Position numbers and translations under genes: made by a program. From the NCBI GenBank assembly GCA_001803165.1, contig MHAZ01000003.1, forward strand, positions 62,001 through 126,000: 64,000 nucleotides of DNA, in the 5' to 3' direction. Source of the DNA: Stygiobacter sp. RIFOXYC2_FULL_38_25. Lineage in GTDB: Bacteria > Bacteroidota > Ignavibacteria > Ignavibacteriales > Melioribacteraceae. Below, one piece after another: positions 1 through 64,000 of this stretch. Each line of letters opens with the position of its first letter. Position 1 is the stretch's first letter. The notes below the pieces were generated by a model. It saw nothing but the letters and a program-made list of their open reading frames with translations, did no database searches and was not told the DNA's origin.

Positions 1-1312
1 TTCTTAGAATTGAAGCAATGCGGGCGTGAGCGTATTGCAAATAGAAAACCGGGTTTTCATCCGACTGCTTCTTAGCAAGCTCAAGATCAAAATTTAAGTG
101 GCTTGTAATGCTTCGCATATTGAAAAAGTATCTCACAACGTCGGCGCCAACCTCATCAACTAATTCATCCAGAGTAATGTAATTAGCTTTGCGGGTGGAC
201 ATTTTTACAACTTCACCCTTTTGCATAATTGTAACAAACTGATGAATAAGAACTTTCACTTTTTCGTAATCGTAACCTAAGGCGCGCAAACCGGCAAGTA
301 CATCGGGGTAAGTTGCGTTATGATCCGAGCCAAACAAATCAATCATTAAATCATAACCACGTTCAAATTTGGTAATGTGGTAAGCTATATCGGGCAAGCG
401 GTAAGTCGGCTCGCCGGTTGATTTCACAATAACTTTATCTTGCTCGTTGCCAAGCTCGGTAAGTTTAAGCCAGATAGCATCTTCTTTTTCATAAGAAAGA
501 TTTTTCTTCTTGAACTCTTCAAGCAGAGCTGTAATCCTTCCATCTTCGTACAAAGTATGCTCATTAAAGAAGTTTTTCATCTTAATGCCAATTGCATTCA
601 TCGTTTTGATGATATCGGCAAAGATTTCTTTTTCGGCAGTCTGCTTAAAAATTCCCTCAGCATCTTCGCTTGTTAGTTTATCACCATGCTCACTAATCAG
701 TTTTGCCGCAATTTCTTTAATGTATTCGCCCTGGTAATAATCTTCCGGAAAAGTGATTTCATTACCAAGTAACTCTAAATAGCGAAGGCGGACTGAATCG
801 CCGAGAACACGCATTTGCCTTCCGGCATTGTTGAAGTAGTATTCACGGTCAACATCGTAGCCAATCCATTCAAGCAAGTTTGCGACTGTATCTCCAATTA
901 CCGCATTTCTTCCATGCCCGACTGTTAACGGTCCGGTTGGATTTGCGGAAATGAATTCCACCATTGCCTTTTTACCGGCGTACTTTTCTGATCTGCCAAA
1001 ATTTTCTTTCTTCTCAAAAATTTCTTTTATGATGGAAGGAATGTATGACGAAGTGAAATAAAAATTAATAAATCCGGGACCGGCTATTTCTACTTTCTCA
1101 ATTACCGATTTGTCGTATTCAAGATTCTCAATTATTTCTGTTGCTATCTCGCGAGGATTTCTTTTCAATTTTTTGGAAAGAATCATTGCCGCGTTAATTG
1201 CATAATCGCCATGACTTTTCTGATTCGGAACGCTAAGAACGTAATCAATTTCTTTTAGGTAAGGAAGTTTTTCTGAAGTCGTGCTGAATAAATCTATTAA
1301 ATATTTTTTCAA
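1..1312 (-). CDS. argS: Arginyl-tRNA synthetase (3' end beyond window)
   Basis: Class I aminoacyl-tRNA synthetase that charges tRNA-Arg. It is absent from the ORF track because it runs off the left edge and starts with TTG. I translated it from the reverse strand: the N-terminal additional domain is followed by 'SANPTGPLTVGHGR' (HIGH-type motif), a KMSKS-type 'KMSTRKAN', and 'YLQYAHARI' close to the window edge, all in the order typical of ArgRS. The start is the TTG at 1312 (peptide MKKYLIDLFS), preceded by GGAGAAAAG, a good ribosome-binding site. The C-terminal anticodon-binding part is missing. It lies just downstream of rsfS, 20 nt away, and is probably cotranscribed with it. Confidence 0.95.
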   Translation of the reverse strand, partial: MKKYLIDLFSTTSEKLPYLKEIDYVLSVPNQKSHGDYAINAAMILSKKLKRNPREIATEIIENLEYDKSVIEKVEIAGPGFINFYFTSSYIPSIIKEIFEKKENFGRSEKYAGKKAMVEFISANPTGPLTVGHGRNAVIGDTVANLLEWIGYDVDREYYFNNAGRQMRVLGDSVRLRYLELLGNEITFPEDYYQGEYIKEIAAKLISEHGDKLTSEDAEGIFKQTAEKEIFADIIKTMNAIGIKMKNFFNEHTLYEDGRITALLEEFKKKNLSYEKEDAIWLKLTELGNEQDKVIVKSTGEPTYRLPDIAYHITKFERGYDLMIDLFGSDHNATYPDVLAGLRALGYDYEKVKVLIHQFVTIMQKGEVVKMSTRKANYITLDELVDEVGADVVRYFFNMRSITSHLNFDLELAKKQSDENPVFYLQYAHARIASILR

Positions 1313-1332
1313 TCTTTTCTCCGTTAAGGTAA

Positions 1333-1686
1333 TTATTTGTCTTCTGCAACGGTAATTACCGGCGCATCGCCCCATAACTTTTCTAAGTTATAATATGCTC
1401 TCGCTTCGTGCTTAAACACGTGAAGCACAACATCAAAGTAATCCATCAAAACCCAATTAAGCGTTTCAAAACCTTCACGGTGGTAACACTTAATTCCCCG
1501 CTCTAATAGCTTCTCATCAACGTCATCTGCAATTGCTTTTACTTGTCGGTCGGAATCGGCAGAACAGATAACAAACAAATCAGCAATTCCGCCGGAGAGT
1601 TTTCTAAGATCAAGAATCTTAATGTTGTAACCTTTTTTCTCTTTAGTAAGCTCTGCAATCTCTTTAGCAAATTTTAGTGCGTCCAA
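1333..1686 (-). CDS. rsfS: Ribosomal silencing factor RsfS (DUF143)
   Basis: 117 aa, the usual length of the RsfS/YbeB/Iojap family, which binds ribosomal protein L14 and blocks subunit joining when nutrients are short. Family signatures are visible: 'KILDLRKLSG', 'DLFVICSADSDRQVKAIAD' and near the C-terminus 'WVLMDYFDVVLHVF'. It begins 7 nt after the stop of the LytR_C gene and ends 20 nt before argS, so the three are likely one operon. Identification rests on the conserved core; the cellular role is from family knowledge. Confidence 0.95.
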   Translation of the reverse strand: MDALKFAKEIAELTKEKKGYNIKILDLRKLSGGIADLFVICSADSDRQVKAIADDVDEKLLERGIKCYHREGFETLNWVLMDYFDVVLHVFKHEARAYYNLEKLWGDAPVITVAEDK

Positions 1687-1693
1687 TGTTTCC

Positions 1694-2182
1694 TCACTTA
1701 AATGGTGTCAATGAAAAATAATCTTTACCTATCACTACTGTTACATCAATAAAATAGTCTTTGTTCAATTGCTGAATCACATTTTCGTTTTTGATTCCAA
1801 GCGACTTAGCAACTTTGTAAGCGTTCGCCATATTTCCAATCCGGTCAATAATCAGAGTTTCGTCAACGTCTGAAGATACATAATTTCCAATGTCGGCGAC
1901 ATCGAAACCTTTGCTTCTTAAAAAATCAGTATAGCGGTCTGCAACGCCGCTTACTCCGCAGCCGTTTCTTACATCCACTTGAATAATATCTTCCGCACCT
2001 TTGGCATCCGGCGCCAAAAGTTCTTGATCCTCTTTATACGAAAGTTTTATATAAAGCGAATAAACCATGAAAATGATCACGGCAGAGAGTAAGAAAATAG
2101 AAACATTTATTAGAATGTTTACTGTTGGAGATTTTAGGCTTGCCGGTTTTTGTTTTGGCTTTGCTGGATTATACTTTTCCAA
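1694..2182 (-). CDS. LytR C-terminal-domain membrane protein
   Basis: 162 aa. One transmembrane helix at about residues 24-46 is followed by a periplasmic LytR_C domain (about 66-160) with the typical 'VDVRNGCGVSGVADRYTDF' start and 'IGNMANAYKVAKSLG'. There is no LytR-CpsA-Psr catalytic domain, so it is not a wall-polymer ligase; stand-alone LytR_C proteins have no firmly assigned role. It sits directly upstream of rsfS, as is common for LytR_C/LCP genes in several phyla. Function beyond membrane anchoring is unknown. Confidence 0.8.
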   Translation of the reverse strand: MEKYNPAKPKQKPASLKSPTVNILINVSIFLLSAVIIFMVYSLYIKLSYKEDQELLAPDAKGAEDIIQVDVRNGCGVSGVADRYTDFLRSKGFDVADIGNYVSSDVDETLIIDRIGNMANAYKVAKSLGIKNENVIQQLNKDYFIDVTVVIGKDYFSLTPFK

Positions 2183-2238
2183 TTTTTCCCGTAAAAAAAA
2201 GTTCTTGTACTTTCAAAGCCAAATTTAATAAAAATGCG

Positions 2239-2748
2239 CTACTCTTTCCCGAATTCATCTCCTCCAAAGAAATAATCTCTGGAATTTGAGAAGAACCCAT
2301 TGGAATAATAAGGATTGTAGTATCCGAAAGGTGAACTGCGGTATTGAAGTATCACAGACATATTATCACTGACTTTGTAATTCATCTGAACGCGGCTGAG
2401 ATAAACTCCGTTAATCTGTTTAGCAAAATCTTTTCCAAAAGAACTATATGGTGAGTTTAGCACGCTTATATCGGTTTCAAGGTTTAGTTTATCGCTAAAT
2501 TGAAAAAGCATACTGTTGGTGTAAGTACCAAGAGCCATTCCGCCACCGCTGCCAAATGCGGAGTATGAGAGACCAAAACTATGGCGCATCTGGAAGTCTT
2601 CTATTCCAAGAAGTCCAAATGGAAAAGCCGAGTTGTTCTTATTAAATATTCCGCTTTTAACATCAACAGATTTATTAAGATCATCTCTAAACTGAGCAAA
2701 CGAAGCCGAAAGAGAAATCAGAAATAATAGCAGTATGGTCTTTTTCAT
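2239..2748 (-). CDS. Small secreted/outer-membrane protein, unknown function
   Basis: 169 aa with a clear Sec signal peptide (MKKTILLLFLISLSASFA, cleavage before Q). The mature part is rich in aromatic and glycine residues with alternating patterns ('GLSYSAFGSGGGMALGTY', 'QMNYKVSDNMSVILQYR') that suggest a few beta strands of an outer-membrane-associated protein. The tail is Tyr/Phe/Asn-rich. I recognise no named family. It is followed by the LytR_C gene 56 nt away, so it may head that operon. Confidence 0.65.
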   Translation of the reverse strand: MKKTILLLFLISLSASFAQFRDDLNKSVDVKSGIFNKNNSAFPFGLLGIEDFQMRHSFGLSYSAFGSGGGMALGTYTNSMLFQFSDKLNLETDISVLNSPYSSFGKDFAKQINGVYLSRVQMNYKVSDNMSVILQYRSSPFGYYNPYYSNGFFSNSRDYFFGGDEFGKE

Positions 2749-2852
2749 TTATTCACCAGTTTTTGTCTTTAACAATGAAGGAAGCGCTTTGGTTTCCAAA
2801 CTCACTTGGAATAATATTTCATTTTTCACAAGCGTTCAAGTCAAATATAAAG

Positions 2853-3311
2853 CTATTTTATGCGGACAATCATTTCAATTTCAACCGGTGCATTAAGTGG
2901 TAATTCGCTAACACCGACGGCGCTTCTTGCATGCTTACCTTGCTCGCCAAATACTTGTACCAAAAACTCGGAAGCACCGTTGGCAATTTTTGGCTGTCCG
3001 CTAAATCCGTTTGAAGAATTCACAAAGACAGTCAATTTTACAATTTGATCAATCTTCTCAAGATCACCAATAACACTCTTAACAGCGCTTAAGCAATTAA
3101 CCGCACTTTGGCGGGCACAAAGAATTGCTGTTTCTTCAGCGACAGTTTCAACAACTTTTCCTTCTGCAATCAATTTACCATCTTTAATTGGCAACTGTCC
3201 GGATGTATAAACAAGATTTCCGGAAATTTGCGCCGGGATGTAAGCTGCAAGCGGTTTGGGCGCAGTTGGTAATTCATGCCCAATAATCTCTTTTATTTTC
3301 TCTTCGAACAT
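2853..3311 (-). CDS. RidA family reactive-enamine deaminase
   Basis: 152 aa from the chosen start. RidA/YjgF/YER057c proteins hydrolyse reactive 2-aminoacrylate/imine intermediates. The motifs 'SGNLVYTSGQLPI' and 'HARSAVGVSELPLNAPVEIE' with the conserved Arg are visible. The track ORF starts at 3344, but the internal Met at 3311 (MFEEKIKEII) has GGAG upstream with good spacing and fits the family N-terminus better. It belongs to the longer RidA subgroup that starts with an extra helix. Divergent from mazG across a repeat-containing gap. Confidence 0.9.
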   Translation of the reverse strand: MFEEKIKEIIGHELPTAPKPLAAYIPAQISGNLVYTSGQLPIKDGKLIAEGKVVETVAEETAILCARQSAVNCLSAVKSVIGDLEKIDQIVKLTVFVNSSNGFSGQPKIANGASEFLVQVFGEQGKHARSAVGVSELPLNAPVEIEMIVRIK

Positions 3312-3354
3312 TTTCACTCCAATTTTTGCTGTAAATATATTCATTTTAGATCAC

Positions 3355-3444
3355 TTGCTCTTGCTCATAATCTTAATCTTGATCGTGTTAAAATGCAAAA
3401 AGGAAGAGCGATCAAGATCATGAGTAAGAATAAGATCAAGAGAC
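3355..3444. repeat. Imperfect inverted repeat built of degenerate CTTGAT-type hexamers
   Basis: Between ridA and mazG. The left arm (3355-3385) and right arm (3409-3444) are imperfect reverse complements; the inner 9 bp TCTTGATCG (3377-3385) and CGATCAAGA (3409-3417) match perfectly. The arms are degenerate runs of six-base units (CTTAAT, CTTGAT, CTTGCT). It could form a long hairpin in the divergent promoter region. No coding potential. Confidence 0.6.
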
Positions 3445-3552
3445 TAATCACTATTTACACTTGAGTTCAAAACCAAATGCTGCTGATTGTCACGTTTTAC
3501 TTTTAACGAATAGATCAATGACTTATCTTTGCACACAAACAAAGGAGAAGTA

Positions 3553-4314
3553 ATGGTCGGCGAGAAATTTCAGAAGCTTTATGAGATAATGAGAAAATTG
3601 CGTGAAGAATGTCCTTGGGATATGGAACAGACACATGATTCTATTAAAGCCGCTACTCTCGAGGAAACTTACGAATTGATTGAAGCCATTGACCAGAAGG
3701 ATTATCAGGAGCTCAAAGCTGAGCTTGGTGATTTGCTTCTCCATATTGTCTTTCATTCGGCTATTGGTGAAGACAATAAAACATTTAACACAGAACAAGT
3801 TATTGATTCGATTTGCGAGAAACTTATACGTCGCCATCCGCACGTTTTTGGCGATGTTGAAGTCAAAGACACAAAAGAAATTTTGAAGAACTGGGAAGAA
3901 ATAAAATTAACAGAGGGACGCGAATCCGTTTTGGAAGGTGTTCCCAAACAACTACCCGGTTTAGCACGCGCTTACCGCTTGCAAGAGAAAGCTTCCAAAG
4001 TTGGTTTCGATTGGGAAAAGAAGGAAGATGTTTGGAAAAAAGTGATTGAAGAAATTGAAGAGATGCACGAAATGGAAGCCGAAGGTAACATGACCAAACT
4101 TGAAGAAGAGTTTGGTGACGTTTTTTTTGCTTTAACGAACTATGCGCGTTTTCTTGGTATTAATCCTGAAAATGCTCTTCGCCTAACTAATGAAAAATTC
4201 ACTAAACGGTTTTCTTACGTAGAGAAAAAGATTACCGGGCTCGGGAAAAAACTTTCTGAATCTAACCTTACCGAAATGGATAAGTACTGGGAAGAAAGTA
4301 AAAAGTACGATTAA
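3553..4314 (+). CDS. mazG: Nucleoside triphosphate pyrophosphohydrolase MazG
   Basis: 253 aa from the ATG at 3553, which has AAAGGAG 6-8 nt upstream; the track start at 3529 adds eight residues with no RBS. Full-length tandem MazG: the first domain with 'ECPWDMEQTHDS', 'EETYELIEAI' and 'ELGDLLLHIVFHS', the second with 'EEFGDVFFALTNYARF'. The acidic EExxE...ExxD motifs bind Mg2+. It hydrolyses NTPs to NMP and PPi, a house-cleaning role. Its stop overlaps the phoH stop on the other strand (TTAA), leaving no space for a terminator between the convergent genes. Confidence 0.95.
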   Translation: MVGEKFQKLYEIMRKLREECPWDMEQTHDSIKAATLEETYELIEAIDQKDYQELKAELGDLLLHIVFHSAIGEDNKTFNTEQVIDSICEKLIRRHPHVFGDVEVKDTKEILKNWEEIKLTEGRESVLEGVPKQLPGLARAYRLQEKASKVGFDWEKKEDVWKKVIEEIEEMHEMEAEGNMTKLEEEFGDVFFALTNYARFLGINPENALRLTNEKFTKRFSYVEKKITGLGKKLSESNLTEMDKYWEESKKYD

Positions 4315-5234
4315 GAATTTTTGTTGTTACTGGAATAATGTACCTCGTATGCTTCAATAATATCTTTTACTAATCTGTGGCGCACAACGTCAACTTTCTC
4401 AAAGTATATGAATGCGACGCCATCTACGTGCTTTAGAATTTCCTTCACATGCACCAATCCGCTTTGAGAATAGCTGGGCAAATCAATCTGAGTTATATCT
4501 CCGGTAATAATTGCTTTAGAGTTTGGTCCAAGTCTTGTTAAAAACATTTTCATCTGCATTGCGGTAGCGTTCTGAGCTTCATCTAAAATAACATAAGCGT
4601 TGTTCAATGTTCTTCCGCGCATGAATGCAAGCGGTACAATCTCAATCATCCCCTTTTCAAGATAATTTCTAAGCTGCTCACCGGGAATCATTTCCTCCAA
4701 TGCATCGTAAAGCGGACGAAGATAAGGATCAATCTTCTCTTTGAAATCGCCGGGAAGAAAGCCCAAACTTTCGCCAGCTTCTACAGCAGGTCTAGCTAGA
4801 ACAATTTTTCTAACAGCGCCTTTTTTAAGCGATGCAACTGCAAACGCAACAGCCAAATATGTTTTTCCGGTTCCGGCAGGTCCAATTGCAAAACAAATAT
4901 CGTTCTCTCTAACAGCCTTCCAATACGCAACCTGATTTGGCGTCTTTGCTTTGATTACATCCTTCTTAGAATAAAGAACGATGCTGTCAAACTCATTGCC
5001 ATTAATTATTTCCTTGCCTTGAATGGTGAGGTCAATAATCGTATAGACATCATTTGGGGCAAGTTTACCCGTTGTGTTGAGAACGAAAATCATTTCCTTA
5101 ATAATTTTATCAATTGCCTCAACTTCATCAACAACGCCTTGAACAAAAACATTATCCCCGCGAACGATTACATTGGCAGAAAATCTTTCTTCAATCGGCT
5201 TAATGTTGCTGTCATTGAATCCAAGAAATGACAT
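4311..5234 (-). CDS. phoH: PhoH family ATPase
   Basis: 307 aa from the first ATG. P-loop ATPase of the PhoH/YbeZ group: Walker A 'GPAGTGKT' at about residues 118-125, 'AYVILDEAQN' Walker B at about 213-222, and 'GDITQIDLP'. An N-terminal KH-like region precedes the ATPase. The reading frame stays open upstream and encodes 'EKAIKLEGVD', which resembles the conserved N-terminus of this family, so translation may begin before this ATG. A GGAGG lies at 5282-5286, 5 nt before an in-frame ACG at 5276. Despite the name, nothing links this gene to the Pho sites at 25-33 kb. Confidence 0.93.
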   Translation of the reverse strand: MSFLGFNDSNIKPIEERFSANVIVRGDNVFVQGVVDEVEAIDKIIKEMIFVLNTTGKLAPNDVYTIIDLTIQGKEIINGNEFDSIVLYSKKDVIKAKTPNQVAYWKAVRENDICFAIGPAGTGKTYLAVAFAVASLKKGAVRKIVLARPAVEAGESLGFLPGDFKEKIDPYLRPLYDALEEMIPGEQLRNYLEKGMIEIVPLAFMRGRTLNNAYVILDEAQNATAMQMKMFLTRLGPNSKAIITGDITQIDLPSYSQSGLVHVKEILKHVDGVAFIYFEKVDVVRHRLVKDIIEAYEVHYSSNNKNS

Positions 5235-5308
5235 TAAATCAACGCCTTCAAGTTTTATTGCTTTTTCGTGCTGCGTAAGAACCTCCGTTACTTGTTCACA
5301 AAATATAG

Positions 5309-5340
5309 AAAGCCCTTCTCACCGAAATGAAAAGGGCTTT
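5309..5340. terminator. Rho-independent terminator of the LysM gene
   Basis: Perfect 9-bp inverted repeat (AAAGCCCTT / AAGGGCTTT) with a 14-nt loop, between the LysM stop and phoH. On the minus strand it is followed by CTATATTTT. It should end LysM transcription, so phoH needs its own promoter in the few bases downstream (TATATTTTG at about 5297-5305). Confidence 0.8.
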
Positions 5341-5378
5341 ATCGTATAAATTGCTTTCACTTCTTAATATTGTTTCCC

Positions 5379-6080
5379 TTAATTAACCGGTGTTTGAGTT
5401 TGTGTTGCTGGAGCCGGTTTATAGTTTCTTCTAATCTTTTCGTACTTAGATTTTTCTTCTTCAGTCAAATTAGGAATTTGGAACATTTGTTTTGGGAAGA
5501 TCAAATCCGGATTCTTAATCTGGTCGCGGTTAGCTTTATAAATCATTGGCCAAGCGAATGGATTTGAATAATGTTCTTTCTTCTTGGCAATTCCCCAAAG
5601 ATGATCACCCTTTACAACTTCGTAAGAAACTTCTTTAGGTTTTTCAATCCAGGCATCAAGCTTTCTTTGGAGTTGGTTATGAACTATATCAAAGAATTCC
5701 GGCAATGCAGAAATTTTGTTCTTCTTCATTGCATCAAGTTCAGCTTGGCGGTCTGCTTTAGGAGCTTCTTGTGCGTCTATCTTTGCACTTAAATCGCTCA
5801 ACTGTTTTCTGAAATTGTCAATATCAGCTTTTGTAGCACCAAGCATTGTATATAATTCATTTATGCATTGATCAAAAGTTTTAAGACCATCGCGCATTTT
5901 CTTCAAGTTAGCAACTTCGCTCTTAAGCGAGTTCAATTCTGTAGTTAGCGCAATTCTTTTTTCTGTTAAGCGGTTGATTTCGCTCTGCCATTCTTCCTTA
6001 GTCATTTCTTCTTGAGCAAAAATATTTGCAGCAAAAACAAAGAAGAAAGAACCCAGCATTAATAATCTAATTGTTTTCAT
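5379..6080 (-). CDS. Secreted coiled-coil LysM-domain protein
   Basis: 233 aa. Signal peptide (about 1-22, ending FAQ), a long charged coiled coil (about 25-125), then one LysM domain at about 155-208: 'YEVVKGDHLWGIAKKKEHY' through 'NPDLIFPKQMFQIP'. LysM binds peptidoglycan, so the protein probably sits in the periplasm attached to the wall. The C-terminus is a short Pro/Thr/Gln-rich tail. It follows a small coiled-coil lipoprotein gene by 20 nt and the two likely act together in envelope organisation (inference). Confidence 0.85.
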   Translation of the reverse strand: MKTIRLLMLGSFFFVFAANIFAQEEMTKEEWQSEINRLTEKRIALTTELNSLKSEVANLKKMRDGLKTFDQCINELYTMLGATKADIDNFRKQLSDLSAKIDAQEAPKADRQAELDAMKKNKISALPEFFDIVHNQLQRKLDAWIEKPKEVSYEVVKGDHLWGIAKKKEHYSNPFAWPMIYKANRDQIKNPDLIFPKQMFQIPNLTEEEKSKYEKIRRNYKPAPATQTQTPVN

Positions 6081-6100
6081 TTTATTCTCCTTTGTTCTTT

Positions 6101-6367
6101 TTACAAACCAATTTTTTCAAGATTCTTCTTTGTTTCAGCTTTTTCTTTATTGCATTGCTCTAATTTAGAATTCTTTTCAGCTATTTCTCTTTCGAGAGCA
6201 GCCTTTTCAGATTTCAAACCATTTACTTCTTTTTCTAAAGCTTTAACTTCGGAACGGAGAGCGTCTAGTTGAGCCATTTGTTCCTCAGAAACACCACTGC
6301 ATGCAGTAAAACCGATAGCACCGGCAATCAGCACTGCCACAAGGGCTTTGTTGATTAGTTTCTTCAT
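6101..6367 (-). CDS. Small coiled-coil lipoprotein (Lpp-like)
   Basis: 88 aa. N-terminal signal with a lipobox-like end (GFTAC, Cys23), then an uninterrupted heptad coiled coil ('LDALRSEVKALEKEVNGLK') to the C-terminus. Size and design recall Braun-type lipoproteins, though it is not a sequence homologue of E. coli Lpp that I can recognise. First gene of a two-gene unit with the LysM protein; an SD-like AAGGAG precedes the ATG. Confidence 0.8.
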   Translation of the reverse strand: MKKLINKALVAVLIAGAIGFTACSGVSEEQMAQLDALRSEVKALEKEVNGLKSEKAALEREIAEKNSKLEQCNKEKAETKKNLEKIGL

Positions 6368-6464
6368 TACTTACTCCTTTGATTAATGAGTTTTTTCTGG
6401 ATCGAAATATAAAGATTTTTTCGTCCAGAGAAACGGTAAAACATAAACCCAATTTAGACTTTAA

Positions 6465-7142
6465 TTATATAACTCTTTTCTCTACTAAGCTTGTATATGA
6501 GTTCCCGGCAATAATTAGGTGATCAAAAACTTGAATTTCCAGCAGTTTTCCGGCTTCGACCAATTTTCTTGTTAACGATATATCTTCATTGCTTGGCTCA
6601 GAATTTCCGCTCGGATGATTGTGCAGCAAAATGATATTTGCCGAGCTGCTTTCTATCGCAACTTTGAAAACCTCCCGCGGATGAACAACACTGCTGCTTA
6701 AACTTCCCTCAGAAACTTTTTCATACTTTATAATCTTGTTGGATGAGCTTAAACAAATTACAAAGAACATCTCTTTCAGCTCATCTCTTAACATTGGAAT
6801 GAAAATCTCTGCTACATCACCAGGAGAAGTAATCTTGTTCGAAAATTTCCACTTCTTTTCAGAATCAACTCTGCGGCTAAGTTCGAACGCAGCAAGAAGT
6901 GTGGCGGCTTTGTCTTTCCCGATTCCATGAAAACTCTTTAGAGCATCGTGAGTCTGTGAAGTGAGAAAATTAAGATCGTTGTACTTGTTGATGAGGTTTT
7001 GCGCAACTTCAATCACCGATTGGCCTTTTGTACCGGTGCGTAAAAGTATTGCAATTAGTTCTGCGTTGGAAAGACTTTGCACTCCGCGAAGAATCAATTT
7101 CTCTCGCGGACGGTCATCAAGCGGAAGTTCCTTTACTTTCAT
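6465..7142 (-). CDS. radC: RadC family protein (JAB/MPN metalloprotein)
   Basis: 225 aa from the Met at 7142 (MKVKELPLDDRPREKL), chosen over the track start at 7169 because it has GGGGGA just upstream and matches the family N-terminus. A helix-hairpin-helix-like region ('GIGKDKAATLLAAFELSRR') is followed by the JAMM zinc motif 'HNHPSGNSEPSNEDISLT'. The family was named for DNA repair, but its true role is unsettled. Placed 17 nt downstream of guaA. Confidence 0.93.
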   Translation of the reverse strand: MKVKELPLDDRPREKLILRGVQSLSNAELIAILLRTGTKGQSVIEVAQNLINKYNDLNFLTSQTHDALKSFHGIGKDKAATLLAAFELSRRVDSEKKWKFSNKITSPGDVAEIFIPMLRDELKEMFFVICLSSSNKIIKYEKVSEGSLSSSVVHPREVFKVAIESSSANIILLHNHPSGNSEPSNEDISLTRKLVEAGKLLEIQVFDHLIIAGNSYTSLVEKRVI

Positions 7143-7159
7143 TTTTCCCCCTCGGGGTT

Positions 7160-8701
7160 TTATTCCCACTCAATAGTTGCCGGCGGCTTCGAGCTAATGT
7201 CGTAAACAACTCTATTCACGCCGCGAACCGAGCGGATTATTTTGTTTGACACATTTTCTAAGAAATCTCCATCAAAGCGGAACCAGTCGGCAGTCATACC
7301 ATCGGTAGAAGTAACTGCGCGTAACGCAATAACGTTTTCGTATGTTCGTGCATCCCCCATTACACCAACAGTTTGAACTGGAAGCAAAACTGCAAACGCT
7401 TGCCAAATTTTATCATACAGATGAAACTCGTGAAGCGCACTTATGAAAATATCATCTGCTTCGCGAAGAATATCTAAACGCTCTTTTGTTATTTCGCCAA
7501 GCACACGAACAGCTAATCCGGGACCGGGAAACGGATGACGTTTGATAAATATTTCCGGCAAACCTAGTTCACGACCAATTGCTCTAACTTCATCCTTAAA
7601 AAGTTCGCGGAACGGCTCGATGAGTTTCAGATTCATTCGCTCCGGCAATCCGCCAACATTATGATGAGTTTTAATTGTAACCGATTGACCTTTAACCGAA
7701 ACCGATTCAATCACATCCGGATACAAAGTACCTTGAACTAAAAATTCAGCATCGGAATATTTTTTTGCTTCGCTCTCAAAGACTTCTATGAATGAGTTAC
7801 CAATAATCTTCCTCTTTTTTTCCGGTTCAGTAACACCGGCTAAGCGGGAAAGAAACAACTCGGAAGCATCAATATGAATAACATGCAAATTGTAATGATC
7901 ATCGAACATTTTAATGATTGCTTCGCTTTCATTCTTTCTCATCATGCCATGATCTACATGAAAGCAGACAAGCTGCTCGCCCACAGCTCTGTGAATCAAG
8001 ATAGCCGCTACTGAAGAATCAACGCCGCCGCTCAAAGCGCAAATAACTTTTTTGCTTCCCACCTTTGCCTTTACTTCTTCTATCTCTTCACTTATAAAAT
8101 GCTGAGGAGTCCAATCAGCCTTACAGCCGCAAACTTCAAAGATGAAATTGTCCAAAACTCGTTTCCCAAATTGCGTATGTGCAACTTCGGGATGGAACTG
8201 CACTCCAAATATTTTTCTTTTGGGATCGGAGATAGCACAAAGGGGAGAGTTTTCTGTTTTTGCTGTAACAGTAAAACCATTTGGCATATCTGTTACATAA
8301 TCGCCATGACTCATCCAAATAACGGAACCATCGTTCACGCCCATCAACAAAACATCATCATCAACCAATTCTATGTTGGCTTTGCCATACTCGCGGCTTT
8401 TTGCTGCTTCTACTTTTCCGCCAAAGTTAGTTGTAATAAGCTGCAACCCATAGCAAATGCCGAGAATTGGAATACCAAGATTAAATATCTCGGGATTAAC
8501 CTTTGGCGAATCATCTTCGTAAACGCTCATTGGTCCGCCGGAAAGAATAATTCCGGTTGGGTTTTGTTCTTTAATTTTCTCAACGGGAAAACTGTGAGTA
8601 TGAATTTCACAATACACTTTGCTTTCGCGAATGCGGCGGGCTATTAGTTGAGTGTATTGTGAGCCGAAATCAAGTATTAAAATATTTTGTTGATGTTGCA
8701 T
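7160..8701 (-). CDS. guaA: GMP synthase (glutamine-hydrolysing)
   Basis: 513 aa from Met 8701 ([18 protein letters not shown]). Converts XMP to GMP. Class I glutamine amidotransferase domain with nucleophile motif 'GICYGLQ' and 'FHPEV', then the ATP-pyrophosphatase P-loop 'ALSGGVDSS' and the dimerisation domain with '[11 protein letters not shown]'. The track start at 8749 adds 16 residues that fall in a short inverted-repeat element, so the later Met is preferred. Confidence 0.97.
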
Positions 8702-8722
8702 AGGATGGTCTTGAATAAAAAA

Positions 8723-8865
8723 GGGGTTGTCTAATTTTTTCTTGGTCACACTGAGTGCCCGCTTCTATCGCGTCATGCGAAGCAAGGAGTCGAAGTGCGA
8801 CATAATCTAATATTCCATTTCTCGACTTCGCTCGAAATGACAATCAGTATTTATAAGACAACCTC
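8723..8865. mobile_element. MITE-like element with GGTTGTCT terminal inverted repeats
   Basis: About 140 bp with no gene, bounded by GGTTGTCT (8725-8732) and its reverse complement AGACAACC (8856-8863). The interior holds CTCGACTTCGCTCGAAATGACA, a type of intergenic repeat common in Bacteroidota genomes, with a partial inverted partner (GTCATGCGAAG...GTCGAAGTGCGAC). No transposase. It lies between guaA and gcvH and overlaps the spurious 5' extension of the guaA ORF. Confidence 0.5.
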
Positions 8866-8882
8866 TAAATAATTTAGAAATA

Positions 8883-9263
8883 TTATTGAGCTATCTGAGC
8901 TTCGTAACCGGCAGCGTCAAGCAATTCATTTAACTGGCTTGCGTCAGCAATTTCCACTTTAATAATCCAGCCTTCTCCATATGGATCGGAATTTACTTGC
9001 TGCGGCTCATCATTTAATCTTTTGTTCAACTCGATAACTTTTCCAGTTACCGGCGCATAAAGATCGCTCACAGTTTTAACTGCTTCAATCGTTCCAAAAG
9101 TCTCGCCCATTGTTACTTCCGCTAAATCCGGATTGATATCAACGTAAACTATATCTCCGAGTTCGCCTTGAGCATACTCGGTTATTCCAATTGTTCCAAC
9201 ATTACCTTCAATTTTAATCCACTCGTGATCTTTAGTGTACTTTAGATTAGCCGGAATATTCAT
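8883..9263 (-). CDS. gcvH: Glycine cleavage system H protein
   Basis: 126 aa, normal size for the lipoyl carrier of the glycine cleavage complex. Lipoylation site Lys63 in 'GTIEAVKTVSDLYAP'; 'HEWIKIEGNVGTIGITEYAQ' is the standard N-terminus. The rest of the system (gcvT, gcvP) is not in the window. It is 10 nt downstream of accC, continuing the accB-accC operon. Confidence 0.97.
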   Translation of the reverse strand: MNIPANLKYTKDHEWIKIEGNVGTIGITEYAQGELGDIVYVDINPDLAEVTMGETFGTIEAVKTVSDLYAPVTGKVIELNKRLNDEPQQVNSDPYGEGWIIKVEIADASQLNELLDAAGYEAQIAQ

Positions 9264-9273
9264 TTTTGCCTCG

Positions 9274-10614
9274 TCAATTTGTTTTGAAGTGATGATCTAT
9301 AAAAGATGTATCAAACTCACCTTTAATAAACTTTTTATTCATTAAAACTTTTTGATGGAACGGAATTGTTGTCTTAATCCCTTCTATTTTGAATTCATCA
9401 AGAGCGCGCTTTGCTCGTTTAATTGCATGAGCTCTATCGGTTCCCCAAACAATCATCTTCGCAATAAGTGAATCATAATTTGGTGGAATAACATATTCTG
9501 TGTAAACGTGTGAATCTATACGCACTCCAAATCCGCCCGGGAAGTGCAAGTACTCAATTGTGCCGGGTGAAGGACGGAAGTTTGCATCGGGATCTTCGGC
9601 ATTAATTCTAAATTCTATAGCGTGCCCGTGCGGTTTTTCCGGTATATCTTCAACTCTTTTACCGGCAGCTACCAAAATTTGATTCTTAATTAAATCAACA
9701 TGGTTAACCATTTCCGTAACCGGATGTTCAACTTGAATTCTTGTGTTCATTTCAATGAAATAAAAATTCATATGCTTATCAACTAAGAACTCAATCGTTC
9801 CGGCTCCTTCATAGTTAACAGATTTTGCGCCGAGTATTGCCGCTTCACCCATCTTCTTGCGTACTTCATCAGTAATAAATGGTGAAGGAGATTCTTCAAT
9901 TAACTTTTGGTGCCTCCTCTGAATTGAACAATCTCTCTCACCATATTGATAGACGTTACCAAAGGTATCGCCCATAATTTGAATTTCTATATGATGCGGA
10001 TTCTCGATATACTTTTCCATATAAAGATCGGGATTCGAGAATGCAGAATTTGCTTCGTTGCCGGCCGTTTGAAATGCTTTTTCAATTTCATCTTCCTTCC
10101 AAACAATTCGCATTCCTTTTCCGCCGCCGCCGGCAGAGGCTTTTAGCATTACAGGATAACCAATTTCAGCAGCAATTTTCTTCGCTTCATCAACGTCTTT
10201 TACTATTCCTTCACTTCCGGGAACTACTGGAACGCCAACTTTCTTCATTGTTTCTTTTGCAAAAGCTTTATCGCCCATTCTACGTATTGAATCAGCAGAA
10301 GGACCAATAAATTTTATTCCGCTGTCCGCACAGATTTCACTAAAGTCTGCGTTCTCTGCAAGAAAGCCGTAACCGGGATGAATTGCATCTGCGCCAGTAA
10401 TTGCAGCAGCAGAAAGTATATTCGAAATTTTTAAATAGCTTTGACTACTTAAGGCGGGACCAATGCAAACGGCTTCATCGGCAAAAACCACATGAAGAGA
10501 CTCGCGGTCAACTTCGCTGTAAACTGCAACAGTTGGAATTTCCAACTCCTTGCAAGTTCTAATGATTCTTAGTGCTATCTCGCCTCGGTTAGCAATTAGG
10601 ATTTTCTTAAACAA
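9274..10614 (-). CDS. accC: Acetyl-CoA carboxylase, biotin carboxylase subunit
   Basis: 446 aa. Carboxylates the biotin on AccB with ATP and bicarbonate, the first half-reaction of malonyl-CoA synthesis. N-terminal biotin carboxylase fold '[17 protein letters not shown]', ATP-grasp glycine-rich loop '[12 protein letters not shown]', catalytic region '[14 protein letters not shown]' and C-terminal 'FRINAEDP'. Next to accB, as in most bacteria. Confidence 0.97.
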
Positions 10615-10640
10615 GATTTCCTCTTATAAAAATGATAACA

Positions 10641-11105
10641 CTAATTCTTTTCGACTAAAAATAGTGGCTGGTTATATTCTACTGGAGTTCCGTTCTCAAC
10701 CAATATCTTTAAGATTTTACCGCTGCAATCGCTTTCTATTTCATTCATAAGCTTCATTGCTTCAACAATACAAAGAACAGTACCTTGAGATATTGAATCT
10801 CCAACTTGAACATAAGAATCTGCATCCGGTGAAGGAGCGCGGTAAAACGTTCCAACAATTGGAGAACGTATTTCGTGATGATTAGACTTTGCCGGTTCTG
10901 TTGGAATTGCTGCATTTATATCGGCAGCTTGCTGAAGCGATACAGCTGGACGTGCAGCCTCAACTGGAACTGACTGCAATTGAACCGAAGTCTGATGAGA
11001 ATTTTTAGAAATTTTTATTTTGAGTTCACCTTCTTGAACGGAAAATTCGGTAACCTCACTTTGCTCAACAATTTTGATGAGCTTCTTAATTAAGTTTATA
11101 TCCAT
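10641..11105 (-). CDS. accB: Acetyl-CoA carboxylase biotin carboxyl carrier protein
   Basis: 154 aa. N-terminal helix region, a flexible Ala/Pro/Gln linker (about 40-75) and the C-terminal biotinyl domain with the biotinylated Lys118 in 'VEAMKLMNEIES'. Works with AccC; the carboxyltransferase genes accA/accD lie elsewhere. 12 nt downstream of efp, giving the order efp-accB-accC-gcvH. Confidence 0.97.
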   Translation of the reverse strand: MDINLIKKLIKIVEQSEVTEFSVQEGELKIKISKNSHQTSVQLQSVPVEAARPAVSLQQAADINAAIPTEPAKSNHHEIRSPIVGTFYRAPSPDADSYVQVGDSISQGTVLCIVEAMKLMNEIESDCSGKILKILVENGTPVEYNQPLFLVEKN

Positions 11106-11117
11106 CTTTATCTTCTA

Positions 11118-11684
11118 TTAGTTTTTAACTCGTTCTACGTATCCGCCCGTGCGGGTATCAACTTTAAGAACATCACCTTCATTGATGAAAAGAGGAACTT
11201 GAACCTTTGCGCCGGTTTCAAGTTTTGCCGGTTTCAAGGCACTGTTTGCAGTATCGCCTTTGAAGCCGGGTTCTGTCTCTACTACTTTCAAGAATACAAA
11301 GATTGGAACTTCTGCGGAAATAATTTGATCGTCGTTATCTCTTAACAATTCAACTTCATCTCCCTCTTTCAGATAATCAGCGCCATCGCCAAATTGTTCT
11401 GCGGGAACGGTGAACTGCTCGTAATTTTCGTTATCCATCAAAACCAAACCGCTCTGTTCTTTATATAAGAATTGATATTTCCTTCTTTCAACACGCACTA
11501 CTTCTACAGATTCGCCGGAACGGAAAGTGTTATCCAAAACTTTTCCGGTTCTCATATTCTTTAGAGTTGTACGAACAAAAGCACCGCCTTTGCCAGGCTT
11601 TACGTGTTGAAATTCCGTAATTACAAATGGGTCGCCTTTATATTTTATTATCAGACCATTTCTGAAATCTGAGGTATCAGCCAT
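11118..11684 (-). CDS. efp: Translation elongation factor P
   Basis: 188 aa, three beta-barrel domains. EF-P rescues ribosomes stalled at polyproline stretches. The loop reaching the peptidyl-transferase centre is 'HVKPGKGGAFVR' with Lys32 at its tip; no modification enzyme (EpmA or similar) is present in the window. The C-terminal signature 'INEGDVLKVDTRTGGYVERV' is intact. Confidence 0.97.
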   Translation of the reverse strand: MADTSDFRNGLIIKYKGDPFVITEFQHVKPGKGGAFVRTTLKNMRTGKVLDNTFRSGESVEVVRVERRKYQFLYKEQSGLVLMDNENYEQFTVPAEQFGDGADYLKEGDEVELLRDNDDQIISAEVPIFVFLKVVETEPGFKGDTANSALKPAKLETGAKVQVPLFINEGDVLKVDTRTGGYVERVKN

Positions 11685-11754
11685 GTTTCACCTATTAAAC
11701 TTTGTAAAAAATAACTACCACTTGCTACTAATGCAAGGTAATCAATTTAATTAA

Positions 11755-12441
11755 TTATTCTGCTTGAACAAGATATTTTTCTAATTCCATATATGGAACT
11801 GCTGTAACGTAATCTTTCTTAATTGTCTCAAAAAGAGCATTTGCTTCTTCTTTCTTTCCGGCTTTCAAATATGCAATTCCCGCTTTTAGGAGAAATTCCG
11901 GATTAGAAGGATTTGCTTTACCAATCTTTGCAGCTTCTTGGTATAAATCGGCAGCGTCTTCATATTCTTTCTTTGTTTCAAGAACACCAGCTTTGCCGGC
12001 AAGCGCGCTTGATTTCAATAAATAGTTAGAACCGGAATAATCGTTATATAACTTATAAGCTTCTTCAGAATTTCCAGTGATTGAATAAGCATTGGCTAAC
12101 ATGATTTTTGCTAACTCTCCTTCTTCTGAGCTGCCATATTCATCAACAATTTTCTTTAAGCCGGTAATATTCTGAGCCGGAACGCCATCAATTGCCATCT
12201 TATAACTGCCTGCCTCCATCAAAGGAGTTACTTTGGCAACGAGAGCAGCAGCAGCTTTGTTATCATTGAAAATTTTGTTTGTGTAGAGGATATAAGCAAC
12301 AACTATAACCGCAACTACACCTAAACCAATCAAGAATTTTGCTTGGTTAGCCATAAAAAAGTCATGGAACTTATAATAGCTTGTTACAAGTTTGTCTTCT
12401 TTCATTTCTCTTTTAGAAATCTTTTTTCTTGCTTCTAACAC
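11755..12441 (-). CDS. Membrane-anchored tetratricopeptide repeat protein
   Basis: 228 aa. Basic N-terminus, one transmembrane helix at about residues 37-55 ('FLIGLGVVAVIVVAYILY'), then TPR-like helical repeats ('AKIMLANAYSITGNSEEAYKLY', 'KAGIAYLKAGKKEEANALF'). The layout resembles YfgM-type proteins that work with membrane chaperones, but that is only an analogy. Separate from efp by 70 nt. Confidence 0.8.
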   Translation of the reverse strand: MLEARKKISKREMKEDKLVTSYYKFHDFFMANQAKFLIGLGVVAVIVVAYILYTNKIFNDNKAAAALVAKVTPLMEAGSYKMAIDGVPAQNITGLKKIVDEYGSSEEGELAKIMLANAYSITGNSEEAYKLYNDYSGSNYLLKSSALAGKAGVLETKKEYEDAADLYQEAAKIGKANPSNPEFLLKAGIAYLKAGKKEEANALFETIKKDYVTAVPYMELEKYLVQAE

Positions 12442-12498
12442 TTTTAACCTCTGTTTTTGATAATTCTTTGTAAAATTCGGGCGAAAATCTAAGAAAAA

Positions 12499-13548
12499 TT
12501 ATAGACCTATTCTAATGTGATTTGAAAAAATCCACGCGTTCTGATTTAGAAAAACTTCGACTCTATAAACTCCGGGCTCTTTAACTTTAAATTCAGCGTC
12601 AAATCCATCAATTGCATCAACAAGTTCACCATTTCTAACCAGTTTAATTGTGGCGGAAATATTAGGCAAAATAACCCGCAGCTTAATTTTTTCAATAAAA
12701 GGAAGCGATTCTCCCATTTGATGAATATGCTCTCCATCTTCGGCAAAAAAGCGGAAGCCTTTTGCATCGCCATAGTAATAGTTTGAAATAAAGCAGCTTC
12801 CGTTTCGCAGAGCCTTATAAATAAGATTCTTTGCATGGACTATATCCCGGCTGTCTTTTGAAGGATTTAGCTTTTCTTCAGTGATAACATGAGTACGAAC
12901 AGACTTAAATAAAACTTTATACGGAAAAACTTCCATTTCAAAAAAGCCAAGCAAATTTAGTTTATGAGCATGAGCGTCAACGCCGCCAATACCAACTACT
13001 TTTCTTTCCAGATTCAGCTTGTCCCAAACTCCGAGAGTTTCTTCAGTCGGTCCAACTATCGAGCGAAGCGGATGAATGATGTAATTATACTTATTCTGCT
13101 CGGTTAATCCCTCCATCCATTCAGACATGTGATTCCAAATTTCAATACCATCAAAATCTTTGCATTCCCACTCTGTCCATGGATACGGCGGATGCTGAGT
13201 CATAGAACTTCTTTTCTCATGCGGGTGAGCTATAAAACTAATTCCGCCAAGTTCTTTAACTTTTTTAGTGTACTCTTTAGCCGGTATTCTTGTACTAATC
13301 GTTTCCGAAATTCCCATCGCCAATAGATGGTTCTGATTCATCTTATCATTTATTTCACATCCAACCAGAAGCAAAGTGTTATCATACCAACGTTCATAAC
13401 CTTCTTGCAATGCGCGCAATGTATTATGGTCGGTTAGTATTAAATAGTCCAATCCGCATTCTTTACCAAATTCGGCAATTTCCGGCACTTCGCCGGAGCC
13501 ATCTGAAAAAACGGAATGAATATGTATAACACCGATGTATTCAAACAT
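12499..13548 (-). CDS. PHP-domain metal-dependent phosphoesterase
   Basis: 349 aa. PHP domain with the metal-binding 'IHIHSVFSDGSGE' near the N-terminus, 'LTDHNTL', 'HPHEKRS' and 'GGVDAHAH'. Related proteins hydrolyse small phosphorylated compounds or act on DNA ends; the substrate cannot be told. The last 90 residues form an immunoglobulin-like beta region ('IKLRVILPNISATIKLVRNG') seen in several stand-alone PHP proteins. Confidence 0.88.
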   Translation of the reverse strand: MFEYIGVIHIHSVFSDGSGEVPEIAEFGKECGLDYLILTDHNTLRALQEGYERWYDNTLLLVGCEINDKMNQNHLLAMGISETISTRIPAKEYTKKVKELGGISFIAHPHEKRSSMTQHPPYPWTEWECKDFDGIEIWNHMSEWMEGLTEQNKYNYIIHPLRSIVGPTEETLGVWDKLNLERKVVGIGGVDAHAHKLNLLGFFEMEVFPYKVLFKSVRTHVITEEKLNPSKDSRDIVHAKNLIYKALRNGSCFISNYYYGDAKGFRFFAEDGEHIHQMGESLPFIEKIKLRVILPNISATIKLVRNGELVDAIDGFDAEFKVKEPGVYRVEVFLNQNAWIFSNHIRIGL

Positions 13549-13579
13549 ATTCTACCAAGAAATTTTAGCGTGGAGGGTG

Positions 13580-13638
13580 TTGTCTCAAAAGAAGCTAAAT
13601 AAGTTTATTAATCTTACTCTCATCTTCTCTTGAGACAA
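13580..13638. repeat. Hairpin element with TTGTCTC ends
   Basis: TTGTCTCAAAAGAAG (13580-13594) and CTTCTCTTGAGACAA (13624-13638) form an inverted repeat with one mismatch around a 29-nt spacer. It lies 8 nt after the ABM gene stop and could act as its transcription terminator, or be a miniature mobile element: its outer TTGTCT is shared with the element at 8723-8865. Confidence 0.55.
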
Positions 13639-13646
13639 TCACAAAA

Positions 13647-13955
13647 TTATTGAGCGTTATTAACTTCGAACAAAGTAGTGTACTGGGTGGTTTGTTCTTT
13701 AATCATATCGGAGAGCTTCGTCATAAGGATATCAATTCTCTCGTCAGTGTTATCTTCAAAACTATCGTATGCTTCTTGTGTCTTAAAGATGTAAATTTCT
13801 TCAAAATTGTTTGCTTTATTCTTCTGCTCGAAAACAGAATAACTTTCCAAACCTTCTGCTTTTACCAAGTTTTTTAATTCACGCACTACATCTAAATAAT
13901 CATTTCTCCGTTCCGGGTGAACGCTGTACTTGATTGAAAAAACAACTCTACTCAT
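13647..13955 (-). CDS. Antibiotic biosynthesis monooxygenase (ABM) domain protein
   Basis: 102 aa ferredoxin-like ABM fold: 'VFSIKYSVHPERRNDYLDVV', 'GLESYSVFEQKNKANNF' and 'EIYIFKTQEAYDSFED' are the expected strand-helix blocks. Members include quinol monooxygenases and many small proteins of unknown substrate. Adjacent to dapF, 10 nt from its stop, so probably in the same transcript. Confidence 0.75.
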   Translation of the reverse strand: MSRVVFSIKYSVHPERRNDYLDVVRELKNLVKAEGLESYSVFEQKNKANNFEEIYIFKTQEAYDSFEDNTDERIDILMTKLSDMIKEQTTQYTTLFEVNNAQ

Positions 13956-13965
13956 TTATTTCCTC

Positions 13966-14820
13966 TTAAATTGTTATCTCACCATTAAAAACTACTTTTG
14001 CCGGACCAGTAAGAGAGACATCATCAAAATTTTGTCCGTCAAATTTGAAATCAACAACAAGTTGATCTCCACTTTTAGCCGAAAGTTTTACCGGCTTATT
14101 AATCAAACCATTTCTATACAACACAACAGCAGAAGCTACCGATCCGGTTCCGCAAGAAAGAGTTTCATCTTCAACACCTCGCTCATAGGTTCTAATTTTC
14201 ACCAGTCCATCAACAACTTGAACGAAATTAACATTAGTTCCATCCGGTGCAAAATCCTTGTGATACCTAATCTCTTTGCCGAGTTCAAAAACCGGAAAAT
14301 CATCAATCGAACTGAAGCCGGATTTAAGTTCCGCCGGATTTCTTAGAACATCCTCAATCCTTATCACAACATGTGGCGAACCGGTATCTGCAAACGAAGC
14401 ATTAACTAACTGCCCGGCAAACTTAACCTTAAAATTAAGCTTGATTTGCGAGGGAGGAAGTAAATTGAATTTCACCCTTCCGTCAGCCAAAACTTCACCG
14501 GTGTAGCGCCTCGAATTGAAAAGAAAACTGATACCAGAATTACTTGCCAAGCCATTTTCTGCTGCATAAAGTAAAGAACATCTTGAGCCGTTGGCACAAA
14601 GTGAACCGCTATATCCATCGGCATTAAAGTACTTCATTCCAAAAGCAACCTCGTTAGCCGGCTCGAGTACCAATACACCATCAGCACCAATGCCCGTTCG
14701 CCGATTGCAAATTTGAGCGATTTTCTCGTGTGTCAACTCAAGTTTCGGGTTGATTTTTGAATCAAAAAGGATAAAATCGTTACCCGCTCCGCTCATTTTT
14801 GTAAAGAAATACTTCTCCAT
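13966..14820 (-). CDS. dapF: Diaminopimelate epimerase
   Basis: 284 aa from Met 14820 (MEKYFFTKMSGAGNDFILFD); the track's 13 extra residues do not fit the family. Converts LL- to meso-diaminopimelate for lysine and peptidoglycan. The two catalytic cysteines are in 'CANGSRC' and 'LSCGTGSVAS'. Divergent from the FapA-like gene. Confidence 0.96.
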   Translation of the reverse strand: MEKYFFTKMSGAGNDFILFDSKINPKLELTHEKIAQICNRRTGIGADGVLVLEPANEVAFGMKYFNADGYSGSLCANGSRCSLLYAAENGLASNSGISFLFNSRRYTGEVLADGRVKFNLLPPSQIKLNFKVKFAGQLVNASFADTGSPHVVIRIEDVLRNPAELKSGFSSIDDFPVFELGKEIRYHKDFAPDGTNVNFVQVVDGLVKIRTYERGVEDETLSCGTGSVASAVVLYRNGLINKPVKLSAKSGDQLVVDFKFDGQNFDDVSLTGPAKVVFNGEITI

Positions 14821-14980
14821 TTCGAGTTCAAATTTACGGGAATAGGATTCCTTAAGCAACGAAAAAGATGATTTGGCATGGTTTTTTGACTTGAAAATAA
14901 CTCGTTTGAAACGATAATCAATAGCGAAGAACTATTTATTTCTTCCTTTGACGATTTTGTAACTAAAGAAAACATTTAGC

Positions 14981-16384
14981 ATGGAAGAAAAAACCTCAAT
15001 AGGGCTATTTAAGACCGCTAAAGTAGAAGTGGTTGATAGGAAGATGAAAGCATTTTTGATTTTGAAAAATGCTGACCCGGAGAACTCAATCCCATTATCA
15101 AAAGAATACATTAAAGATCTACTTGTTTCTACGGGTATTAAAATTGGTATTAAAGATGAGGTTATAAATGATATTCTTGAAGGAAAGATTAATGAAGATA
15201 GAGTTTTAGTAGCCGAGGGAGACTATCCGCAACCCGGTAACGATTCATCAATTCAGTTTTACATTTCTGTGGAAAAATCTTTAAAACCACAATTGCAAGA
15301 AGACGGGCACATTGATTACAAAGAAGTAAAAATTGTAGAAAGTGTTGCCAAAGATGCACCGCTCGCAAAAAAAATAATTGCTACTGTTGGCTCACCCGGC
15401 AAAGATCTTTTTGGTAACGAAATACCGGGTCTCTACGGTAAAGATGTTCAATTTACAGCCGGGCAAGGTACCTACAGAGACCCGGCGGAAAACACATTGT
15501 TCAGAGCATCTATTGAGGGAATTATTTTTTATGATGCAAAATCTCATACTCTTGAAGTTCAAAAACTCTTTGTTGTGCCCGGTTCCGTTGACTATTCAAC
15601 CGGAAATCTGCATGTAAAAAGTTCGGTAGAAATTAAGCAGAATATCAAAGCCGGTTTCTCCGTAGAAACTCCTTATAACATTGATGTTAAAGGTGGGATA
15701 GAGCAAGCTGTTGTAATTTGCGGCGGCACATTAAATGTGAAAGAAGGGATTAACGGTGATGGGAAAAATATCATTACTGTTGGTGAGGATATTCATTCGG
15801 GGTATATATCGAACCAAATAATAAAATGCAGCGGAACAGTTCATGTTTCCTTCGAATTGCGAAATTCCTCAATCGAATGCGATGATGAAGTTATAGTAGT
15901 TAAAAATAACGGCGTAATTATCGGCGGAAAAATTACTGCGACAAATAAAGTTACCTCACCAATAATTGGGAATGATTACGGCGTTAATACAGAAATTGAA
16001 GTTGGAGTTGTACTAAAACACAAAGAAAAATATATACGTAAGCAAACAGAAAAAAATGATATCGAAAAGAATGTTGAAGAGCTGAAGAAGCAAATTTCAT
16101 ACATTGCACAAAAACCAGATAATAATGCAAGGGCAATGCAATTGATGAACTATAAAGAAGTTTGGGGCAAGTATACAGCTTTGCTAATTAAGATTAAAAA
16201 TGATTTGAAAGAAATTGAAACCGCTTACTATGCAGTAGAGAATCCATCTATTTTCGTTATAAATAAAGTGTTCCCCGGAACTATTATCAAAATAAAAGAC
16301 AAGCTATTTGAAGTAAAAGATATGATGACGCACGTTAAGTTTCATTTGGTTAATAATGAAATAGCTTATACTAATTTTAAATAG
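14981..16384 (+). CDS. FapA family (DUF342) polymer-like protein
   Basis: 467 aa. Typical FapA/DUF342 layout: an N-terminal alpha/beta region, a right-handed beta-helix core ('GDYPQPGNDSSIQFY', 'ATVGSPGKDLFGNEIPG', 'GSVDYSTGNLHVKSSVEI', 'VVICGGTLNVKEGING') and a C-terminal coiled coil at about 345-400 ('RKQTEKNDIEKNVEELKKQI'). The family is linked to cell-envelope/signalling functions but has no defined activity. Followed by a small STAS-like gene 74 nt away. Confidence 0.85.
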   Translation: MEEKTSIGLFKTAKVEVVDRKMKAFLILKNADPENSIPLSKEYIKDLLVSTGIKIGIKDEVINDILEGKINEDRVLVAEGDYPQPGNDSSIQFYISVEKSLKPQLQEDGHIDYKEVKIVESVAKDAPLAKKIIATVGSPGKDLFGNEIPGLYGKDVQFTAGQGTYRDPAENTLFRASIEGIIFYDAKSHTLEVQKLFVVPGSVDYSTGNLHVKSSVEIKQNIKAGFSVETPYNIDVKGGIEQAVVICGGTLNVKEGINGDGKNIITVGEDIHSGYISNQIIKCSGTVHVSFELRNSSIECDDEVIVVKNNGVIIGGKITATNKVTSPIIGNDYGVNTEIEVGVVLKHKEKYIRKQTEKNDIEKNVEELKKQISYIAQKPDNNARAMQLMNYKEVWGKYTALLIKIKNDLKEIETAYYAVENPSIFVINKVFPGTIIKIKDKLFEVKDMMTHVKFHLVNNEIAYTNFK

Positions 16385-16458
16385 TGCATTATATGGTCTT
16401 TACAAACAACCACAAAAACAATTTAAAGTTTTCCATTTGAAACCTTGGGAGGAGTAAA

Positions 16459-16827
16459 ATGATTAAAATAACCACCAACGCGGCTAAGAATAGGCTGTAC
16501 ATCTCTATGATAGGAGTAGTCACTCTTGAAGAAGCGCAAAAATCAAAACTTACAATTGAAGCTTCGGTTGCTGCATTAAAAATTGGTTTTGATGTAATTA
16601 ATGACTTATCCAAATTTATTAGGGGTGATGATGCCGCTGGAGGCGTCCTTAAAGAAATAATAATTCTTCTTATTCAAAAGGGAGTAAACAGAGTTGTTAG
16701 GGTTGTGGGAACTTCCAAAACCGGTTTGCTGCAGTTCGCAAATAATTCGCTTCAAATTGAGCAATACAAAATTAGCTATGTACCAACCCTTGAAGAAGCC
16801 GAATTGCTATTAAGGAAAGTTGAATAG
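16459..16827 (+). CDS. STAS-like small protein
   Basis: 122 aa, all alpha/beta. 'MIKITTNAAKNRLYISMIG' looks like the first strands of a STAS/SpoIIAA-type fold, followed by 'LKIGFDVINDLSKFI' and 'VNRVVRVVGTSKTGLLQFA', the strand-helix pattern expected for such a domain. No phosphorylatable Ser can be assigned with confidence. Good RBS (GGGAGGAG). The FapA-like gene upstream suggests a shared signalling role (inference). Confidence 0.65.
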   Translation: MIKITTNAAKNRLYISMIGVVTLEEAQKSKLTIEASVAALKIGFDVINDLSKFIRGDDAAGGVLKEIIILLIQKGVNRVVRVVGTSKTGLLQFANNSLQIEQYKISYVPTLEEAELLLRKVE

Positions 16828-16840
16828 GCGCGAACCATTT

Positions 16841-16966
16841 TTATTTTTCGATATAAGCATTTAAGCCGATAACAACATTTTTACCATTTATGACGCATTG
16901 CGTTGTCATATTTCCGTGCGTAGTGGCAACAACTAATGTTTTGCCCGACGCGCTTGGGGTTGGCTC
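16841..16966 (-). pseudogene. Possible gene remnant in the gap after the STAS-like gene
   Basis: The 298-base gap 16828-17125 has no full gene. On the minus strand a 41-codon open stretch after an in-frame stop reads 'SGKTLVVATTHGNMTTQCV' then 'INGKNVVIGLNAYIEK' and a stop, with protein-like composition but no start codon at its head. It could be the 3' end of a decayed gene. Nothing else is seen in the gap. No family recognised; may be chance. Confidence 0.25.
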
Positions 16967-17125
16967 TTACAGTTCAATTGTTATAATAAGTTGTACAAGT
17001 CACCATACAATCTGAAGTACTTATTGTTGGTTAAATCTACGTAGCAAAAATTATATCGTTATTCTTACAACAGAAGTATCCGGTTACCCCAAAAATGCGG
17101 ACATGAGAAAACAATTTTGAGCCAG

Positions 17126-17815
17126 TTAAGTAGATTTAAAGCGGTAACCTACGCCCTTAATTGTTTCGATTAGATATGCGTATTTCTCTAATTTCTTGCG
17201 GATATTGAGAAGGTGTACATCAACGGTTCTTTCTACTACAAAAACTTCGTTGCCCCAAACTTCATTCAAAATTTTTTCTCTGTTAAATACTTTGCCGGGA
17301 TTGGATGCAAGCAAAAACAATATTTCAAATTCTTTGCGCGCCAGGTCAACCGGTTTACTCTCAACTTCTACAGAATATTTTTCGCGGCTGATTGAAATTG
17401 GTCCCTCATTAATTTCGCCGGACTTCTCAACTGAGTTGGAAAGCAGTTCCGCATTTCTGAGATTCGCTTTAACTCGCGCCAGAATTTTATTAATTGAAAT
17501 TGGCTTCTGAATAAAATCACTTGCGCCCAAATTCAGCCCGCGAATTTCGTCTGCCTCCGATGTTCTGGCAGTTAAAAAAAGTATCGGCGTGTTTTTGAAT
17601 TTCTCTATGGTTTTAATTCGTTGACACACTTCATAACCGTCCATTTGAGGCATCATAACATCAAGAATTACCAAATCCGGGTTTAGCGAAAGCTTCTCAA
17701 GTGCAACTAATCCATTAGGAGCTGTAATTACTGAGTAACCTTCACGAGTAAGGTTATACTTCAATAACTCAAGAATATCTTTTTCATCATCTACTACTAA
17801 TATCTTGGAACTCAC
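17126..17815 (-). CDS. phoB: PhoB-type response regulator (OmpR family)
   Basis: 229 aa. Receiver domain with acidic pocket 'VVDDEKD', phospho-acceptor Asp in 'DLVILDVMMPQMDG', conserved 'LTAR' Thr and 'IQKPIS' Lys, then an OmpR/PhoB winged helix ('FNREKILNEVWG', 'VHLLNIRKKLEKYAYLIETI KGVGYRF' in two blocks). PhoB-class regulators bind 11-bp direct repeats, matching the arrays at 25.1, 28.7, 32.4 and 32.7 kb. It is the last gene of an operon with phoU and pstS, 3 nt after phoU. No phoR kinase gene is in the window. Confidence 0.88.
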   Translation of the reverse strand: MSSKILVVDDEKDILELLKYNLTREGYSVITAPNGLVALEKLSLNPDLVILDVMMPQMDGYEVCQRIKTIEKFKNTPILFLTARTSEADEIRGLNLGASDFIQKPISINKILARVKANLRNAELLSNSVEKSGEINEGPISISREKYSVEVESKPVDLARKEFEILFLLASNPGKVFNREKILNEVWGNEVFVVERTVDVHLLNIRKKLEKYAYLIETIKGVGYRFKST

Positions 17816-17818
17816 CGG

Positions 17819-18484
17819 TTAATTCTCCAGAACCTTTCTATGTGTAACAATTTTTGCTTCCGTTAAAAAAAGAAGATGCTCTGCAATGTTTGTTGCATGA
17901 TCTGCCAGCCTTTCAATTTGTCGTGCAAGAATTAGCATGTGTGCAAGCGGCTCAATCAACTGCGGGTCAGATTTCATTTTACCTGTGATGAATTCAAATG
18001 AAAATTTATTTAAGTCGTCAACTTTCTTATCATTCTTAATCACCTGATGCGCTAGTTCCCCATTGGAATGTATAAACGAATCAATAGCGCAGCTAACCAT
18101 TGTATGCGCCTCTTTCGCCATGCCGGCAATCCCAGATTCATCAATTAAATTTCTAAACTGAGTAATCTTTGATGCTCTGTTAGAAATGCTAACAGAAATA
18201 TCGCCGCATCGCTCAAGCTGATTATTAATCATCAGTGTCGAAATCACTGATCGTAAGTCGAATGCAATAGGCTGAAAGAGAGCTAATATATTTTCACATT
18301 GAATCTGCAGCAATTCATCATAAGCATCAACTTCATCATCTTTGGCTTTAATATCTTTAATGGAGGAATCATCCCCGGTTTCAATCAAATTTATTGCTTT
18401 GCCAACTTGATCATCCACAATAGATGCCATCCTGACTAAATTAGTTTTTAATTCTTCCATATCTCTTTGAAATTGATGCGGCAT
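17819..18484 (-). CDS. phoU: Phosphate signalling protein PhoU
   Basis: 221 aa, two tandem three-helix PhoU domains. 'HQFQRDMEELKTNLVRMASIV', 'DDEVDAYDELLQIQCENILALF' and 'LERCGDISVSISNRA', with the metal-binding E/D-rich helix patterns repeated in 'ARQIERLADHATNIAEHLLFL'. PhoU dampens Pho signalling and phosphate transport when phosphate is plentiful. It sits between pstS and phoB with gaps of 13 and 3 nt. Confidence 0.96.
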   Translation of the reverse strand: MPHQFQRDMEELKTNLVRMASIVDDQVGKAINLIETGDDSSIKDIKAKDDEVDAYDELLQIQCENILALFQPIAFDLRSVISTLMINNQLERCGDISVSISNRASKITQFRNLIDESGIAGMAKEAHTMVSCAIDSFIHSNGELAHQVIKNDKKVDDLNKFSFEFITGKMKSDPQLIEPLAHMLILARQIERLADHATNIAEHLLFLTEAKIVTHRKVLEN

Positions 18485-18497
18485 CTTGCAGTTCCTT

Positions 18498-19328
18498 TTA
18501 TCTCTTCACCGGGAAATATCCAACCTCTGCAACTATTCTCTGACCTTCTTTACTTAATGCCCAATCAACGAACTTCTTTATGTTTCCTTCCGGCTTCTTT
18601 CTTGTGTACATATATAGAAAACGTGAGATAGGATACTCACCGGATTCAATATTTTTTTTGTTTGGTAAGAAGGCTTTCGAATCGGGATCTTTTTTTACGG
18701 CAATGTCTTTTATTCCCTTGGCATATGCTGCGCCGCCAAAACCGATAGCATTTTTATCTTTGCTTACAGCGTTAACAACAGCAGCTGTACCGGGCAAACT
18801 CTGTACATCGGAACTAAAATCTTTGTTTTCCAAAACATGTTCTTTGAAATAAACGTAAGTACCGGAGCTGTTCTCCCGACCGTACATAATTATTTTAGCA
18901 TCTGAGCCGCCAACTTCTTTCCAGTTTTTTATTTCACCGGTGTAGATGCCTTTGATTTGTACAAGTGTGAGATCATTTACTTTTTTGTTAGCCTTATTTA
19001 CGTACACACTTAAGCCATCTATTGCAACCTTTATTTCTACTCCGGTAGAACCATACTTATCTTTCAATTTTTCAATTTCACTTTGCTTCATCGGTCTTGA
19101 AGCATTACATATATCTGTTGAACCGTTCAACAAAGCTGCAATTCCTGTTCCTGAGCCGCCGCCTGTAACTTGAACAGCTATACCGGGATTCGATTTCATA
19201 AAAACCTCAGCCCAGCGTTGAGATAGAATTACCAAGGTATCCGAACCTTTTACTGTTATTGTTTCTTCCGGAAGGGAGAAACCAAAGAGTGTTATAAACG
19301 TTATTGCCGCTAATATTATTTTTTTCAT
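18498..19328 (-). CDS. pstS: Phosphate ABC transporter substrate-binding protein PstS
   Basis: 276 aa. Signal peptide (about 1-20), then the PBP-like phosphate-binding fold: 'ETITVKGSDTLVILSQRWAE', 'VQVTGGGSGTGIAALLNGSTDI' and 'SRPMKQSEI', with the Ser/Thr/Gly loops that hold phosphate; 'YGRENSSGTYVYFKEHVL' follows. Upstream in the operon are the TonB receptor and the T9SS protein. The permease/ATPase genes pstC, pstA and pstB are not in the window. Confidence 0.92.
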   Translation of the reverse strand: MKKIILAAITFITLFGFSLPEETITVKGSDTLVILSQRWAEVFMKSNPGIAVQVTGGGSGTGIAALLNGSTDICNASRPMKQSEIEKLKDKYGSTGVEIKVAIDGLSVYVNKANKKVNDLTLVQIKGIYTGEIKNWKEVGGSDAKIIMYGRENSSGTYVYFKEHVLENKDFSSDVQSLPGTAAVVNAVSKDKNAIGFGGAAYAKGIKDIAVKKDPDSKAFLPNKKNIESGEYPISRFLYMYTRKKPEGNIKKFVDWALSKEGQRIVAEVGYFPVKR

Positions 19329-19354
19329 TTTGCACCTTAATCAGTTTAAGCAAA

Positions 19355-19376
19355 GGGCGCCCCACGAAAGACGCCC
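19355..19376 (-). terminator. Possible weak attenuator hairpin between the T9SS gene and pstS
   Basis: GGGCG/CGCCC five-pair GC stem around a 12-nt loop in the 70-nt gap before pstS. No long T-run follows on the minus strand, so it may reduce rather than stop readthrough, or shape mRNA stability. Confidence 0.3.
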
Positions 19377-19398
19377 AGTGACTAGAGTGAGAGAGAAA

Positions 19399-22242
19399 TT
19401 ATTTTACCAACACCATTTTCTTAGTTATAACATTGTTATTTGTTTCTAAGCGGTAGAAATACATACCACTTGAAAAACTTCCGGCATTCCATGATACTGA
19501 ATAACTGCCGGCTTGCTTAAATCCATTTACTAATGAACCAACTTCTTGACCAAGTACATTAAAGACACTCAATTTTACAATACCATCCTTCGGCATTGAA
19601 AACTTGATTGTTGTACTTGGATTAAATGGATTCGGATAATTCTGGCTTAATTCATACTTAGTTGGAAGAGCGTGATTCGTTTCTTCTTCAATATCCGTAG
19701 CCGTAAATACTAAGCTACTCCATCCTTCTGCCCAATTCTGTGTACCAAAAGCTCCAACAAAGTTTGCCGTTGTATCAAAGAAGCCATCGTTAGGCGGTGT
19801 TGCCGCACCAGTGAATACCGGTGAACCAGCTAACGGCATTGGATTTGGCTTAGCTACATTAAATGCATCTGATAACTTTACATCTGCATTATTCGTAAAT
19901 GTTCTTCCGCCTAATCCGGTAAACCAAGTTGGCATTTCTGTTTGGAATGTTGCGTCTGTTGATTTGAATGTTGCTGTTGTTGAACCGGAAATTATGCTAT
20001 TCTTTATGAAAGCTGCCGTTCCGCCTTTCATGTCCGCAACAGTATTTGTCCCATCAACCAACAATCCTTGTGGCCAGCCCATTATTAATGCATTGTGAAT
20101 CTTATTCTGTGATGATCTTCTTAAATGCATTCCGTTTCTGAACAATGAATTGAACGTTGTGCTTGTTGTAGCTGCCGGTCCAATTAAAGTTACATTGTAC
20201 CATGTTGGAGATGTTCTTGGTGAATTTGTTGATCCGCTTCCATCGTTATCACTCTCAAATCCATTTGATTGTGATGCATCTGCGATTGCAGGGTCACGTA
20301 ATGATAATAGAAATTGCAGCTTTCCGCTGTATCCAAAGTCTGTATCAAAGTCATCATCCCAGCCGCGGTAAGCAATTAAATACTTTGCGTTTACTGTTCC
20401 GCCAAAGAATTCAAAAGAATCGTCGCCGGAATAACTAACTTGTATGTATTCTAATTTTGTTTTGTTACCTACACCGCCAAGCGTTAAACCGTTTATCTCG
20501 TTGTTCAATGAATATGCTATGCCTGGATATTCAATACGGACATATTTCATAACACCGCTGTTATCTTCTACATCGGTTCCGCCATATTCATCGCCCGGAC
20601 CTTCAATTAATGCTTTACCGCCGGCAACGTTTATAGGAGCTTTACCAAGAAGGATAATTCCTCCCCAGTCACCGTAGTTTGGTGTTTTAGTTGAACCGGC
20701 TTTTGTGAATTCACTTGTAAATACAATCGGTTCATCTTTAGTACCTTCAGCAAAGATCAACCCGCCAGGTTTAACAACTAAAGAACCTTGCGATGCATTC
20801 TCTCCATAAATTTTTACACCAGGTTCAATTGTTAAAGACGCACCCGATTGAACTCGCACGATTCCTTTTAATGTATAATCTTTTCCTTTTGCAAGGGTAA
20901 CATGTGTAGTAATATCGCCGGCAATAATTTCGGAAGGTTTAGCTGGAACTTGGATTGATAATGAGCTCCAACCAGCCGTCCAATCTCTGTAACCAAATGC
21001 ACCAATATAATTTGCAGTTGCATCGAAGAAACCATCTGCCGGTGGATTAGCTGCACCGGTGAAAACCGGCGAACCGGTTGTTGGCATTGGATTTGGGTTA
21101 GCAAGGTTATATGCATCAGCAAGTTTTACATCTGCATTAGCAGTAAATGTTTTACCGCCTAAACCTGTAAACCAAGTTGGCATATCAGTTTGGAATGCCG
21201 CGTCTGTTGATTTAAATGTTACTGTTGTTGAACCGGCAATAATGCTGTTCTTAACAAATGCTGCTGTTCCGGTTTTCATATCCGCTACTGTGTTAGTTCC
21301 ATCTATCAATAAACCTTCCGGCCAGCCAAGTATTAATGCGTTAGCAATTTTGTTTTGTGATGATCTTCGTAGATGCATTCCTCTTTTGTATAAGCTGTTA
21401 ATTGTTGATGTAGTTGTTGCAGCCGGACCAATTAATGTAACGTTGTACCAGGTTGGTGATGTTCTGGGTGAATTTGTAGAACCGCTTCCGTCGTTATCGC
21501 TTTCAAATCCATTTGATTGTGAAGCATCTGCAATTGCCGGATCGCGAACACCTAAAAGAAATTGAAGTTTACCGGAATAGCCAAAGTCTGTATCAAAATC
21601 ATCATCCCAACCGCGGTAAGCAATTAAGTATTTTGCATTAACAGTTCCGCCAAAAAACTCGAATGAATCATCTCCTGAGTAGCTTACTTGAATGTATTCT
21701 AACTTTGTCTTGCTTCCAACGCCGCCAAGTGTTAAACCGTTTATTTCATTGTTTAATGAATATGCAATGCCGGGATATTCTATTCGTACATATTTAAGAA
21801 CGCCGCTGTTATCATCTGCAACAGTTCCGCCATATTCGTCTCCCGGACCTTCAATTAATGCTTTACCGCCGGCAACGTTTATCGGCGCGTTTCCTAAGAT
21901 GATTATGCCGCCCCAGTCACCATAGTTAGGAGTTTTTGTAGCACCCGGTTTTTTGAACTCACTTGTAAATACAATTGGCTTATCTGCGGTGCCTTCTGCC
22001 ATAATTTTACCGCCAGGCTTTACAATCAAAGATCCCTGCGAGGTGTTTTCTCCGTATATAATTGTTCCGGGCTGAATGGTTAGCGTAGCACCGGGCATTA
22101 CTCTTACTATTCCTTTGAGTAAATATGTTTTATCGGATGTAAGTGTTTGATTCGTAGTAATATTTCCGCTAAGCGCCTCTTGTGCTGAAATATTTGAAAC
22201 TAAAATAGCAGCTAAAACAACTGTCCTTAAAAAGAACTTCAT
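19399..22242 (-). CDS. Secreted T9SS protein with two tandem ~420-residue repeats
   Basis: 947 aa. Signal peptide (1-20), two homologous units (about 22-430 and 435-850) and a C-terminal T9SS type A sorting domain (about 865-947: 'LSQNYPNPFNPSTTIKFSMP' through 'GMYFYRLETNNNVITKKMVLVK'). Each unit opens with 'YLLKGIVRVMPGATLTIQPG' or the like and 'GDWGGIIILGNAPINVAGG', resembling a right-handed beta-helix. The two halves also contain conserved acidic runs ('YRGWDDDFDTDFGYSG'). Exported to the surface or medium by T9SS. 26 nt downstream of a TonB receptor and upstream of pstS, so a surface partner in phosphate-compound capture is likely (inference). Confidence 0.85.
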   Translation of the reverse strand: MKFFLRTVVLAAILVSNISAQEALSGNITTNQTLTSDKTYLLKGIVRVMPGATLTIQPGTIIYGENTSQGSLIVKPGGKIMAEGTADKPIVFTSEFKKPGATKTPNYGDWGGIIILGNAPINVAGGKALIEGPGDEYGGTVADDNSGVLKYVRIEYPGIAYSLNNEINGLTLGGVGSKTKLEYIQVSYSGDDSFEFFGGTVNAKYLIAYRGWDDDFDTDFGYSGKLQFLLGVRDPAIADASQSNGFESDNDGSGSTNSPRTSPTWYNVTLIGPAATTTSTINSLYKRGMHLRRSSQNKIANALILGWPEGLLIDGTNTVADMKTGTAAFVKNSIIAGSTTVTFKSTDAAFQTDMPTWFTGLGGKTFTANADVKLADAYNLANPNPMPTTGSPVFTGAANPPADGFFDATANYIGAFGYRDWTAGWSSLSIQVPAKPSEIIAGDITTHVTLAKGKDYTLKGIVRVQSGASLTIEPGVKIYGENASQGSLVVKPGGLIFAEGTKDEPIVFTSEFTKAGSTKTPNYGDWGGIILLGKAPINVAGGKALIEGPGDEYGGTDVEDNSGVMKYVRIEYPGIAYSLNNEINGLTLGGVGNKTKLEYIQVSYSGDDSFEFFGGTVNAKYLIAYRGWDDDFDTDFGYSGKLQFLLSLRDPAIADASQSNGFESDNDGSGSTNSPRTSPTWYNVTLIGPAATTSTTFNSLFRNGMHLRRSSQNKIHNALIMGWPQGLLVDGTNTVADMKGGTAAFIKNSIISGSTTATFKSTDATFQTEMPTWFTGLGGRTFTNNADVKLSDAFNVAKPNPMPLAGSPVFTGAATPPNDGFFDTTANFVGAFGTQNWAEGWSSLVFTATDIEEETNHALPTKYELSQNYPNPFNPSTTIKFSMPKDGIVKLSVFNVLGQEVGSLVNGFKQAGSYSVSWNAGSFSSGMYFYRLETNNNVITKKMVLVK

Positions 22243-22268
22243 ACCTTCTCCTTTTTGGTTATTAAATC

Positions 22269-25064
22269 TTAGTTTAGTTTATACGATAAGCTGACGGATA
22301 TAGTTTGACCTTTCTTAGATAACTCAGAAACTTTGTCGCCATCGGGAGTTCTTTGTACAAATTTGAAATCTTGCGCCAGTAAATCTCTTACGGCAACTTT
22401 TAAGCTTAACGCCTCAAATATTTTTTTAGAGAATGAAAGATCAACCTGGTCTCTTGGTTTTTCGATTACATCGCCCAACCCGCCAAAACCAACTTTGGAA
22501 ATCTTTTCTCCAACCTTGTTATAAATAACTGAAGCTGTAAAGCCGTTATTAAAACCTTCATAGTAAAGACCGGCATTTAATATGAAATCTGCCTGACCTT
22601 GCAGAGGTCGCTCAGATTGTTGAAAGCCCGCATCTTCTAATTCTATTTTGGAATCTATCCAAGAAAGGTTGCCTATGAATGAAAAATCGGAAAGCGAGTT
22701 AGATATAAAATCCAAAGACTTTCTTGCTTCAAATTCAACACCTAAGTTTTTGGCTGTCTTAGCATTTTCGTAAGACCTTAAAGGCTCGAATGATGATGAC
22801 GACAATAAAACTTGCTCAATTGGGTCTGCAAATTTTTTATAGTAAGCACTTACGGCTAACAACTCTTTTGGTGCCGGATAATATTCTAACCTTGCATCGT
22901 AATTTGTGATTAAACTTCTTTTGAGATTCGTATTGCCAATCACCAATTCGTTTTGAACAAAATCGAAATATGTGAAAGGTGCTATTTCTCTAAACTCCGG
23001 TCGTGCAATTGTTCTGCTATAAGCCAATCTGAAATTAATAGACTCTGTAGCTTCCCATGTTAGGTTGAGGCTTGGGAATAAATCTTTATAGTCAGTGTGT
23101 ACTTCTACACTTTCTCCGGTTCTGGTTTGGCTAAAAAGATTTTGCTTAGAATTCTCATATCTAATTCCGGTAATAACTTTAATATTACTGATTGGCTGGA
23201 AGTCCATCATTGCATAACCGGCAGAAATTGTTTGGTTCGAGTTGTAACTATCGGTCGGCTGAGTGATTTCAATTACTTCAATAAATGTTGGATTGATATT
23301 AGAGGCAGCGAATATTTGATCAACCGACTGCTGAAGTATTTGGTCTTCTTCAGAAAAATTTCCACCCGGAATATTTCTGAAACCAAATATTCTTGCAGTA
23401 AACTCCCTCTCCTTTTTATCGAAAGTGTATCCCAACTTAAAAGTCGGCATCGAGGCAGCCTCAAATGGCTTCACTTTGAAATTTAGATTAGCGCCGTATG
23501 ATTGATCACCGAGATTTCCAAAATAGCGCGTACCTATTGATTGATCTAACAGAAAGCGAAAGGGTTGATCCGTATCCTCAATACCCCTTGCGTAGATATA
23601 CCTTCTCGCATCCGGTTCGTTTCTTTCGGACTTAGCGTAATTCAGATTCCAATCAACTTTTAAGCTTCTTAGAAAATCGAAATGATGTTCGCCGATTAAT
23701 TGATGAGATTGAAGCGAGCGAGAAACGAAACGAAGTGCTGTAACTTTTCTTGTTTGTTGAGTGTAATTATATAAACCTTCATAAACTGTAGTCTCGTCAT
23801 CACTGGAATTGTTGTAAACATTCTTCAAACTGATTTTGTGATCTTTGCCTTGCTTGTAGCTAATATTAACTAAGGCTCCCCAGTTTACATTCATTGTGTT
23901 GTTACTTCCGGAATATTGAAAACGCGGACCTTCAAAAGTGTAAGAAGCTTGTTCTAAATTTTTGTTCTCTGCTGAGTTGGAATAAGTTAAGGAACCAATG
24001 TAGCCGAGCACTCCTTCATCAAATCCTATTTGGTTTCCTACATTCAATCTGAAGCTTGAATTGAGAGGCGCATTTAGAGATTTGGTCTGCCAGTTATTTT
24101 TAAAGGATAATCCGATATTTTGCAGCTGCTCACTTGTATAATTTGTTTTATTAACTTTCTCACCGTTGATTAATGAAGGTAAGTCTCTAGTTCCATCATC
24201 AACCCCAAGATAATCTCTCGTGCCGCCGTTGTATGAATTGAAACTCTTAAATGTTGTGTTTGTGTTTACCGAACTGGAAACGCTTAAATCGAAAATGAAT
24301 TTTGATGGAAATTCAATTGTGTTTATTTCAACCAAGCCGCCGGTGAAATCTGCCGGTTTATCCGGAATAAAAGTTTTTGATGTTAAAACATTTTCCATCA
24401 AACTTGCCGGAAAGATATCATAAGCGAAAGTTCTTTTTTCCGGGTCTGTGCTTGGTAAGTTTGAACCATTCAGCATAGTATTGTTATATCTATCACCAAC
24501 TCCACGGATATACGCGTACTTGCCTTCGGAGATTGTTACTCCGGTCATTCGCTTCAGAACATCAGCACCATCCGAGCTATTATTCTTTGAAATCAATTCT
24601 GCGCTCTGCCCATCAACTATATTTAGTGAGTTTCTCTGGATATTAAGCACGCTAGCTTCTGTTGCCTTTAGTGCTTCAGCGGAAACAACTACTTCATTTA
24701 ATTCAGTTGTTGCCGGTTCTAGTTGAATGTTTACCACTGTATTCTGACCGGCAGTAACGACTACATTGCTAACAACTAATGTCTGATATGAGATATACGA
24801 AACGCGTAATTGATACTTACCGGTTACTAATGATTTCAGAGCGAATGTTCCATCTAAATCTGTTGAAGCTCCGGTTGTTGTTCCAACAATTAATACGCTG
24901 GCGCCAATTAAATCTTCGTTAGTTGATTTGTCTGTTACCTTTCCGCTAATTGTTCCTTTTGCTTGAGCAAATCCAATTGAACTTGCTGAAAGGAATAGAA
25001 TTACTAATAAGGTAAATAATAATTTGTAAGAGCTATTCGTGTAGTTCTTAATTTGGTAATACAT
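22269..25064 (-). CDS. TonB-dependent outer-membrane receptor (phosphate operon)
   Basis: 931 aa. N-terminal signal anchor (to about residue 34, ending FAQA), a carboxypeptidase-regulatory-like beta domain ('GTISGKVTDKSTNEDLIGASV'), a plug domain ('SSDGADVLKRMTGVTISEGKYAYIRGVGDRYN') and a 22-strand-type barrel to the C-terminal 'ISVSLSYKLN'. Imports a ligand too large or scarce for porins, using TonB energy. First gene of the operon with the T9SS protein, pstS, phoU and phoB, under a candidate Pho box at 25100-25155. The ligand is not known; a phosphorus-containing compound is the natural guess. Confidence 0.92.
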   Translation of the reverse strand: MYYQIKNYTNSSYKLLFTLLVILFLSASSIGFAQAKGTISGKVTDKSTNEDLIGASVLIVGTTTGASTDLDGTFALKSLVTGKYQLRVSYISYQTLVVSNVVVTAGQNTVVNIQLEPATTELNEVVVSAEALKATEASVLNIQRNSLNIVDGQSAELISKNNSSDGADVLKRMTGVTISEGKYAYIRGVGDRYNNTMLNGSNLPSTDPEKRTFAYDIFPASLMENVLTSKTFIPDKPADFTGGLVEINTIEFPSKFIFDLSVSSSVNTNTTFKSFNSYNGGTRDYLGVDDGTRDLPSLINGEKVNKTNYTSEQLQNIGLSFKNNWQTKSLNAPLNSSFRLNVGNQIGFDEGVLGYIGSLTYSNSAENKNLEQASYTFEGPRFQYSGSNNTMNVNWGALVNISYKQGKDHKISLKNVYNNSSDDETTVYEGLYNYTQQTRKVTALRFVSRSLQSHQLIGEHHFDFLRSLKVDWNLNYAKSERNEPDARRYIYARGIEDTDQPFRFLLDQSIGTRYFGNLGDQSYGANLNFKVKPFEAASMPTFKLGYTFDKKEREFTARIFGFRNIPGGNFSEEDQILQQSVDQIFAASNINPTFIEVIEITQPTDSYNSNQTISAGYAMMDFQPISNIKVITGIRYENSKQNLFSQTRTGESVEVHTDYKDLFPSLNLTWEATESINFRLAYSRTIARPEFREIAPFTYFDFVQNELVIGNTNLKRSLITNYDARLEYYPAPKELLAVSAYYKKFADPIEQVLLSSSSFEPLRSYENAKTAKNLGVEFEARKSLDFISNSLSDFSFIGNLSWIDSKIELEDAGFQQSERPLQGQADFILNAGLYYEGFNNGFTASVIYNKVGEKISKVGFGGLGDVIEKPRDQVDLSFSKKIFEALSLKVAVRDLLAQDFKFVQRTPDGDKVSELSKKGQTISVSLSYKLN

Positions 25065-25099
25065 TTAATTTCTCTCTCTTTTTGTTTTATTTACTGGTG

Positions 25100-25155
25100 C
25101 GAATTTAGATTTCAAGTATTAACTGTGAGTTAAAGGACGGTTAAGGAATTGTTAA
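25100..25155 (-). promoter_or_regulatory. Candidate Pho box and promoter of the TonB receptor-pstS-phoB operon
   Basis: Four TTAA cores start at 25119, 25130, 25141 and 25152, exactly 11 bp apart. Read on the minus strand they are TTAACA, TTAACC, TTAACT, TTAATA. The -7-like box TAAATTCG (one mismatch to TAnnTTTG) begins at 25107, 12 nt from the last repeat, and the ATG follows at 25064. Direct 11-bp repeats are the hallmark of PhoB/PhoP sites; B. subtilis PhoP prefers TTAACA-like units. Confidence 0.75.
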
Positions 25156-25247
25156 GTTTTTCTTATAGGCTGAAAACGACTTGGTAAATCATTTTTGCAT
25201 TTATATGTTTTACGTGAGGAATTATCCTTACTCAAATAAGGATTGGT

Positions 25248-26891
25248 GTGAAAATTAAAGAATACATCATTGCGTTTTCAGTTATAGCAGCGAGCCCATT
25301 TTTGTATGGGCAAAACAATCAAACAAAAGAACTGTTTAGCAAAGAATTGTTTAAGAACCACCTTTCCTATCTTGGAAGTGATAGTTTGGAAGGAAGAGCT
25401 CCGGGGACACATGGTGGAAATTTAGCTGCAAAGTATTTAGCCAAAGAGTTCGAAAAATTAAAGCTGACTCCGACTGGAAAAGAGCAAAAGTATTATCAAT
25501 ACATTCCTTTTCACGGAAGTAAGCCACTTCACAATTCAAAGCTAAGTATCAAGTTTGATTCTGAACTAATAGGATTCCGCTTAAAAGAAGATTTCCTGAT
25601 GTACCAAACAAACAATCCCGTTTTTATTCCAACTGAAACGCAAATGGTTTTTGCTGGCTATGGTATAACCGCCAATGAATTTGATTATAACGATTACCAC
25701 GATTTAGATGTTGAGGGAAAAATTGTTGTGTTTCTTGATGGTGAACCGCATTCAATTGATCCGAATTACTTTAATGGAGAAACGCCAACTATATATAGCG
25801 CTCCTGAAGTGAAACAACGGATCGCACTTGCACATGGAGCTAGGGGAAGTATTTTAATTCCAAATAGAGAAACAGGCGGATTCAATTGGGAAAAAGCAAT
25901 ACAAGATTTTGCTTTTGAAAATCTAACTTTGGCTTCAACACCTTCCACAAGTTTCGATATTATGATCAATCCGGAAATTGCAGATTTACTGTTTACCGAC
26001 AGCGGGTTTACTATTGAAGATATTTACACGATGAAAAAAGAAAACAACTTGAAGGTTTTTCCTCTAAATGGAGTCCTAACTTTCCAAGGAAGTTTTAAGC
26101 AAAGAGATTTCGTTAGTCCAAATATTGTTGGAATTATTGAAGGAGATGATTCTACATATAACGACAGCTATGTTTTGATTACCGCGCATTACGATCATCT
26201 TGGGATTGGTCCTGCTGTTAATGGTGATTCAATCTATAATGGTGTTTTTGATAACGCTGCCGGTGTTTCGGCATTGCTTGAAATCGCGAGAGTGTTTTCA
26301 AATCCGGAATTTTATAATCGCCGCTCCATCATATTTGTAATTCTTACCGCGGAAGAATTTGGTTTGCTGGGTTCAGAGTTCTACATCAATAATCCCATTA
26401 GACCACTACATAAAACAGTAGCTAATATTAATATTGATGGAATTGCCTCCTTTGATAACTTCAAAAGTTTTGTTGCCGTTGGAAAAGAATATTCAACACT
26501 AATTAACTTTATGAGAAATGCCGCGGCGGCAAGAAACTTAAAAGAAGCTGAAATTCCCGAAGAGTTTAATTCGGTAAATACATTCACAAAGTCGGATCAG
26601 TTTACTTTTGCTAAAGCCGGAATTCCCTCGTTATTGATAACAGAGGGAACCGATTATATGAGCATAACGCGAGAAGAAGGCATTAAGAAAATGATAGATT
26701 TTGCAAGCAATGTATATCATTCGCCGGCGGATGATCTTAGCTTGCCATTAAATCTTGATGCAGCTTTACAGCATGTTGATTTACTATTTGGGGTTATAGA
26801 TGAACTTGTCAATTCCGAGACCGAACCGGAATGGAATGCATCATCTCCGTTTAGATTTGCAAGGATACTATCTCGAAAGGCTATGAAGTGA
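25248..26891 (+). CDS. M28 family metallopeptidase with PA-like insertion
   Basis: 547 aa from a GTG start. Signal peptide (about 1-22). 'YLGSDSLEGRAPGTHGGNLAAKYL' is the N-terminal M28 signature; a PA-like insertion spans about 120-260. Zinc ligands: His/Asp in 'TAHYDHLGIG', Asp in 'DNAAGVSALLE', Glu pair in 'TAEEFGLLGSEFY', Asp in 'INIDGIASF', and His in 'VYHSPADDL'. A periplasmic/secreted aminopeptidase. Divergent from the TonB receptor; a possible -7 box CATTTTTG lies at 25190-25197. Its stop overlaps the start of the second PstS gene (GTGA). Confidence 0.88.
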   Translation: MKIKEYIIAFSVIAASPFLYGQNNQTKELFSKELFKNHLSYLGSDSLEGRAPGTHGGNLAAKYLAKEFEKLKLTPTGKEQKYYQYIPFHGSKPLHNSKLSIKFDSELIGFRLKEDFLMYQTNNPVFIPTETQMVFAGYGITANEFDYNDYHDLDVEGKIVVFLDGEPHSIDPNYFNGETPTIYSAPEVKQRIALAHGARGSILIPNRETGGFNWEKAIQDFAFENLTLASTPSTSFDIMINPEIADLLFTDSGFTIEDIYTMKKENNLKVFPLNGVLTFQGSFKQRDFVSPNIVGIIEGDDSTYNDSYVLITAHYDHLGIGPAVNGDSIYNGVFDNAAGVSALLEIARVFSNPEFYNRRSIIFVILTAEEFGLLGSEFYINNPIRPLHKTVANINIDGIASFDNFKSFVAVGKEYSTLINFMRNAAAARNLKEAEIPEEFNSVNTFTKSDQFTFAKAGIPSLLITEGTDYMSITREEGIKKMIDFASNVYHSPADDLSLPLNLDAALQHVDLLFGVIDELVNSETEPEWNASSPFRFARILSRKAMK

Positions 26892-27718
26892 AAATATTCT
26901 TATCTGCCTCAATTTTAATTTTAGCTGTTAGCGGATGCAGCATCCTGGGTCCGAGTAATACGGTAATAAAAATAAAGGGCTCTGAGACAATGGTAAATTT
27001 AACAAGGCGATTGACTAAAGAATATTCCAAGGAGAATCCGAATACCAGTTTTATTGTTGAAGGCGGCGGAACAGGAGCGGGCATTATTTCTCTTGTTGCT
27101 AATGAAATTTTGATCTCAACCGCTTCAAGAAATTTAGAACCCGAAGAAGTTAAACTTGTTGCAGAGAGATATGGAACTGTTGGCGTTTCAACTTCAATAG
27201 CTAAAGACGCACTTTGTATTTATGTGAACAAAGCTAACCCAATTACAAATTTAACGACAGAACAATTAGTAAGAATATTCTCCGGGAAAATTACAAATTG
27301 GAAAATGCTTGGCTTTGCCGACAGAACAATAAATGTTTACTTAAGAAATAATTCTTCGGGTACATTACAGTTATTCAAGAAGCTCGTATTAAAGGAGAGT
27401 CAATTTGCAAACTCAGCAAAATCATATGATACGATTGCCGAACTGCAAAGCGCGGTAGAGAAGAACGAATATTCTATTACGTTTTCCGGTTTAGTTAAAG
27501 ATACAAAGTGTAAAATAATTTCTATCGAAAATATCGAACCTACTAACATTAATGTTGTAAGCGGTTATTATCCTCTTTCCCGCTATTTACATTTCTATAC
27601 ACTGAAACAGCCCGAAGGTGAAATAAAGATTTTTATTGACTGGGTATTAAGCGCAAAAGGACAAAAGATTATTGATGAGGAAGGATTTTATTCTTTATTC
27701 AACTACTCGCTGGAGTAA
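26888..27718 (+). CDS. PstS-like phosphate-binding lipoprotein (second copy)
   Basis: 276 aa, GTG start overlapping the peptidase stop by 4 nt, so translationally coupled. Lipobox 'LAVSGC' (Cys18), then a PBP-like fold parallel to the PstS at 18.5 kb: 'TVIKIKGSETMVNLTRRLTKEYS', 'GGGTGAGIISLVANEI', 'YLRNNSSGTLQLFKKLVL'. Anchored in a membrane, unlike the first PstS. The sequence is clearly different from that copy, so it is an old paralogue rather than a recent duplicate. No PstC/A/B follows. Confidence 0.82.
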   Translation: MKIFLSASILILAVSGCSILGPSNTVIKIKGSETMVNLTRRLTKEYSKENPNTSFIVEGGGTGAGIISLVANEILISTASRNLEPEEVKLVAERYGTVGVSTSIAKDALCIYVNKANPITNLTTEQLVRIFSGKITNWKMLGFADRTINVYLRNNSSGTLQLFKKLVLKESQFANSAKSYDTIAELQSAVEKNEYSITFSGLVKDTKCKIISIENIEPTNINVVSGYYPLSRYLHFYTLKQPEGEIKIFIDWVLSAKGQKIIDEEGFYSLFNYSLE

Positions 27719-27722
27719 GTGA

Positions 27723-28634
27723 TTATACTGCAATTGAAGTGATGCTTCCCTCGTTACCTACTAATACTTCTTCTTTCAGATCCAGCTTATGAAGATTTAC
27801 ACTTATATCGAAAGGAAATGCGTCAATCATAAAATAGGAAGCTTGTTTTTCTTCTGTGCATGCACCGGCATTTACAAAACGTATTTTCTTCCTGAAGTAT
27901 TCACGCATTTCATGACTGTGCCCATGCAAAACCAGTTTAACATTGTTCTCGGAAAAAAGGTTAAGAAGTTTTTTCTTGCCGCGTAGCTTCATCGTGTAGC
28001 TCTCGATTTTATTCCAAAGAGTATTCTCAGAACTGGTTGAGATTTCCGATTTCTGATAGAAATGATGATGAATCAATACGATTTTAACTTTGTCATTAAA
28101 CTTTGGTCTTGTTAGATAACTTCTTATAATATTGCGGTTGGCTTTGCTAATTCTTCCATTCGAAGCAAATGGATTTTTAAATCTTGAATATTCATCTATC
28201 GAGTTCAATCCTACCAGCACTATATTTTTCAATTCCTTTATGAATGGGAAAAACACTTCTTCGTGAGGACGAATAGTGTTTTCGAATAATTCATGAAAGT
28301 GTCCGGCAAATCTCATAACTTTTTCCTTGTAGCTAACATTAAGGCACTTAAAAGGGAAGTTAAGAACATCCTGAGCAGTTTGTGGTCCGCCAAAAATATC
28401 ATGATTGCCAATCACAATAGATGATTTTTCGCTATGCAGAAGGCTGAAACTTTGAAGTAAATCTCTAAACTGAATTAATTCTTTTTCTTCAGCATTGTCG
28501 GAAATATCTCCGGTGAAAACGAAGTGTTGAGCCCCATTTTCTAACGCGTGTTCTATTAATCCTTTAATCTTAGCAATGTTGCTCTTCTTAAAATTCGAGC
28601 ACAAGTGTAAATCAGAAAGATGAGCAATTCTCAT
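27723..28634 (-). CDS. Calcineurin-like metallophosphoesterase
   Basis: 303 aa, no signal peptide, cytoplasmic. All five metallophosphoesterase motifs are present: 'AHLSDLHL', 'FTGDISDN', 'GNHDIFGG', 'LIHHHF' and 'LHGHSHEMRE'. Binds two metal ions and cleaves phosphomono- or diesters; the substrate could be a nucleotide, lipid head group or cyclic nucleotide. Its own candidate Pho promoter (28658-28714) suggests a role in phosphate scavenging or lipid turnover. Confidence 0.88.
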   Translation of the reverse strand: MRIAHLSDLHLCSNFKKSNIAKIKGLIEHALENGAQHFVFTGDISDNAEEKELIQFRDLLQSFSLLHSEKSSIVIGNHDIFGGPQTAQDVLNFPFKCLNVSYKEKVMRFAGHFHELFENTIRPHEEVFFPFIKELKNIVLVGLNSIDEYSRFKNPFASNGRISKANRNIIRSYLTRPKFNDKVKIVLIHHHFYQKSEISTSSENTLWNKIESYTMKLRGKKKLLNLFSENNVKLVLHGHSHEMREYFRKKIRFVNAGACTEEKQASYFMIDAFPFDISVNLHKLDLKEEVLVGNEGSITSIAV

Positions 28635-28657
28635 TTTTACCTTTAGAATCTGAAGTA

Positions 28658-28713
28658 CAAAAATATATTACCAATATTATCAGATTATTAAGGCAGCGTT
28701 AACAAACTATTAA
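28658..28713 (-). promoter_or_regulatory. Candidate Pho box and promoter of the metallophosphoesterase gene
   Basis: TTAA cores at 28688, 28699 and 28710 plus a degenerate TTAT at 28677, all 11 bp apart. The -7 box TATTTTTG, a perfect match to TAnnTTTG, runs from 28665 down to 28658, exactly 12 nt from the last repeat. The gene starts at 28634. Confidence 0.72.
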
Positions 28714-28729
28714 CTATTCAGAACCAGTT

Positions 28730-28785
28730 TTAACAATTACTTAACTGTAGGTTAATTATGAGGTAACAATAGAACACGATATTTG
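28730..28785 (+). promoter_or_regulatory. Candidate Pho box and promoter of the NeuB-like gene
   Basis: TTAACA at 28730, TTAACT at 28741, TTAATT at 28752 and GTAACA at 28763, each 11 bp apart. The -7-like box GATATTTG (one mismatch) starts at 28778, 12 nt after the last core ends, and AAGGAG plus ATG follow at 28796-28809. Back-to-back with the box for the metallophosphoesterase. Confidence 0.75.
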
Positions 28786-28808
28786 TGCTGTAATTAAGGA
28801 GCTATCTA

Positions 28809-29705
28809 ATGAGTACAAAAGTAAAAATTGGTTCGCGTTTAATTGGCGAAGACGAGCCGGTATATATTATTGCAGAAATTGGAATAAACCATAATGGTTC
28901 AATGGCGTTGGCAAAGAAGTTAATTGACGGAGCTGCTTTTGCCGGATGCGATGCTGTAAAATTCCAGAAGAGAACTCCGGAATTATGTGTTCCTCAGGAT
29001 CAATGGAATATTGAACGGGATACTCCCTGGGGAAGAATTACATATCTGGAATACAAACATAAAATTGAATTTGGCTTCTCCGAGTATGAGCAAATAGATT
29101 TTTACTGCAAAGAAAAGGGAATTGACTGGTTTGTTTCCGCATGGGATGAAGAGTCTGTTGAGTTTATCGAGCAGTTCAATCCGATAGCCTACAAAATTGC
29201 TTCTGCAACTCTTACCGATGAAGATTTACTGTATAGAATTCGTCAAACCCAAAAACCGGTGATACTCTCAACCGGAATGTCCACAATGGAAGAAATTGAT
29301 GAAGCAGTTAACAACCTTGATAAAGATAACTTACTTCTCGCTCAATCAACTTCTACATATCCTTGTAAAGAAAGTGAGTTGAACTTAAGAATGATAGAAA
29401 CCTACAAGCAGTTGTACCCGAATATTCCAATTGGTTACAGCGGTCACGAAACGGGATTAGCACCAACATTAGCAGCAGTAGCTTTAGGTGCAACTTTTGT
29501 AGAAAGACATATCACTTTAGACCGGGCAATGTGGGGAACGGATCAGGCGGCTTCAGTTGAAGTTAATGGAATGTTTCAGTTAGTAAGAAATATCAGAGAC
29601 ATTGAAAAATCTTTAGGTGACGGCAAAAAAAAAGTTTACTCAGGCGAGTTAAAAAATCTTACTAAGATGAGAAAGTATAAAAACTCTCAAAAGTTAGTTG
29701 GTTAG
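28809..29705 (+). CDS. NeuB-family (N-acetylneuraminate synthase-like) protein without SAF domain
   Basis: 298 aa. TIM-barrel NeuB domain: 'YIIAEIGINHNGSMALAKKL', 'CDAVKFQKRTP', 'YKIASATLTDEDLL', 'LSTGMSTMEEI', 'GYSGHETGLAPTLAAVALG' and 'ERHITLDRAMWGTDQAAS' carry the PEP- and metal-binding residues. NeuB enzymes condense PEP with an N-acyl hexosamine to make nonulosonic acids. Typical members have about 345 residues with a C-terminal antifreeze-like SAF domain, which is absent here. Neighbouring sialic-acid genes (neuA, neuC) are missing, so the product is unclear. Strong RBS and a Pho-type promoter. Confidence 0.85.
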   Translation: MSTKVKIGSRLIGEDEPVYIIAEIGINHNGSMALAKKLIDGAAFAGCDAVKFQKRTPELCVPQDQWNIERDTPWGRITYLEYKHKIEFGFSEYEQIDFYCKEKGIDWFVSAWDEESVEFIEQFNPIAYKIASATLTDEDLLYRIRQTQKPVILSTGMSTMEEIDEAVNNLDKDNLLLAQSTSTYPCKESELNLRMIETYKQLYPNIPIGYSGHETGLAPTLAAVALGATFVERHITLDRAMWGTDQAASVEVNGMFQLVRNIRDIEKSLGDGKKKVYSGELKNLTKMRKYKNSQKLVG

Positions 29706-29774
29706 TTTTATGTGGTGGTGAGTAAGCAATGCCCTTATCTCCGGCACTGCTAAAGGGTTCCACAGCCCTCCTCA

Positions 29775-29801
29775 AAATCCCCTCTTAAGGGGATTTCTTT
29801 T
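29775..29801 (+). terminator. Rho-independent terminator of the NeuB-like gene
   Basis: Perfect 8-bp inverted repeat AAATCCCC / GGGGATTT with a 6-nt loop, followed by CTTTT, 70 nt after the NeuB stop. Confidence 0.8.
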
Positions 29802-29821
29802 AAACACGAGAAGGAAATAAA

Positions 29822-29941
29822 ATGAAAAAAATATTAATCTCTCAACTCTTTATACTAATAAGTTTCGTATTGTCTGTAATAGGCAGTGTTCATTTCATAA
29901 AACTTATACTTACTTATGAATTATTTAGGCAGATAGATTAG
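29822..29941 (+). CDS. Possible 39-residue membrane peptide
   Basis: Too short for the ORF track. ATG at 29822 preceded by GAGAAGGAAATAAA (AAGGA, spacing about 7). The peptide starts MKKILISQLFILISFVLSVI and continues GSVHFIKLILTYELFRQID: a basic start, one hydrophobic segment of about 25 residues and a polar tail. It could be a single-pass small membrane protein. It follows the NeuB terminator, so it would need its own promoter. No homologue recognised. Confidence 0.4.
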   Translation: MKKILISQLFILISFVLSVIGSVHFIKLILTYELFRQID

Positions 29942-29974
29942 ATAGAAAATTCAATGACAGCTTTGCATGAGAGC

Positions 29975-31726
29975 TTAAGCAGTTGCTTTGAGGTTTGCAT
30001 AGTTGTTGGACAACATAAACTTCTGTTTCTTTTCTTCTTTGATGAGATTAACATCAACCAATATGAGACCGTCAATACAGTTCTCGAAATCCGGGTCTGT
30101 TCCAAAATCTAAAAAGTTTACCCCTCCGGTCTCGCATAATTCAGAATAATGTTTATAGAGAACCGGCACCGTAAACCCGAATGGCTTAAGTATCTTTTTT
30201 AATATTTTGTAATCATCCTTTGTTGTTTCTCCGGTAAAAATATTTGCAAGCTCTGCAGAGCTATTTTCTGATATGATAAACTTTCTCTTGGATTCAATAA
30301 GCTGCTCTTTACTTCCATACCATTTGTTAAAGTAATAGACAATCATTTCTTTGGCGGCAGCCGGATAGTTATTGCTTATGCTAACACCACCGAATAAATA
30401 TTTAACGGAATTATCATGCTGAAGATAAGCGCCTATACCCTGCCAAAGGTAATTAAGAGCGTTTGTGTTCCAATATTTACTTTGAACAAAACTTCTTCCA
30501 AGTTCTATCGAATCGCTTAAATAGTTTTCAGTAAAAGTTGGACTATAATTAAACAGAGTTGAAGTATAAAAGCCTTCGCTCCCAACTTTTTCCATTATTT
30601 GATTTCCTGAGCCTATTCTATAAGAACCAATAATTTCCAACTCTGCTTCATCCCATAAGATTAAGTGTGAATAGTGCGTATCGAACTTATCAAGATCGTA
30701 GTTTTTCCCGGTTCCCTCACCTACTTTTCTAAACGTTAATTCACGCAAACGAGCTATTTCATTTACGGTGTGGGGAGATTCATTTCGTGTAGTTAAGAAA
30801 ATCCGGATGTTGTTCTTGGTTATACCGAGCAACTGAGAGTTAAGAAGCTCCATTTTGATAAGCTTTCTATCTACCGGGTGAATTACGTTTTTCTCAGTCG
30901 TATAAATTCCTTTTTTGTTTTTGCCGATCAGATATACGTGCTTTTTCAGCAACTTTGTCTGATACTCATTATCAATTAGAGCTGAAGAAAAAACCTTTGC
31001 AGGAATAATATCCCCAATTTTTAATTTTATTACATGATTTGTCTTGTTGAATAGCTCGTGAGAAAGCAGCAGCATCGAGACTTTTTTGTTCAGTAAAGAA
31101 ACAAAATAAAACAGAAACGAGTTGCGCGCTTCAATGTAAACCGGAAGTACAGGAGAGCTGAATCTATTTGCAAAATGTACCGCCCCTTTATGCCATTTAG
31201 AATCAACAATGGAAAGTCCCTTTAAGCGGGAAACTTCTGCCGCCGGAAATAGAATTACTGCAAATTCATTTTGCAGCGCTTGCCGAATTTCGTTAATTGA
31301 ATTTTTCTGTGCTGATTTACTATCGAGTTTAATCGGTATAAGTAAATTGCGTATTGGTTCTATGTTGTATAGAATTTCATTCGCAACAATCTTCACATCG
31401 CGTCTTACTTCTAAAACCGCCTTGAGAAGCGAGAGAGCGTCTAAACTGCCAATCGGGTGGTTGGCTACACAAATTACTCTGCCATGTGATGGGATTTTAT
31501 AATGATCTCTGCTGGAAATGAGGTAAGAAAAGTTCAGCTCATCAAACAACTGATTGATAAACTGCTTGCCATCCAGATGGGAGTAATTTTTGATAAATCT
31601 TTCAACTCTACTCAGGTAAATTAATTTCGAAACTATTTTAGCAAGAACCTTTTCAATAGCAATTGAAAGGCGTGAGCTGCCAAGTTTTAGCTTTAACGAA
31701 ATAACGTTAGTGAGTTCAGTTTTCAT
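29975..31726 (-). CDS. OlsF-like bifunctional acyltransferase (ornithine/amino-lipid synthesis)
   Basis: 583 aa, two domains. N-terminal glycerolipid acyltransferase (about 90-270) with the hemolysin-type 'ANHPIGSLDALSLL' block and 'VILFPAAEVSRLKG'. C-terminal GNAT-like acyl-ACP N-acyltransferase of the OlsB/Acetyltransf_5 type (about 320-480: 'REL TFRKVGEGTGKNYDLDKFD' in two blocks, 'HLILWDEAELEIIGSYRIG', 'ELGRSFVQSKYW'). This order matches OlsF, which makes phosphorus-free ornithine lipids in two acylation steps. Last gene of an operon under a candidate Pho box; its start overlaps the 118-aa gene stop (ATGA). The amino-acid substrate is inferred, not proven. Confidence 0.82.
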   Translation of the reverse strand: MKTELTNVISLKLKLGSSRLSIAIEKVLAKIVSKLIYLSRVERFIKNYSHLDGKQFINQLFDELNFSYLISSRDHYKIPSHGRVICVANHPIGSLDALSLLKAVLEVRRDVKIVANEILYNIEPIRNLLIPIKLDSKSAQKNSINEIRQALQNEFAVILFPAAEVSRLKGLSIVDSKWHKGAVHFANRFSSPVLPVYIEARNSFLFYFVSLLNKKVSMLLLSHELFNKTNHVIKLKIGDIIPAKVFSSALIDNEYQTKLLKKHVYLIGKNKKGIYTTEKNVIHPVDRKLIKMELLNSQLLGITKNNIRIFLTTRNESPHTVNEIARLRELTFRKVGEGTGKNYDLDKFDTHYSHLILWDEAELEIIGSYRIGSGNQIMEKVGSEGFYTSTLFNYSPTFTENYLSDSIELGRSFVQSKYWNTNALNYLWQGIGAYLQHDNSVKYLFGGVSISNNYPAAAKEMIVYYFNKWYGSKEQLIESKRKFIISENSSAELANIFTGETTKDDYKILKKILKPFGFTVPVLYKHYSELCETGGVNFLDFGTDPDFENCIDGLILVDVNLIKEEKKQKFMLSNNYANLKATA

Positions 31727-32079
31727 AAATCCTTAATTTCTTGTTGGATGAGTTTTTCATCATGGAGTGAGTTTAACAACTCAAATCTTTCCGGATTTAA
31801 TTCCAGTTTATATTCGTTGATAAAAACATAGCTGATGTCTTCGGTACTCTTAAGCCATTGTTTGTTTGCAAGTATTTCTAATAGGATGCGGTTTTCTTTG
31901 TCGGATAAGTCCTTTAGTATAAACCGTTCTTCATTGGAAAGCTTTTTAGAATATTCTTCTTCATTTTTTATCTTTCTATAAATATTCCGTTTGTATTTAC
32001 TGATACGGTGAAACTCATTCACCAGATTTTCAAAAAATGGAGAATTGTATAAGACGATATCGAAATTTATCCGAGACAA
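31723..32079 (-). CDS. Hypothetical protein in the OlsF-like operon
   Basis: 118 aa, soluble, highly charged and helical, with no signal peptide or membrane segment ('IYRKIKNEEEYSKKLSNEER', 'NRILLEILANKQWLK'). Not recognised. Translationally coupled to the downstream acyltransferase (4-nt overlap) and 24 nt after a 77-aa membrane protein. Cotranscription makes a regulatory or partner role for the acyltransferase plausible. Confidence 0.6.
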   Translation of the reverse strand: MSRINFDIVLYNSPFFENLVNEFHRISKYKRNIYRKIKNEEEYSKKLSNEERFILKDLSDKENRILLEILANKQWLKSTEDISYVFINEYKLELNPERFELLNSLHDEKLIQQEIKDL

Positions 32080-32103
32080 TTAAAACTCACCGCAAGTTTC
32101 ATA

Positions 32104-32337
32104 TCAGAGCGTAGCCAAAGAATCTATATCGGCAGGATAGACCGGTAGTTTCTCAGCATCGGGATTAGAGTACTTAGCGCCTTTAGTTGAAAGCAAAAGA
32201 AGAATTAAAATTGAAAGTCCCGGCAAAACTTGTCCCATCGTAAACCAATCCTTTTGGCTTCTCGATTTCTTATTTGCAATAAGAGAACAAATTGTACCGG
32301 AGACCAACCCAATGATTGCATAATAAAGTCCAAACAT
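32104..32337 (-). CDS. Small membrane protein, first gene of the OlsF-like operon
   Basis: 77 aa with two predicted transmembrane helices (about 3-21 'GLYYAIIGLVSGTICSLIA' and 33-52 'MGQVLPGLSILILLLLS') joined by a basic loop (NKKSRSQKD), then a short polar tail. No family recognised. It is the gene directly behind the Pho-type promoter at 32360-32415. Confidence 0.6.
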   Translation of the reverse strand: MFGLYYAIIGLVSGTICSLIANKKSRSQKDWFTMGQVLPGLSILILLLLSTKGAKYSNPDAEKLPVYPADIDSLATL

Positions 32338-32359
32338 AACTTCCTCTAATAATGTTGAA

Positions 32360-32415
32360 CAATATTATATAACGAGTATTAACTGAAGATGAACGAATCA
32401 TTAAGTTTGTGTTAA
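32360..32415 (-). promoter_or_regulatory. Candidate Pho box and promoter of the OlsF-like operon
   Basis: TTAA cores at 32379, 32401 and 32412 plus a degenerate TGAA at 32390, 11 bp apart. Read on the minus strand the first is TTAACA. The -7-like box TAATATTG (one mismatch) begins at 32367, 12 nt from the last repeat; the ATG is at 32337 with AGAGGAAG before it. Confidence 0.7.
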
Positions 32416-32440
32416 ATGATTGCCGCAATGCCTTATCCAG

Positions 32441-32668
32441 CTACAAAAGGGAAAAAGCCGCGTAAAGAGAATATTGGCTGCTATGGATATCTATAAGTTC
32501 TACGTTGTCAAAATTCTTATAGGAAATTTTGAGAAGAGTGTTTTGTTCGTTACGAACTGTTAGAAATGTTTCTCCGATATTCTCCACAACTCCTATGAAA
32601 CTTTGTTTATCAGAATGTTTGGGAAGCGGGAAATTATATTTAACAAGTTTACCAATTGATAATTCCAT
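32441..32668 (-). CDS. Small predicted beta-barrel protein under a Pho-type promoter
   Basis: 75 aa from Met 32668 (MELSIGKLVKYNF), which has GAGGTG 6 nt upstream; the track start (32680) lies almost at the predicted transcription start. The pattern 'FIGVVENIGETFLTVRNEQN' and 'TLLKISYKNFDNVELIDI' suggests a small SH3-like or Sm-like barrel. No family recognised. Monocistronic, just behind the box at 32692-32747. Confidence 0.6.
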   Translation of the reverse strand: MELSIGKLVKYNFPLPKHSDKQSFIGVVENIGETFLTVRNEQNTLLKISYKNFDNVELIDIHSSQYSLYAAFSLL

Positions 32669-32691
32669 ACAGCACCTCAATTTGTTCTGAT

Positions 32692-32747
32692 GAAACTTAA
32701 CAGTTCGATTTTACTATACGGTTAAGTGAGCGTTAAAAATCCATTAA
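32692..32747 (-). promoter_or_regulatory. Candidate Pho box and promoter of the 75-residue protein
   Basis: TTAA cores at 32722, 32733 and 32744 plus a degenerate TTAC at 32711, 11 bp apart (minus-strand readings TTAACC, TTAACG, TTAATG). The -7-like box TAAGTTTC (one mismatch) starts at 32699, again 12 nt from the last repeat; start codon at 32668. Confidence 0.7.
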
Positions 32748-32750
32748 TTT

Positions 32751-33024
32751 TCAAAGTGGAAGCTGAGTGGAAAACTATATGAGATGATTCGATCCAACTA
32801 GAAAACGATGCGACTATGAATGATATTATTGGCTAATTTCTATAAAGCTAATTAAGATGGCGGTTTCCAAAAATGAAGTGAACCCGAGGCGACAATTCTC
32901 GAATCAATTTTTTGAGGACATTAATAAATTTCATACGACCTTTTTCAAACCAGTAAGTATTAGCTAAGCAGCCATTGCCAACCGGTTTGTAATTGCTTTT
33001 GTACTTTTCAAAATAAACTCACTT
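32751..33024. other. Gene-free gap before the chemosensory cluster
   Basis: 274 bases between the Pho box at 32.7 kb and the hybrid kinase stop. I see no gene, RNA, strong hairpin or repeat in it. It separates the phosphate island from the chemosensory cluster. Confidence 0.5.
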
Positions 33025-36000
33025 TCATTTTTTAATTTCCTGAAGAGAATTTTCTACTAAACTAAGCAGTGTATTTTTGGTAAAAGGTTTAGCTAAATAA
33101 AAATCAAATCCTTCACTTAAAAAACGTTCTCTATCGCCTATCATAGCATAAGCTGTTACGGCAATTATGGGAACATGCATATATCCCGGAATTTTTCTTA
33201 TTTGATTCATTGCTTCAACACCATCTATTCCCTCCCCGAGATTTATATCCATTAGTATCAAGTCGAATTGTTCTTTCGAAGCCAATGTTACTCCTGTAAT
33301 TCCGTCCTGAGCTTCTATTATTCTTAGATGAGCCGCCAGGCAATGATTCATAAATAAGCGGTTTGAAGAATTGTCATCAACTATCAATGCAGTTTTTAAT
33401 CCTTTTTCACCTGTAGTAGGAGGTTTAACAAATGTTGTTTTACTCCTTTCTTCTACCTTCATTTTAATTTGGTTTTCATCCAAAATCGCCGGCAGCCAAA
33501 TTGAGAAAGTAGTTCCTTTACCTACTTCACTTTCTACTTGGATAAACCCTTTCATTAATTCAACAATTCTTTTGGCAATTGTTAACCCGAGTCCCGTTCC
33601 TTCGTGACCCCTGCTGTAACCTTCGTCAACTTGTCTAAACTCGCTAAAGATTTTTTCTAAATTATGCTTTGATATTCCAATTCCGGTATCAATGATTGTA
33701 ATAACTGCCCAATCTAAATCTTCTTTTCTTTCGTGATGCAAAGAGATAAAGACACCTCCAACTTTTGTAAACTTGACTGCGTTGTTAACCAAATGAAAGA
33801 TTGCTTTACCAAATAGTTCGCTGTCAATCTGAGCCATCATATATGTATCACTGAGCTCTGTTTTCAAAAATAGCCGTTTTGCCTGAGCCATAGGTGTAAA
33901 AGATATTGCCCTTTGTTTAATTTCGTTTGCAAGGTTGTAGGGTTTCAACTTTAAAAACGATTTCGCTGTCTCAAGCTTTGAAATTTCCAAGATCTCACAC
34001 AGAGTGTTGTTTAATCTTTGCCCTCCTTCAATAATGTTATTTACAAATGCCAAATGCTCTTGATTTTCCAATTCATTCTGAAGCAATTCTGCAAAGCCTA
34101 ATACGGAAATTAACGGCGTTCTCAATTCATGGCTCATATTAGTAAGGAAGCAGTTTTTAAGTTTATTCATCTCCTCTGAATGCTCTTTTGCTTTTATAAG
34201 TTCTTCCTCAACTTTTTTCCTCTGAGTAAGATCTACATACATGCCATATATGCCAATTATTTTATCATTTAGAGTAACGGGGACGCCAATGATCTGCACG
34301 TACACATTAGAGCCATCTTTTTTTCTGCGGTAGCTTTCTTTGTTAATATAGTTACCGCCGCGAGTTAAATCGGAATAACTCTTAGCTTCCACTCTCAATT
34401 CGGGTGGAACGATTGAATCCGATAATGGCTTTCCCTTAATTTCATCAAGAAAATATCCAAATAAAATTGTGAACGACTCGTTAGTAAGTACAATTCTATC
34501 TTCATCATCCAGCAGAACAATAGCAATAGGAGAATTATCAAATAATTGCGCAAACTTATTTTTTTGAAAAATAATTTCTTCTTCTGCTTGTTTACGGTCT
34601 GTAATATCATTTATACTTGATAGAATGCACTTTTCATTTTGTATTGATATTATTTCCGCAGAAAACAGCCCTACTATTGTATCACCGGATTTTTTATTGA
34701 ACGAGAATGTCTTACTCGAAATGCTATTTCCTTTCAACAATTCCGAAATAACATATTTGCGGTTGTTTTCGTCCTCCCAAAGATTTAATTCTACCGAAGT
34801 CTTTCCTGTGACTTCTTCTGTTGTGTAACCGGTTATAGAATAAAAACTATCGTTTGCTTCTATTATTTTCCCATCTGATAATCTGGTAATTGTTAGGGCA
34901 TAAGATGCAGATCTAAAAGCTGATGAGAATTTCTCTTCGCTTCTTCTAAGTTCTTCCTCCGTGCGTTTCCGCTTCTCTTCATTCCGTATATATTCGAGCG
35001 CAAAAGATATATCTGTTGCCATTTCGGAAAGTAAACTAATTTCTTGTTCATCAAAGAAATTGACTTCATTTGAATAAATACAGTAACAACCAATTATTTT
35101 TCCATCACCTTTAAGCGGGAATGCCGCAAATGACTGATAACCATATGCCAATGAATTTCTTTTCCAAATTTCCGTTAGAGATTTGTCTTTTTTTATATCA
35201 TTCGAAATAAAGCAATTCCCTATGTTCAAAGCGTTAACTATTGGATTAGAGTTATAATCAACATCTATTAAATTGTTTACCGAACCGGCTGTTGCAAATG
35301 TTTCAATCTTCTTCGTATCATTATTTATAATACCAATCCAAGCACTCTGAAATTTCCCAACATCAATTGCAATCATACAGGCATCTTTAAGCAACTGATT
35401 GGGATCGTGAATTCTAACAATTGCCTGGTTGATATTACTTAGTACGGCATACACACGGTTTAATTTTATTATTCGTTCTTCAGCACGTTTACGGATTGCA
35501 TTTTCAGAAGAAAGTTCCGCTGTTCTTTCAGCCACCAATTCTTCCAGATGCTCATTTATTTTTCTTAAATCGTCCTGCGTCTGTACCAGTTCCTCATTTC
35601 TCTGTACGGCAGCCTCATAAGAAGAGAGAAGCAATGTAAGCATCTGCTGTTGACCTGCTGTGATAAACCGTCTCTTGCCTCCTAACATTATTTCAACGCC
35701 AATTCTTACTCTTTCATTTTTGTAAATATTTCTATTAGATAGAATATGCTGAACATGGGAGATGAGATAGTCTTCACTATAGGGTTTTGTAATAAAATTA
35801 TCTGCGCCGCAAGATATTCCTTCAAGAACATCTTCAGTCCTGGTAAGAGCAGTCAGTAGAATAACCGGAATATCCATCATTTTTTCACTGGCTTTTATTT
35901 CTTTGCAAAGCTCGTAACCATTCATTTCCGGCATTACAATATCACTAATAATCAGCATGGGTTTACGTTCATTAATGCATTCCAGCGCAATGTTTCCGTT

Positions 36001-36126
36001 AGTTGCTGCTACAACTACGTAATCATTTTTTTCTAAAAGATAGCTTAACTGCTCCGCTTGTGTCGGGCTGTCTTCTACTACAAGTATATAGTCAACATTA
36101 TTTGGATGATTCATTTTTACATTCAT
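33025..36126 (-). CDS. Hybrid sensor histidine kinase (REC-GAF-PAS-PAS-HK-REC)
   Basis: 1033 aa, no membrane segment. N-terminal receiver (about 12-130: 'DSPTQAEQ', 'LIISDIVMPEMNGYE', 'ITKPYS'), coiled linker, GAF (about 230-385), two PAS domains (about 400-525 and 530-655), HisKA with 'NMSHELRTPLISVLGFAELL', HATPase ('IDTGIGISKHNLEKIFSEF', 'GTGLGLTIAKR') and a C-terminal receiver ('ALIVDDNSSNRL', 'LILMDINLGEGIDG', 'LAKPFT'). Start and the cheB stop overlap (TAATG), so it is coupled to cheB. The N-terminal receiver suggests input from CheA. Last gene of the cluster. Confidence 0.9.
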   Translation of the reverse strand: MNVKMNHPNNVDYILVVEDSPTQAEQLSYLLEKNDYVVVAATNGNIALECINERKPMLIISDIVMPEMNGYELCKEIKASEKMMDIPVILLTALTRTEDVLEGISCGADNFITKPYSEDYLISHVQHILSNRNIYKNERVRIGVEIMLGGKRRFITAGQQQMLTLLLSSYEAAVQRNEELVQTQDDLRKINEHLEELVAERTAELSSENAIRKRAEERIIKLNRVYAVLSNINQAIVRIHDPNQLLKDACMIAIDVGKFQSAWIGIINNDTKKIETFATAGSVNNLIDVDYNSNPIVNALNIGNCFISNDIKKDKSLTEIWKRNSLAYGYQSFAAFPLKGDGKIIGCYCIYSNEVNFFDEQEISLLSEMATDISFALEYIRNEEKRKRTEEELRRSEEKFSSAFRSASYALTITRLSDGKIIEANDSFYSITGYTTEEVTGKTSVELNLWEDENNRKYVISELLKGNSISSKTFSFNKKSGDTIVGLFSAEIISIQNEKCILSSINDITDRKQAEEEIIFQKNKFAQLFDNSPIAIVLLDDEDRIVLTNESFTILFGYFLDEIKGKPLSDSIVPPELRVEAKSYSDLTRGGNYINKESYRRKKDGSNVYVQIIGVPVTLNDKIIGIYGMYVDLTQRKKVEEELIKAKEHSEEMNKLKNCFLTNMSHELRTPLISVLGFAELLQNELENQEHLAFVNNIIEGGQRLNNTLCEILEISKLETAKSFLKLKPYNLANEIKQRAISFTPMAQAKRLFLKTELSDTYMMAQIDSELFGKAIFHLVNNAVKFTKVGGVFISLHHERKEDLDWAVITIIDTGIGISKHNLEKIFSEFRQVDEGYSRGHEGTGLGLTIAKRIVELMKGFIQVESEVGKGTTFSIWLPAILDENQIKMKVEERSKTTFVKPPTTGEKGLKTALIVDDNSSNRLFMNHCLAAHLRIIEAQDGITGVTLASKEQFDLILMDINLGEGIDGVEAMNQIRKIPGYMHVPIIAVTAYAMIGDRERFLSEGFDFYLAKPFTKNTLLSLVENSLQEIKK

Positions 36127-37184
36127 TAGAATTCCCCGTTCATTTTTTTTATTAATGTTATAAGGGCTGTTGTAATATCTTCCGGAGAAAGAATATATGT
36201 AGCTGCGTCCAACTTAATAGCCTCACCCGGCATTCCATGCACAACAGAACTTTCATTATCCTGAACAAAAGTAACAGCGCCTTTTTCTTTCAACAATTTT
36301 AGTTCATCGGCGCCGTCCCTCCCCATTCCCGTCAGTAATATTCCAACAGCTCTATGTCCAAATACTTGCGCTGCTGTCCGGAAAAGATAAGCTACAGAGG
36401 GACGCAAACCATTTTCCAGATTATGATTGCTAAGAACTATTCTTGGTCCACTTTCAACTCCCATATGAAAATCATCCGGGGCAACGTAGCCGTGACCAGG
36501 CAAAAGTTTTTCTCCATCAGATGCAATATGTAATTGAAAGTTAGTAGAGCTCTTTAGCCATTCTACAAAGCCTTCGGTAAATCCGTGCGAGATATGCTGC
36601 ACAATTAGTAGTGGTACCGGCAAGTTCTTGGGTAACTTATTAAGAATTTTTTGTAATACAAGAGGTCCGCCGGTTGAAGCCCCTATAACAATAATTTGTA
36701 TAGAGGTTTCCTCCTTTATTTTATTTTCTATCGCCGTTACAGTATGGGTATATTTTTCAAACTCTCGTTTGGTGCGTCTAACGATTTTCACTTCAGACAT
36801 TAATTTCAAAGTCTGTATCAGTTCTTGTTTATCTTTTTCATAATCGGGATGATCTACACTTGAAGGCTTCTTCACTATTGCTAAAGCTCCGGCTTCAATC
36901 ATACTAAATGAGAAGACTACATCTTTAGCAGCTAAACTAGAAGTAACAATTACAATTGGTGTGGGACAAGTCTCCATTATAATACGAGTTGCTTGCTTGC
37001 CGTCTAATTTCGGCATTTGCCAATCCATTGCAACTATATCCGGGTTTAATTCTTTAACAGCTTCAACTGCTTCTTCGCCATCATATGCTGCCCCAACAAT
37101 TACAAAATCCGGATCGGAGCTTATTGCATGAATCAATAATTGCTGCATTACCGGCGAGTCTTCTACAATAAGGACTTTGATCAT
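36126..37184 (-). CDS. cheB: Chemotaxis methylesterase/deamidase CheB
   Basis: 352 aa. Receiver domain with Asp in 'DIVAMDWQMPKLDGKQ', linker, then the methylesterase: catalytic Ser in 'VIGASTGGPLVLQKIL', His in 'IVQHISHGFTEGFVEWL', Asp in 'LLTGMGRDGADEL'. Removes methyl groups from chemoreceptors, opposing CheR. It sits between cheA and the hybrid kinase; a four-helix-bundle gene separates it from cheA. Confidence 0.95.
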   Translation of the reverse strand: MIKVLIVEDSPVMQQLLIHAISSDPDFVIVGAAYDGEEAVEAVKELNPDIVAMDWQMPKLDGKQATRIIMETCPTPIVIVTSSLAAKDVVFSFSMIEAGALAIVKKPSSVDHPDYEKDKQELIQTLKLMSEVKIVRRTKREFEKYTHTVTAIENKIKEETSIQIIVIGASTGGPLVLQKILNKLPKNLPVPLLIVQHISHGFTEGFVEWLKSSTNFQLHIASDGEKLLPGHGYVAPDDFHMGVESGPRIVLSNHNLENGLRPSVAYLFRTAAQVFGHRAVGILLTGMGRDGADELKLLKEKGAVTFVQDNESSVVHGMPGEAIKLDAATYILSPEDITTALITLIKKMNGEF

Positions 37185-37198
37185 CGTCTTTCACCTAT

Positions 37199-37312
37199 TT
37201 GTTAGTAGCGGTTTAGGTTGTAAACTGTTAGGCAATAGGCTATTAGGCTGTAGACTGTTAGCTTTACACCTATAGTCCATCCACCAACAAGCCTATTTTC
37301 CATTGCGTATAC
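37199..37312. repeat. Intergenic repeat, downstream flank of the four-helix-bundle gene
   Basis: Degenerate units of the type TAGGCTGTTAGGC/TAGGCTAT. The segment 37267-37306 (CACCTATAGTCCATCCACC...) has a close match at 40054-40093, next to cheA. It covers the last codons and 3' flank of the four-helix-bundle gene. Confidence 0.65.
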
Positions 37313-37652
37313 TTCGAGCTAAAGCTCCTAATACTTTTTCAGTTTCCAATAACTTTAAGTTACTCTCGTTTGCGATTGATTCTTTTACGTAACCCAAGCG
37401 GATTGCTAACCCAAACTGATAATGCAGTTCTCTTAATGACGCGAAAGCAATTTCAAGGAATCGAAGGTATTCAGTTTGACTTTCGCGAGCACATCCTTCA
37501 ACGATGTTTGATGGAACGGAAACCACTGCCCTTCTCATCTGAGAAGTTAAGCCATAAATTTCTTCTCTCGGAAATTCTCTTGTTATCTGATAGATTAAAA
37601 CTGCAATTTCATCAGCAAGTTCAAATGCTCTGAGTTTAGTGTGATCTCTCAT
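37293..37652 (-). CDS. Four-helix-bundle protein (23S rRNA IVP family)
   Basis: 119 aa. Family signatures 'FELADEIAVLIYQITREFP', 'EEIYGLTSQMRRAVVSVPSN', 'IVEGCARESQTEYLRFLEIA' and 'ASLRELHYQFGLAIRLGYV'. First known from intervening sequences in 23S rRNA; free-standing copies are common in this phylum and their role is unknown. It interrupts the cheA-cheB part of the operon and is flanked on both sides by repeats (37199-37312, 37660-37697), as expected for a mobile cassette. Confidence 0.88.
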   Translation of the reverse strand: MRDHTKLRAFELADEIAVLIYQITREFPREEIYGLTSQMRRAVVSVPSNIVEGCARESQTEYLRFLEIAFASLRELHYQFGLAIRLGYVKESIANESNLKLLETEKVLGALARSIRNGK

Positions 37653-37659
37653 CTTTTTC

Positions 37660-37697
37660 TCCTATAGTCTAATAGGCTACAACCTATTAGCCTCTTG
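37660..37697. repeat. Intergenic repeat, upstream flank of the four-helix-bundle gene
   Basis: CTATAGTCTAATAGGCTAC followed by AACCTATTAGCCT; same sequence family as 37199-37312 and as the right half of 39996-40118. Confidence 0.55.
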
Positions 37698-39980
37698 TTA
37701 CAAAAGTTTTTTAATTACTTCCAAAAGATTACTCTGATCGAAACTACTTTTTACTATATAAGCATCGGCGCCAACATCTATTCCATGTTCACGGTCCTCC
37801 CGCGATTCTAAAGCAGTAACTAAAACCACCGGCAACTCGCTAAGTTTTTTTTCTTTTCTAATTTTTGCTGTAAGTTCAAATCCGTTCATCCTCGGCATAT
37901 CTACATCAGAAACAATCAAATCATATTTACCTACTAATGCTTTGGTAAATGCATCAATGCCATCAACAGCCGTCTCAACTACATAACCGGCAGTTTCAAC
38001 TATATTTTTTATAAGTGTCCTTGATGTAATAGAATCATCAATAACAAGGATTCTATATTGCCTTGATGTTTCGGCTTCTACTTCCCGTGCCACTTTAAAT
38101 GAATAGTCTGCATTGATTGCCGATTTCAATAGATCAGAGACATTAATAACCGGAACAATTTTACCCGAACCCAGCACTGTGGCTCCGTTTATATTTCTAA
38201 CTCTGCTTAATTGTTTTCCCAATTCTTTAACAAGAATTTGGCATTCCTCTACTATGTCATCAACCTCAAAAGCTATTTTTTTATCTGCGTAACTAAGAAC
38301 TATTAACTGAACGATATTTGTCTGACTATCTTCCTCATTCTTTTTTGATCTGTTCTTACCATTCCCGTTTGTCAGCTGTAATATTTTGCTAAGGTTGGCA
38401 ACGGTAAGAATTTTCCCCTCAATCATTATTGTTTTTTTATTTTCAACAGTCTTAATCGTATCACTGTTTACTCTTAAAGTGCGTTCAATATTTATGGTTG
38501 GTATTACAAACAAATGTTCAGATGCATTAACTATAACGCCCCTTAAAGTTGAGAGTGTGAGAGGTAGAATTAGACGGAACGTTGTTCCAATTTTCGGCTG
38601 ACTTTCAACTGTGACTGAACCGCCAAGTTTTTCTACCTTCTCACGCACTATGGCTAAACCTAAACCCCGTCCCGAAATGTCTGTTATAATTTGACTTGTA
38701 GAAATGCCGGATTGGAATATCAGCAACAAAGTTTCTTGTACGCTTAGTTTTTCGGAAGTCTCATTAGTTATCACCCCGGTCTTTAGTGCAGCATTGCGAA
38801 CTTTCTCTAGCTCGATGCCCGAACCGTCATCTGAGACAATAATTTCAATATGGCGGCTTTCCGTAGTATTAAAACTTAGCGTCACTTTACCATGGGCAGG
38901 CTTATTTAATTTTTTCCTTTCGGAAGGTTTATCTATTCCATGATCAATACAATTGCGGACAAGATGAATTAACGGAACTTTCAATTCTTCTAAAATCCGC
39001 TTGTCAACTTCTACTTCTTTTCCATTTATAATTAGCTCGACCTCTTTACCCTTACTCCGCGCAAGTTCTCTTACGAATTTCGGGAAACCTTCAACTATCG
39101 TAGATATTGGAAGCATCAAAATACTTTTCATTGATTCGACGTGATAATCAATCATTCGTCCATGTATGCGCTGGTCATTATCCAAAGCTTGGAATACATT
39201 ACTAATTTTGCCGGTAAGCTCGTCTAGTTTTCCTTTTTCATGATCAATTATTTCTTTTAATTGCATTCCTTTTGCCACAGAATGATGAGACTCCCATTTT
39301 CTAGTTTCCTTTTTCCACGTTTCAATAAAATCTATTATCGTTTTCAATTCGGAGGTTCTTTGCACAGCCGCAATTTTACTCTGAATCATTTCTTCCGCTT
39401 GTAGAAAAAGGGGATCTAATTTTGAGGTTGGTATTCTTACTGTTTCAAATTGTTGTAATTTTTCTTCACCAAAAGAAGTTACAGCAGCTGCGCCACCGGC
39501 TAAGGATTCATTCCTCGAAATATTTTCATCTGATTTTAGAGTAGGGATTTCTTTTACATCATCAGTGACACTTTTGGTTTTTTCTACAAGAATAGAATTT
39601 ATTTTTTCCAATAACTCTTTGCATTCAACGGAAGTTTTTGTTTCACTGTCCGAAACCATGCCGGAAATACAATTAATGGCGCTATGAATAAGGTCATACT
39701 GTAAAGCAACTAAGTTCATTCCCTCATTTTTTATTTTCCCGAATATACTTTCTAAAATCTGACAGATAGATTCAACATCTTTCTTATTAACAGAGCGGGC
39801 TGCACCTTTTAAGCTGTGTGCTTCGCGGAAAATTGTTTCAACTATTTCATTGTTCTTTGCGCTTATCGGCAGCTTCTCTAATTCGATTAAACCGGCAGTT
39901 AATTTCTGTATATGCTCTTCTGCTTCAATCCGAAAAGTAGCTTGAAGCCGTTGTAAAAACTCTTCATCTTTTTTATCCAT
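37698..39980 (-). CDS. cheA: Chemotaxis histidine kinase CheA fused to a receiver domain
   Basis: 760 aa from Met 39980 (MDKKDEEFLQRLQ); the track's 25 extra residues come from a flanking repeat. P1 phosphotransfer domain with His55 in 'REAHSLKGAARS', dimerisation helices, HATPase ('LVRNCIDHGIDKPSERKKL', 'SDDGSGIELEKV', 'GRGLGLAIVREKVEKLGG'), CheW-like P5, then a C-terminal receiver ('DLIVSDVDMPRMNG', 'IVKSSFD'). No clear P2. CheA-REC fusions are typical of non-flagellar or alternative chemosensory systems, where the receiver often acts as a phosphate sink. Confidence 0.94.
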   Translation of the reverse strand: MDKKDEEFLQRLQATFRIEAEEHIQKLTAGLIELEKLPISAKNNEIVETIFREAHSLKGAARSVNKKDVESICQILESIFGKIKNEGMNLVALQYDLIHSAINCISGMVSDSETKTSVECKELLEKINSILVEKTKSVTDDVKEIPTLKSDENISRNESLAGGAAAVTSFGEEKLQQFETVRIPTSKLDPLFLQAEEMIQSKIAAVQRTSELKTIIDFIETWKKETRKWESHHSVAKGMQLKEIIDHEKGKLDELTGKISNVFQALDNDQRIHGRMIDYHVESMKSILMLPISTIVEGFPKFVRELARSKGKEVELIINGKEVEVDKRILEELKVPLIHLVRNCIDHGIDKPSERKKLNKPAHGKVTLSFNTTESRHIEIIVSDDGSGIELEKVRNAALKTGVITNETSEKLSVQETLLLIFQSGISTSQIITDISGRGLGLAIVREKVEKLGGSVTVESQPKIGTTFRLILPLTLSTLRGVIVNASEHLFVIPTINIERTLRVNSDTIKTVENKKTIMIEGKILTVANLSKILQLTNGNGKNRSKKNEEDSQTNIVQLIVLSYADKKIAFEVDDIVEECQILVKELGKQLSRVRNINGATVLGSGKIVPVINVSDLLKSAINADYSFKVAREVEAETSRQYRILVIDDSITSRTLIKNIVETAGYVVETAVDGIDAFTKALVGKYDLIVSDVDMPRMNGFELTAKIRKEKKLSELPVVLVTALESREDREHGIDVGADAYIVKSSFDQSNLLEVIKKLL

Positions 39981-39995
39981 CCCGTCAATCCTTTC

Positions 39996-40118
39996 TAGTT
40001 GAGTTAGGTTGCTTAGGCTGAAGACCGTTAGGCTATATGCTGTTAGCCTAAGCACCTACAGTCTATCCACCTAAAAGTCTAATTTCCTACTGCCTAATAG
40101 CCTACAGCCTATTATCCT
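39996..40118. repeat. Gene-less copy of the four-helix-bundle flanking repeats
   Basis: Between the upstream chemoreceptor and cheA. Its left part, including 40054-40093, matches the downstream flank at 37267-37306 with few changes; its right part (CTGCCTAATAGCCTACAGCC) resembles 37660-37697. It looks like both flanks joined without the gene. Confidence 0.6.
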
Positions 40119-41865
40119 AAATTTTATACTGTTCCACCATTGCTTTTAATTTCTGTCCTAACTCATTCAAACCTTTCGCTGCTTTTTCCGCTTGTAACAT
40201 ACTCGCTGCATTTTCAGCTCCAGCTTGATTTATGTTATTCATCGCTAATCCGATTTGGTCCATACCAACTACTTGCTGCTGACTTGAAGCAACAATTTGA
40301 GTTGCAGCTTCAACTGCTCTGCTGCTTCCTTCTGCCAATTTTCTTATTGATTCTCCCGCTTGAGTAGATTGCTTTACTCCATTTTCTACTGCTTTGCTGG
40401 TCTGCTCTGTTGCCATTACTGCCGCGCTTGTAGCTTTTTGTATATCTACTAAAATGTTTCGTACCAATATGGTTGCTTGTTTTGATTGCTGTGCGAGGCT
40501 TTTTATTTCCTGCGCAACAACTGCAAATCCTTTCCCTTGTTCGCCCGCCTTTGCTGCTTCAATTGATGCATTTACTGCCAATAGATTTGATTGATCTGCT
40601 ACATCATTAACTGATGCAATGATTCCACCAATCTGCTGGCTTTGTTCGCTTAAGCGAACGATTGTATTTGCAACAGATTCCATCTGAACTTGAATGTTAT
40701 TCATTCCACTTACAGTTTCATCCACTGCTTTTTGACCGGTCTGCGTTACCTGAGAGACTTGCTGTGCATTCTCTGAAACACGGCTGGCTTTTTGATTGGA
40801 TAGTTGTGCTGCTTGACGCACTTCTTCTACTGTTGTTGTTGTTTCGCTGATTGCAGATGCTGTTTCCGCAGCTCCCGATGCAACTTGTGTTGTTGCTGCT
40901 AAAATTTCGCTGGCTGATGAACCTAGTAAATTTACTCCTTCAATAATATCTTTCATTATGCGCCGGAGATTGTTAAGCATTTGCAGAAATGTATTTCCTA
41001 AAACATCCTTGTCGGATTGCGGGACAATAGAACATGTTAGATCTCCGTTAGCAATTTTTTTTGCAGCTTCCGCCATTTCTTTTAACACATTTACCATTTT
41101 TGCAAATGTCTGGTAAAGTCTTCCAACTTCATCTTCCCTATCAGTGGTTGCCAGCTCAATATTTAAATCGCCTTCACTAATTCTCGCGGCAACTTCAGTA
41201 ACCTCGTTGAGTGGTTTAGCAATTGTTTTGTTTAACACCATTACCATTGCAACGCTGAAGAAAAGCGCTAAAGTACCGAAGACAAAAAAGAGAAGAATTG
41301 CAGTATTAGCTTCTCGCTGATCAATCATAAGCTGGTCTTCAGCATCTTTTGTGGCTTTATCACCTAATTCAGTTGATAGGACTCTTATTTTTTCAAAGCG
41401 ATTAGCCTGAACTGTTGTTCCGAGTTTTTGCGCTTCAACTATTTTTCCATTTTGTATTAACAATATCTCTTCATCTCTAGTAAGCCGATACAAGTCAATT
41501 TCATTTTTCAATTCTTTCAATCGGTTTTGAATTTCAGAATCAGTATTAAGTTTGGAAAGTTTTTCAATAATGTCATTAATTTCTTGTCTCCTATCAATTA
41601 TACTCTTTTCAAATTCGTCCTGTTCTTTTTTATTCTTTGTCAACATCATATCCAAAATTGCGGCTCTGTTATAGTTTTGGTGAGATCTCAATTGCCGAAG
41701 CTCGAGTGCAATCTGAAAATTTACTTCATACAATTCCTTTTCAGATTGTGTGATATTCTGTAGATCACGGTAAGCAATAAAAATTACTGCAATGAACATT
41801 AAACATATCAATCCGAAACTAAATAACAGTTTAGTGCGTGTTGTTAGATTCATAAAATATTTCAT
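40117..41865 (-). CDS. Methyl-accepting chemotaxis protein (4HB sensor)
   Basis: 582 aa. TM1 (about 12-30), periplasmic four-helix-bundle region (about 32-185), TM2 (about 188-210), HAMP ('[20 protein letters not shown]' and a second HAMP-like block), then the cytoplasmic coiled coil with hairpin tip '[20 protein letters not shown]' and '[18 protein letters not shown]'. No CheR-docking pentapeptide at the C-terminus. Ligand unknown. The last ~320 residues are nearly identical to the neighbouring receptor. Confidence 0.93.
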
Positions 41866-41897
41866 GTTTATTGTTCCTCTTTCTATGAAAAAGATTT

Positions 41898-43544
41898 TTA
41901 TAATTTATACTGATCAACCAGTATTTTTAATTTTTGTCCCAACTCATTCAAACCCTTAGCTGCTTTTTCAGCTTGTATCATGCTGGCTGCATTTTCAGCA
42001 CCGGCTTGGTTTATATTATTCATTGCCAAGCCAATTTGGTCCATACCAACCACTTGCTGTTGACTCGACGCTACAATTTGAGTTGTTGCTTCTACTGCTC
42101 TGCTGCTACTTTCTGCTAACTTTTTTATTGATTCACCGGCTTGGGAAGATTGCCTCACTCCATTTTCTACTGCTTTGCTGGTTTGTTCCGTTGCCATTAC
42201 CGCCGCACTTGTTGCTTTCTGTATATCAATCAAAATGTTTCTTACCAATATTGTTGCTTGTTTTGATTGCTGTGCAAGGTTCTTAATTTCTTGAGCCACA
42301 ACTGCAAATCCTTTTCCTTGTTCGCCCGCCTTTGCTGCTTCAATTGATGCATTTACTGCCAACAGATTTGATTGATCTGCTACATCGTTAACTGATGCAA
42401 TGATTCCGCCAATCTGCTGGCTTTGCTCGCTTAAACGCACAATTGTATTTGCAACGGATTCCATCTGAACTTGAATATTATTCATCCCGGCTACCGTTTC
42501 ATCAACTGCTTTCTGTCCGCTCTGAGTTACTTGCGAAACTTGTTGAGCGTTCTCAGCAACACGGCTTGCTTTTTGACTTGATAGCTGCGCTGCTTGTCGT
42601 ACTTCTTCTACCGTTGTTGAAGTCTCGCTGATTGCAGATGCTGTTTCCGCTGCACCCGATGCAACTTGTGTCGTTGCTGCTAAGATCTCACTCGCTGAAG
42701 AACCTAGTAAATTTACTCCTTCAATAATATCTTTTATTGATGAGCGCATTTTTTCAACCATCTGACGAAATGCTAACATGAGAATACCTGATTCATCGGC
42801 TCTAATTGCTATTGTAGAAAGATCGTTAGTGAGATCACCGGCAGCAATTCGATTGGCAGCCTTAACTGTCAGATTCAGAGGTTTTGTTATACTCAGTGTA
42901 AGGGAAGTAATAATCGCCGCAGATAGAACTACAGCCAAAATTCCGAGAATGAGTATGGTTGTACGCCCTGCACGATATACTCTTTCCGCCTCTTGAAAGC
43001 GGAGAAGTGTTTGCCCTTCCACATGTTTAATCAGTGTGCTTGAATTATTAATAAGTCGTTTAACGGTGGGGTAGGCTTTGGTAAATACATAAACAGTTGC
43101 AACGCGGGTATTACCCTTAAAAGCCATATCAATTGCTTCTCCTGTACGCTGTTGAGCGCTATCAGCAGTAAGTGTAATTTTATTAAGAAGCATCAATCCA
43201 GTTGAGTCGTTGCCGGTAATTAGTTTTTTGATCTCTGCAAGATTCTTATGATAATTTTTCCAGCTGTCGGTCCAGTTGTCTTTCATTTTCTGGAGGCTCG
43301 CATTTGATTCATTATTATATTTTAACAGCAGCGTACCTCTTACAGCCAATGCAATTTCTCTTGCGTTATCTATCATGTTATTAGCCAGCTGCGTTCGTAC
43401 ATTTTCAACTCCAACAATCGTTTTAAGTTCGGAATCAACACTACTCACAGCATCCAATCCTATTACAATAATGACAATCATCAGAATAATTAAGAGACCG
43501 AAACTCAATGTCAATCTTAATCCTATTTTCATGTTCTTAAACAT
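41898..43544 (-). CDS. Methyl-accepting chemotaxis protein (4HB sensor), tandem paralogue
   Basis: 548 aa from Met 43544 ([15 protein letters not shown]), with TAGGAG upstream; the track start at 43574 lies at the cheW stop and lacks an RBS. TM1, periplasmic helical sensor (about 35-180) different from the neighbour's, TM2, a single HAMP ('[20 protein letters not shown]'), then a signalling domain nearly identical to that of the next gene from '[20 protein letters not shown]' to the end. Confidence 0.93.
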
Positions 43545-43574
43545 TTTTCGTTTTCTCCTATAATAAATGACCAT

Positions 43575-44210
43575 TTATTCCGCTTCCTGATGCACGATAA
43601 TTTTTTCGTCCCTTAATATTTTTTCTGAATCAAGAATGATTGTATGATCACCGGTAATTCCTTTCAAATACTCTGCCCCAATTCCTATTGCCGAAATAGG
43701 CGAACTTTGAAGCTCATCAACTGCAACTGAACGGGTTCCGAGAATAACATCCGCCAGAATACCAAACTCTATCTGCTCATTTCTAAGTACTATAACTTTG
43801 TTCAATTCCCCCAAGCCTTTTTCCGGTAAATTGAAAAATCTTTTCAGATCAATTACAGAAATAATCTGTCCACGAATGTTTATGATTCCTATTACAAACG
43901 AAGGCACCCCGGGTAGAATTGTAAAATCCTTTAACGGATATACTTCGCGGCAAAACGATGTTTCTATTCCATACTTTTCGTAAGCCAAACTGAACTCAAT
44001 AATTTCGATGAAATCTTTTTGAGCCGACTCATCTTTAATTTCCACAGCTAAGTTTTGGGCTCTTGTTTTTAGTATAGCTCGTTTCTCTTCGGGAGATATT
44101 TTTATTTTTTGATTAAGAGATTCTTGCAGCGAATCAATTTTATTTTTTATGCCTTCCCAATCATATTTTGAATTTTTCTGTTCACCAATTTCAGATTTAG
44201 TTGCCGTCAT
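43575..44210 (-). CDS. cheW: CheW-type coupling protein with N-terminal extension
   Basis: 211 aa from Met 44210 (MTATKSEIGEQKN), chosen because GGGAGC lies 6 nt upstream; this start is inside the end of cheR (14-nt overlap). The CheW domain occupies about 70-205: 'FCREVYPLKDFTILPGVPSF', 'GIINIRGQIISVIDLKRFF'. The N-terminal 70 residues are charged and helical. Links receptors to CheA. One of two CheW genes in the cluster. Confidence 0.9.
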   Translation of the reverse strand: MTATKSEIGEQKNSKYDWEGIKNKIDSLQESLNQKIKISPEEKRAILKTRAQNLAVEIKDESAQKDFIEIIEFSLAYEKYGIETSFCREVYPLKDFTILPGVPSFVIGIINIRGQIISVIDLKRFFNLPEKGLGELNKVIVLRNEQIEFGILADVILGTRSVAVDELQSSPISAIGIGAEYLKGITGDHTIILDSEKILRDEKIIVHQEAE

Positions 44211-45675
44211 AATTAGCTCCCGCTTGTATAGACGCACTTAATATTTCTTTGAATCTTCCGGCAGTTAACCCCTCCGATTCGGGGAGTATATCCTCAACTT
44301 TGCACTTACTTAAAAGTGATAGAACTATTTTATAATTCTTTTGGGCGCTTTTTGTCTTCCCAAGCTGCTTATATATGTTTCCAAGAGCATAGTATGAGAG
44401 AACAAAATTAGAGTCTATGTACATTGCCCGTTTCAGCGAAACTATAGCTTCACTTAGTTGATTGTTTTCTTGAAGGATTATTGCCTGAAGGTAATATAAG
44501 CGCGGATCTAGTTTATAAGTGGCTATTGCTTCTTCACAAGCAGCCTTCGCTTCATTAAGTTTTCCCCGGTTAGCTAAATCACGAATTTCAATTATGTGTT
44601 GTTCTGTCGTGCGGTCTTCTTTTAGAACTTCATCAAGTATCACTGTGCTGTTTTCTACCGGAGATGATAATGATGGAAGCAGTTCGTAAGTATCAGTAAC
44701 TTTTTCTTCTATTTTATCCGGCGGCAAAGTAATTGGATGATAAATAGAATTCGGGCTAACCGGCAATTGAAACGACAACTCTTCACGCGGCGATTCCATA
44801 ACCGGGATCTTATTTTTCCTTTTAGTTTTAGTAAAAGGTTTCCTAAAAACCACAGCTCCCGGCAAGTTAATATGGGTGAATTCCGAAAAGTTCTGAACAG
44901 ATAGCTCACTCGCCGAAACTATTAGATAGCCCCCATGTTGGAGAGCGTTATATAATCTATTCGTTACTTTTCCAGAGCAATCATTTGTGAAATACATCAG
45001 CACGTTACGGCAAAAAACTATATCCATCGCATTCGTATTATTCAGCGGAGATGGGAAAACATCTTCCGCTAAATTGAGATATTCAAATTTCACCATATCT
45101 CTTATAGCGGGAATAACTGAGTATTTATTTTTTTCTCTCTGCACACAATAATTTTCTCTTAACCATTTAGGGGCATTTCGAAATGACCAGTGGCTGTATT
45201 CCCCCTCAGCAGCTTTTCGCAAAACATGTAGATTAACATCAGTTGCCAGAATAGTGATGTTCCAAGAGCTGATATTTGGAATTACTCTCGAAAGTGCAAT
45301 GGCAATGGAATAGGGCTCTTCACCTGAAGAACAACCGGCACTCCAGATTCTGATGCATTTCTCTTTTTGCCGCAAACTTACAAGTTCCGGAAGAATCTTT
45401 TGCATTAGAGCTTCAAAGGTTTCCGGTTCACGCCAAAAGAATGTTTCGTTAATTGTAAGGTGCGCTGCTAAGACTTCCAAGCTCTGCGAGTGTTGTTGGG
45501 CAGAGATAAGATGAAGCGCAAATTGCTCAATATCATTAAAACCACAATTATTTGCGGCAGGAACTAATTTTCGTTCTAAGTCATTCCATCTTTCTTTGGG
45601 AAAATGCAACCCAAGTCCTGACGAAATAAAATCACTAAGTTTTAATAGAGTATGTTCCGACAAAATATGTTTCAT
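44197..45675 (-). CDS. cheR: Chemotaxis methyltransferase CheR with TPR tail
   Basis: 492 aa. SAM-dependent CheR domain in about 1-270: 'INETFFWREPETFEALMQKI', 'RIWSAGCSSGEEPYSIAIAL', 'MDIVFCRNVLMYF'. A low-complexity linker (about 275-355) leads to TPR repeats (about 360-470: 'RLYYLQAIILQENNQLSEAI', 'VLSYYALGNIYKQLGKTKSA'). TPR-bearing CheR proteins occur in alternative chemosensory systems and may bind other proteins. Methylates receptor glutamates. Confidence 0.93.
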   Translation of the reverse strand: MKHILSEHTLLKLSDFISSGLGLHFPKERWNDLERKLVPAANNCGFNDIEQFALHLISAQQHSQSLEVLAAHLTINETFFWREPETFEALMQKILPELVSLRQKEKCIRIWSAGCSSGEEPYSIAIALSRVIPNISSWNITILATDVNLHVLRKAAEGEYSHWSFRNAPKWLRENYCVQREKNKYSVIPAIRDMVKFEYLNLAEDVFPSPLNNTNAMDIVFCRNVLMYFTNDCSGKVTNRLYNALQHGGYLIVSASELSVQNFSEFTHINLPGAVVFRKPFTKTKRKNKIPVMESPREELSFQLPVSPNSIYHPITLPPDKIEEKVTDTYELLPSLSSPVENSTVILDEVLKEDRTTEQHIIEIRDLANRGKLNEAKAACEEAIATYKLDPRLYYLQAIILQENNQLSEAIVSLKRAMYIDSNFVLSYYALGNIYKQLGKTKSAQKNYKIVLSLLSKCKVEDILPESEGLTAGRFKEILSASIQAGANYDGN

Positions 45676-45686
45676 CCCACCCTTCT

Positions 45687-46151
45687 TTAAACTATTTCAC
45701 CCAATATTTTCTCTTCCTCATTAGTGAGAAATTTTTCCAGATCGGTTATTAATACGATGTTACTATCAATCTTGCTTATGCCGGAAAGATAGACTGTGTA
45801 TGGAAATGCCTCTGCAGAATCTACAATTTGGCTTTTGCCAAGTTCATATACACCCGAAACTGAATCAACAACAATTACAATTAAACGTTTGGATGTTTTT
45901 GCAATTACGAATTGCGCTTCTAAGGATAATTCTTTAGTTGGTAAGCGGAATCGTTTGCGGATATCTATTACAGGAATAATTAATCCTTGATAATTCACAA
46001 TGCCTAATACTATATCCGGGGCTTTAGGCAAAGGTGTTATTTCTACCGAAGAGACCACTCTTTCAACCGCCGATAATTGAAACGCGTATTTGATGTCATC
46101 AAGATTAAATAAAACTATTTTATCTATATCACTAATGTCTATGTTATGCAT
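45687..46151 (-). CDS. cheW: CheW-type coupling protein
   Basis: 154 aa, a plain CheW domain: 'KIVLFNLDDIKYAFQLSAVE RVV' split over two blocks, 'VLGIVNYQGLIIPVIDIRKR' and 'SQIVDSAEAFPYTVYLSG'. Start overlaps the upstream receiver gene by 8 nt; 11 nt to cheR. Confidence 0.92.
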   Translation of the reverse strand: MHNIDISDIDKIVLFNLDDIKYAFQLSAVERVVSSVEITPLPKAPDIVLGIVNYQGLIIPVIDIRKRFRLPTKELSLEAQFVIAKTSKRLIVIVVDSVSGVYELGKSQIVDSAEAFPYTVYLSGISKIDSNIVLITDLEKFLTNEEEKILGEIV

Positions 46152-46527
46152 CCTTGCCTACCTGTCCGTTTAACGAAAGTTGTTCTATCAAATTTCTAAT
46201 TACCTGGATGTTTTCGTTTTTGTCAAAGAAGTAATCAGCTCCTTCTTCCGCACATTTAGTCTTATATGGAAGAAATGGGAAATTGGTGAAAACGCAAACT
46301 TTTATTTTGTTGTCTCGGCTTTTTATTTTTTTTAATACCTCAATGCCATTTAGTTCAGGCATCCTAATATCTAACAAAACAAAATCCGGACTTACTTCAT
46401 GAATGATTTTTACAGCTTCCTTCCCATTCGTAGCTTCACCAACTATTTCAACCGTGCTAATGTTTTTCAGCGATTCCTTAATTCTCTCCCTAACCATATC
46501 CGAATCATCAGCTATTACTATTTTCAC
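46144..46527 (-). CDS. Single-domain response regulator (CheY-like)
   Basis: 127 aa receiver with acidic pair 'IADDSDMV', phospho-acceptor Asp in 'DFVLLDIRMPELNG', Thr in 'VFTNFP' and Lys in 'FFDKNENI', so a complete active site. First gene of the core chemosensory operon and likely a CheA target. No output domain; the target protein is unknown. Confidence 0.88.
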   Translation of the reverse strand: MKIVIADDSDMVRERIKESLKNISTVEIVGEATNGKEAVKIIHEVSPDFVLLDIRMPELNGIEVLKKIKSRDNKIKVCVFTNFPFLPYKTKCAEEGADYFFDKNENIQVIRNLIEQLSLNGQVGKDA

Positions 46528-46628
46528 TGTGTCCCCTATTGCAGCAACTCGGCTAAATATAGATTAGAATGATTCAAAAAAGTGTAGGTCAATTGCTGAT
46601 TTCTTTGTAGGTGTTTGCCTGACATGAA

Positions 46629-46690
46629 TTAGGCTGTGGTACTTAGGTAGTAGGCTATTAGGCTATAGGCTGTTAGGCTGTATGTTATGG
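46629..46690. repeat. Intergenic TAGGCTATTAGGCTG-type repeat
   Basis: Run of degenerate units (TAGTAGGCTATTAGGCTATA, GGCTGTTAGGCTGTATG) like those around the four-helix-bundle gene. Lies between narL-type and cheY-type genes, separating the two transcriptional blocks. Confidence 0.5.
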
Positions 46691-46712
46691 TTAGCTGCTG
46701 TTTATCGTGTTC

Positions 46713-47342
46713 TCATTCTATCAAATCATTTTTGATAGCGTAATGAGTCAATTCCGCATTATTTTTTAAGCCGGTTTTTTCAAGCACCCGGGTTCGGTAG
46801 GTACTGATTGTTTTATCACTCAAAAATAATTCGCGCGCAATTTCTTTAACCGATCTTCCCTTTGCAAGCATACACATTATTTGAAATTCACGTTGAGATA
46901 GCTTTTCATGAGGAAGCTTACTAATACCATTTTTTTCATCAAAAATAATTTTCTCAGCTAAAACCGGGGTAATGTACCTTCCACCGCCGGCAATTTTTTT
47001 AATTGCTACTGCCAGTTCTTCCGTGACGCTATATTTACACAAATAACCGGATGCACCTAAATTAAATGCTCTAATAGCATACTGTTCTTGCGGGTGTACA
47101 CTTAATATTAGTACGTTTTCTTTTTCTTCCCTATCCTTTATCGTCTTAAGAATATCGAGACCGCTCAAACCGGGCATTGAAATATCTAGTATTACCAAAT
47201 CATAGTTACTTTGTTCAATTTTAGTAAGAGCTTCGTGTCCATCTCTAGCTTCCTCTACATTTGAAACCTCGTCCATTTTCATTACAATTTGTTTCAATCC
47301 TTCTCTAACAATGGAATGATCGTCCGCAATTAACACATTCAT
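46713..47342 (-). CDS. NarL/FixJ-type response regulator
   Basis: 209 aa. Receiver with Asp in 'DLVILDISMPGLSGLD' and Lys in 'YLCKYSVTEE', then a LuxR-type HTH at about 145-205 ('LSQREFQIMCMLAKGRSVKE', 'LSDKTISTYRTRVLEKTGLK'). DNA-binding transcription regulator; partner is the histidine kinase 12 nt upstream. Targets unknown. Confidence 0.93.
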   Translation of the reverse strand: MNVLIADDHSIVREGLKQIVMKMDEVSNVEEARDGHEALTKIEQSNYDLVILDISMPGLSGLDILKTIKDREEKENVLILSVHPQEQYAIRAFNLGASGYLCKYSVTEELAVAIKKIAGGGRYITPVLAEKIIFDEKNGISKLPHEKLSQREFQIMCMLAKGRSVKEIARELFLSDKTISTYRTRVLEKTGLKNNAELTHYAIKNDLIE

Positions 47343-47354
47343 ATTTCCCTCCTC

Positions 47355-49550
47355 TTAATTTATAGGAACAGAGACTACTAAGGTGGTGCCTTTATTTAGT
47401 GATGATATTATTTCCAAAGCGCCGTTAAATTGTTTCAGCCTCTCTCTCATACCCATAAGACCAAGTGAATTTTTAGAGTTAAGCTTCTCCTGGCTGGCCC
47501 CCACTCCATCATCAATAATTTTTAAGATTATTGTCCCATCGGAAGCAAACAGTTCAACATCAACGTTTTTCGCTTTTGCATGTCTGATAATATTCGTCAA
47601 CCCTTCTTGCAATATTCGGAATAATGTTAACGTAAGGTTCTGGTTAAGCATAGGAATTTCTTTTAAAATACAATTGCAGCTAATATCAGTTCTTTCATGA
47701 AATTCATGACAGTACCATTCAACGGAAGGAACAAGTCCCAAATCATCCAGCATTCCTGGTCGCAAAGTAGCGGAAATCTTTTGTACCTTTTTTAAAGTGT
47801 AGTTAACTATGCCGAGCATATCATTAATTTTTTTATCAACCAATATTTTATCTGTAACCTTTTCTTTGATACTACTTAAATCCATTCTGAGTGCTGTTAG
47901 AGACTGACCCAGCTCATCATGAATTTCTCTAGAAATTTCAGCTCGTTCGTTTTCTCTAACATCATTAAGATGTTTATAGAGTTGTTCTAATTGCTTTTTA
48001 GAATTATGGATTTCTTCTTGTGCTTCTTTACGCTCTGTAATATCTCTGGCAACCACCTGCACACTATTTTTCCCGCTCAAATTTATCGGTGTGGCAGTTA
48101 CATCGGCATAGAAGATTTTTCCCTTTAATGAAATTAATTTTTCTTCAATTGTTGGAACGTTAACTTCTTTTTCTATTATTTTCTTAACTCTCTGCTTAAC
48201 TACTTGTTTAAAATCCGGATGTACGAGATCAATTATTTTTTTACCAATCAGTTCTTCCTTGCTTGCGGCTTCAAATAATCTAACTGAGGATGTGTTTACA
48301 AAATGTATAATTCCATCCACATGTATAAGCACCGCATCAGGGGACTGTTCTACTAGCTTGCGGTATTTTTCCTCACTTTCGCGCAATGCTACTTCTGCCC
48401 TTTTGCTAATTGTTATATCATGAGCTGCTGCAAAGACCCCTTGTATCTCACCTTTCTCATTCTTATAAACAGTTGCATTATAAAGTACATCGGTGGTTGT
48501 TCCCGAAACATGTTTAATTGTTAACGGATAATCTCTTACGAAACCCTCGGCTAATACTTTTTTATATCCTGCTCTAGCCTTAGTCGGATAAGTAAAGTAA
48601 TTTGAAAAATCATCTCCTATAAGTTGTTTATGCGAGAACCCGGTTACTAATTCAGTCGCTTTATTCACATCGGTGATTTTTCCATCGGGACCAATAGTTA
48701 CAAACGGATCCAAACTGGCTTCTATCAGACTACGGTTGTATGAATTAGCGAAACGAACAGCTTCCTCTGCTTTAATATGTTCAGTTACTTCCCGCTCAAC
48801 CAGCAGAACCGAATTGGATTTTAAGGGTGAGAGTTTCCCTTCAAATAGTAATTCATTTTCATTGATTTTTAACGAGTGGTTAATATCTACAGCTTCACGT
48901 TTTTCCAAAGTTCGTCTAACATTGCTAAGAATAAAATCAGCTTGCGCTTTAGGAAATATTTCGTGAAGAGTTTTTCCAACCAATTCCATGTAAGTCTTAG
49001 AATGAAGAGAAGGATTCAATGTTAGTACTTCAACCAAACGTCCTTCATTATCAATTTCGATTATCATATCTGTCAATGCTGAGAATAGTGCGTGAAATTT
49101 TTCTTCATTCTTCTTTATAGATTCTTCAATCTCTTTACGTTTAGTAATATTATTACATATAACCTGCACCCCAATTACAGAAGCATCCTTGTCTATTATC
49201 CTAGTAATGTTCGAAAGAAACCAAAAGTTACCGGTAGGTAATTGAACAAAATCTTCATATTCTATATTGACATCGTTTGCTGCTGAGAGTTGTATTCGTT
49301 TCAAGAATTCTGAACCGGCTGTCCCACCAAATATTTCTAGTACAGATCCCCCGATGTATCCCGAAGTTTTTCCTCCCAGAATATAATTAGCTGCCTTGTT
49401 ACAGCTAATCACTATACCTTCTATGTTAAATACAAATATTGGAATTCCGATGTTCTCGAAAAGTAGTTTATAATACTCTATGTTTTCGTTAAATAGTTCT
49501 GCGGCGGGTCTTTGAATAGTGCAATCAACAGTTTCCATTTTCTTCCCCAT
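47355..49550 (-). CDS. Multi-PAS NarX-type sensor histidine kinase
   Basis: About 731 aa from Met 49550. No membrane segment. Four PAS domains in series (about 20-140, 145-265, 270-390, 395-510), then HisKA_3 with phospho-His in 'ENERAEISREIHDELGQSLT' and HATPase_c ('LFRILQEGLTNIIRHAKAKN', 'GLMGMRERLKQFNG'). Cytoplasmic sensing by PAS ligands, perhaps redox or small molecules. Pairs with the NarL-type regulator. Confidence 0.92.
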   Translation of the reverse strand: MGKKMETVDCTIQRPAAELFNENIEYYKLLFENIGIPIFVFNIEGIVISCNKAANYILGGKTSGYIGGSVLEIFGGTAGSEFLKRIQLSAANDVNIEYEDFVQLPTGNFWFLSNITRIIDKDASVIGVQVICNNITKRKEIEESIKKNEEKFHALFSALTDMIIEIDNEGRLVEVLTLNPSLHSKTYMELVGKTLHEIFPKAQADFILSNVRRTLEKREAVDINHSLKINENELLFEGKLSPLKSNSVLLVEREVTEHIKAEEAVRFANSYNRSLIEASLDPFVTIGPDGKITDVNKATELVTGFSHKQLIGDDFSNYFTYPTKARAGYKKVLAEGFVRDYPLTIKHVSGTTTDVLYNATVYKNEKGEIQGVFAAAHDITISKRAEVALRESEEKYRKLVEQSPDAVLIHVDGIIHFVNTSSVRLFEAASKEELIGKKIIDLVHPDFKQVVKQRVKKIIEKEVNVPTIEEKLISLKGKIFYADVTATPINLSGKNSVQVVARDITERKEAQEEIHNSKKQLEQLYKHLNDVRENERAEISREIHDELGQSLTALRMDLSSIKEKVTDKILVDKKINDMLGIVNYTLKKVQKISATLRPGMLDDLGLVPSVEWYCHEFHERTDISCNCILKEIPMLNQNLTLTLFRILQEGLTNIIRHAKAKNVDVELFASDGTIILKIIDDGVGASQEKLNSKNSLGLMGMRERLKQFNGALEIISSLNKGTTLVVSVPIN

Positions 49551-49650
49551 TTTGTCTCTCAAAGGATTTGGGAATAGCTAACTAAATAGATTCGCAATCA
49601 ATGTTTTTATACTTAAGTAATGTAAAGAAAATAGGTTTAATATGTAACAG

Positions 49651-49770
49651 AGACCTCGGAATAATTAATTTAGTGTCCGTCGGCTGACGGATCGAAGTGT
49701 GACAATTTAGTTTGTAGTGTCATGGTTCGACAAGCTCACCATGACTTAGTCTTAATATTTCAGAGGTCAC
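49651..49770. mobile_element. MITE-like element, 120 bp, with GACCTC ends
   Basis: Terminal inverted repeats: GACCTCGGAATAATTAA (from 49652) and, on the other strand, GACCTCTGAAATATTAA (to 49769). Two hairpins inside: CCGTC/GACGG (49677-49690) and the perfect 8-bp GTCATGGT/ACCATGAC (49719-49745), the latter containing GGTTCGACAAGCTCACC, an intergenic repeat type frequent in this phylum. No coding capacity. Confidence 0.5.
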
Positions 49771-49810
49771 CTTTTATTTAATTAATGAAAAAGTTTAGCA
49801 TAGCGAAATA

Positions 49811-49835
49811 AAAAAAGCCGCTTAAGCTGGCGGCT
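49811..49835 (-). terminator. Rho-independent terminator of ssrA
   Basis: Minus strand: AGCCGC, loop, GCGGCT and a run of seven T, about 12 nt after the mature tmRNA 3' end. Confidence 0.85.
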
Positions 49836-49846
49836 TGCAAAGGAAG

Positions 49847-50200
49847 TGGAGGTGCCGGGAGTCGAACCCGGGTCCGAAATTACCTTTCTATGAACGTCTA
49901 CACACATAGTCTATCTTTTAGTTTCATCCTCGGCAGCATTGATAGACAAATTATGCCGGAACTATCCCGTTAAATTTCACTGAATCAAGCCGGGAAAAAT
50001 GATTCAGCAATCATATCTAGGTCGGCGCTCAGCCAAGTCCCGATATGAGAGAACTTGGTGAACGGCTGCTTATATTATTAAGCAGCTAGGGCGTAATTAG
50101 ATTCGCCAGTTACAGTTTTTTCCGCCGTTTAACGTGTCTGCGGGGAACACGGTGCGCAGTTCAAAGAACGTATAATCCCGTCGAAACCAGTGTCACCCCC
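49847..50200 (-). ncRNA. ssrA: Transfer-messenger RNA (tmRNA)
   Basis: About 354 nt. The 5' end GGGGGTGACACTGGTTTCGA and the 3' end with TCGACTCCCGGCACCTCCA form the tRNA-like half; GGGGGTG pairs with CACCTCC (one G-U). CCA is not encoded. The tag reading frame lies at 50078-50125 on the minus strand and reads AEKTVTGESNYALAA then stop; the ALAA end is the classic proteolysis signal. tmRNA with SmpB frees stalled ribosomes. One-piece, not permuted. Confidence 0.97.
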
Positions 50201-50202
50201 AA

Positions 50203-50237
50203 AAAGAGTGTAGAGTGAAGAACAAAGAGTGTAGAGT
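50203..50237. repeat. 14-bp direct repeat in the ssrA promoter region
   Basis: AAAGAGTGTAGAGT at 50203-50216 and again at 50224-50237, 21 bp apart (two helical turns), immediately upstream of the tmRNA 5' end. Could bind a regulator or be a simple tandem duplication. Confidence 0.6.
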
Positions 50238-50289
50238 TCTTCAATCAAATAACAAGGGGTAGAGAATATAAATGGGTTAAAAGAACAAA

Positions 50290-50838
50290 TTATTTTTGCC
50301 AATTAATATCGGCTGTTCCGGTAATAAAATTTTGGTAACGTGCCAAAACAAAAAGTAAGTCGGATAAACGATTTAAATAAATTTCTACTTCAGAATTTAT
50401 TTCTTCATTCTTACTTAACGAAACTACTTCTCTTTCAGCTCTTCTGCAAACTGTTCTTGCAAGGTGAAGATTTGCAGCGCCTTTAGAACCTCCGGGCAAA
50501 ATAAAGTTTTTTAGTTCCGGAAGTTTCGTCTCATATTTATCTATCAATAATTCAAGCCGTTCGTAGTTCTCTTTTTCGATTCGAGGAATTACAAAACCTT
50601 TATTTCCTTTATCAGCAGGAGTAGCAAGATCAGAACCAAGAACAAATAAATCATTTTGTAAACTCTGCAACAGGGAACAAAGTTCCTTATCATCAATCTC
50701 TGTAAGAGCAACTCCAATTACAGCGTTAAGCTCATCAACAGTACCGTAAGCGGCTATTCGTAGATCATCTTTCCAAACCCTCTTTCCGCCAAAGAGTGAT
50801 GTTTCACCATTATCACCGGTCTTTGTGTAAATTTTCAT
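50290..50838 (-). CDS. PduO-type cob(I)alamin adenosyltransferase
   Basis: 182 aa. Makes adenosylcobalamin from cob(I)alamin and ATP. ATP-binding N-terminus 'KIYTKTGDNGETSLFGGKRV', 'AYGTVDELNAVIGVA', and the helix 'LARTVCRRAEREVVSL' with 'YLNRLSDLLFVLARYQN'. No other B12 gene nearby. Follows the ygfZ gene by 5 nt, so probably cotranscribed. Confidence 0.95.
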   Translation of the reverse strand: MKIYTKTGDNGETSLFGGKRVWKDDLRIAAYGTVDELNAVIGVALTEIDDKELCSLLQSLQNDLFVLGSDLATPADKGNKGFVIPRIEKENYERLELLIDKYETKLPELKNFILPGGSKGAANLHLARTVCRRAEREVVSLSKNEEINSEVEIYLNRLSDLLFVLARYQNFITGTADINWQK

Positions 50839-50843
50839 TTACT

Positions 50844-51902
50844 TCAATCCGCGTTGATAACTTTTACCGGCACTTTTCTGCTGCCAATCAATACGTGGAA
50901 TTGATTAGAGGGAGATAAAGATTTTTTTTTCATCAAACATAATGAAGAATAGCCATGTGAGTTAGCATAAACACCATGGGTTGTAATTGCACCGGCTTCT
51001 TCGCCATTCTCATCTAAAATTATTTTTTGATCATCTAAAATCCGCTCGGAAGAGACAACTTTTGCCAACTTACGTTGAATCTTATCATAAGTATCTAAAC
51101 GGGCAATTACTTCCTGCCCAATGTAACAACCCTTTGTAGAGCAAACATCGCAAATCAAATTAACTTCGTGAGGATTTGCATCAACATTAACTTCGTTTGG
51201 GAATGATGGAATTAATTTTTCCACACGAAAAGTATTTTGCGCGTGCTTACCGATTAACGAAAGATCAAAAACACTTTTGATCTTAAACAGATGATCTACA
51301 AAATCTGTTAGTCTTGCTGAGTCAATTAAGATTTTAATAGAATGACAAGAGTTGCTTTCATTATTCCTAAACAAGTAAAATGTAAATCCATCAACATCAA
51401 ACCGGCGAAAATCTTCAGCATCTGTCTTAGCTAATTCATCACCAACAAGCAGCATTGCAAAGGAATCCGCTTGAGGACCGCTCAATTCCAACAAACTAAA
51501 TTTGTCTGAAATGACTTCCGTTTTAATATCTTCCATTATGATGAACTTGTTGATCCAACTAAATAATCTATTCGAAGAATCATAATCGCTTAAAACCCAA
51601 TATTCATTATCTACAGAGATTAAAGTTGTCTTAGCTATAAATCTGCCTTTTTCATTTAGGAAAAGAGTATTCTTCTTGGTGAAAGGTTTGAGTTCCTTTA
51701 CATCATTTGTTGAAACACGGTGAAGAAAATCAACCGTATCCTTACCAATCATTTTTATCAATGTTGGTTGTTCAACAACTTTTAAGCAAACACCATTCTT
51801 TAATGCCGCGAGTTCTTCTTCAAGATTTGTGAAGCAAAGAAAAGAATTACCATCGTATATAGCTTGCGGATAATTTTCTTTTATGTATTCAAAAAAATTC
51901 AT
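50844..51902 (-). CDS. ygfZ: YgfZ/GcvT-domain iron-sulfur assembly factor
   Basis: 352 aa. Tetrahydrofolate-binding fold with the YgfZ signature 'KGCYIGQEVIARLDTYDKIQ' and 'FLHRVSTNDVKEL' near the N-terminus. YgfZ supports assembly or repair of Fe-S enzymes. It differs from true GcvT in the signature block. Confidence 0.88.
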   Translation of the reverse strand: MNFFEYIKENYPQAIYDGNSFLCFTNLEEELAALKNGVCLKVVEQPTLIKMIGKDTVDFLHRVSTNDVKELKPFTKKNTLFLNEKGRFIAKTTLISVDNEYWVLSDYDSSNRLFSWINKFIIMEDIKTEVISDKFSLLELSGPQADSFAMLLVGDELAKTDAEDFRRFDVDGFTFYLFRNNESNSCHSIKILIDSARLTDFVDHLFKIKSVFDLSLIGKHAQNTFRVEKLIPSFPNEVNVDANPHEVNLICDVCSTKGCYIGQEVIARLDTYDKIQRKLAKVVSSERILDDQKIILDENGEEAGAITTHGVYANSHGYSSLCLMKKKSLSPSNQFHVLIGSRKVPVKVINAD

Positions 51903-51938
51903 TAATGCACTTTCTCCGGAAATTCAGAATTGATTCTG

Positions 51939-52790
51939 TTAATATTTTCTTATCCACTTAGAAGTCATATTTGTAATATAAAGTTGGCGCTTCTCACTCC
52001 AATAAAATGGAATTGAATCGCGCAGCCTAATTACGTGCAATGAATCTTCCCAGAAATGACTTGTAAATCTGTATTCGTAATAATCGGGATACTTATCGTT
52101 ATTAATATTCGCTATCGTTCTTTTCATTGTAAGAGCGAAATATGTTTCCAAAAGATGAGGCGGCTTTTGCCAACCATCTGTCAAGAAGTAATTGTAGTTT
52201 CGGTTGCCAGATATTATTCCATCTTCATAATTAAGTTCTACATACTTCATGTTCTTCGGCTTCCAAGTTTTGATGGACATTCTGTTGAAGCCTCCGTGGA
52301 TCGGCACTTCAGATTCCCAGTGACGGATAAACGCACCGTCTCTGCATTCAAACAATGTTAGCCAAAAGAAAGCTGTACCTAATTTTGTGCTGTCCAGATT
52401 TATAAAACTCGATTCGAAGCCAATAACGTTTTTAGATTCTATAAAGCGCTCGCCCGGTTTGCTCTTGGCAATAACTGCAAGCACATAATTAGCTCCGTCT
52501 TGAAAATAGATTACGGCAGATTTTGGAACGTTATAAGTAAAAGTTCTATCAAATTCTACGAGATAGTTCCCCTCGCCATAATTATCGGCAACGTATTCTC
52601 TTAACGAAATCGTATCGCAAGGGAAACGATTTTTTGTTTGCTCTTTGTCAATGGCAAGATTGTATTCTTTAATATCTTGTTCCTTTGAAGCAGAAGTTGC
52701 AGCATCGCCTTCGGAAGTTCCGCTTTTAGAACATGCTGCAATAGCAGCCACCAGCAAAGAAAACACAAATAACAACTTAATAAGCTTCAT
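51939..52790 (-). CDS. Lipoprotein of unknown function
   Basis: 283 aa from Met 52790 (MKLIKLLFVFSLLVAAIAAC), which gives a proper signal with lipobox IAAC (Cys20); the track start adds eight residues. A Ser/Thr/Ala-rich linker follows the Cys, then a beta-rich body ('YLVEFDRTFTYNVPKSAVIYF', 'FYWSEKRQLYITNMTSKW'). No family recognised. 4-nt overlap logic with the M20 gene is lost with this start; the gap is 20 nt, still consistent with one operon. Confidence 0.65.
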   Translation of the reverse strand: MKLIKLLFVFSLLVAAIAACSKSGTSEGDAATSASKEQDIKEYNLAIDKEQTKNRFPCDTISLREYVADNYGEGNYLVEFDRTFTYNVPKSAVIYFQDGANYVLAVIAKSKPGERFIESKNVIGFESSFINLDSTKLGTAFFWLTLFECRDGAFIRHWESEVPIHGGFNRMSIKTWKPKNMKYVELNYEDGIISGNRNYNYFLTDGWQKPPHLLETYFALTMKRTIANINNDKYPDYYEYRFTSHFWEDSLHVIRLRDSIPFYWSEKRQLYITNMTSKWIRKY

Positions 52791-52810
52791 GAAACTACCC
52801 CTTACTAAAA

Positions 52811-54178
52811 TCATTGTTTAGCTAATTCATCTAAAAAGTACGCAGCGCTGTATAAACCTTTTTCAAAATTTTCCAAACGGAAATGTTCATTTGGAGAATG
52901 TATATCATCCGAATCCAAACCTAAACCCATCATAACAGCCGGAGCTTTTAACTGCCTCATAAAGTCAACAACAATCGGTATCGAACCGCCTTCGCGCGTA
53001 AAAACAGTTTTTTTACCAAATGCTTTTGCCAATGCATTGGAAGCAGCATTAATTCCCGGGCTGTCTAACGGTGCCACAGCCGGCGGTCCAAAATGTAATT
53101 TACGGACTTCGGTCGTTACACTCTTTGGAGAAATTGATTTGAAAAATTTAGCAAACTCTTTTGCTATCTTTTCCGGATCTTGATTTGGTACCAATCTCAT
53201 GCTAATCTTTGTCATAGCTTTTGAAGGAAGAACTGTCTTAGCTCCCTTCTCCGTAAACCCGCCAATGATTCCATTACAATCCAAAGAAGGACGTACCCAT
53301 AAACGTTCTAATGTAGAGAAGCCTTTTTCACCTTGAAGTTCTTTAACAGCTAAATCTTTAGCATAAGCCTTATCCGAGAATTTCAATTTCTTAAAATTAT
53401 CTTTTTCTTTTTTAGTAGGTACTTGAACATTCTTATAGAAATTTTGTATTGCAATTTTGCCGTTTTTATCGTGCAACTTGCTAATCATCTTGGCAAGTTC
53501 GATAATCGGGTTTGCAACCGCGCCGCCAAAACTGCCGGAATGTAAATCCCGGTTAGCCGCGGTTACTTCAACTTCCATGTAAAGAAGTCCGCGCAAACCA
53601 TAAGTGATTGTTGGTACGTTTGGAGCGTACATGCTTGTATCGGAAATCATAATGCAATCACACTTCAGCAGCTCTTGTTCAGTCTTTAAGAATTCAGCCA
53701 GACTTGCGCTGCCAATTTCTTCTTCACCTTCAAACAAAAATTTAACATTAACCGGAAGCGAACCGGTTACTTTCATAAATGCTTCAACCGCTTTTAAGTG
53801 AACAAAATTTTGACCTTTATTATCGTTAGCGCCGCGAGCATATATTTTTCCATCTGCTATACGTGGTTCAAATGGATCTGAAACCCACAAATCAATTGGA
53901 TCTACAGGCTGAACATCGTAATGACCGTAAATCAAAACTGTCGGCTTTCCTGGCTGCTTCAGCCATTCACCATAAACTAAAGGATGACCTTTTGTGGGGA
54001 AAATTTTTACTTTTTCCATTCCCGCGGACTCAAACTGCTTTGCAACATAGTCTGCACATTCAACCATTTTGTCTTTGTGCGTATCAAGCGTGCTAATACT
54101 TGGAATTCTTATATAATCTTTTAACTCATCCAAATAAGCATCAAAATTATCTTTAAGATAATTGATGACTTTTTCCAA
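52811..54178 (-). CDS. M20 family dipeptidase
   Basis: 455 aa from a TTG start at 54178 (MEKVINYLKDNFDAYLDEL). AGGAGG lies 4 nt upstream, while the track's ATG at 54262 has no RBS and adds an unlikely 28 residues. Zinc ligands and motifs of M20: 'VLIYGHYDVQPVDPIDLW', 'ARGANDNKGQ', 'LFEGEEEIGSASL', 'SDTSMY', and 'HSPNEHFRLENF'. Dimerisation domain in the middle ('LHSGSFGGAVANP'). Cytoplasmic peptidase acting on dipeptides such as Xaa-His or similar; exact substrate unclear. Confidence 0.92.
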   Translation of the reverse strand: MEKVINYLKDNFDAYLDELKDYIRIPSISTLDTHKDKMVECADYVAKQFESAGMEKVKIFPTKGHPLVYGEWLKQPGKPTVLIYGHYDVQPVDPIDLWVSDPFEPRIADGKIYARGANDNKGQNFVHLKAVEAFMKVTGSLPVNVKFLFEGEEEIGSASLAEFLKTEQELLKCDCIMISDTSMYAPNVPTITYGLRGLLYMEVEVTAANRDLHSGSFGGAVANPIIELAKMISKLHDKNGKIAIQNFYKNVQVPTKKEKDNFKKLKFSDKAYAKDLAVKELQGEKGFSTLERLWVRPSLDCNGIIGGFTEKGAKTVLPSKAMTKISMRLVPNQDPEKIAKEFAKFFKSISPKSVTTEVRKLHFGPPAVAPLDSPGINAASNALAKAFGKKTVFTREGGSIPIVVDFMRQLKAPAVMMGLGLDSDDIHSPNEHFRLENFEKGLYSAAYFLDELAKQ

Positions 54179-54362
54179 ATTTCCTCCTGGACTATAACAG
54201 TAATGAAAGATATACTTTCTTTTCTTTGTATCTAATTTACACCTAAGTAGTGCTGGATTCAAGTTGCCGGGTCAATGTTTCGTAGTTATAACTACACAAT
54301 TCTAACTACCTTTTCATACTTCCCCGAATATTGCTAAATTCATGTAGTAAAAAATTAGCGCG

Positions 54363-55721
54363 ATGATAATAGTTAAATACATACTGCGGAATCACTTTCT
54401 CCCCTTTATTTTTGCGTCTCTCATTCTGATTGCGGTTTTTTTGCTTCAATTTGTGATGAAAGTTGCCGATAAGCTTGTTGGAAAAGGTCTTGGCGCTTGG
54501 GTTATAACCAAGCTAATTGGCTTAAGCCTTGGCTACATTTTGGTTCTTGTAATACCTATGGCAGTACTTATTGCCACGCTTATGGCTTTTGGGAATATGT
54601 CTCAGAACAATGAAGTAACTATTTTTAAAGCGACCGGAATAAGTTTATACAAGATGATAATCCCTCCGCTGATTGCCAGTGTTTTTGTAGCGATTGGATT
54701 GGTGTACTTCAACAACAATATTTATCCCGATGCAAATCACGAACTGCGGATTCTACAAGAAGACATTGCCAGGAAGAAGCCAACCCTTTCTCTTGTGCCG
54801 GGGGTTTTCTCTCAAGAAGTTGCGAGCTACGCAATTTTAGTTAGAGAGATTGACCAAACAACAAACGAACTTAAAGAGATTACCATTTACGATTATTCGA
54901 ATCCGCCTAAGGTTAATATTGTTACTGCTGAAGAAGGGAAAATTTATTTTACTCCTACTCAGAAAAAATTAATGATGGATTTGAAGAATGGCGAGATTCA
55001 CGAATCGGATAATAACCAGCAAGACGTTTACAGAAAACTAAGATTCACGCGGCACAAAATTGCAATGCCGGCAGAACAATTCACTTTTGAACAGTCCGCA
55101 CCCGGCGGACCGCGCGGCGATAGAGAAATTGGGGCACCGGAAATGAAAGTGATTGTTGACAGCTTACGGAAAATTCAGAGCACTTATCTCACTGAGTTCA
55201 AATCAAAAATCAGTGCAACTATTAATCCCGCACCAAATCCTAACAGAGAGCAAAGCGGAAACGAATATGTGTATGTTAAGGTTGAGCAGCGTTTGAGAGC
55301 AAACCAAGCGGCTATGTCGGACGTGCTTTCCCGTCTTGAATACAACCGCAAAGAAATTAACCGCTACATGGTAGAGATTCATAAAAAATATTCTTTACCG
55401 TTTGCATGTATTGTATTTGTGCTAATTGGCGCACCGCTAGGAACAATGACACGCAAAGGTGGAATTGGAATGGCGTCGGGAATCAGTTTGTTCTTCTTTG
55501 TTATTTACTGGGCTTTTCTAATTGCCGGGGAAAAACTTGCCGACCGCGATTTGCTTTCCCCATTTGTAGGAATCTGGAGCGCAAATTTTGTACTCGGAAT
55601 TTTCGGCGTTGCGTTATTAATAAAGACAGCAAAGGAAAAAGTAACTCTCAGTTTCGATTTCATCACAAAGTACATTCCGCAATCCTGGAAACAGCAAGAA
55701 GAGCCAAATGAAAATTCTTGA
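54363..55721 (+). CDS. lptF: LPS export permease, LptF/LptG family (first copy)
   Basis: 452 aa YjgP/YjgQ family. Transmembrane helices near the N-terminus (about 13-33, 55-80, 100-120) and four at the C-terminus (about 340-430), with a periplasmic beta-jellyroll between (about 130-320). 'LRNHFLPFIFASLILIAVFL' and 'IFKATGISLYKMIIPPL' are typical. With LptG and LptB (not in the window) it extracts LPS from the inner membrane. Longer than usual by an inserted segment at about 225-300. F versus G assignment is by order only. Confidence 0.88.
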   Translation: MIIVKYILRNHFLPFIFASLILIAVFLLQFVMKVADKLVGKGLGAWVITKLIGLSLGYILVLVIPMAVLIATLMAFGNMSQNNEVTIFKATGISLYKMIIPPLIASVFVAIGLVYFNNNIYPDANHELRILQEDIARKKPTLSLVPGVFSQEVASYAILVREIDQTTNELKEITIYDYSNPPKVNIVTAEEGKIYFTPTQKKLMMDLKNGEIHESDNNQQDVYRKLRFTRHKIAMPAEQFTFEQSAPGGPRGDREIGAPEMKVIVDSLRKIQSTYLTEFKSKISATINPAPNPNREQSGNEYVYVKVEQRLRANQAAMSDVLSRLEYNRKEINRYMVEIHKKYSLPFACIVFVLIGAPLGTMTRKGGIGMASGISLFFFVIYWAFLIAGEKLADRDLLSPFVGIWSANFVLGIFGVALLIKTAKEKVTLSFDFITKYIPQSWKQQEEPNENS

Positions 55722-56790
55722 TAGATACTTAGTTAAGCAGTTTTTGCAGACACTCCTCTTTGCCCTCTTAGCATTCACTTTGATTTTTGTTGTGCTGGAC
55801 ACAATGGAAAATCTCGATGATTTTATTGATGAAAGCGTCGCCGGAAAACTTGTTCTGCAATACTACTTAGTTTTCATTCCGGAGATGATTAGAATAATTT
55901 TACCTATCTCCGTTCTGCTTGCAAGTTTGTTTACAGCCGGAAAGCTTGCCAACCTAAACGAACTAACAGCAATAAAAGCCAGCGGGGTTAGCCTTTATAG
56001 AATGATGATTCCCTTCTTAATTACTTCAATCCTCATTAGTTTTTTTACAGTTTACTTTAGCGGCTATCTCGTTCCAATGGCGAACAAACACAAAGTTTTT
56101 ATTGAACAGACATACATGAAAAAAGGCTTGGTGCATTTTGGAAGCAACATTTTCTTTCAAGATACCGGAAGCCGGATTGTAACAATAAATTATTACGATG
56201 TTTCGATGGGACAAGCTAACCAGGTTAGCATCCAAGAGTTTGATCCTAAAGACAAAACAAGATTGATTTCCAGATCGGATGCGTTCCGGATGAGTTACGA
56301 CTCTACTAAAAGCAAGTGGCAATTATTCAGCGGATCAACAAGAAATTTTTATGATAACTCTGAGCGGCTGGAAAAGTTTCTTGTTAAAGATTATCCATCA
56401 TTGCACTTTAAACCGGAAGATGTAATAAAGAAACAGCGCAAGCCGGAAGAGATGACTTTGAGCGAGCTAAAGAATTTTAGCGAAGAGCAGCTTAGAACCG
56501 GTAACAATGCAGTCCGGACTGAAATCGCTTACCACTCAAGAATAGCTTACGCGTTCTCAAGTATCATAGTTGTAATGTTCGGACTTCCGATCTCATCAAA
56601 CAGACGCCGCGGCGGCTTAGCTATTCAGTTTGGAATAAGCATGGCTGTTACTTTTCTCTACTTAGTGTTTATGAAGATAAGCCAAGCCTTTGGTGAGAAT
56701 GGCGTTCTCAATCCTTTCCTAACTGCCTGGCTGGCAAATTTACTTTTCTTGGTTATTGCTTTAGTAAACTTAAAACGGGCTATGAAATAG
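55708..56790 (+). CDS. lptG: LPS export permease, LptF/LptG family (second copy)
   Basis: 360 aa. Same topology as its neighbour without the insert: 'LDRYLVKQFLQTLLFALLAF', 'ELTAIKASGVSLYRMMIPFL', periplasmic domain, and C-terminal helices with 'FGLPISSNRRRGGLAIQFGI'. Start overlaps the lptF stop by 14 nt, so the pair is translationally coupled and likely forms the heterodimer. Confidence 0.9.
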   Translation: MKILDRYLVKQFLQTLLFALLAFTLIFVVLDTMENLDDFIDESVAGKLVLQYYLVFIPEMIRIILPISVLLASLFTAGKLANLNELTAIKASGVSLYRMMIPFLITSILISFFTVYFSGYLVPMANKHKVFIEQTYMKKGLVHFGSNIFFQDTGSRIVTINYYDVSMGQANQVSIQEFDPKDKTRLISRSDAFRMSYDSTKSKWQLFSGSTRNFYDNSERLEKFLVKDYPSLHFKPEDVIKKQRKPEEMTLSELKNFSEEQLRTGNNAVRTEIAYHSRIAYAFSSIIVVMFGLPISSNRRRGGLAIQFGISMAVTFLYLVFMKISQAFGENGVLNPFLTAWLANLLFLVIALVNLKRAMK

Positions 56791-57121
56791 TTATACGTTT
56801 CGGATAGATTTGGATATTCAGATAATGTCATTGCGAAGCCATCTTGAGACATGATAATTGTGAATTCTATAAATAAAATATTTGGATAATGTGATTATTG
56901 TGAATGTAAAATTCTATTTAGAAGCAGGCTGCACTGGAAAAAGTAAAATATAAATTGTCGGCATTGGTTTACTCCGAAGTAAATGGCGGGCGGTGGTCCC
57001 GTAAACATAACAGGATATTCGGATTATAAACGCTGCCGTTGGTAATCTGGGCTTTGTTGTTGTGTGCCAATTGATAATTCTAGTATTTGAAGTGTGACCA
57101 AATAAAATATGAGGAGCATTT
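56791..57121. other. Gene-free gap at the start of the accessory region
   Basis: 331 bases with no gene. Contains GTCATTGCGAAGCCATCTTG (56827-56846), a short intergenic repeat type common in this phylum, and a GC-richer patch (about 56985-57060). A good RBS (GAGGAG) for the serine hydrolase is at the right end. No RNA gene or strong terminator recognised. Confidence 0.45.
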
Positions 57122-58285
57122 ATGAAAAATTCTGTTGTGAGCCTAGTATCAATATTCTTCTACAGAAAGCTTTTCTTATATCACCTTCCTTTAATGTTTC
57201 TTCTATTATCAGTTTTTCCATCATGTACTAATGATTCTGTTACCGAACCGGCAAACCGAATATTAACCGATGAATTAGTTGCAAAATTAGAGGCCGCAGC
57301 AGACAGAGTTGTTGTACATACACCGGGGCTCATCGCCTATATAATAAAAGACGGAGAAGAAGAAGTTCTCATTAAACGGGGCGTGAGCAATCTGGCGACA
57401 AATGAACCCGTTAATGAAAACAACTTTTTCAGAATAGCAAGCATTACAAAAACATTTACCACAGAAGCAGTATTGATCTTGGCTGATAAGCAGCTAATTG
57501 ATCTAAATAAAACTATCTCTTCTTATCTGCCCGAATATAATATTCCGGGAGGTGATCAGATCACGGTGCGAATGCTTGGCAATATGACAAGTGGATTAGT
57601 TAGTTTTACTTCCGATACTACATTTAGTACAAAATTATATACGTTAAGAGGTGAGGGGGTATTTAGTGCTCCTGAACTATTATTTTACACAAGTAAATAT
57701 CCTCTTAAATTTACTCCGGGTTTAAAATACGAATATTGCAATAGTAACACCGTCATCCTCGGTGAATTAATTAAAAAAGTGACAGGAAAATCAGTGTCTC
57801 AGGTATTTACTGAAGAAATATTTTTTCCGCTGGGAATGAGAAATACTACGTGGCCTACTTCCCGCTACTTGCCTACTCCATATTCTCATGGCTACTCAGC
57901 TAATGTGGGCTCGTTAATAGATGTGACTAATTGGAATCCTTCCTTTGCCGATGCTGCCGGCATTTTAATATCCAATTTCACTGATTTAAAAATATGGGCA
58001 AAAGAGATAAACGAAATGAGTCTGCTTTCCCCTACGTCAAAAGCTGAACGGCGGGGCTGGGTTGATGAGCATCCAATTGAGAATCCCGGGCAGTATTATT
58101 ATGGCTTCGGACTAATGAAATATAGAGATTGGATTGGGCATTCCGGTGTAATAGAAGGGTACAATACACAAATTTATTATAACATGGTTAAAGGGGTAGC
58201 GATAATTACAACAACAAACACCCAGGATAAATACCCGGCTGAAGCGTTATTTAATTTTTTCGCCGATATAATAGACTCTGAATAA
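57122..58285 (+). CDS. Serine hydrolase (class C beta-lactamase/DD-peptidase fold)
   Basis: 387 aa. N-terminal signal ending near 'FPSC', possibly a lipoprotein. Catalytic SxxK in 'FRIASITKTFTTEAVLIL', YxN in 'YEYCNSNTVILGEL', and the third motif as 'GHSGVIEGYNTQI'. These penicillin-binding-like enzymes include esterases, D-aminopeptidases and beta-lactamases; sequence alone does not tell which. Export and family argue for a periplasmic or surface role. Confidence 0.88.
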   Translation: MKNSVVSLVSIFFYRKLFLYHLPLMFLLLSVFPSCTNDSVTEPANRILTDELVAKLEAAADRVVVHTPGLIAYIIKDGEEEVLIKRGVSNLATNEPVNENNFFRIASITKTFTTEAVLILADKQLIDLNKTISSYLPEYNIPGGDQITVRMLGNMTSGLVSFTSDTTFSTKLYTLRGEGVFSAPELLFYTSKYPLKFTPGLKYEYCNSNTVILGELIKKVTGKSVSQVFTEEIFFPLGMRNTTWPTSRYLPTPYSHGYSANVGSLIDVTNWNPSFADAAGILISNFTDLKIWAKEINEMSLLSPTSKAERRGWVDEHPIENPGQYYYGFGLMKYRDWIGHSGVIEGYNTQIYYNMVKGVAIITTTNTQDKYPAEALFNFFADIIDSE

Positions 58286-58378
58286 CTGAATATTCACTTC
58301 TGTTAAGAAAAATATATTTTCTTATTAGTCTGGTTATAGAAAACTGAATTACTAAAAGTGAATAATATGGAGAGTAAA

Positions 58379-59521
58379 ATGAAAACCCGGAATTTTCATT
58401 TATATAGCGTGTTTCTTACATCGATAATTATATTTTTAGTTCTTTCATGTTCGGAGAATTCCGGTCCGTCGGATCCCCTGGAAGGAGATTCAATTGAAAT
58501 GAATATTACCTTCGCACCTATTGAGGTTAAATCGACGGATGGAAAAATAAATCTGCTTTATAGCGTTCAGACTGAAGATTTTGAAACAAAGGGATATACA
58601 CTTAAAGATTTTCAAGCCATTAATTCAGCGAACAACACAATACTATGCAGTATAGCAGATACCACAAAATATTTACTTATAACAAAAACAAATATTCTCG
58701 CAGATGATTACCCGATGCGGGACTATTCCAATTTTAGAATAAGTGTCGGTTTGGTTTTAGATCCGGAACAGGTTCCGCAAAAAATAAAACATAAATTAAT
58801 AGTTGTTAAAGACGGTCAGGAAAAAACAATTGAAGGGGCTGAAACAAATGTATCCCGTGAACAAATACCTGTAATATCTTCGCCCTTAAAAGGTGAAAGA
58901 TTTATGTGCAATAATACTACCGTAATATCAAATAACATCCACCCTGTATATCAGATGAAGTACAGAGGAATTACAAGGGTGCCGGAGAGGTTTTGTGCTG
59001 ACTGGATTAAAATTGATGAGAACGGGAATTATTTTACCGGAGATTATCATGTTTGCGAAAACTGGTATGTTTACGGAGAAAATGTTTACGCCGTTGCAGA
59101 TGGTCAGGTTGTTTCAGTAAAAGACGGATATGCGGATCAATCGCCAGTATTTACTCAGCCCATACCAACTACACTTTTTGATGGAGACGGAAATAGTGTA
59201 GTAATTCACATAAACAGCGGATACGTTACTTATGGGCACTTAATACCTAACAGTATTTTGGTAAGACCGGGGCAAATTGTAAAAAATGGTGACGTGATTG
59301 GCAAGGTTGGCAATTCGGGCGATTCGGATGCACCGCATCTTCATTTTGGACTTCATACTGACTTTCCCTATTACATTTCTGAAGGACTGCCGTACTACAT
59401 CGACAGTGTTGAAAAATTGGGTTCAACAGGATTTCTTTTTGGCCCATATACCAAGCTGGCAACTACTGAAATACACTATAATGAGCTTGTGGAAAATTTT
59501 GGAGTATATAATTTGAAGTAG
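58379..59521 (+). CDS. M23-family peptidase-like lipoprotein
   Basis: 380 aa from Met 58379, which has GGAGAG 7 nt upstream; the track start adds seven residues. Lipoprotein signal ('IFLVLSC'), a beta-rich N-terminal half, then an M23/LytM domain (about 200-355): 'RFCADWIKIDENG', 'YGENVYAVADGQVVSVKDG', 'GYVTYGHLIP' and 'DAPHLHFGLH'. The HxH pair is intact, while the first His of the usual HxxxD motif is not evident; a known M23 subgroup shows the same 'R(F/Y)xxDW' form. Wall hydrolase or inactive regulator. Confidence 0.82.
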   Translation: MKTRNFHLYSVFLTSIIIFLVLSCSENSGPSDPLEGDSIEMNITFAPIEVKSTDGKINLLYSVQTEDFETKGYTLKDFQAINSANNTILCSIADTTKYLLITKTNILADDYPMRDYSNFRISVGLVLDPEQVPQKIKHKLIVVKDGQEKTIEGAETNVSREQIPVISSPLKGERFMCNNTTVISNNIHPVYQMKYRGITRVPERFCADWIKIDENGNYFTGDYHVCENWYVYGENVYAVADGQVVSVKDGYADQSPVFTQPIPTTLFDGDGNSVVIHINSGYVTYGHLIPNSILVRPGQIVKNGDVIGKVGNSGDSDAPHLHFGLHTDFPYYISEGLPYYIDSVEKLGSTGFLFGPYTKLATTEIHYNELVENFGVYNLK

Positions 59522-59532
59522 GAAATTAAAAA

Positions 59533-61317
59533 ATGAAAAAAATATTTTTAACCGCATTTTTTATTATAATAGAAACTTGCAGCATTTATTCTCAAACCGG
59601 GAACACATTCACAGCAGCGTTCGATTCTCTTCACAAGAAATTACCAGTTTATTATGCGTTTACGGATTGGAAAAAAATAAACTGGGATAAATTATATTCG
59701 GAATTCAAACCAAGATTTGCTACCGCACAAGCTCAAAACGATTCAAGTGCGTTTATAATGGCAATGAAAGAATACACACATAGAATACCTGATGGACACG
59801 TTTCATTCTCGACAGGATTTTATTTCGGAGTTGTTTCAAGCATGGTTAAGGAGAAGAAAACACCGTGGGTGAGATTAGAAAAAAAACTAAGAGAGAAATA
59901 TATCGGCGGAAGTTACGGGTTCGCTATTATAAAACTTGATGACGGACGATTTGTTGTACGGCTTGTTACTTCCGGGTCACCGGCCGAGCTGGCAGGAATT
60001 AAATTTGGAGCAGAAATATTGGAAGTGAATGATATAAATATTCAAGATGCAATTGACTCGGTTTCGGTTCTTTGGGGTGAAAAAATCCCGGCTACTAAAG
60101 AGGGTAAGTTGATTAATCAGTGCCGTTTTATTGGAAGGGCACCCGTTGGGTCAATAATTAAAATAAAATATAAAAACAGAGGCGAACAGAATCCGAGCAT
60201 AAAAACTCTTTCGGCAGTGAATGATAATTTTAAAACTTTTGATCTCACTTCGATGATTGTACTCAAAGAACCCGAGGTTTCCACTAAAATTTTAGACGGC
60301 GGTTATGGATACCTTGAAATTACTGCCTGTATGCCGCCTATATCCGTTCTTACGGATTTCGTGAGTGCCTTCATCTCGCTTAGTTCTAATCCAATTGTAA
60401 AACAAAATGGAATGATTTTAGATTTAAGAATTAATTCCGGAGGGCAGGATTGTTTTGCTGCTGCGGTTGCCGGATGTTTTTATTCCGATACAACTTTCTA
60501 TGAGTATGAAAGCTATTACGATCCTGTTACTGAATCTTTTCAAAGAGCTAAGTCACCTCTCAACCACTTGAGTTTTCAAACATTGAGTTTTGTTAAGCCA
60601 ACAAAATATCCGCTTGGTTCATTATTTATTGAACCTCAGGGAGTATCATTCAAGGCGCCTGTTGTTGTAATGGTTAGTCCCAGAAATGAAAGTTCGGGTG
60701 AAGGAATTGCTATGGCTCTTCAAAAATTACCTCAATGTAAGGTTGTAAGTTTTTATGGTACTAATGGATCTTTTGGAATACAAGCAGAACCTTTCAAATT
60801 GCTTTCCATAGCAGATTCGTTAAAAGTCTCTTATCCCGATGGGCGTTCTTTAGACGCATATAATAGGATTCAACTTGATAGCGACAGCGATATGAAGGGA
60901 GGAGTGATTCCAAATATTCGTCCGCCTCTTAATGACGAGACGATTGACAAAATGTATTTGCAGGGAATTGATTATGAATTGGAATTTGCGCTTCAGGAAT
61001 TGAAAAAGATGAATGGAATTGTGGGGGTGCAAAACCATGATAATCAAATTCTTGAATCATATTCGTTATATCAGAATTATCCTAATCCTTTTAATCCGGT
61101 TACAAAAATAAAATATTCAATTCCCATTAATAGCCAAGTCACGATAAAGGTTTATGATATACTTGGCAAGGAAGTATCAACTTTAGTAGATAAGTTTACC
61201 AATGCGGGAAAATATGAGGTTGAATTTAATGCAAGCAACCTTGCAAGTGGCATTTACTTTTATCAAATGCTCTCTGTTAATACAACCAATACTAAAAAAT
61301 TATTATTTATGAAATAA
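59533..61317 (+). CDS. S41-family protease exported by T9SS
   Basis: 594 aa. Signal peptide (about 1-20), tail-specific-protease N-terminal region, PDZ-like segment (about 125-215: 'GFAIIKLDDGRFVVRLVTSG', 'SPAELAGIKFGAEILEVNDI'), S41 core with 'MILDLRINSGGQDCFAAAVA' and probable nucleophile Ser in 'PRNESSGEGIAMALQ', and a C-terminal T9SS type A sorting domain ('YQNYPNPFNPVTKIKYSIP' through 'LASGIYFYQML'). Surface or secreted protease. 11 nt after the M23 gene, so possibly one operon with it. Confidence 0.87.
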   Translation: MKKIFLTAFFIIIETCSIYSQTGNTFTAAFDSLHKKLPVYYAFTDWKKINWDKLYSEFKPRFATAQAQNDSSAFIMAMKEYTHRIPDGHVSFSTGFYFGVVSSMVKEKKTPWVRLEKKLREKYIGGSYGFAIIKLDDGRFVVRLVTSGSPAELAGIKFGAEILEVNDINIQDAIDSVSVLWGEKIPATKEGKLINQCRFIGRAPVGSIIKIKYKNRGEQNPSIKTLSAVNDNFKTFDLTSMIVLKEPEVSTKILDGGYGYLEITACMPPISVLTDFVSAFISLSSNPIVKQNGMILDLRINSGGQDCFAAAVAGCFYSDTTFYEYESYYDPVTESFQRAKSPLNHLSFQTLSFVKPTKYPLGSLFIEPQGVSFKAPVVVMVSPRNESSGEGIAMALQKLPQCKVVSFYGTNGSFGIQAEPFKLLSIADSLKVSYPDGRSLDAYNRIQLDSDSDMKGGVIPNIRPPLNDETIDKMYLQGIDYELEFALQELKKMNGIVGVQNHDNQILESYSLYQNYPNPFNPVTKIKYSIPINSQVTIKVYDILGKEVSTLVDKFTNAGKYEVEFNASNLASGIYFYQMLSVNTTNTKKLLFMK

Positions 61318-61512
61318 CGTATAACCCGTCCTTCAAGACGACCACTTTAAACTGTTCGGTATTTGTGCGGTTATTTAGTAGCGTTGTGAAAGTTAGTTGC
61401 TCTTTGAGTGTAGTTAACAAAATGAATTAATAAATAAATCATCGGCATTCGTTTTCAAAGTTGCTTTGCTGTTATGGGCGGCGGCTTAAAAACAACGTCG
61501 TTAAGTTTCTTT

Positions 61513-62379
61513 ATGATCTTCAAATTCAACAAAGTCTATATAATAGAATCCCTGCCTGAAAACGAAATGAAAACAGGTAAATCTCTCTATGAAGAGTTTT
61601 TCCATCATAATGACGTTGATAATAGATATGACTTTGAATATCAATCTATAAAAAATGCAAATGGATTTAAGACTTTTTTAGAGATAGTTTTTTCAGAAAT
61701 AAAAGATAAAGGCGTTTTCCCTATTATTCATTTTGAAATGCATGGTGGTAAAGAAGGTTTACGGCTAAGTTCTAGCGAGGTTATTCAATGGAAAGATTTA
61801 GCATTTAGACTACTGAAAATGAACATAGAATTGAAAAATAAATTAGTCGTTGTTTTTGCTCTTTGTTATGGAGTACACTTTCTATCAGCGTTTTATGAAT
61901 TTATGGATTTCCGAACTCCGTTTGCTGGGTTGATCGCATCTACAGACTATGTAAAGGCAGGTGAAATCAAGTATGGCTTTCAAAAGTTTTACAAAATGAT
62001 ACTCGAAACTAAAAATGGAAATGATGCGATAAAAGGGTTGAATGAGCTTATCAATGAAGAAGATCGAAGATATTCTTTTTTGTCATGCAGATGGTTATTT
62101 AAGGAAGCATTCGTTCAATATTTAAAACTATGTTCAGCAAAAGAACGTAATAAAAGGACGGAGAGAATTATCACCAAAATAAAAAGCACTAATCCAAATG
62201 CGGAAATCACTAAAATTAGAAAGGAGCTCAAGGAATATTTACATAAAAACAATCAAGAAAAATACTTTATAACGGCACGCGATAAATTTTTAATGTATGA
62301 CTTAGACGGATCTAATAAATCACTTTTTGCTATTGAGTATCATGAAATTATGGGAGAAAAGTCAACTACTCTTCATTAG
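61513..62379 (+). CDS. Putative caspase/CHAT-like cysteine protease
   Basis: 288 aa from Met 61513 (MIFKFNKVYIIESLPENEMK); the track ORF starts 13 residues earlier at 61474, and neither start has a clear RBS. The hydrophobic strand ending in the catalytic-type His ('VFPIIHFEMHGG', His77) and the strand ending in Cys ('LVVVFALCYGVHF', Cys118), 41 residues apart, fit clan CD peptidases (caspase/CHAT). A basic helical C-terminal region (about 205-255) follows. No signal peptide: cytoplasmic. Lies between an S41 protease and a cyclase, in an accessory region. Bacterial proteins of this fold often act in defence or cell death, but no partner gene is evident. Confidence 0.6.
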   Translation: MIFKFNKVYIIESLPENEMKTGKSLYEEFFHHNDVDNRYDFEYQSIKNANGFKTFLEIVFSEIKDKGVFPIIHFEMHGGKEGLRLSSSEVIQWKDLAFRLLKMNIELKNKLVVVFALCYGVHFLSAFYEFMDFRTPFAGLIASTDYVKAGEIKYGFQKFYKMILETKNGNDAIKGLNELINEEDRRYSFLSCRWLFKEAFVQYLKLCSAKERNKRTERIITKIKSTNPNAEITKIRKELKEYLHKNNQEKYFITARDKFLMYDLDGSNKSLFAIEYHEIMGEKSTTLH

Positions 62380-62455
62380 ATCATGTCTTCGAATCGCCTT
62401 AGTTTTATTAATTGTTTGTGATGGTTGTACTTAATGATGAGATCCACTTAGCAAT

Positions 62456-64000
62456 CTATTTCGTCTTCATTACAAATACGCCATCCCAATCTTCATCCGG
62501 CGGGCTTTCTATGTAAGCTTTGCATCTTTCTAAATACACCTTAGAAGTAAAATCATTTTCGGCTGTAAAACATTTTTCAAAGTATGAGGAAGCTTCCACA
62601 AATTTCTTTTGCTTGTACAATTCCAAAGCCGCACAATAATCAGCTAATGAGTTCAATTTTTGTTTCGCCATTTCATCGTCAGTCATACCAATCAGCTCAA
62701 AAACTTTAGTAGGTTTGGTTTTTCCCTTAACCTTTATGGAATCAAGCTCGCGCACCAGTACAAACTCTTTTGCCGCTTCGTAAGTTGATTCACTAATCAT
62801 AATAGCCGAATTATATTCTTTGTTAGCGCCTTCAAGCCGTGATGCTAAGTTTACGTTATCGCCCATTACAGTATAATTCTTATGCCTCTCGCCGCCAACA
62901 TTTCCAACTATAACATCGCCGGAATTTAGTCCAATTCTGATGTGAAGCGGCTTCTCCCCTTTCTGAATCCATTCTTGAGATATTTCCGAAACTTTGTTTT
63001 GCATTTCAAGAGCGGTTCTGCAAGCACGGTAAGCATGGTCTTCTTGTTCAAGCGGCGCGCCCCAAAACGCCATTACCGCATCGCCAAGATATTTATCAAG
63101 CGTACCGGTATTTATCATTATCAATTCAGTCATCTCGTGCAGCAATCCGTTAATGAACTTCACTAATTCTTCCGGAGACTTACCTTCGGAAAAAGTTGTA
63201 AAGCCAGCCATATCACTAAACAAAATAGTTACGCTCTTCTTTTCACCGCCAAGCTTCAGTTTATCCGGATTTGTTAAAAGCTCTTGCACAACTTGCTTGT
63301 TCACATATTGAGAGAACATTCCTTTTATCAAAACATTCTGCTGGCGTTCTTTTAGAAAATGAAAAGCTGTACTGCCGAAATAGCCGAAGACAACACCAAT
63401 TGCCGGGCTGACAACAGCCGTAACAATCTTAGCATGAATGAAGAAATAAACGCCGGCTTGGTAGATTGCGAACAACAGAAACAATACTACAATTAAGTTT
63501 AGAACTTCAACAAGAAAGCCAAAGCGAAGTTTTATCTTCCGAAGAAGTGAAGTCCCGAAGAAGGCAAAACCGGTTAGCAAGAAAATGAAAAATGTTTCGC
63601 TGAACTTAGACTGCTTCTTTAAGAAATCGTTGTTGATTACATTTTGTATTGCGTTGGCGTGGAATTCAACTCCGTACATTAAGTTATCTCCGGAGTGCTG
63701 CCCTTCGCTAAAAGCAACCGGAAAAATATCTTTGTCTTCCGGCATTGTAGAGCCGATAAGCACAATCTTGTCTTTAAAAATTCCGCTCTGAAGCAATCCA
63801 TCTTCCGAGTCCCAGATATTCAGCTCTATGCCGTCAACTTCATCAATTGTTTTGAAATCTTTGTCATCGAGAACATCTATTAGTGGAATTCTTTTGAAAG
63901 TTCCGTTCGAACCGTAAAAATTTACAAGCGTACTGTATCTATCAAATTGAGGAATCCTTTTATTGTTGTAATCGAAATAATCATCACCTCTGGAAGCAAC
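62456..64000 (-). CDS. CHASE2-adenylate/guanylate cyclase (5' end beyond window)
   Basis: The frame stays open past the track's Met at 63796 to the right edge, reading 'VASRGDDYFDYNNKRIPQFD' and on, so the gene is cut. The extracytoplasmic CHASE2 domain ('KIVLIGSTMPEDKDIFPVAF') precedes transmembrane helices (about track residues 65-150) and a class III cyclase domain (about 185-370: 'VTILFSDMAGFTTFSEGKS', 'KYLGDAVMAFWGAPLEQEDH', 'IGLNSGDVIVGNVGGERHKN'). Makes cAMP or cGMP in response to an external signal. The C-terminal tail is TPR-like. Confidence 0.92.
   Translation of the reverse strand, partial: VASRGDDYFDYNNKRIPQFDRYSTLVNFYGSNGTFKRIPLIDVLDDKDFKTIDEVDGIELNIWDSEDGLLQSGIFKDKIVLIGSTMPEDKDIFPVAFSEGQHSGDNLMYGVEFHANAIQNVINNDFLKKQSKFSETFFIFLLTGFAFFGTSLLRKIKLRFGFLVEVLNLIVVLFLLFAIYQAGVYFFIHAKIVTAVVSPAIGVVFGYFGSTAFHFLKERQQNVLIKGMFSQYVNKQVVQELLTNPDKLKLGGEKKSVTILFSDMAGFTTFSEGKSPEELVKFINGLLHEMTELIMINTGTLDKYLGDAVMAFWGAPLEQEDHAYRACRTALEMQNKVSEISQEWIQKGEKPLHIRIGLNSGDVIVGNVGGERHKNYTVMGDNVNLASRLEGANKEYNSAIMISESTYEAAKEFVLVRELDSIKVKGKTKPTKVFELIGMTDDEMAKQKLNSLADYCAALELYKQKKFVEASSYFEKCFTAENDFTSKVYLERCKAYIESPPDEDWDGVFVMKTK

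Follow-up and report, generated by a model that had tools for sequence, protein, structure and literature searches.

A TonB-dependent receptor gene placed at the head of an operon with pstS, phoU and a response regulator gene raises the question of what phosphate control has to do with transport across the outer membrane. The locus belongs to Stygiobacter sp. RIFOXYC2_FULL_38_25, whose genome comprises 4.4 Mb in 22 contigs and whose placement in the Ignavibacteria fits the many records of that group among the relatives found by the searches, and the window referred to below is the whole stretch of 64,000 nucleotides that was analyzed.

Layout of the operon and its promoter

The first-pass annotation had described five minus-strand genes for a receptor, a surface-exported protein, PstS, PhoU and PhoB, and open reading frame coordinates and profile searches confirmed all five within 17126-25064 and in that order. 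The features of the locus are:

25118-25155, minus strand: Pho box, four tandem TTAAC/T units with an 11-bp period, TTAACaattccTTAACcgtcctTTAACtcacagTTAAT
25100-25107, minus strand: candidate -7 element TAAATTCG, 15 nt downstream of where the last box begins
22269-25064, minus strand: TonB-dependent receptor, 931 aa, with PF13715, PF07715 and PF00593 and a CarboxypepD_reg-like N-terminal domain
19399-22242, minus strand: T9SS-exported, ElpS/FII-like beta-helix protein, 947 aa, with a Por_Secre_tail, a type A sorting domain, at the C-terminus
19355-19376, minus strand: terminator-like hairpin in the gap between the T9SS gene and pstS, z -2.33
18498-19328, minus strand: PstS, second copy, above the TIGR02136 cut-off
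17819-18484, minus strand: PhoU, extra copy, above the TIGR02135 cut-off
17126-17815, minus strand: OmpR-type response regulator, PhoB-derived, with an altered recognition helix
25248-26891, plus strand: M28 peptidase, divergent from the receptor, adjoining the receptor promoter in several relatives
26888-27718, plus strand: PstS-like lipoprotein, its gene sharing 4 bp with that of the M28 peptidase

From receptor to regulator, the genes are separated by about 26, 70, 13 and 3 bp, as calculated from their coordinates. The earlier description of the genes as tightly spaced needs a correction, as the 70-bp gap before pstS contains a GC-rich hairpin followed by a short run of T. The genes are presumably co-transcribed; given the hairpin, they may have two expression levels, the last three being expressed less. 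No phosphatase gene is found within the five-gene operon. The M28 peptidase and PstS-like lipoprotein genes (25248-27718) also accompany the receptor pair at loci L071, L078, L102 and L095.

A Pho-type promoter had been proposed for the operon, and several lines of evidence now substantiate it. The box upstream of the receptor gene was sought in the window as a pattern of three units with at most two mismatches, which gave 14 matches against 0.55 expected, a count reached by none of 100 shuffles. When receptor genes of the family were compared with control genes, a triple box (at least 13 of 15 letters) was found within 200 bp upstream of 32 of the 38 receptor genes, as opposed to 14 of 348 control upstreams, and nine of these 14 lie within the same clusters, ahead of pstS, pstC, M28, phosphoesterase or NeuB genes. 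Moreover, the spacing of TTAA[CT] in the family upstreams peaks at 11, 22, 33 and 44 bp (83, 60, 37 and 14 pairs, respectively), and in 19 of 34 promoters, that of the window operon among them, the last unit begins 15 nt before a TAnnTT[TCA]G element. This element is similar to the -7 element of Bacteroidota, and its 15-nt distance places the boxes where a PhoB-type activator would replace the -35 element; the operon thus has 11-bp direct repeats in the -35 place, as a Pho promoter should. The shuffles, the clustering of exact sites and the periodicity together rule out a chance match. Outside the family, Pho-type boxes are present in some genomes of the class and weak or absent in others. By analogy, the core TTTAACA of the motif bound by Riemerella PhoP in DAP-seq (PMC9603813) appears to agree with the operon box. 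Overall, Pho control of the operon is well supported at the sequence level, and a PhoB-type protein would be expected to bind at its promoter.

The same element also stands at other phosphate genes of the genome. The exact pattern TTAA-N7-TTAAC-N6-TTAA occurs at five promoters only, namely those of the receptor operon, a phosphoesterase/NeuB pair, OlsF, a Porin_O_P gene and the pstSCAB-phoU operon of contig 6 (L034). As the genome-wide count equals that of a reversed-pattern control once one mismatch is allowed, weight was given to exact sites only; single-mismatch matches on contigs 7 and 21 (L037 and L038) were inspected and are likely due to chance. At the phosphoesterase and contig-6 pstS promoters, the -7 element at the 15-nt offset is unclear by eye.

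Several neighboring features were observed in addition. Two Pho-type box sets (28677-28767) lie between the phosphoesterase gene (27723-28634, minus strand) and a NeuB-family synthase gene (28809-29705, plus strand), which suggests phosphate control of a nonulosonic-acid-type gene. An OlsF ornithine-lipid synthase (29975-31726) scores above its curated cut-off, and boxes at 32710-32747 lie upstream of its gene cluster, with small open reading frames in between; membrane-lipid replacement at low phosphate is a likely interpretation of this arrangement. A second pstSCAB of the source genome (L035), with two PstB genes, is without a box of the TTAAC type. In 15 family genomes, an acyltransferase gene (PF01553) lies directly upstream of the receptor gene (e.g., L073:13127-13942 and L088:6061-6867), whereas a similar gene in the source genome (L034:11600-12412) is found upstream of the Porin_O_P-pstSCAB cluster instead.

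The receptor and its beta-helix partner

The predicted structure of the receptor contains a complete plug and barrel. A fold search returned generic TonB receptors, and the comparison with solved structures, of which the closest are siderophore, heme and metal transporters, gave no hint of a ligand. Assignment to the SusCD/PusCD type was ruled out, as profile searches found no SusD domain in the operon and the receptor scores 68 bits on TIGR04056 (SusC), far under the cut-off of 368.

In the protein encoded at 19399-22242, profile searches recognized a single domain, the T9SS sorting tail (49 bits on TIGR04183, cut-off 23). With this type A C-terminal domain, and with a gene for the SprA translocon in the genome, the protein has the hallmarks of a T9SS substrate, and it is probably located at the cell surface, where it may contact the receptor. 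Its signal peptide is without a lipobox, as opposed to that of a lipoprotein; combined with the sorting domain, this marks it as an anchor variant rather than a strict ElpS. The protein carries an internal duplication with halves 83% identical, whereas other members of the beta-helix family have one domain copy; open frames in the family reach about 2300 aa. The second half is predicted to form a beta-helix followed by the sorting domain (pLDDT 91), and the helix is probably right-handed, judging from the fold and from weak matches that include tailspikes and pectate lyases, in addition to T9SS sorting domains. A sequence search of solved structures gave no match. Among 35 diverse beta-helix members, the conserved charged positions are 12 acidic and two basic, and invariant acidic residues recur approximately one turn apart (D607, D608 and E611; D629, D630 and D633; E663 and D665). 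This pattern suggests a metal-binding or hydrolase-like site, and the prevalence of acidic residues argues against a simple pocket for the phosphate anion.

Receptor and beta-helix genes are adjacent, and in the same order, in 29 of the 29 class genomes that have both on one contig, as judged by eye from coordinates; in two more (G053 and G299) the locus is cut by contig ends. Among 40 family loci, the beta-helix gene follows the receptor in nearly all cases in which the contig continues, and pst/pho genes lie at most 9 kb away in 18 of the 40, many loci being truncated by contig ends. Gene order therefore shows the pair together, rather than always elsewhere among unrelated neighbors, the outcome that the first-pass annotation had named as fatal to its proposal. 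Likewise, its view that receptor and surface partner are tied to phosphorus starvation is supported by this linkage and by the boxes upstream of the receptor genes. Contigs of relatives (L072, L045, L082 and L062 among them) often end within the beta-helix gene or immediately ahead of it, its repeats being the probable cause.

Within the genus, L071 has receptor, beta-helix protein, PstS, PhoU and regulator in an order identical to that of the source operon, and L075 has receptor, beta-helix protein, box, PstS, regulator, box, PstC, PstA, PstB and PhoU. At L071:13926-14700, PhoU is split across two overlapping frames, which represents a frameshift or an assembly error. The unit conserved throughout the family consists of box, receptor and beta-helix protein, the PstS-PhoU-regulator module being present in few genomes. 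Further afield, the receptor and a homologous partner were also found in Flavobacterium, Chryseobacterium, Allomuricauda, Chitinophaga, Dyadobacter, Spirosoma and Prevotella, and in records of Latescibacterota, Acidobacteria and Verrucomicrobia. In the loci of Flavobacteriia, the partner is lipoprotein-like and phoB and phoR are mostly divergent beside the receptor gene; pstC and pstA follow the pair in Latescibacterota (L158) and in an Opitutaceae record (L168).

These arrangements resemble the PUSIV/PhoBR cluster of F. johnsoniae, composed of Fjoh_0543 (PhoR), Fjoh_0544 (PhoB), Fjoh_0545 (a TonB-dependent transporter) and Fjoh_0546 (lipoprotein FII) (PMC8115612). There, as here, a CarboxypepD_reg TonB receptor is followed by a surface beta-helix protein with a link to PhoB, and low-phosphate induction is documented for F. 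johnsoniae, with the receptor at 8.0 and lipoprotein FII at 9.9 in the fold-change column, which we read as log2 (PMC8115612). The PUSIV protein has a lipid anchor instead of a T9SS sorting domain, Flavobacterium homologues have a single beta-helix domain instead of a duplicated one, and phoBR adjoins the receptor gene, unlike the downstream pstS, phoU and regulator genes of the source operon. Homology to Fjoh_0546 was deduced through other Flavobacterium genomes, the link resting on synteny and on PMC8115612. In F. fontis, the receptor is 30% identical to that of the window over its whole length and the beta-helix domain 40% identical, and Flavobacterium homologues beside phoBR have the homologous beta-helix protein directly behind a TonB receptor, the arrangement that defines ElpS/FI-FII-FIII proteins. 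On sequence evidence, the source pair shares ancestry with Flavobacterium pairs that have the PUSIV layout.

The FI-FIII proteins of F. johnsoniae are stated to be related to Caulobacter ElpS (PMC8115612), a surface lipoprotein that phosphate-starved cells produce and whose gene adjoins that of the receptor CC0171 (PMC2996285). The C. crescentus pair of ElpS (CC0170) and CC0171, likened here by description, shares with ours a surface protein and a neighboring TonB receptor, and starvation-dependent production is a property of the Caulobacter protein. ElpS is a lipoprotein with T2SS-dependent release and adjoining T2SS genes, unlike the source pair; it is still produced when CC0171 is deleted, and cc0171 is expressed alike in rich and poor media (PMC2996285). 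Moreover, the Caulobacter PhoB regulon includes TonB receptors (PMC11208175). Two further systems combine an outer-membrane receptor with a surface partner. F. johnsoniae PusCD (SusCD-like), which is induced at low phosphate, has a SusD-like partner in place of the beta-helix protein. XusA-XusB of Bacteroides thetaiotaomicron (PDB 9gbc) is a TonB receptor with a surface-exposed lipoprotein, XusB, that serves siderophore uptake, and no sequence relation to the source partner was found. The source pair departs from the known cases in that its surface protein has a T9SS anchor and an internal duplication, and in that the pair is fused to a module of pstS, phoU and regulator genes.

The PstS-PhoU-regulator module

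The operon PstS is 65% identical to the PstS of the contig-6 pstSCAB operon, and the operon PhoU 59% identical to the PhoU encoded there. The last gene, annotated at first pass as PhoB, does encode a PhoB-like OmpR-type regulator, but its scores lie below both PhoB equivalog cut-offs (235.6 against 270 and 207.4 against 296.2 bits). The contig also carries, some 11 kb ahead of the window, a phoBR-type pair without a box (L235); its regulator, which is accompanied by a PhoR-like kinase, has a slightly higher PhoB score, likewise below the cut-off. The operon regulator is 63% identical to this protein and clusters with its counterparts at L071 and L075. We therefore rejected the possibility that it is the PhoB of the genome, and regard it as paralogous to the regulator encoded in the phoBR-type pair. 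Its recognition helix has lost conserved basic residues, reading HLLNIRKK in the source, HLLNVRKK in L071 and HLLKIRKK in L075, as compared to HVRKIREK or similar in PhoB-type proteins. In E. coli PhoB, DNA is read by the recognition helix, and the specificity of the operon regulator may thus differ.

It had also been argued that, since the operon lacks pstCAB and phoR, its primary target may be the receptor pair. This argument fails, as pstCAB and phoR are found elsewhere in the genome (L034, L035 and L235), and as PstCAB-PhoU follow the pair in L075.

Proposed function and rival explanations

Taken together, we read the locus as an operon that responds to phosphate starvation and serves to scavenge phosphorus at the outer membrane, with a probability of roughly 70%. 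At low phosphate, a PhoB-type regulator would bind the four TTAAC units just upstream of the -7 element, and activation would lead to abundant TonB receptor and type IX-exported, surface-anchored beta-helix protein, partial read-through of the hairpin yielding less of the second PstS, PhoU and the PhoB-derived regulator. The beta-helix protein would bind or process a phosphorus-bearing ligand at the surface and the receptor would import it using TonB energy, after which phosphate freed in the periplasm would pass to the PstS copies and on to the PstCAB encoded elsewhere. The active capture suggested at first pass is plausible, and import of a phosphorus compound by the pair is likely.

The active part may instead be the surface protein, which would be secreted to liberate extracellular phosphate as a hydrolase or phosphatase helper, with the receptor serving its assembly, anchoring or signaling and importing no phosphorus. 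The spacing of the invariant acidic residues by about one beta-helix turn and the weak fold likeness to lyases and tailspikes would suit such a role, as would the Caulobacter case, in which ElpS is released and its overproduction is accompanied by more extracellular alkaline phosphatase activity (PMC2996285). We nevertheless consider this unlikely: the receptor always adjoins, with plug and barrel complete in the model, T9SS or lipid anchoring holds the partner at the cell, and the profile search found no known phosphatase domain in the surface protein.

Still less probable is import of a cargo other than phosphorus, such as a metal chelate or a glycan, needed more under phosphate starvation. 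The nature of the closest solved receptor folds speaks for it, and the conserved acidic residues could hold a divalent metal, but the related F. johnsoniae genes that respond to low phosphate are tightly repressed under iron or nitrogen limitation (PMC8115612), and the linkage to pst recurs across several lineages. That the operon mainly rewires regulation, its duplicated PstS-PhoU-regulator module tuning the response from a strong Pho promoter with the outer pair as an add-on, would agree with all three proteins being second copies and with the conserved change of the recognition helix in three genomes, but is very doubtful given that the family-conserved unit is box, receptor and beta-helix protein and that few genomes have the module.

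Within phosphorus scavenging, a more specific proposal is offered tentatively, as a possibility with the odds against it: the receptor and its type IX-anchored beta-helix partner may together form a TonB-energized importer that takes up phosphate or a phosphate polymer bridged by cations. This importer would be the outer-membrane counterpart of Pst, with a PstS of its own as the link to the inner-membrane transporter and with tuning by a PhoB copy of changed DNA specificity.

The locus represents a pair conserved across Ignavibacteria, Bacteroidota and beyond and under phosphate control. Four TTAAC units followed, at 15 nt, by TAnnTTTG provide a usable definition of the Pho box for this group, which allows regulon mapping in uncultured genomes. 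If TonB-energized import of phosphorus is true, phosphate uptake would include an active outer-membrane step beside the passive porins.
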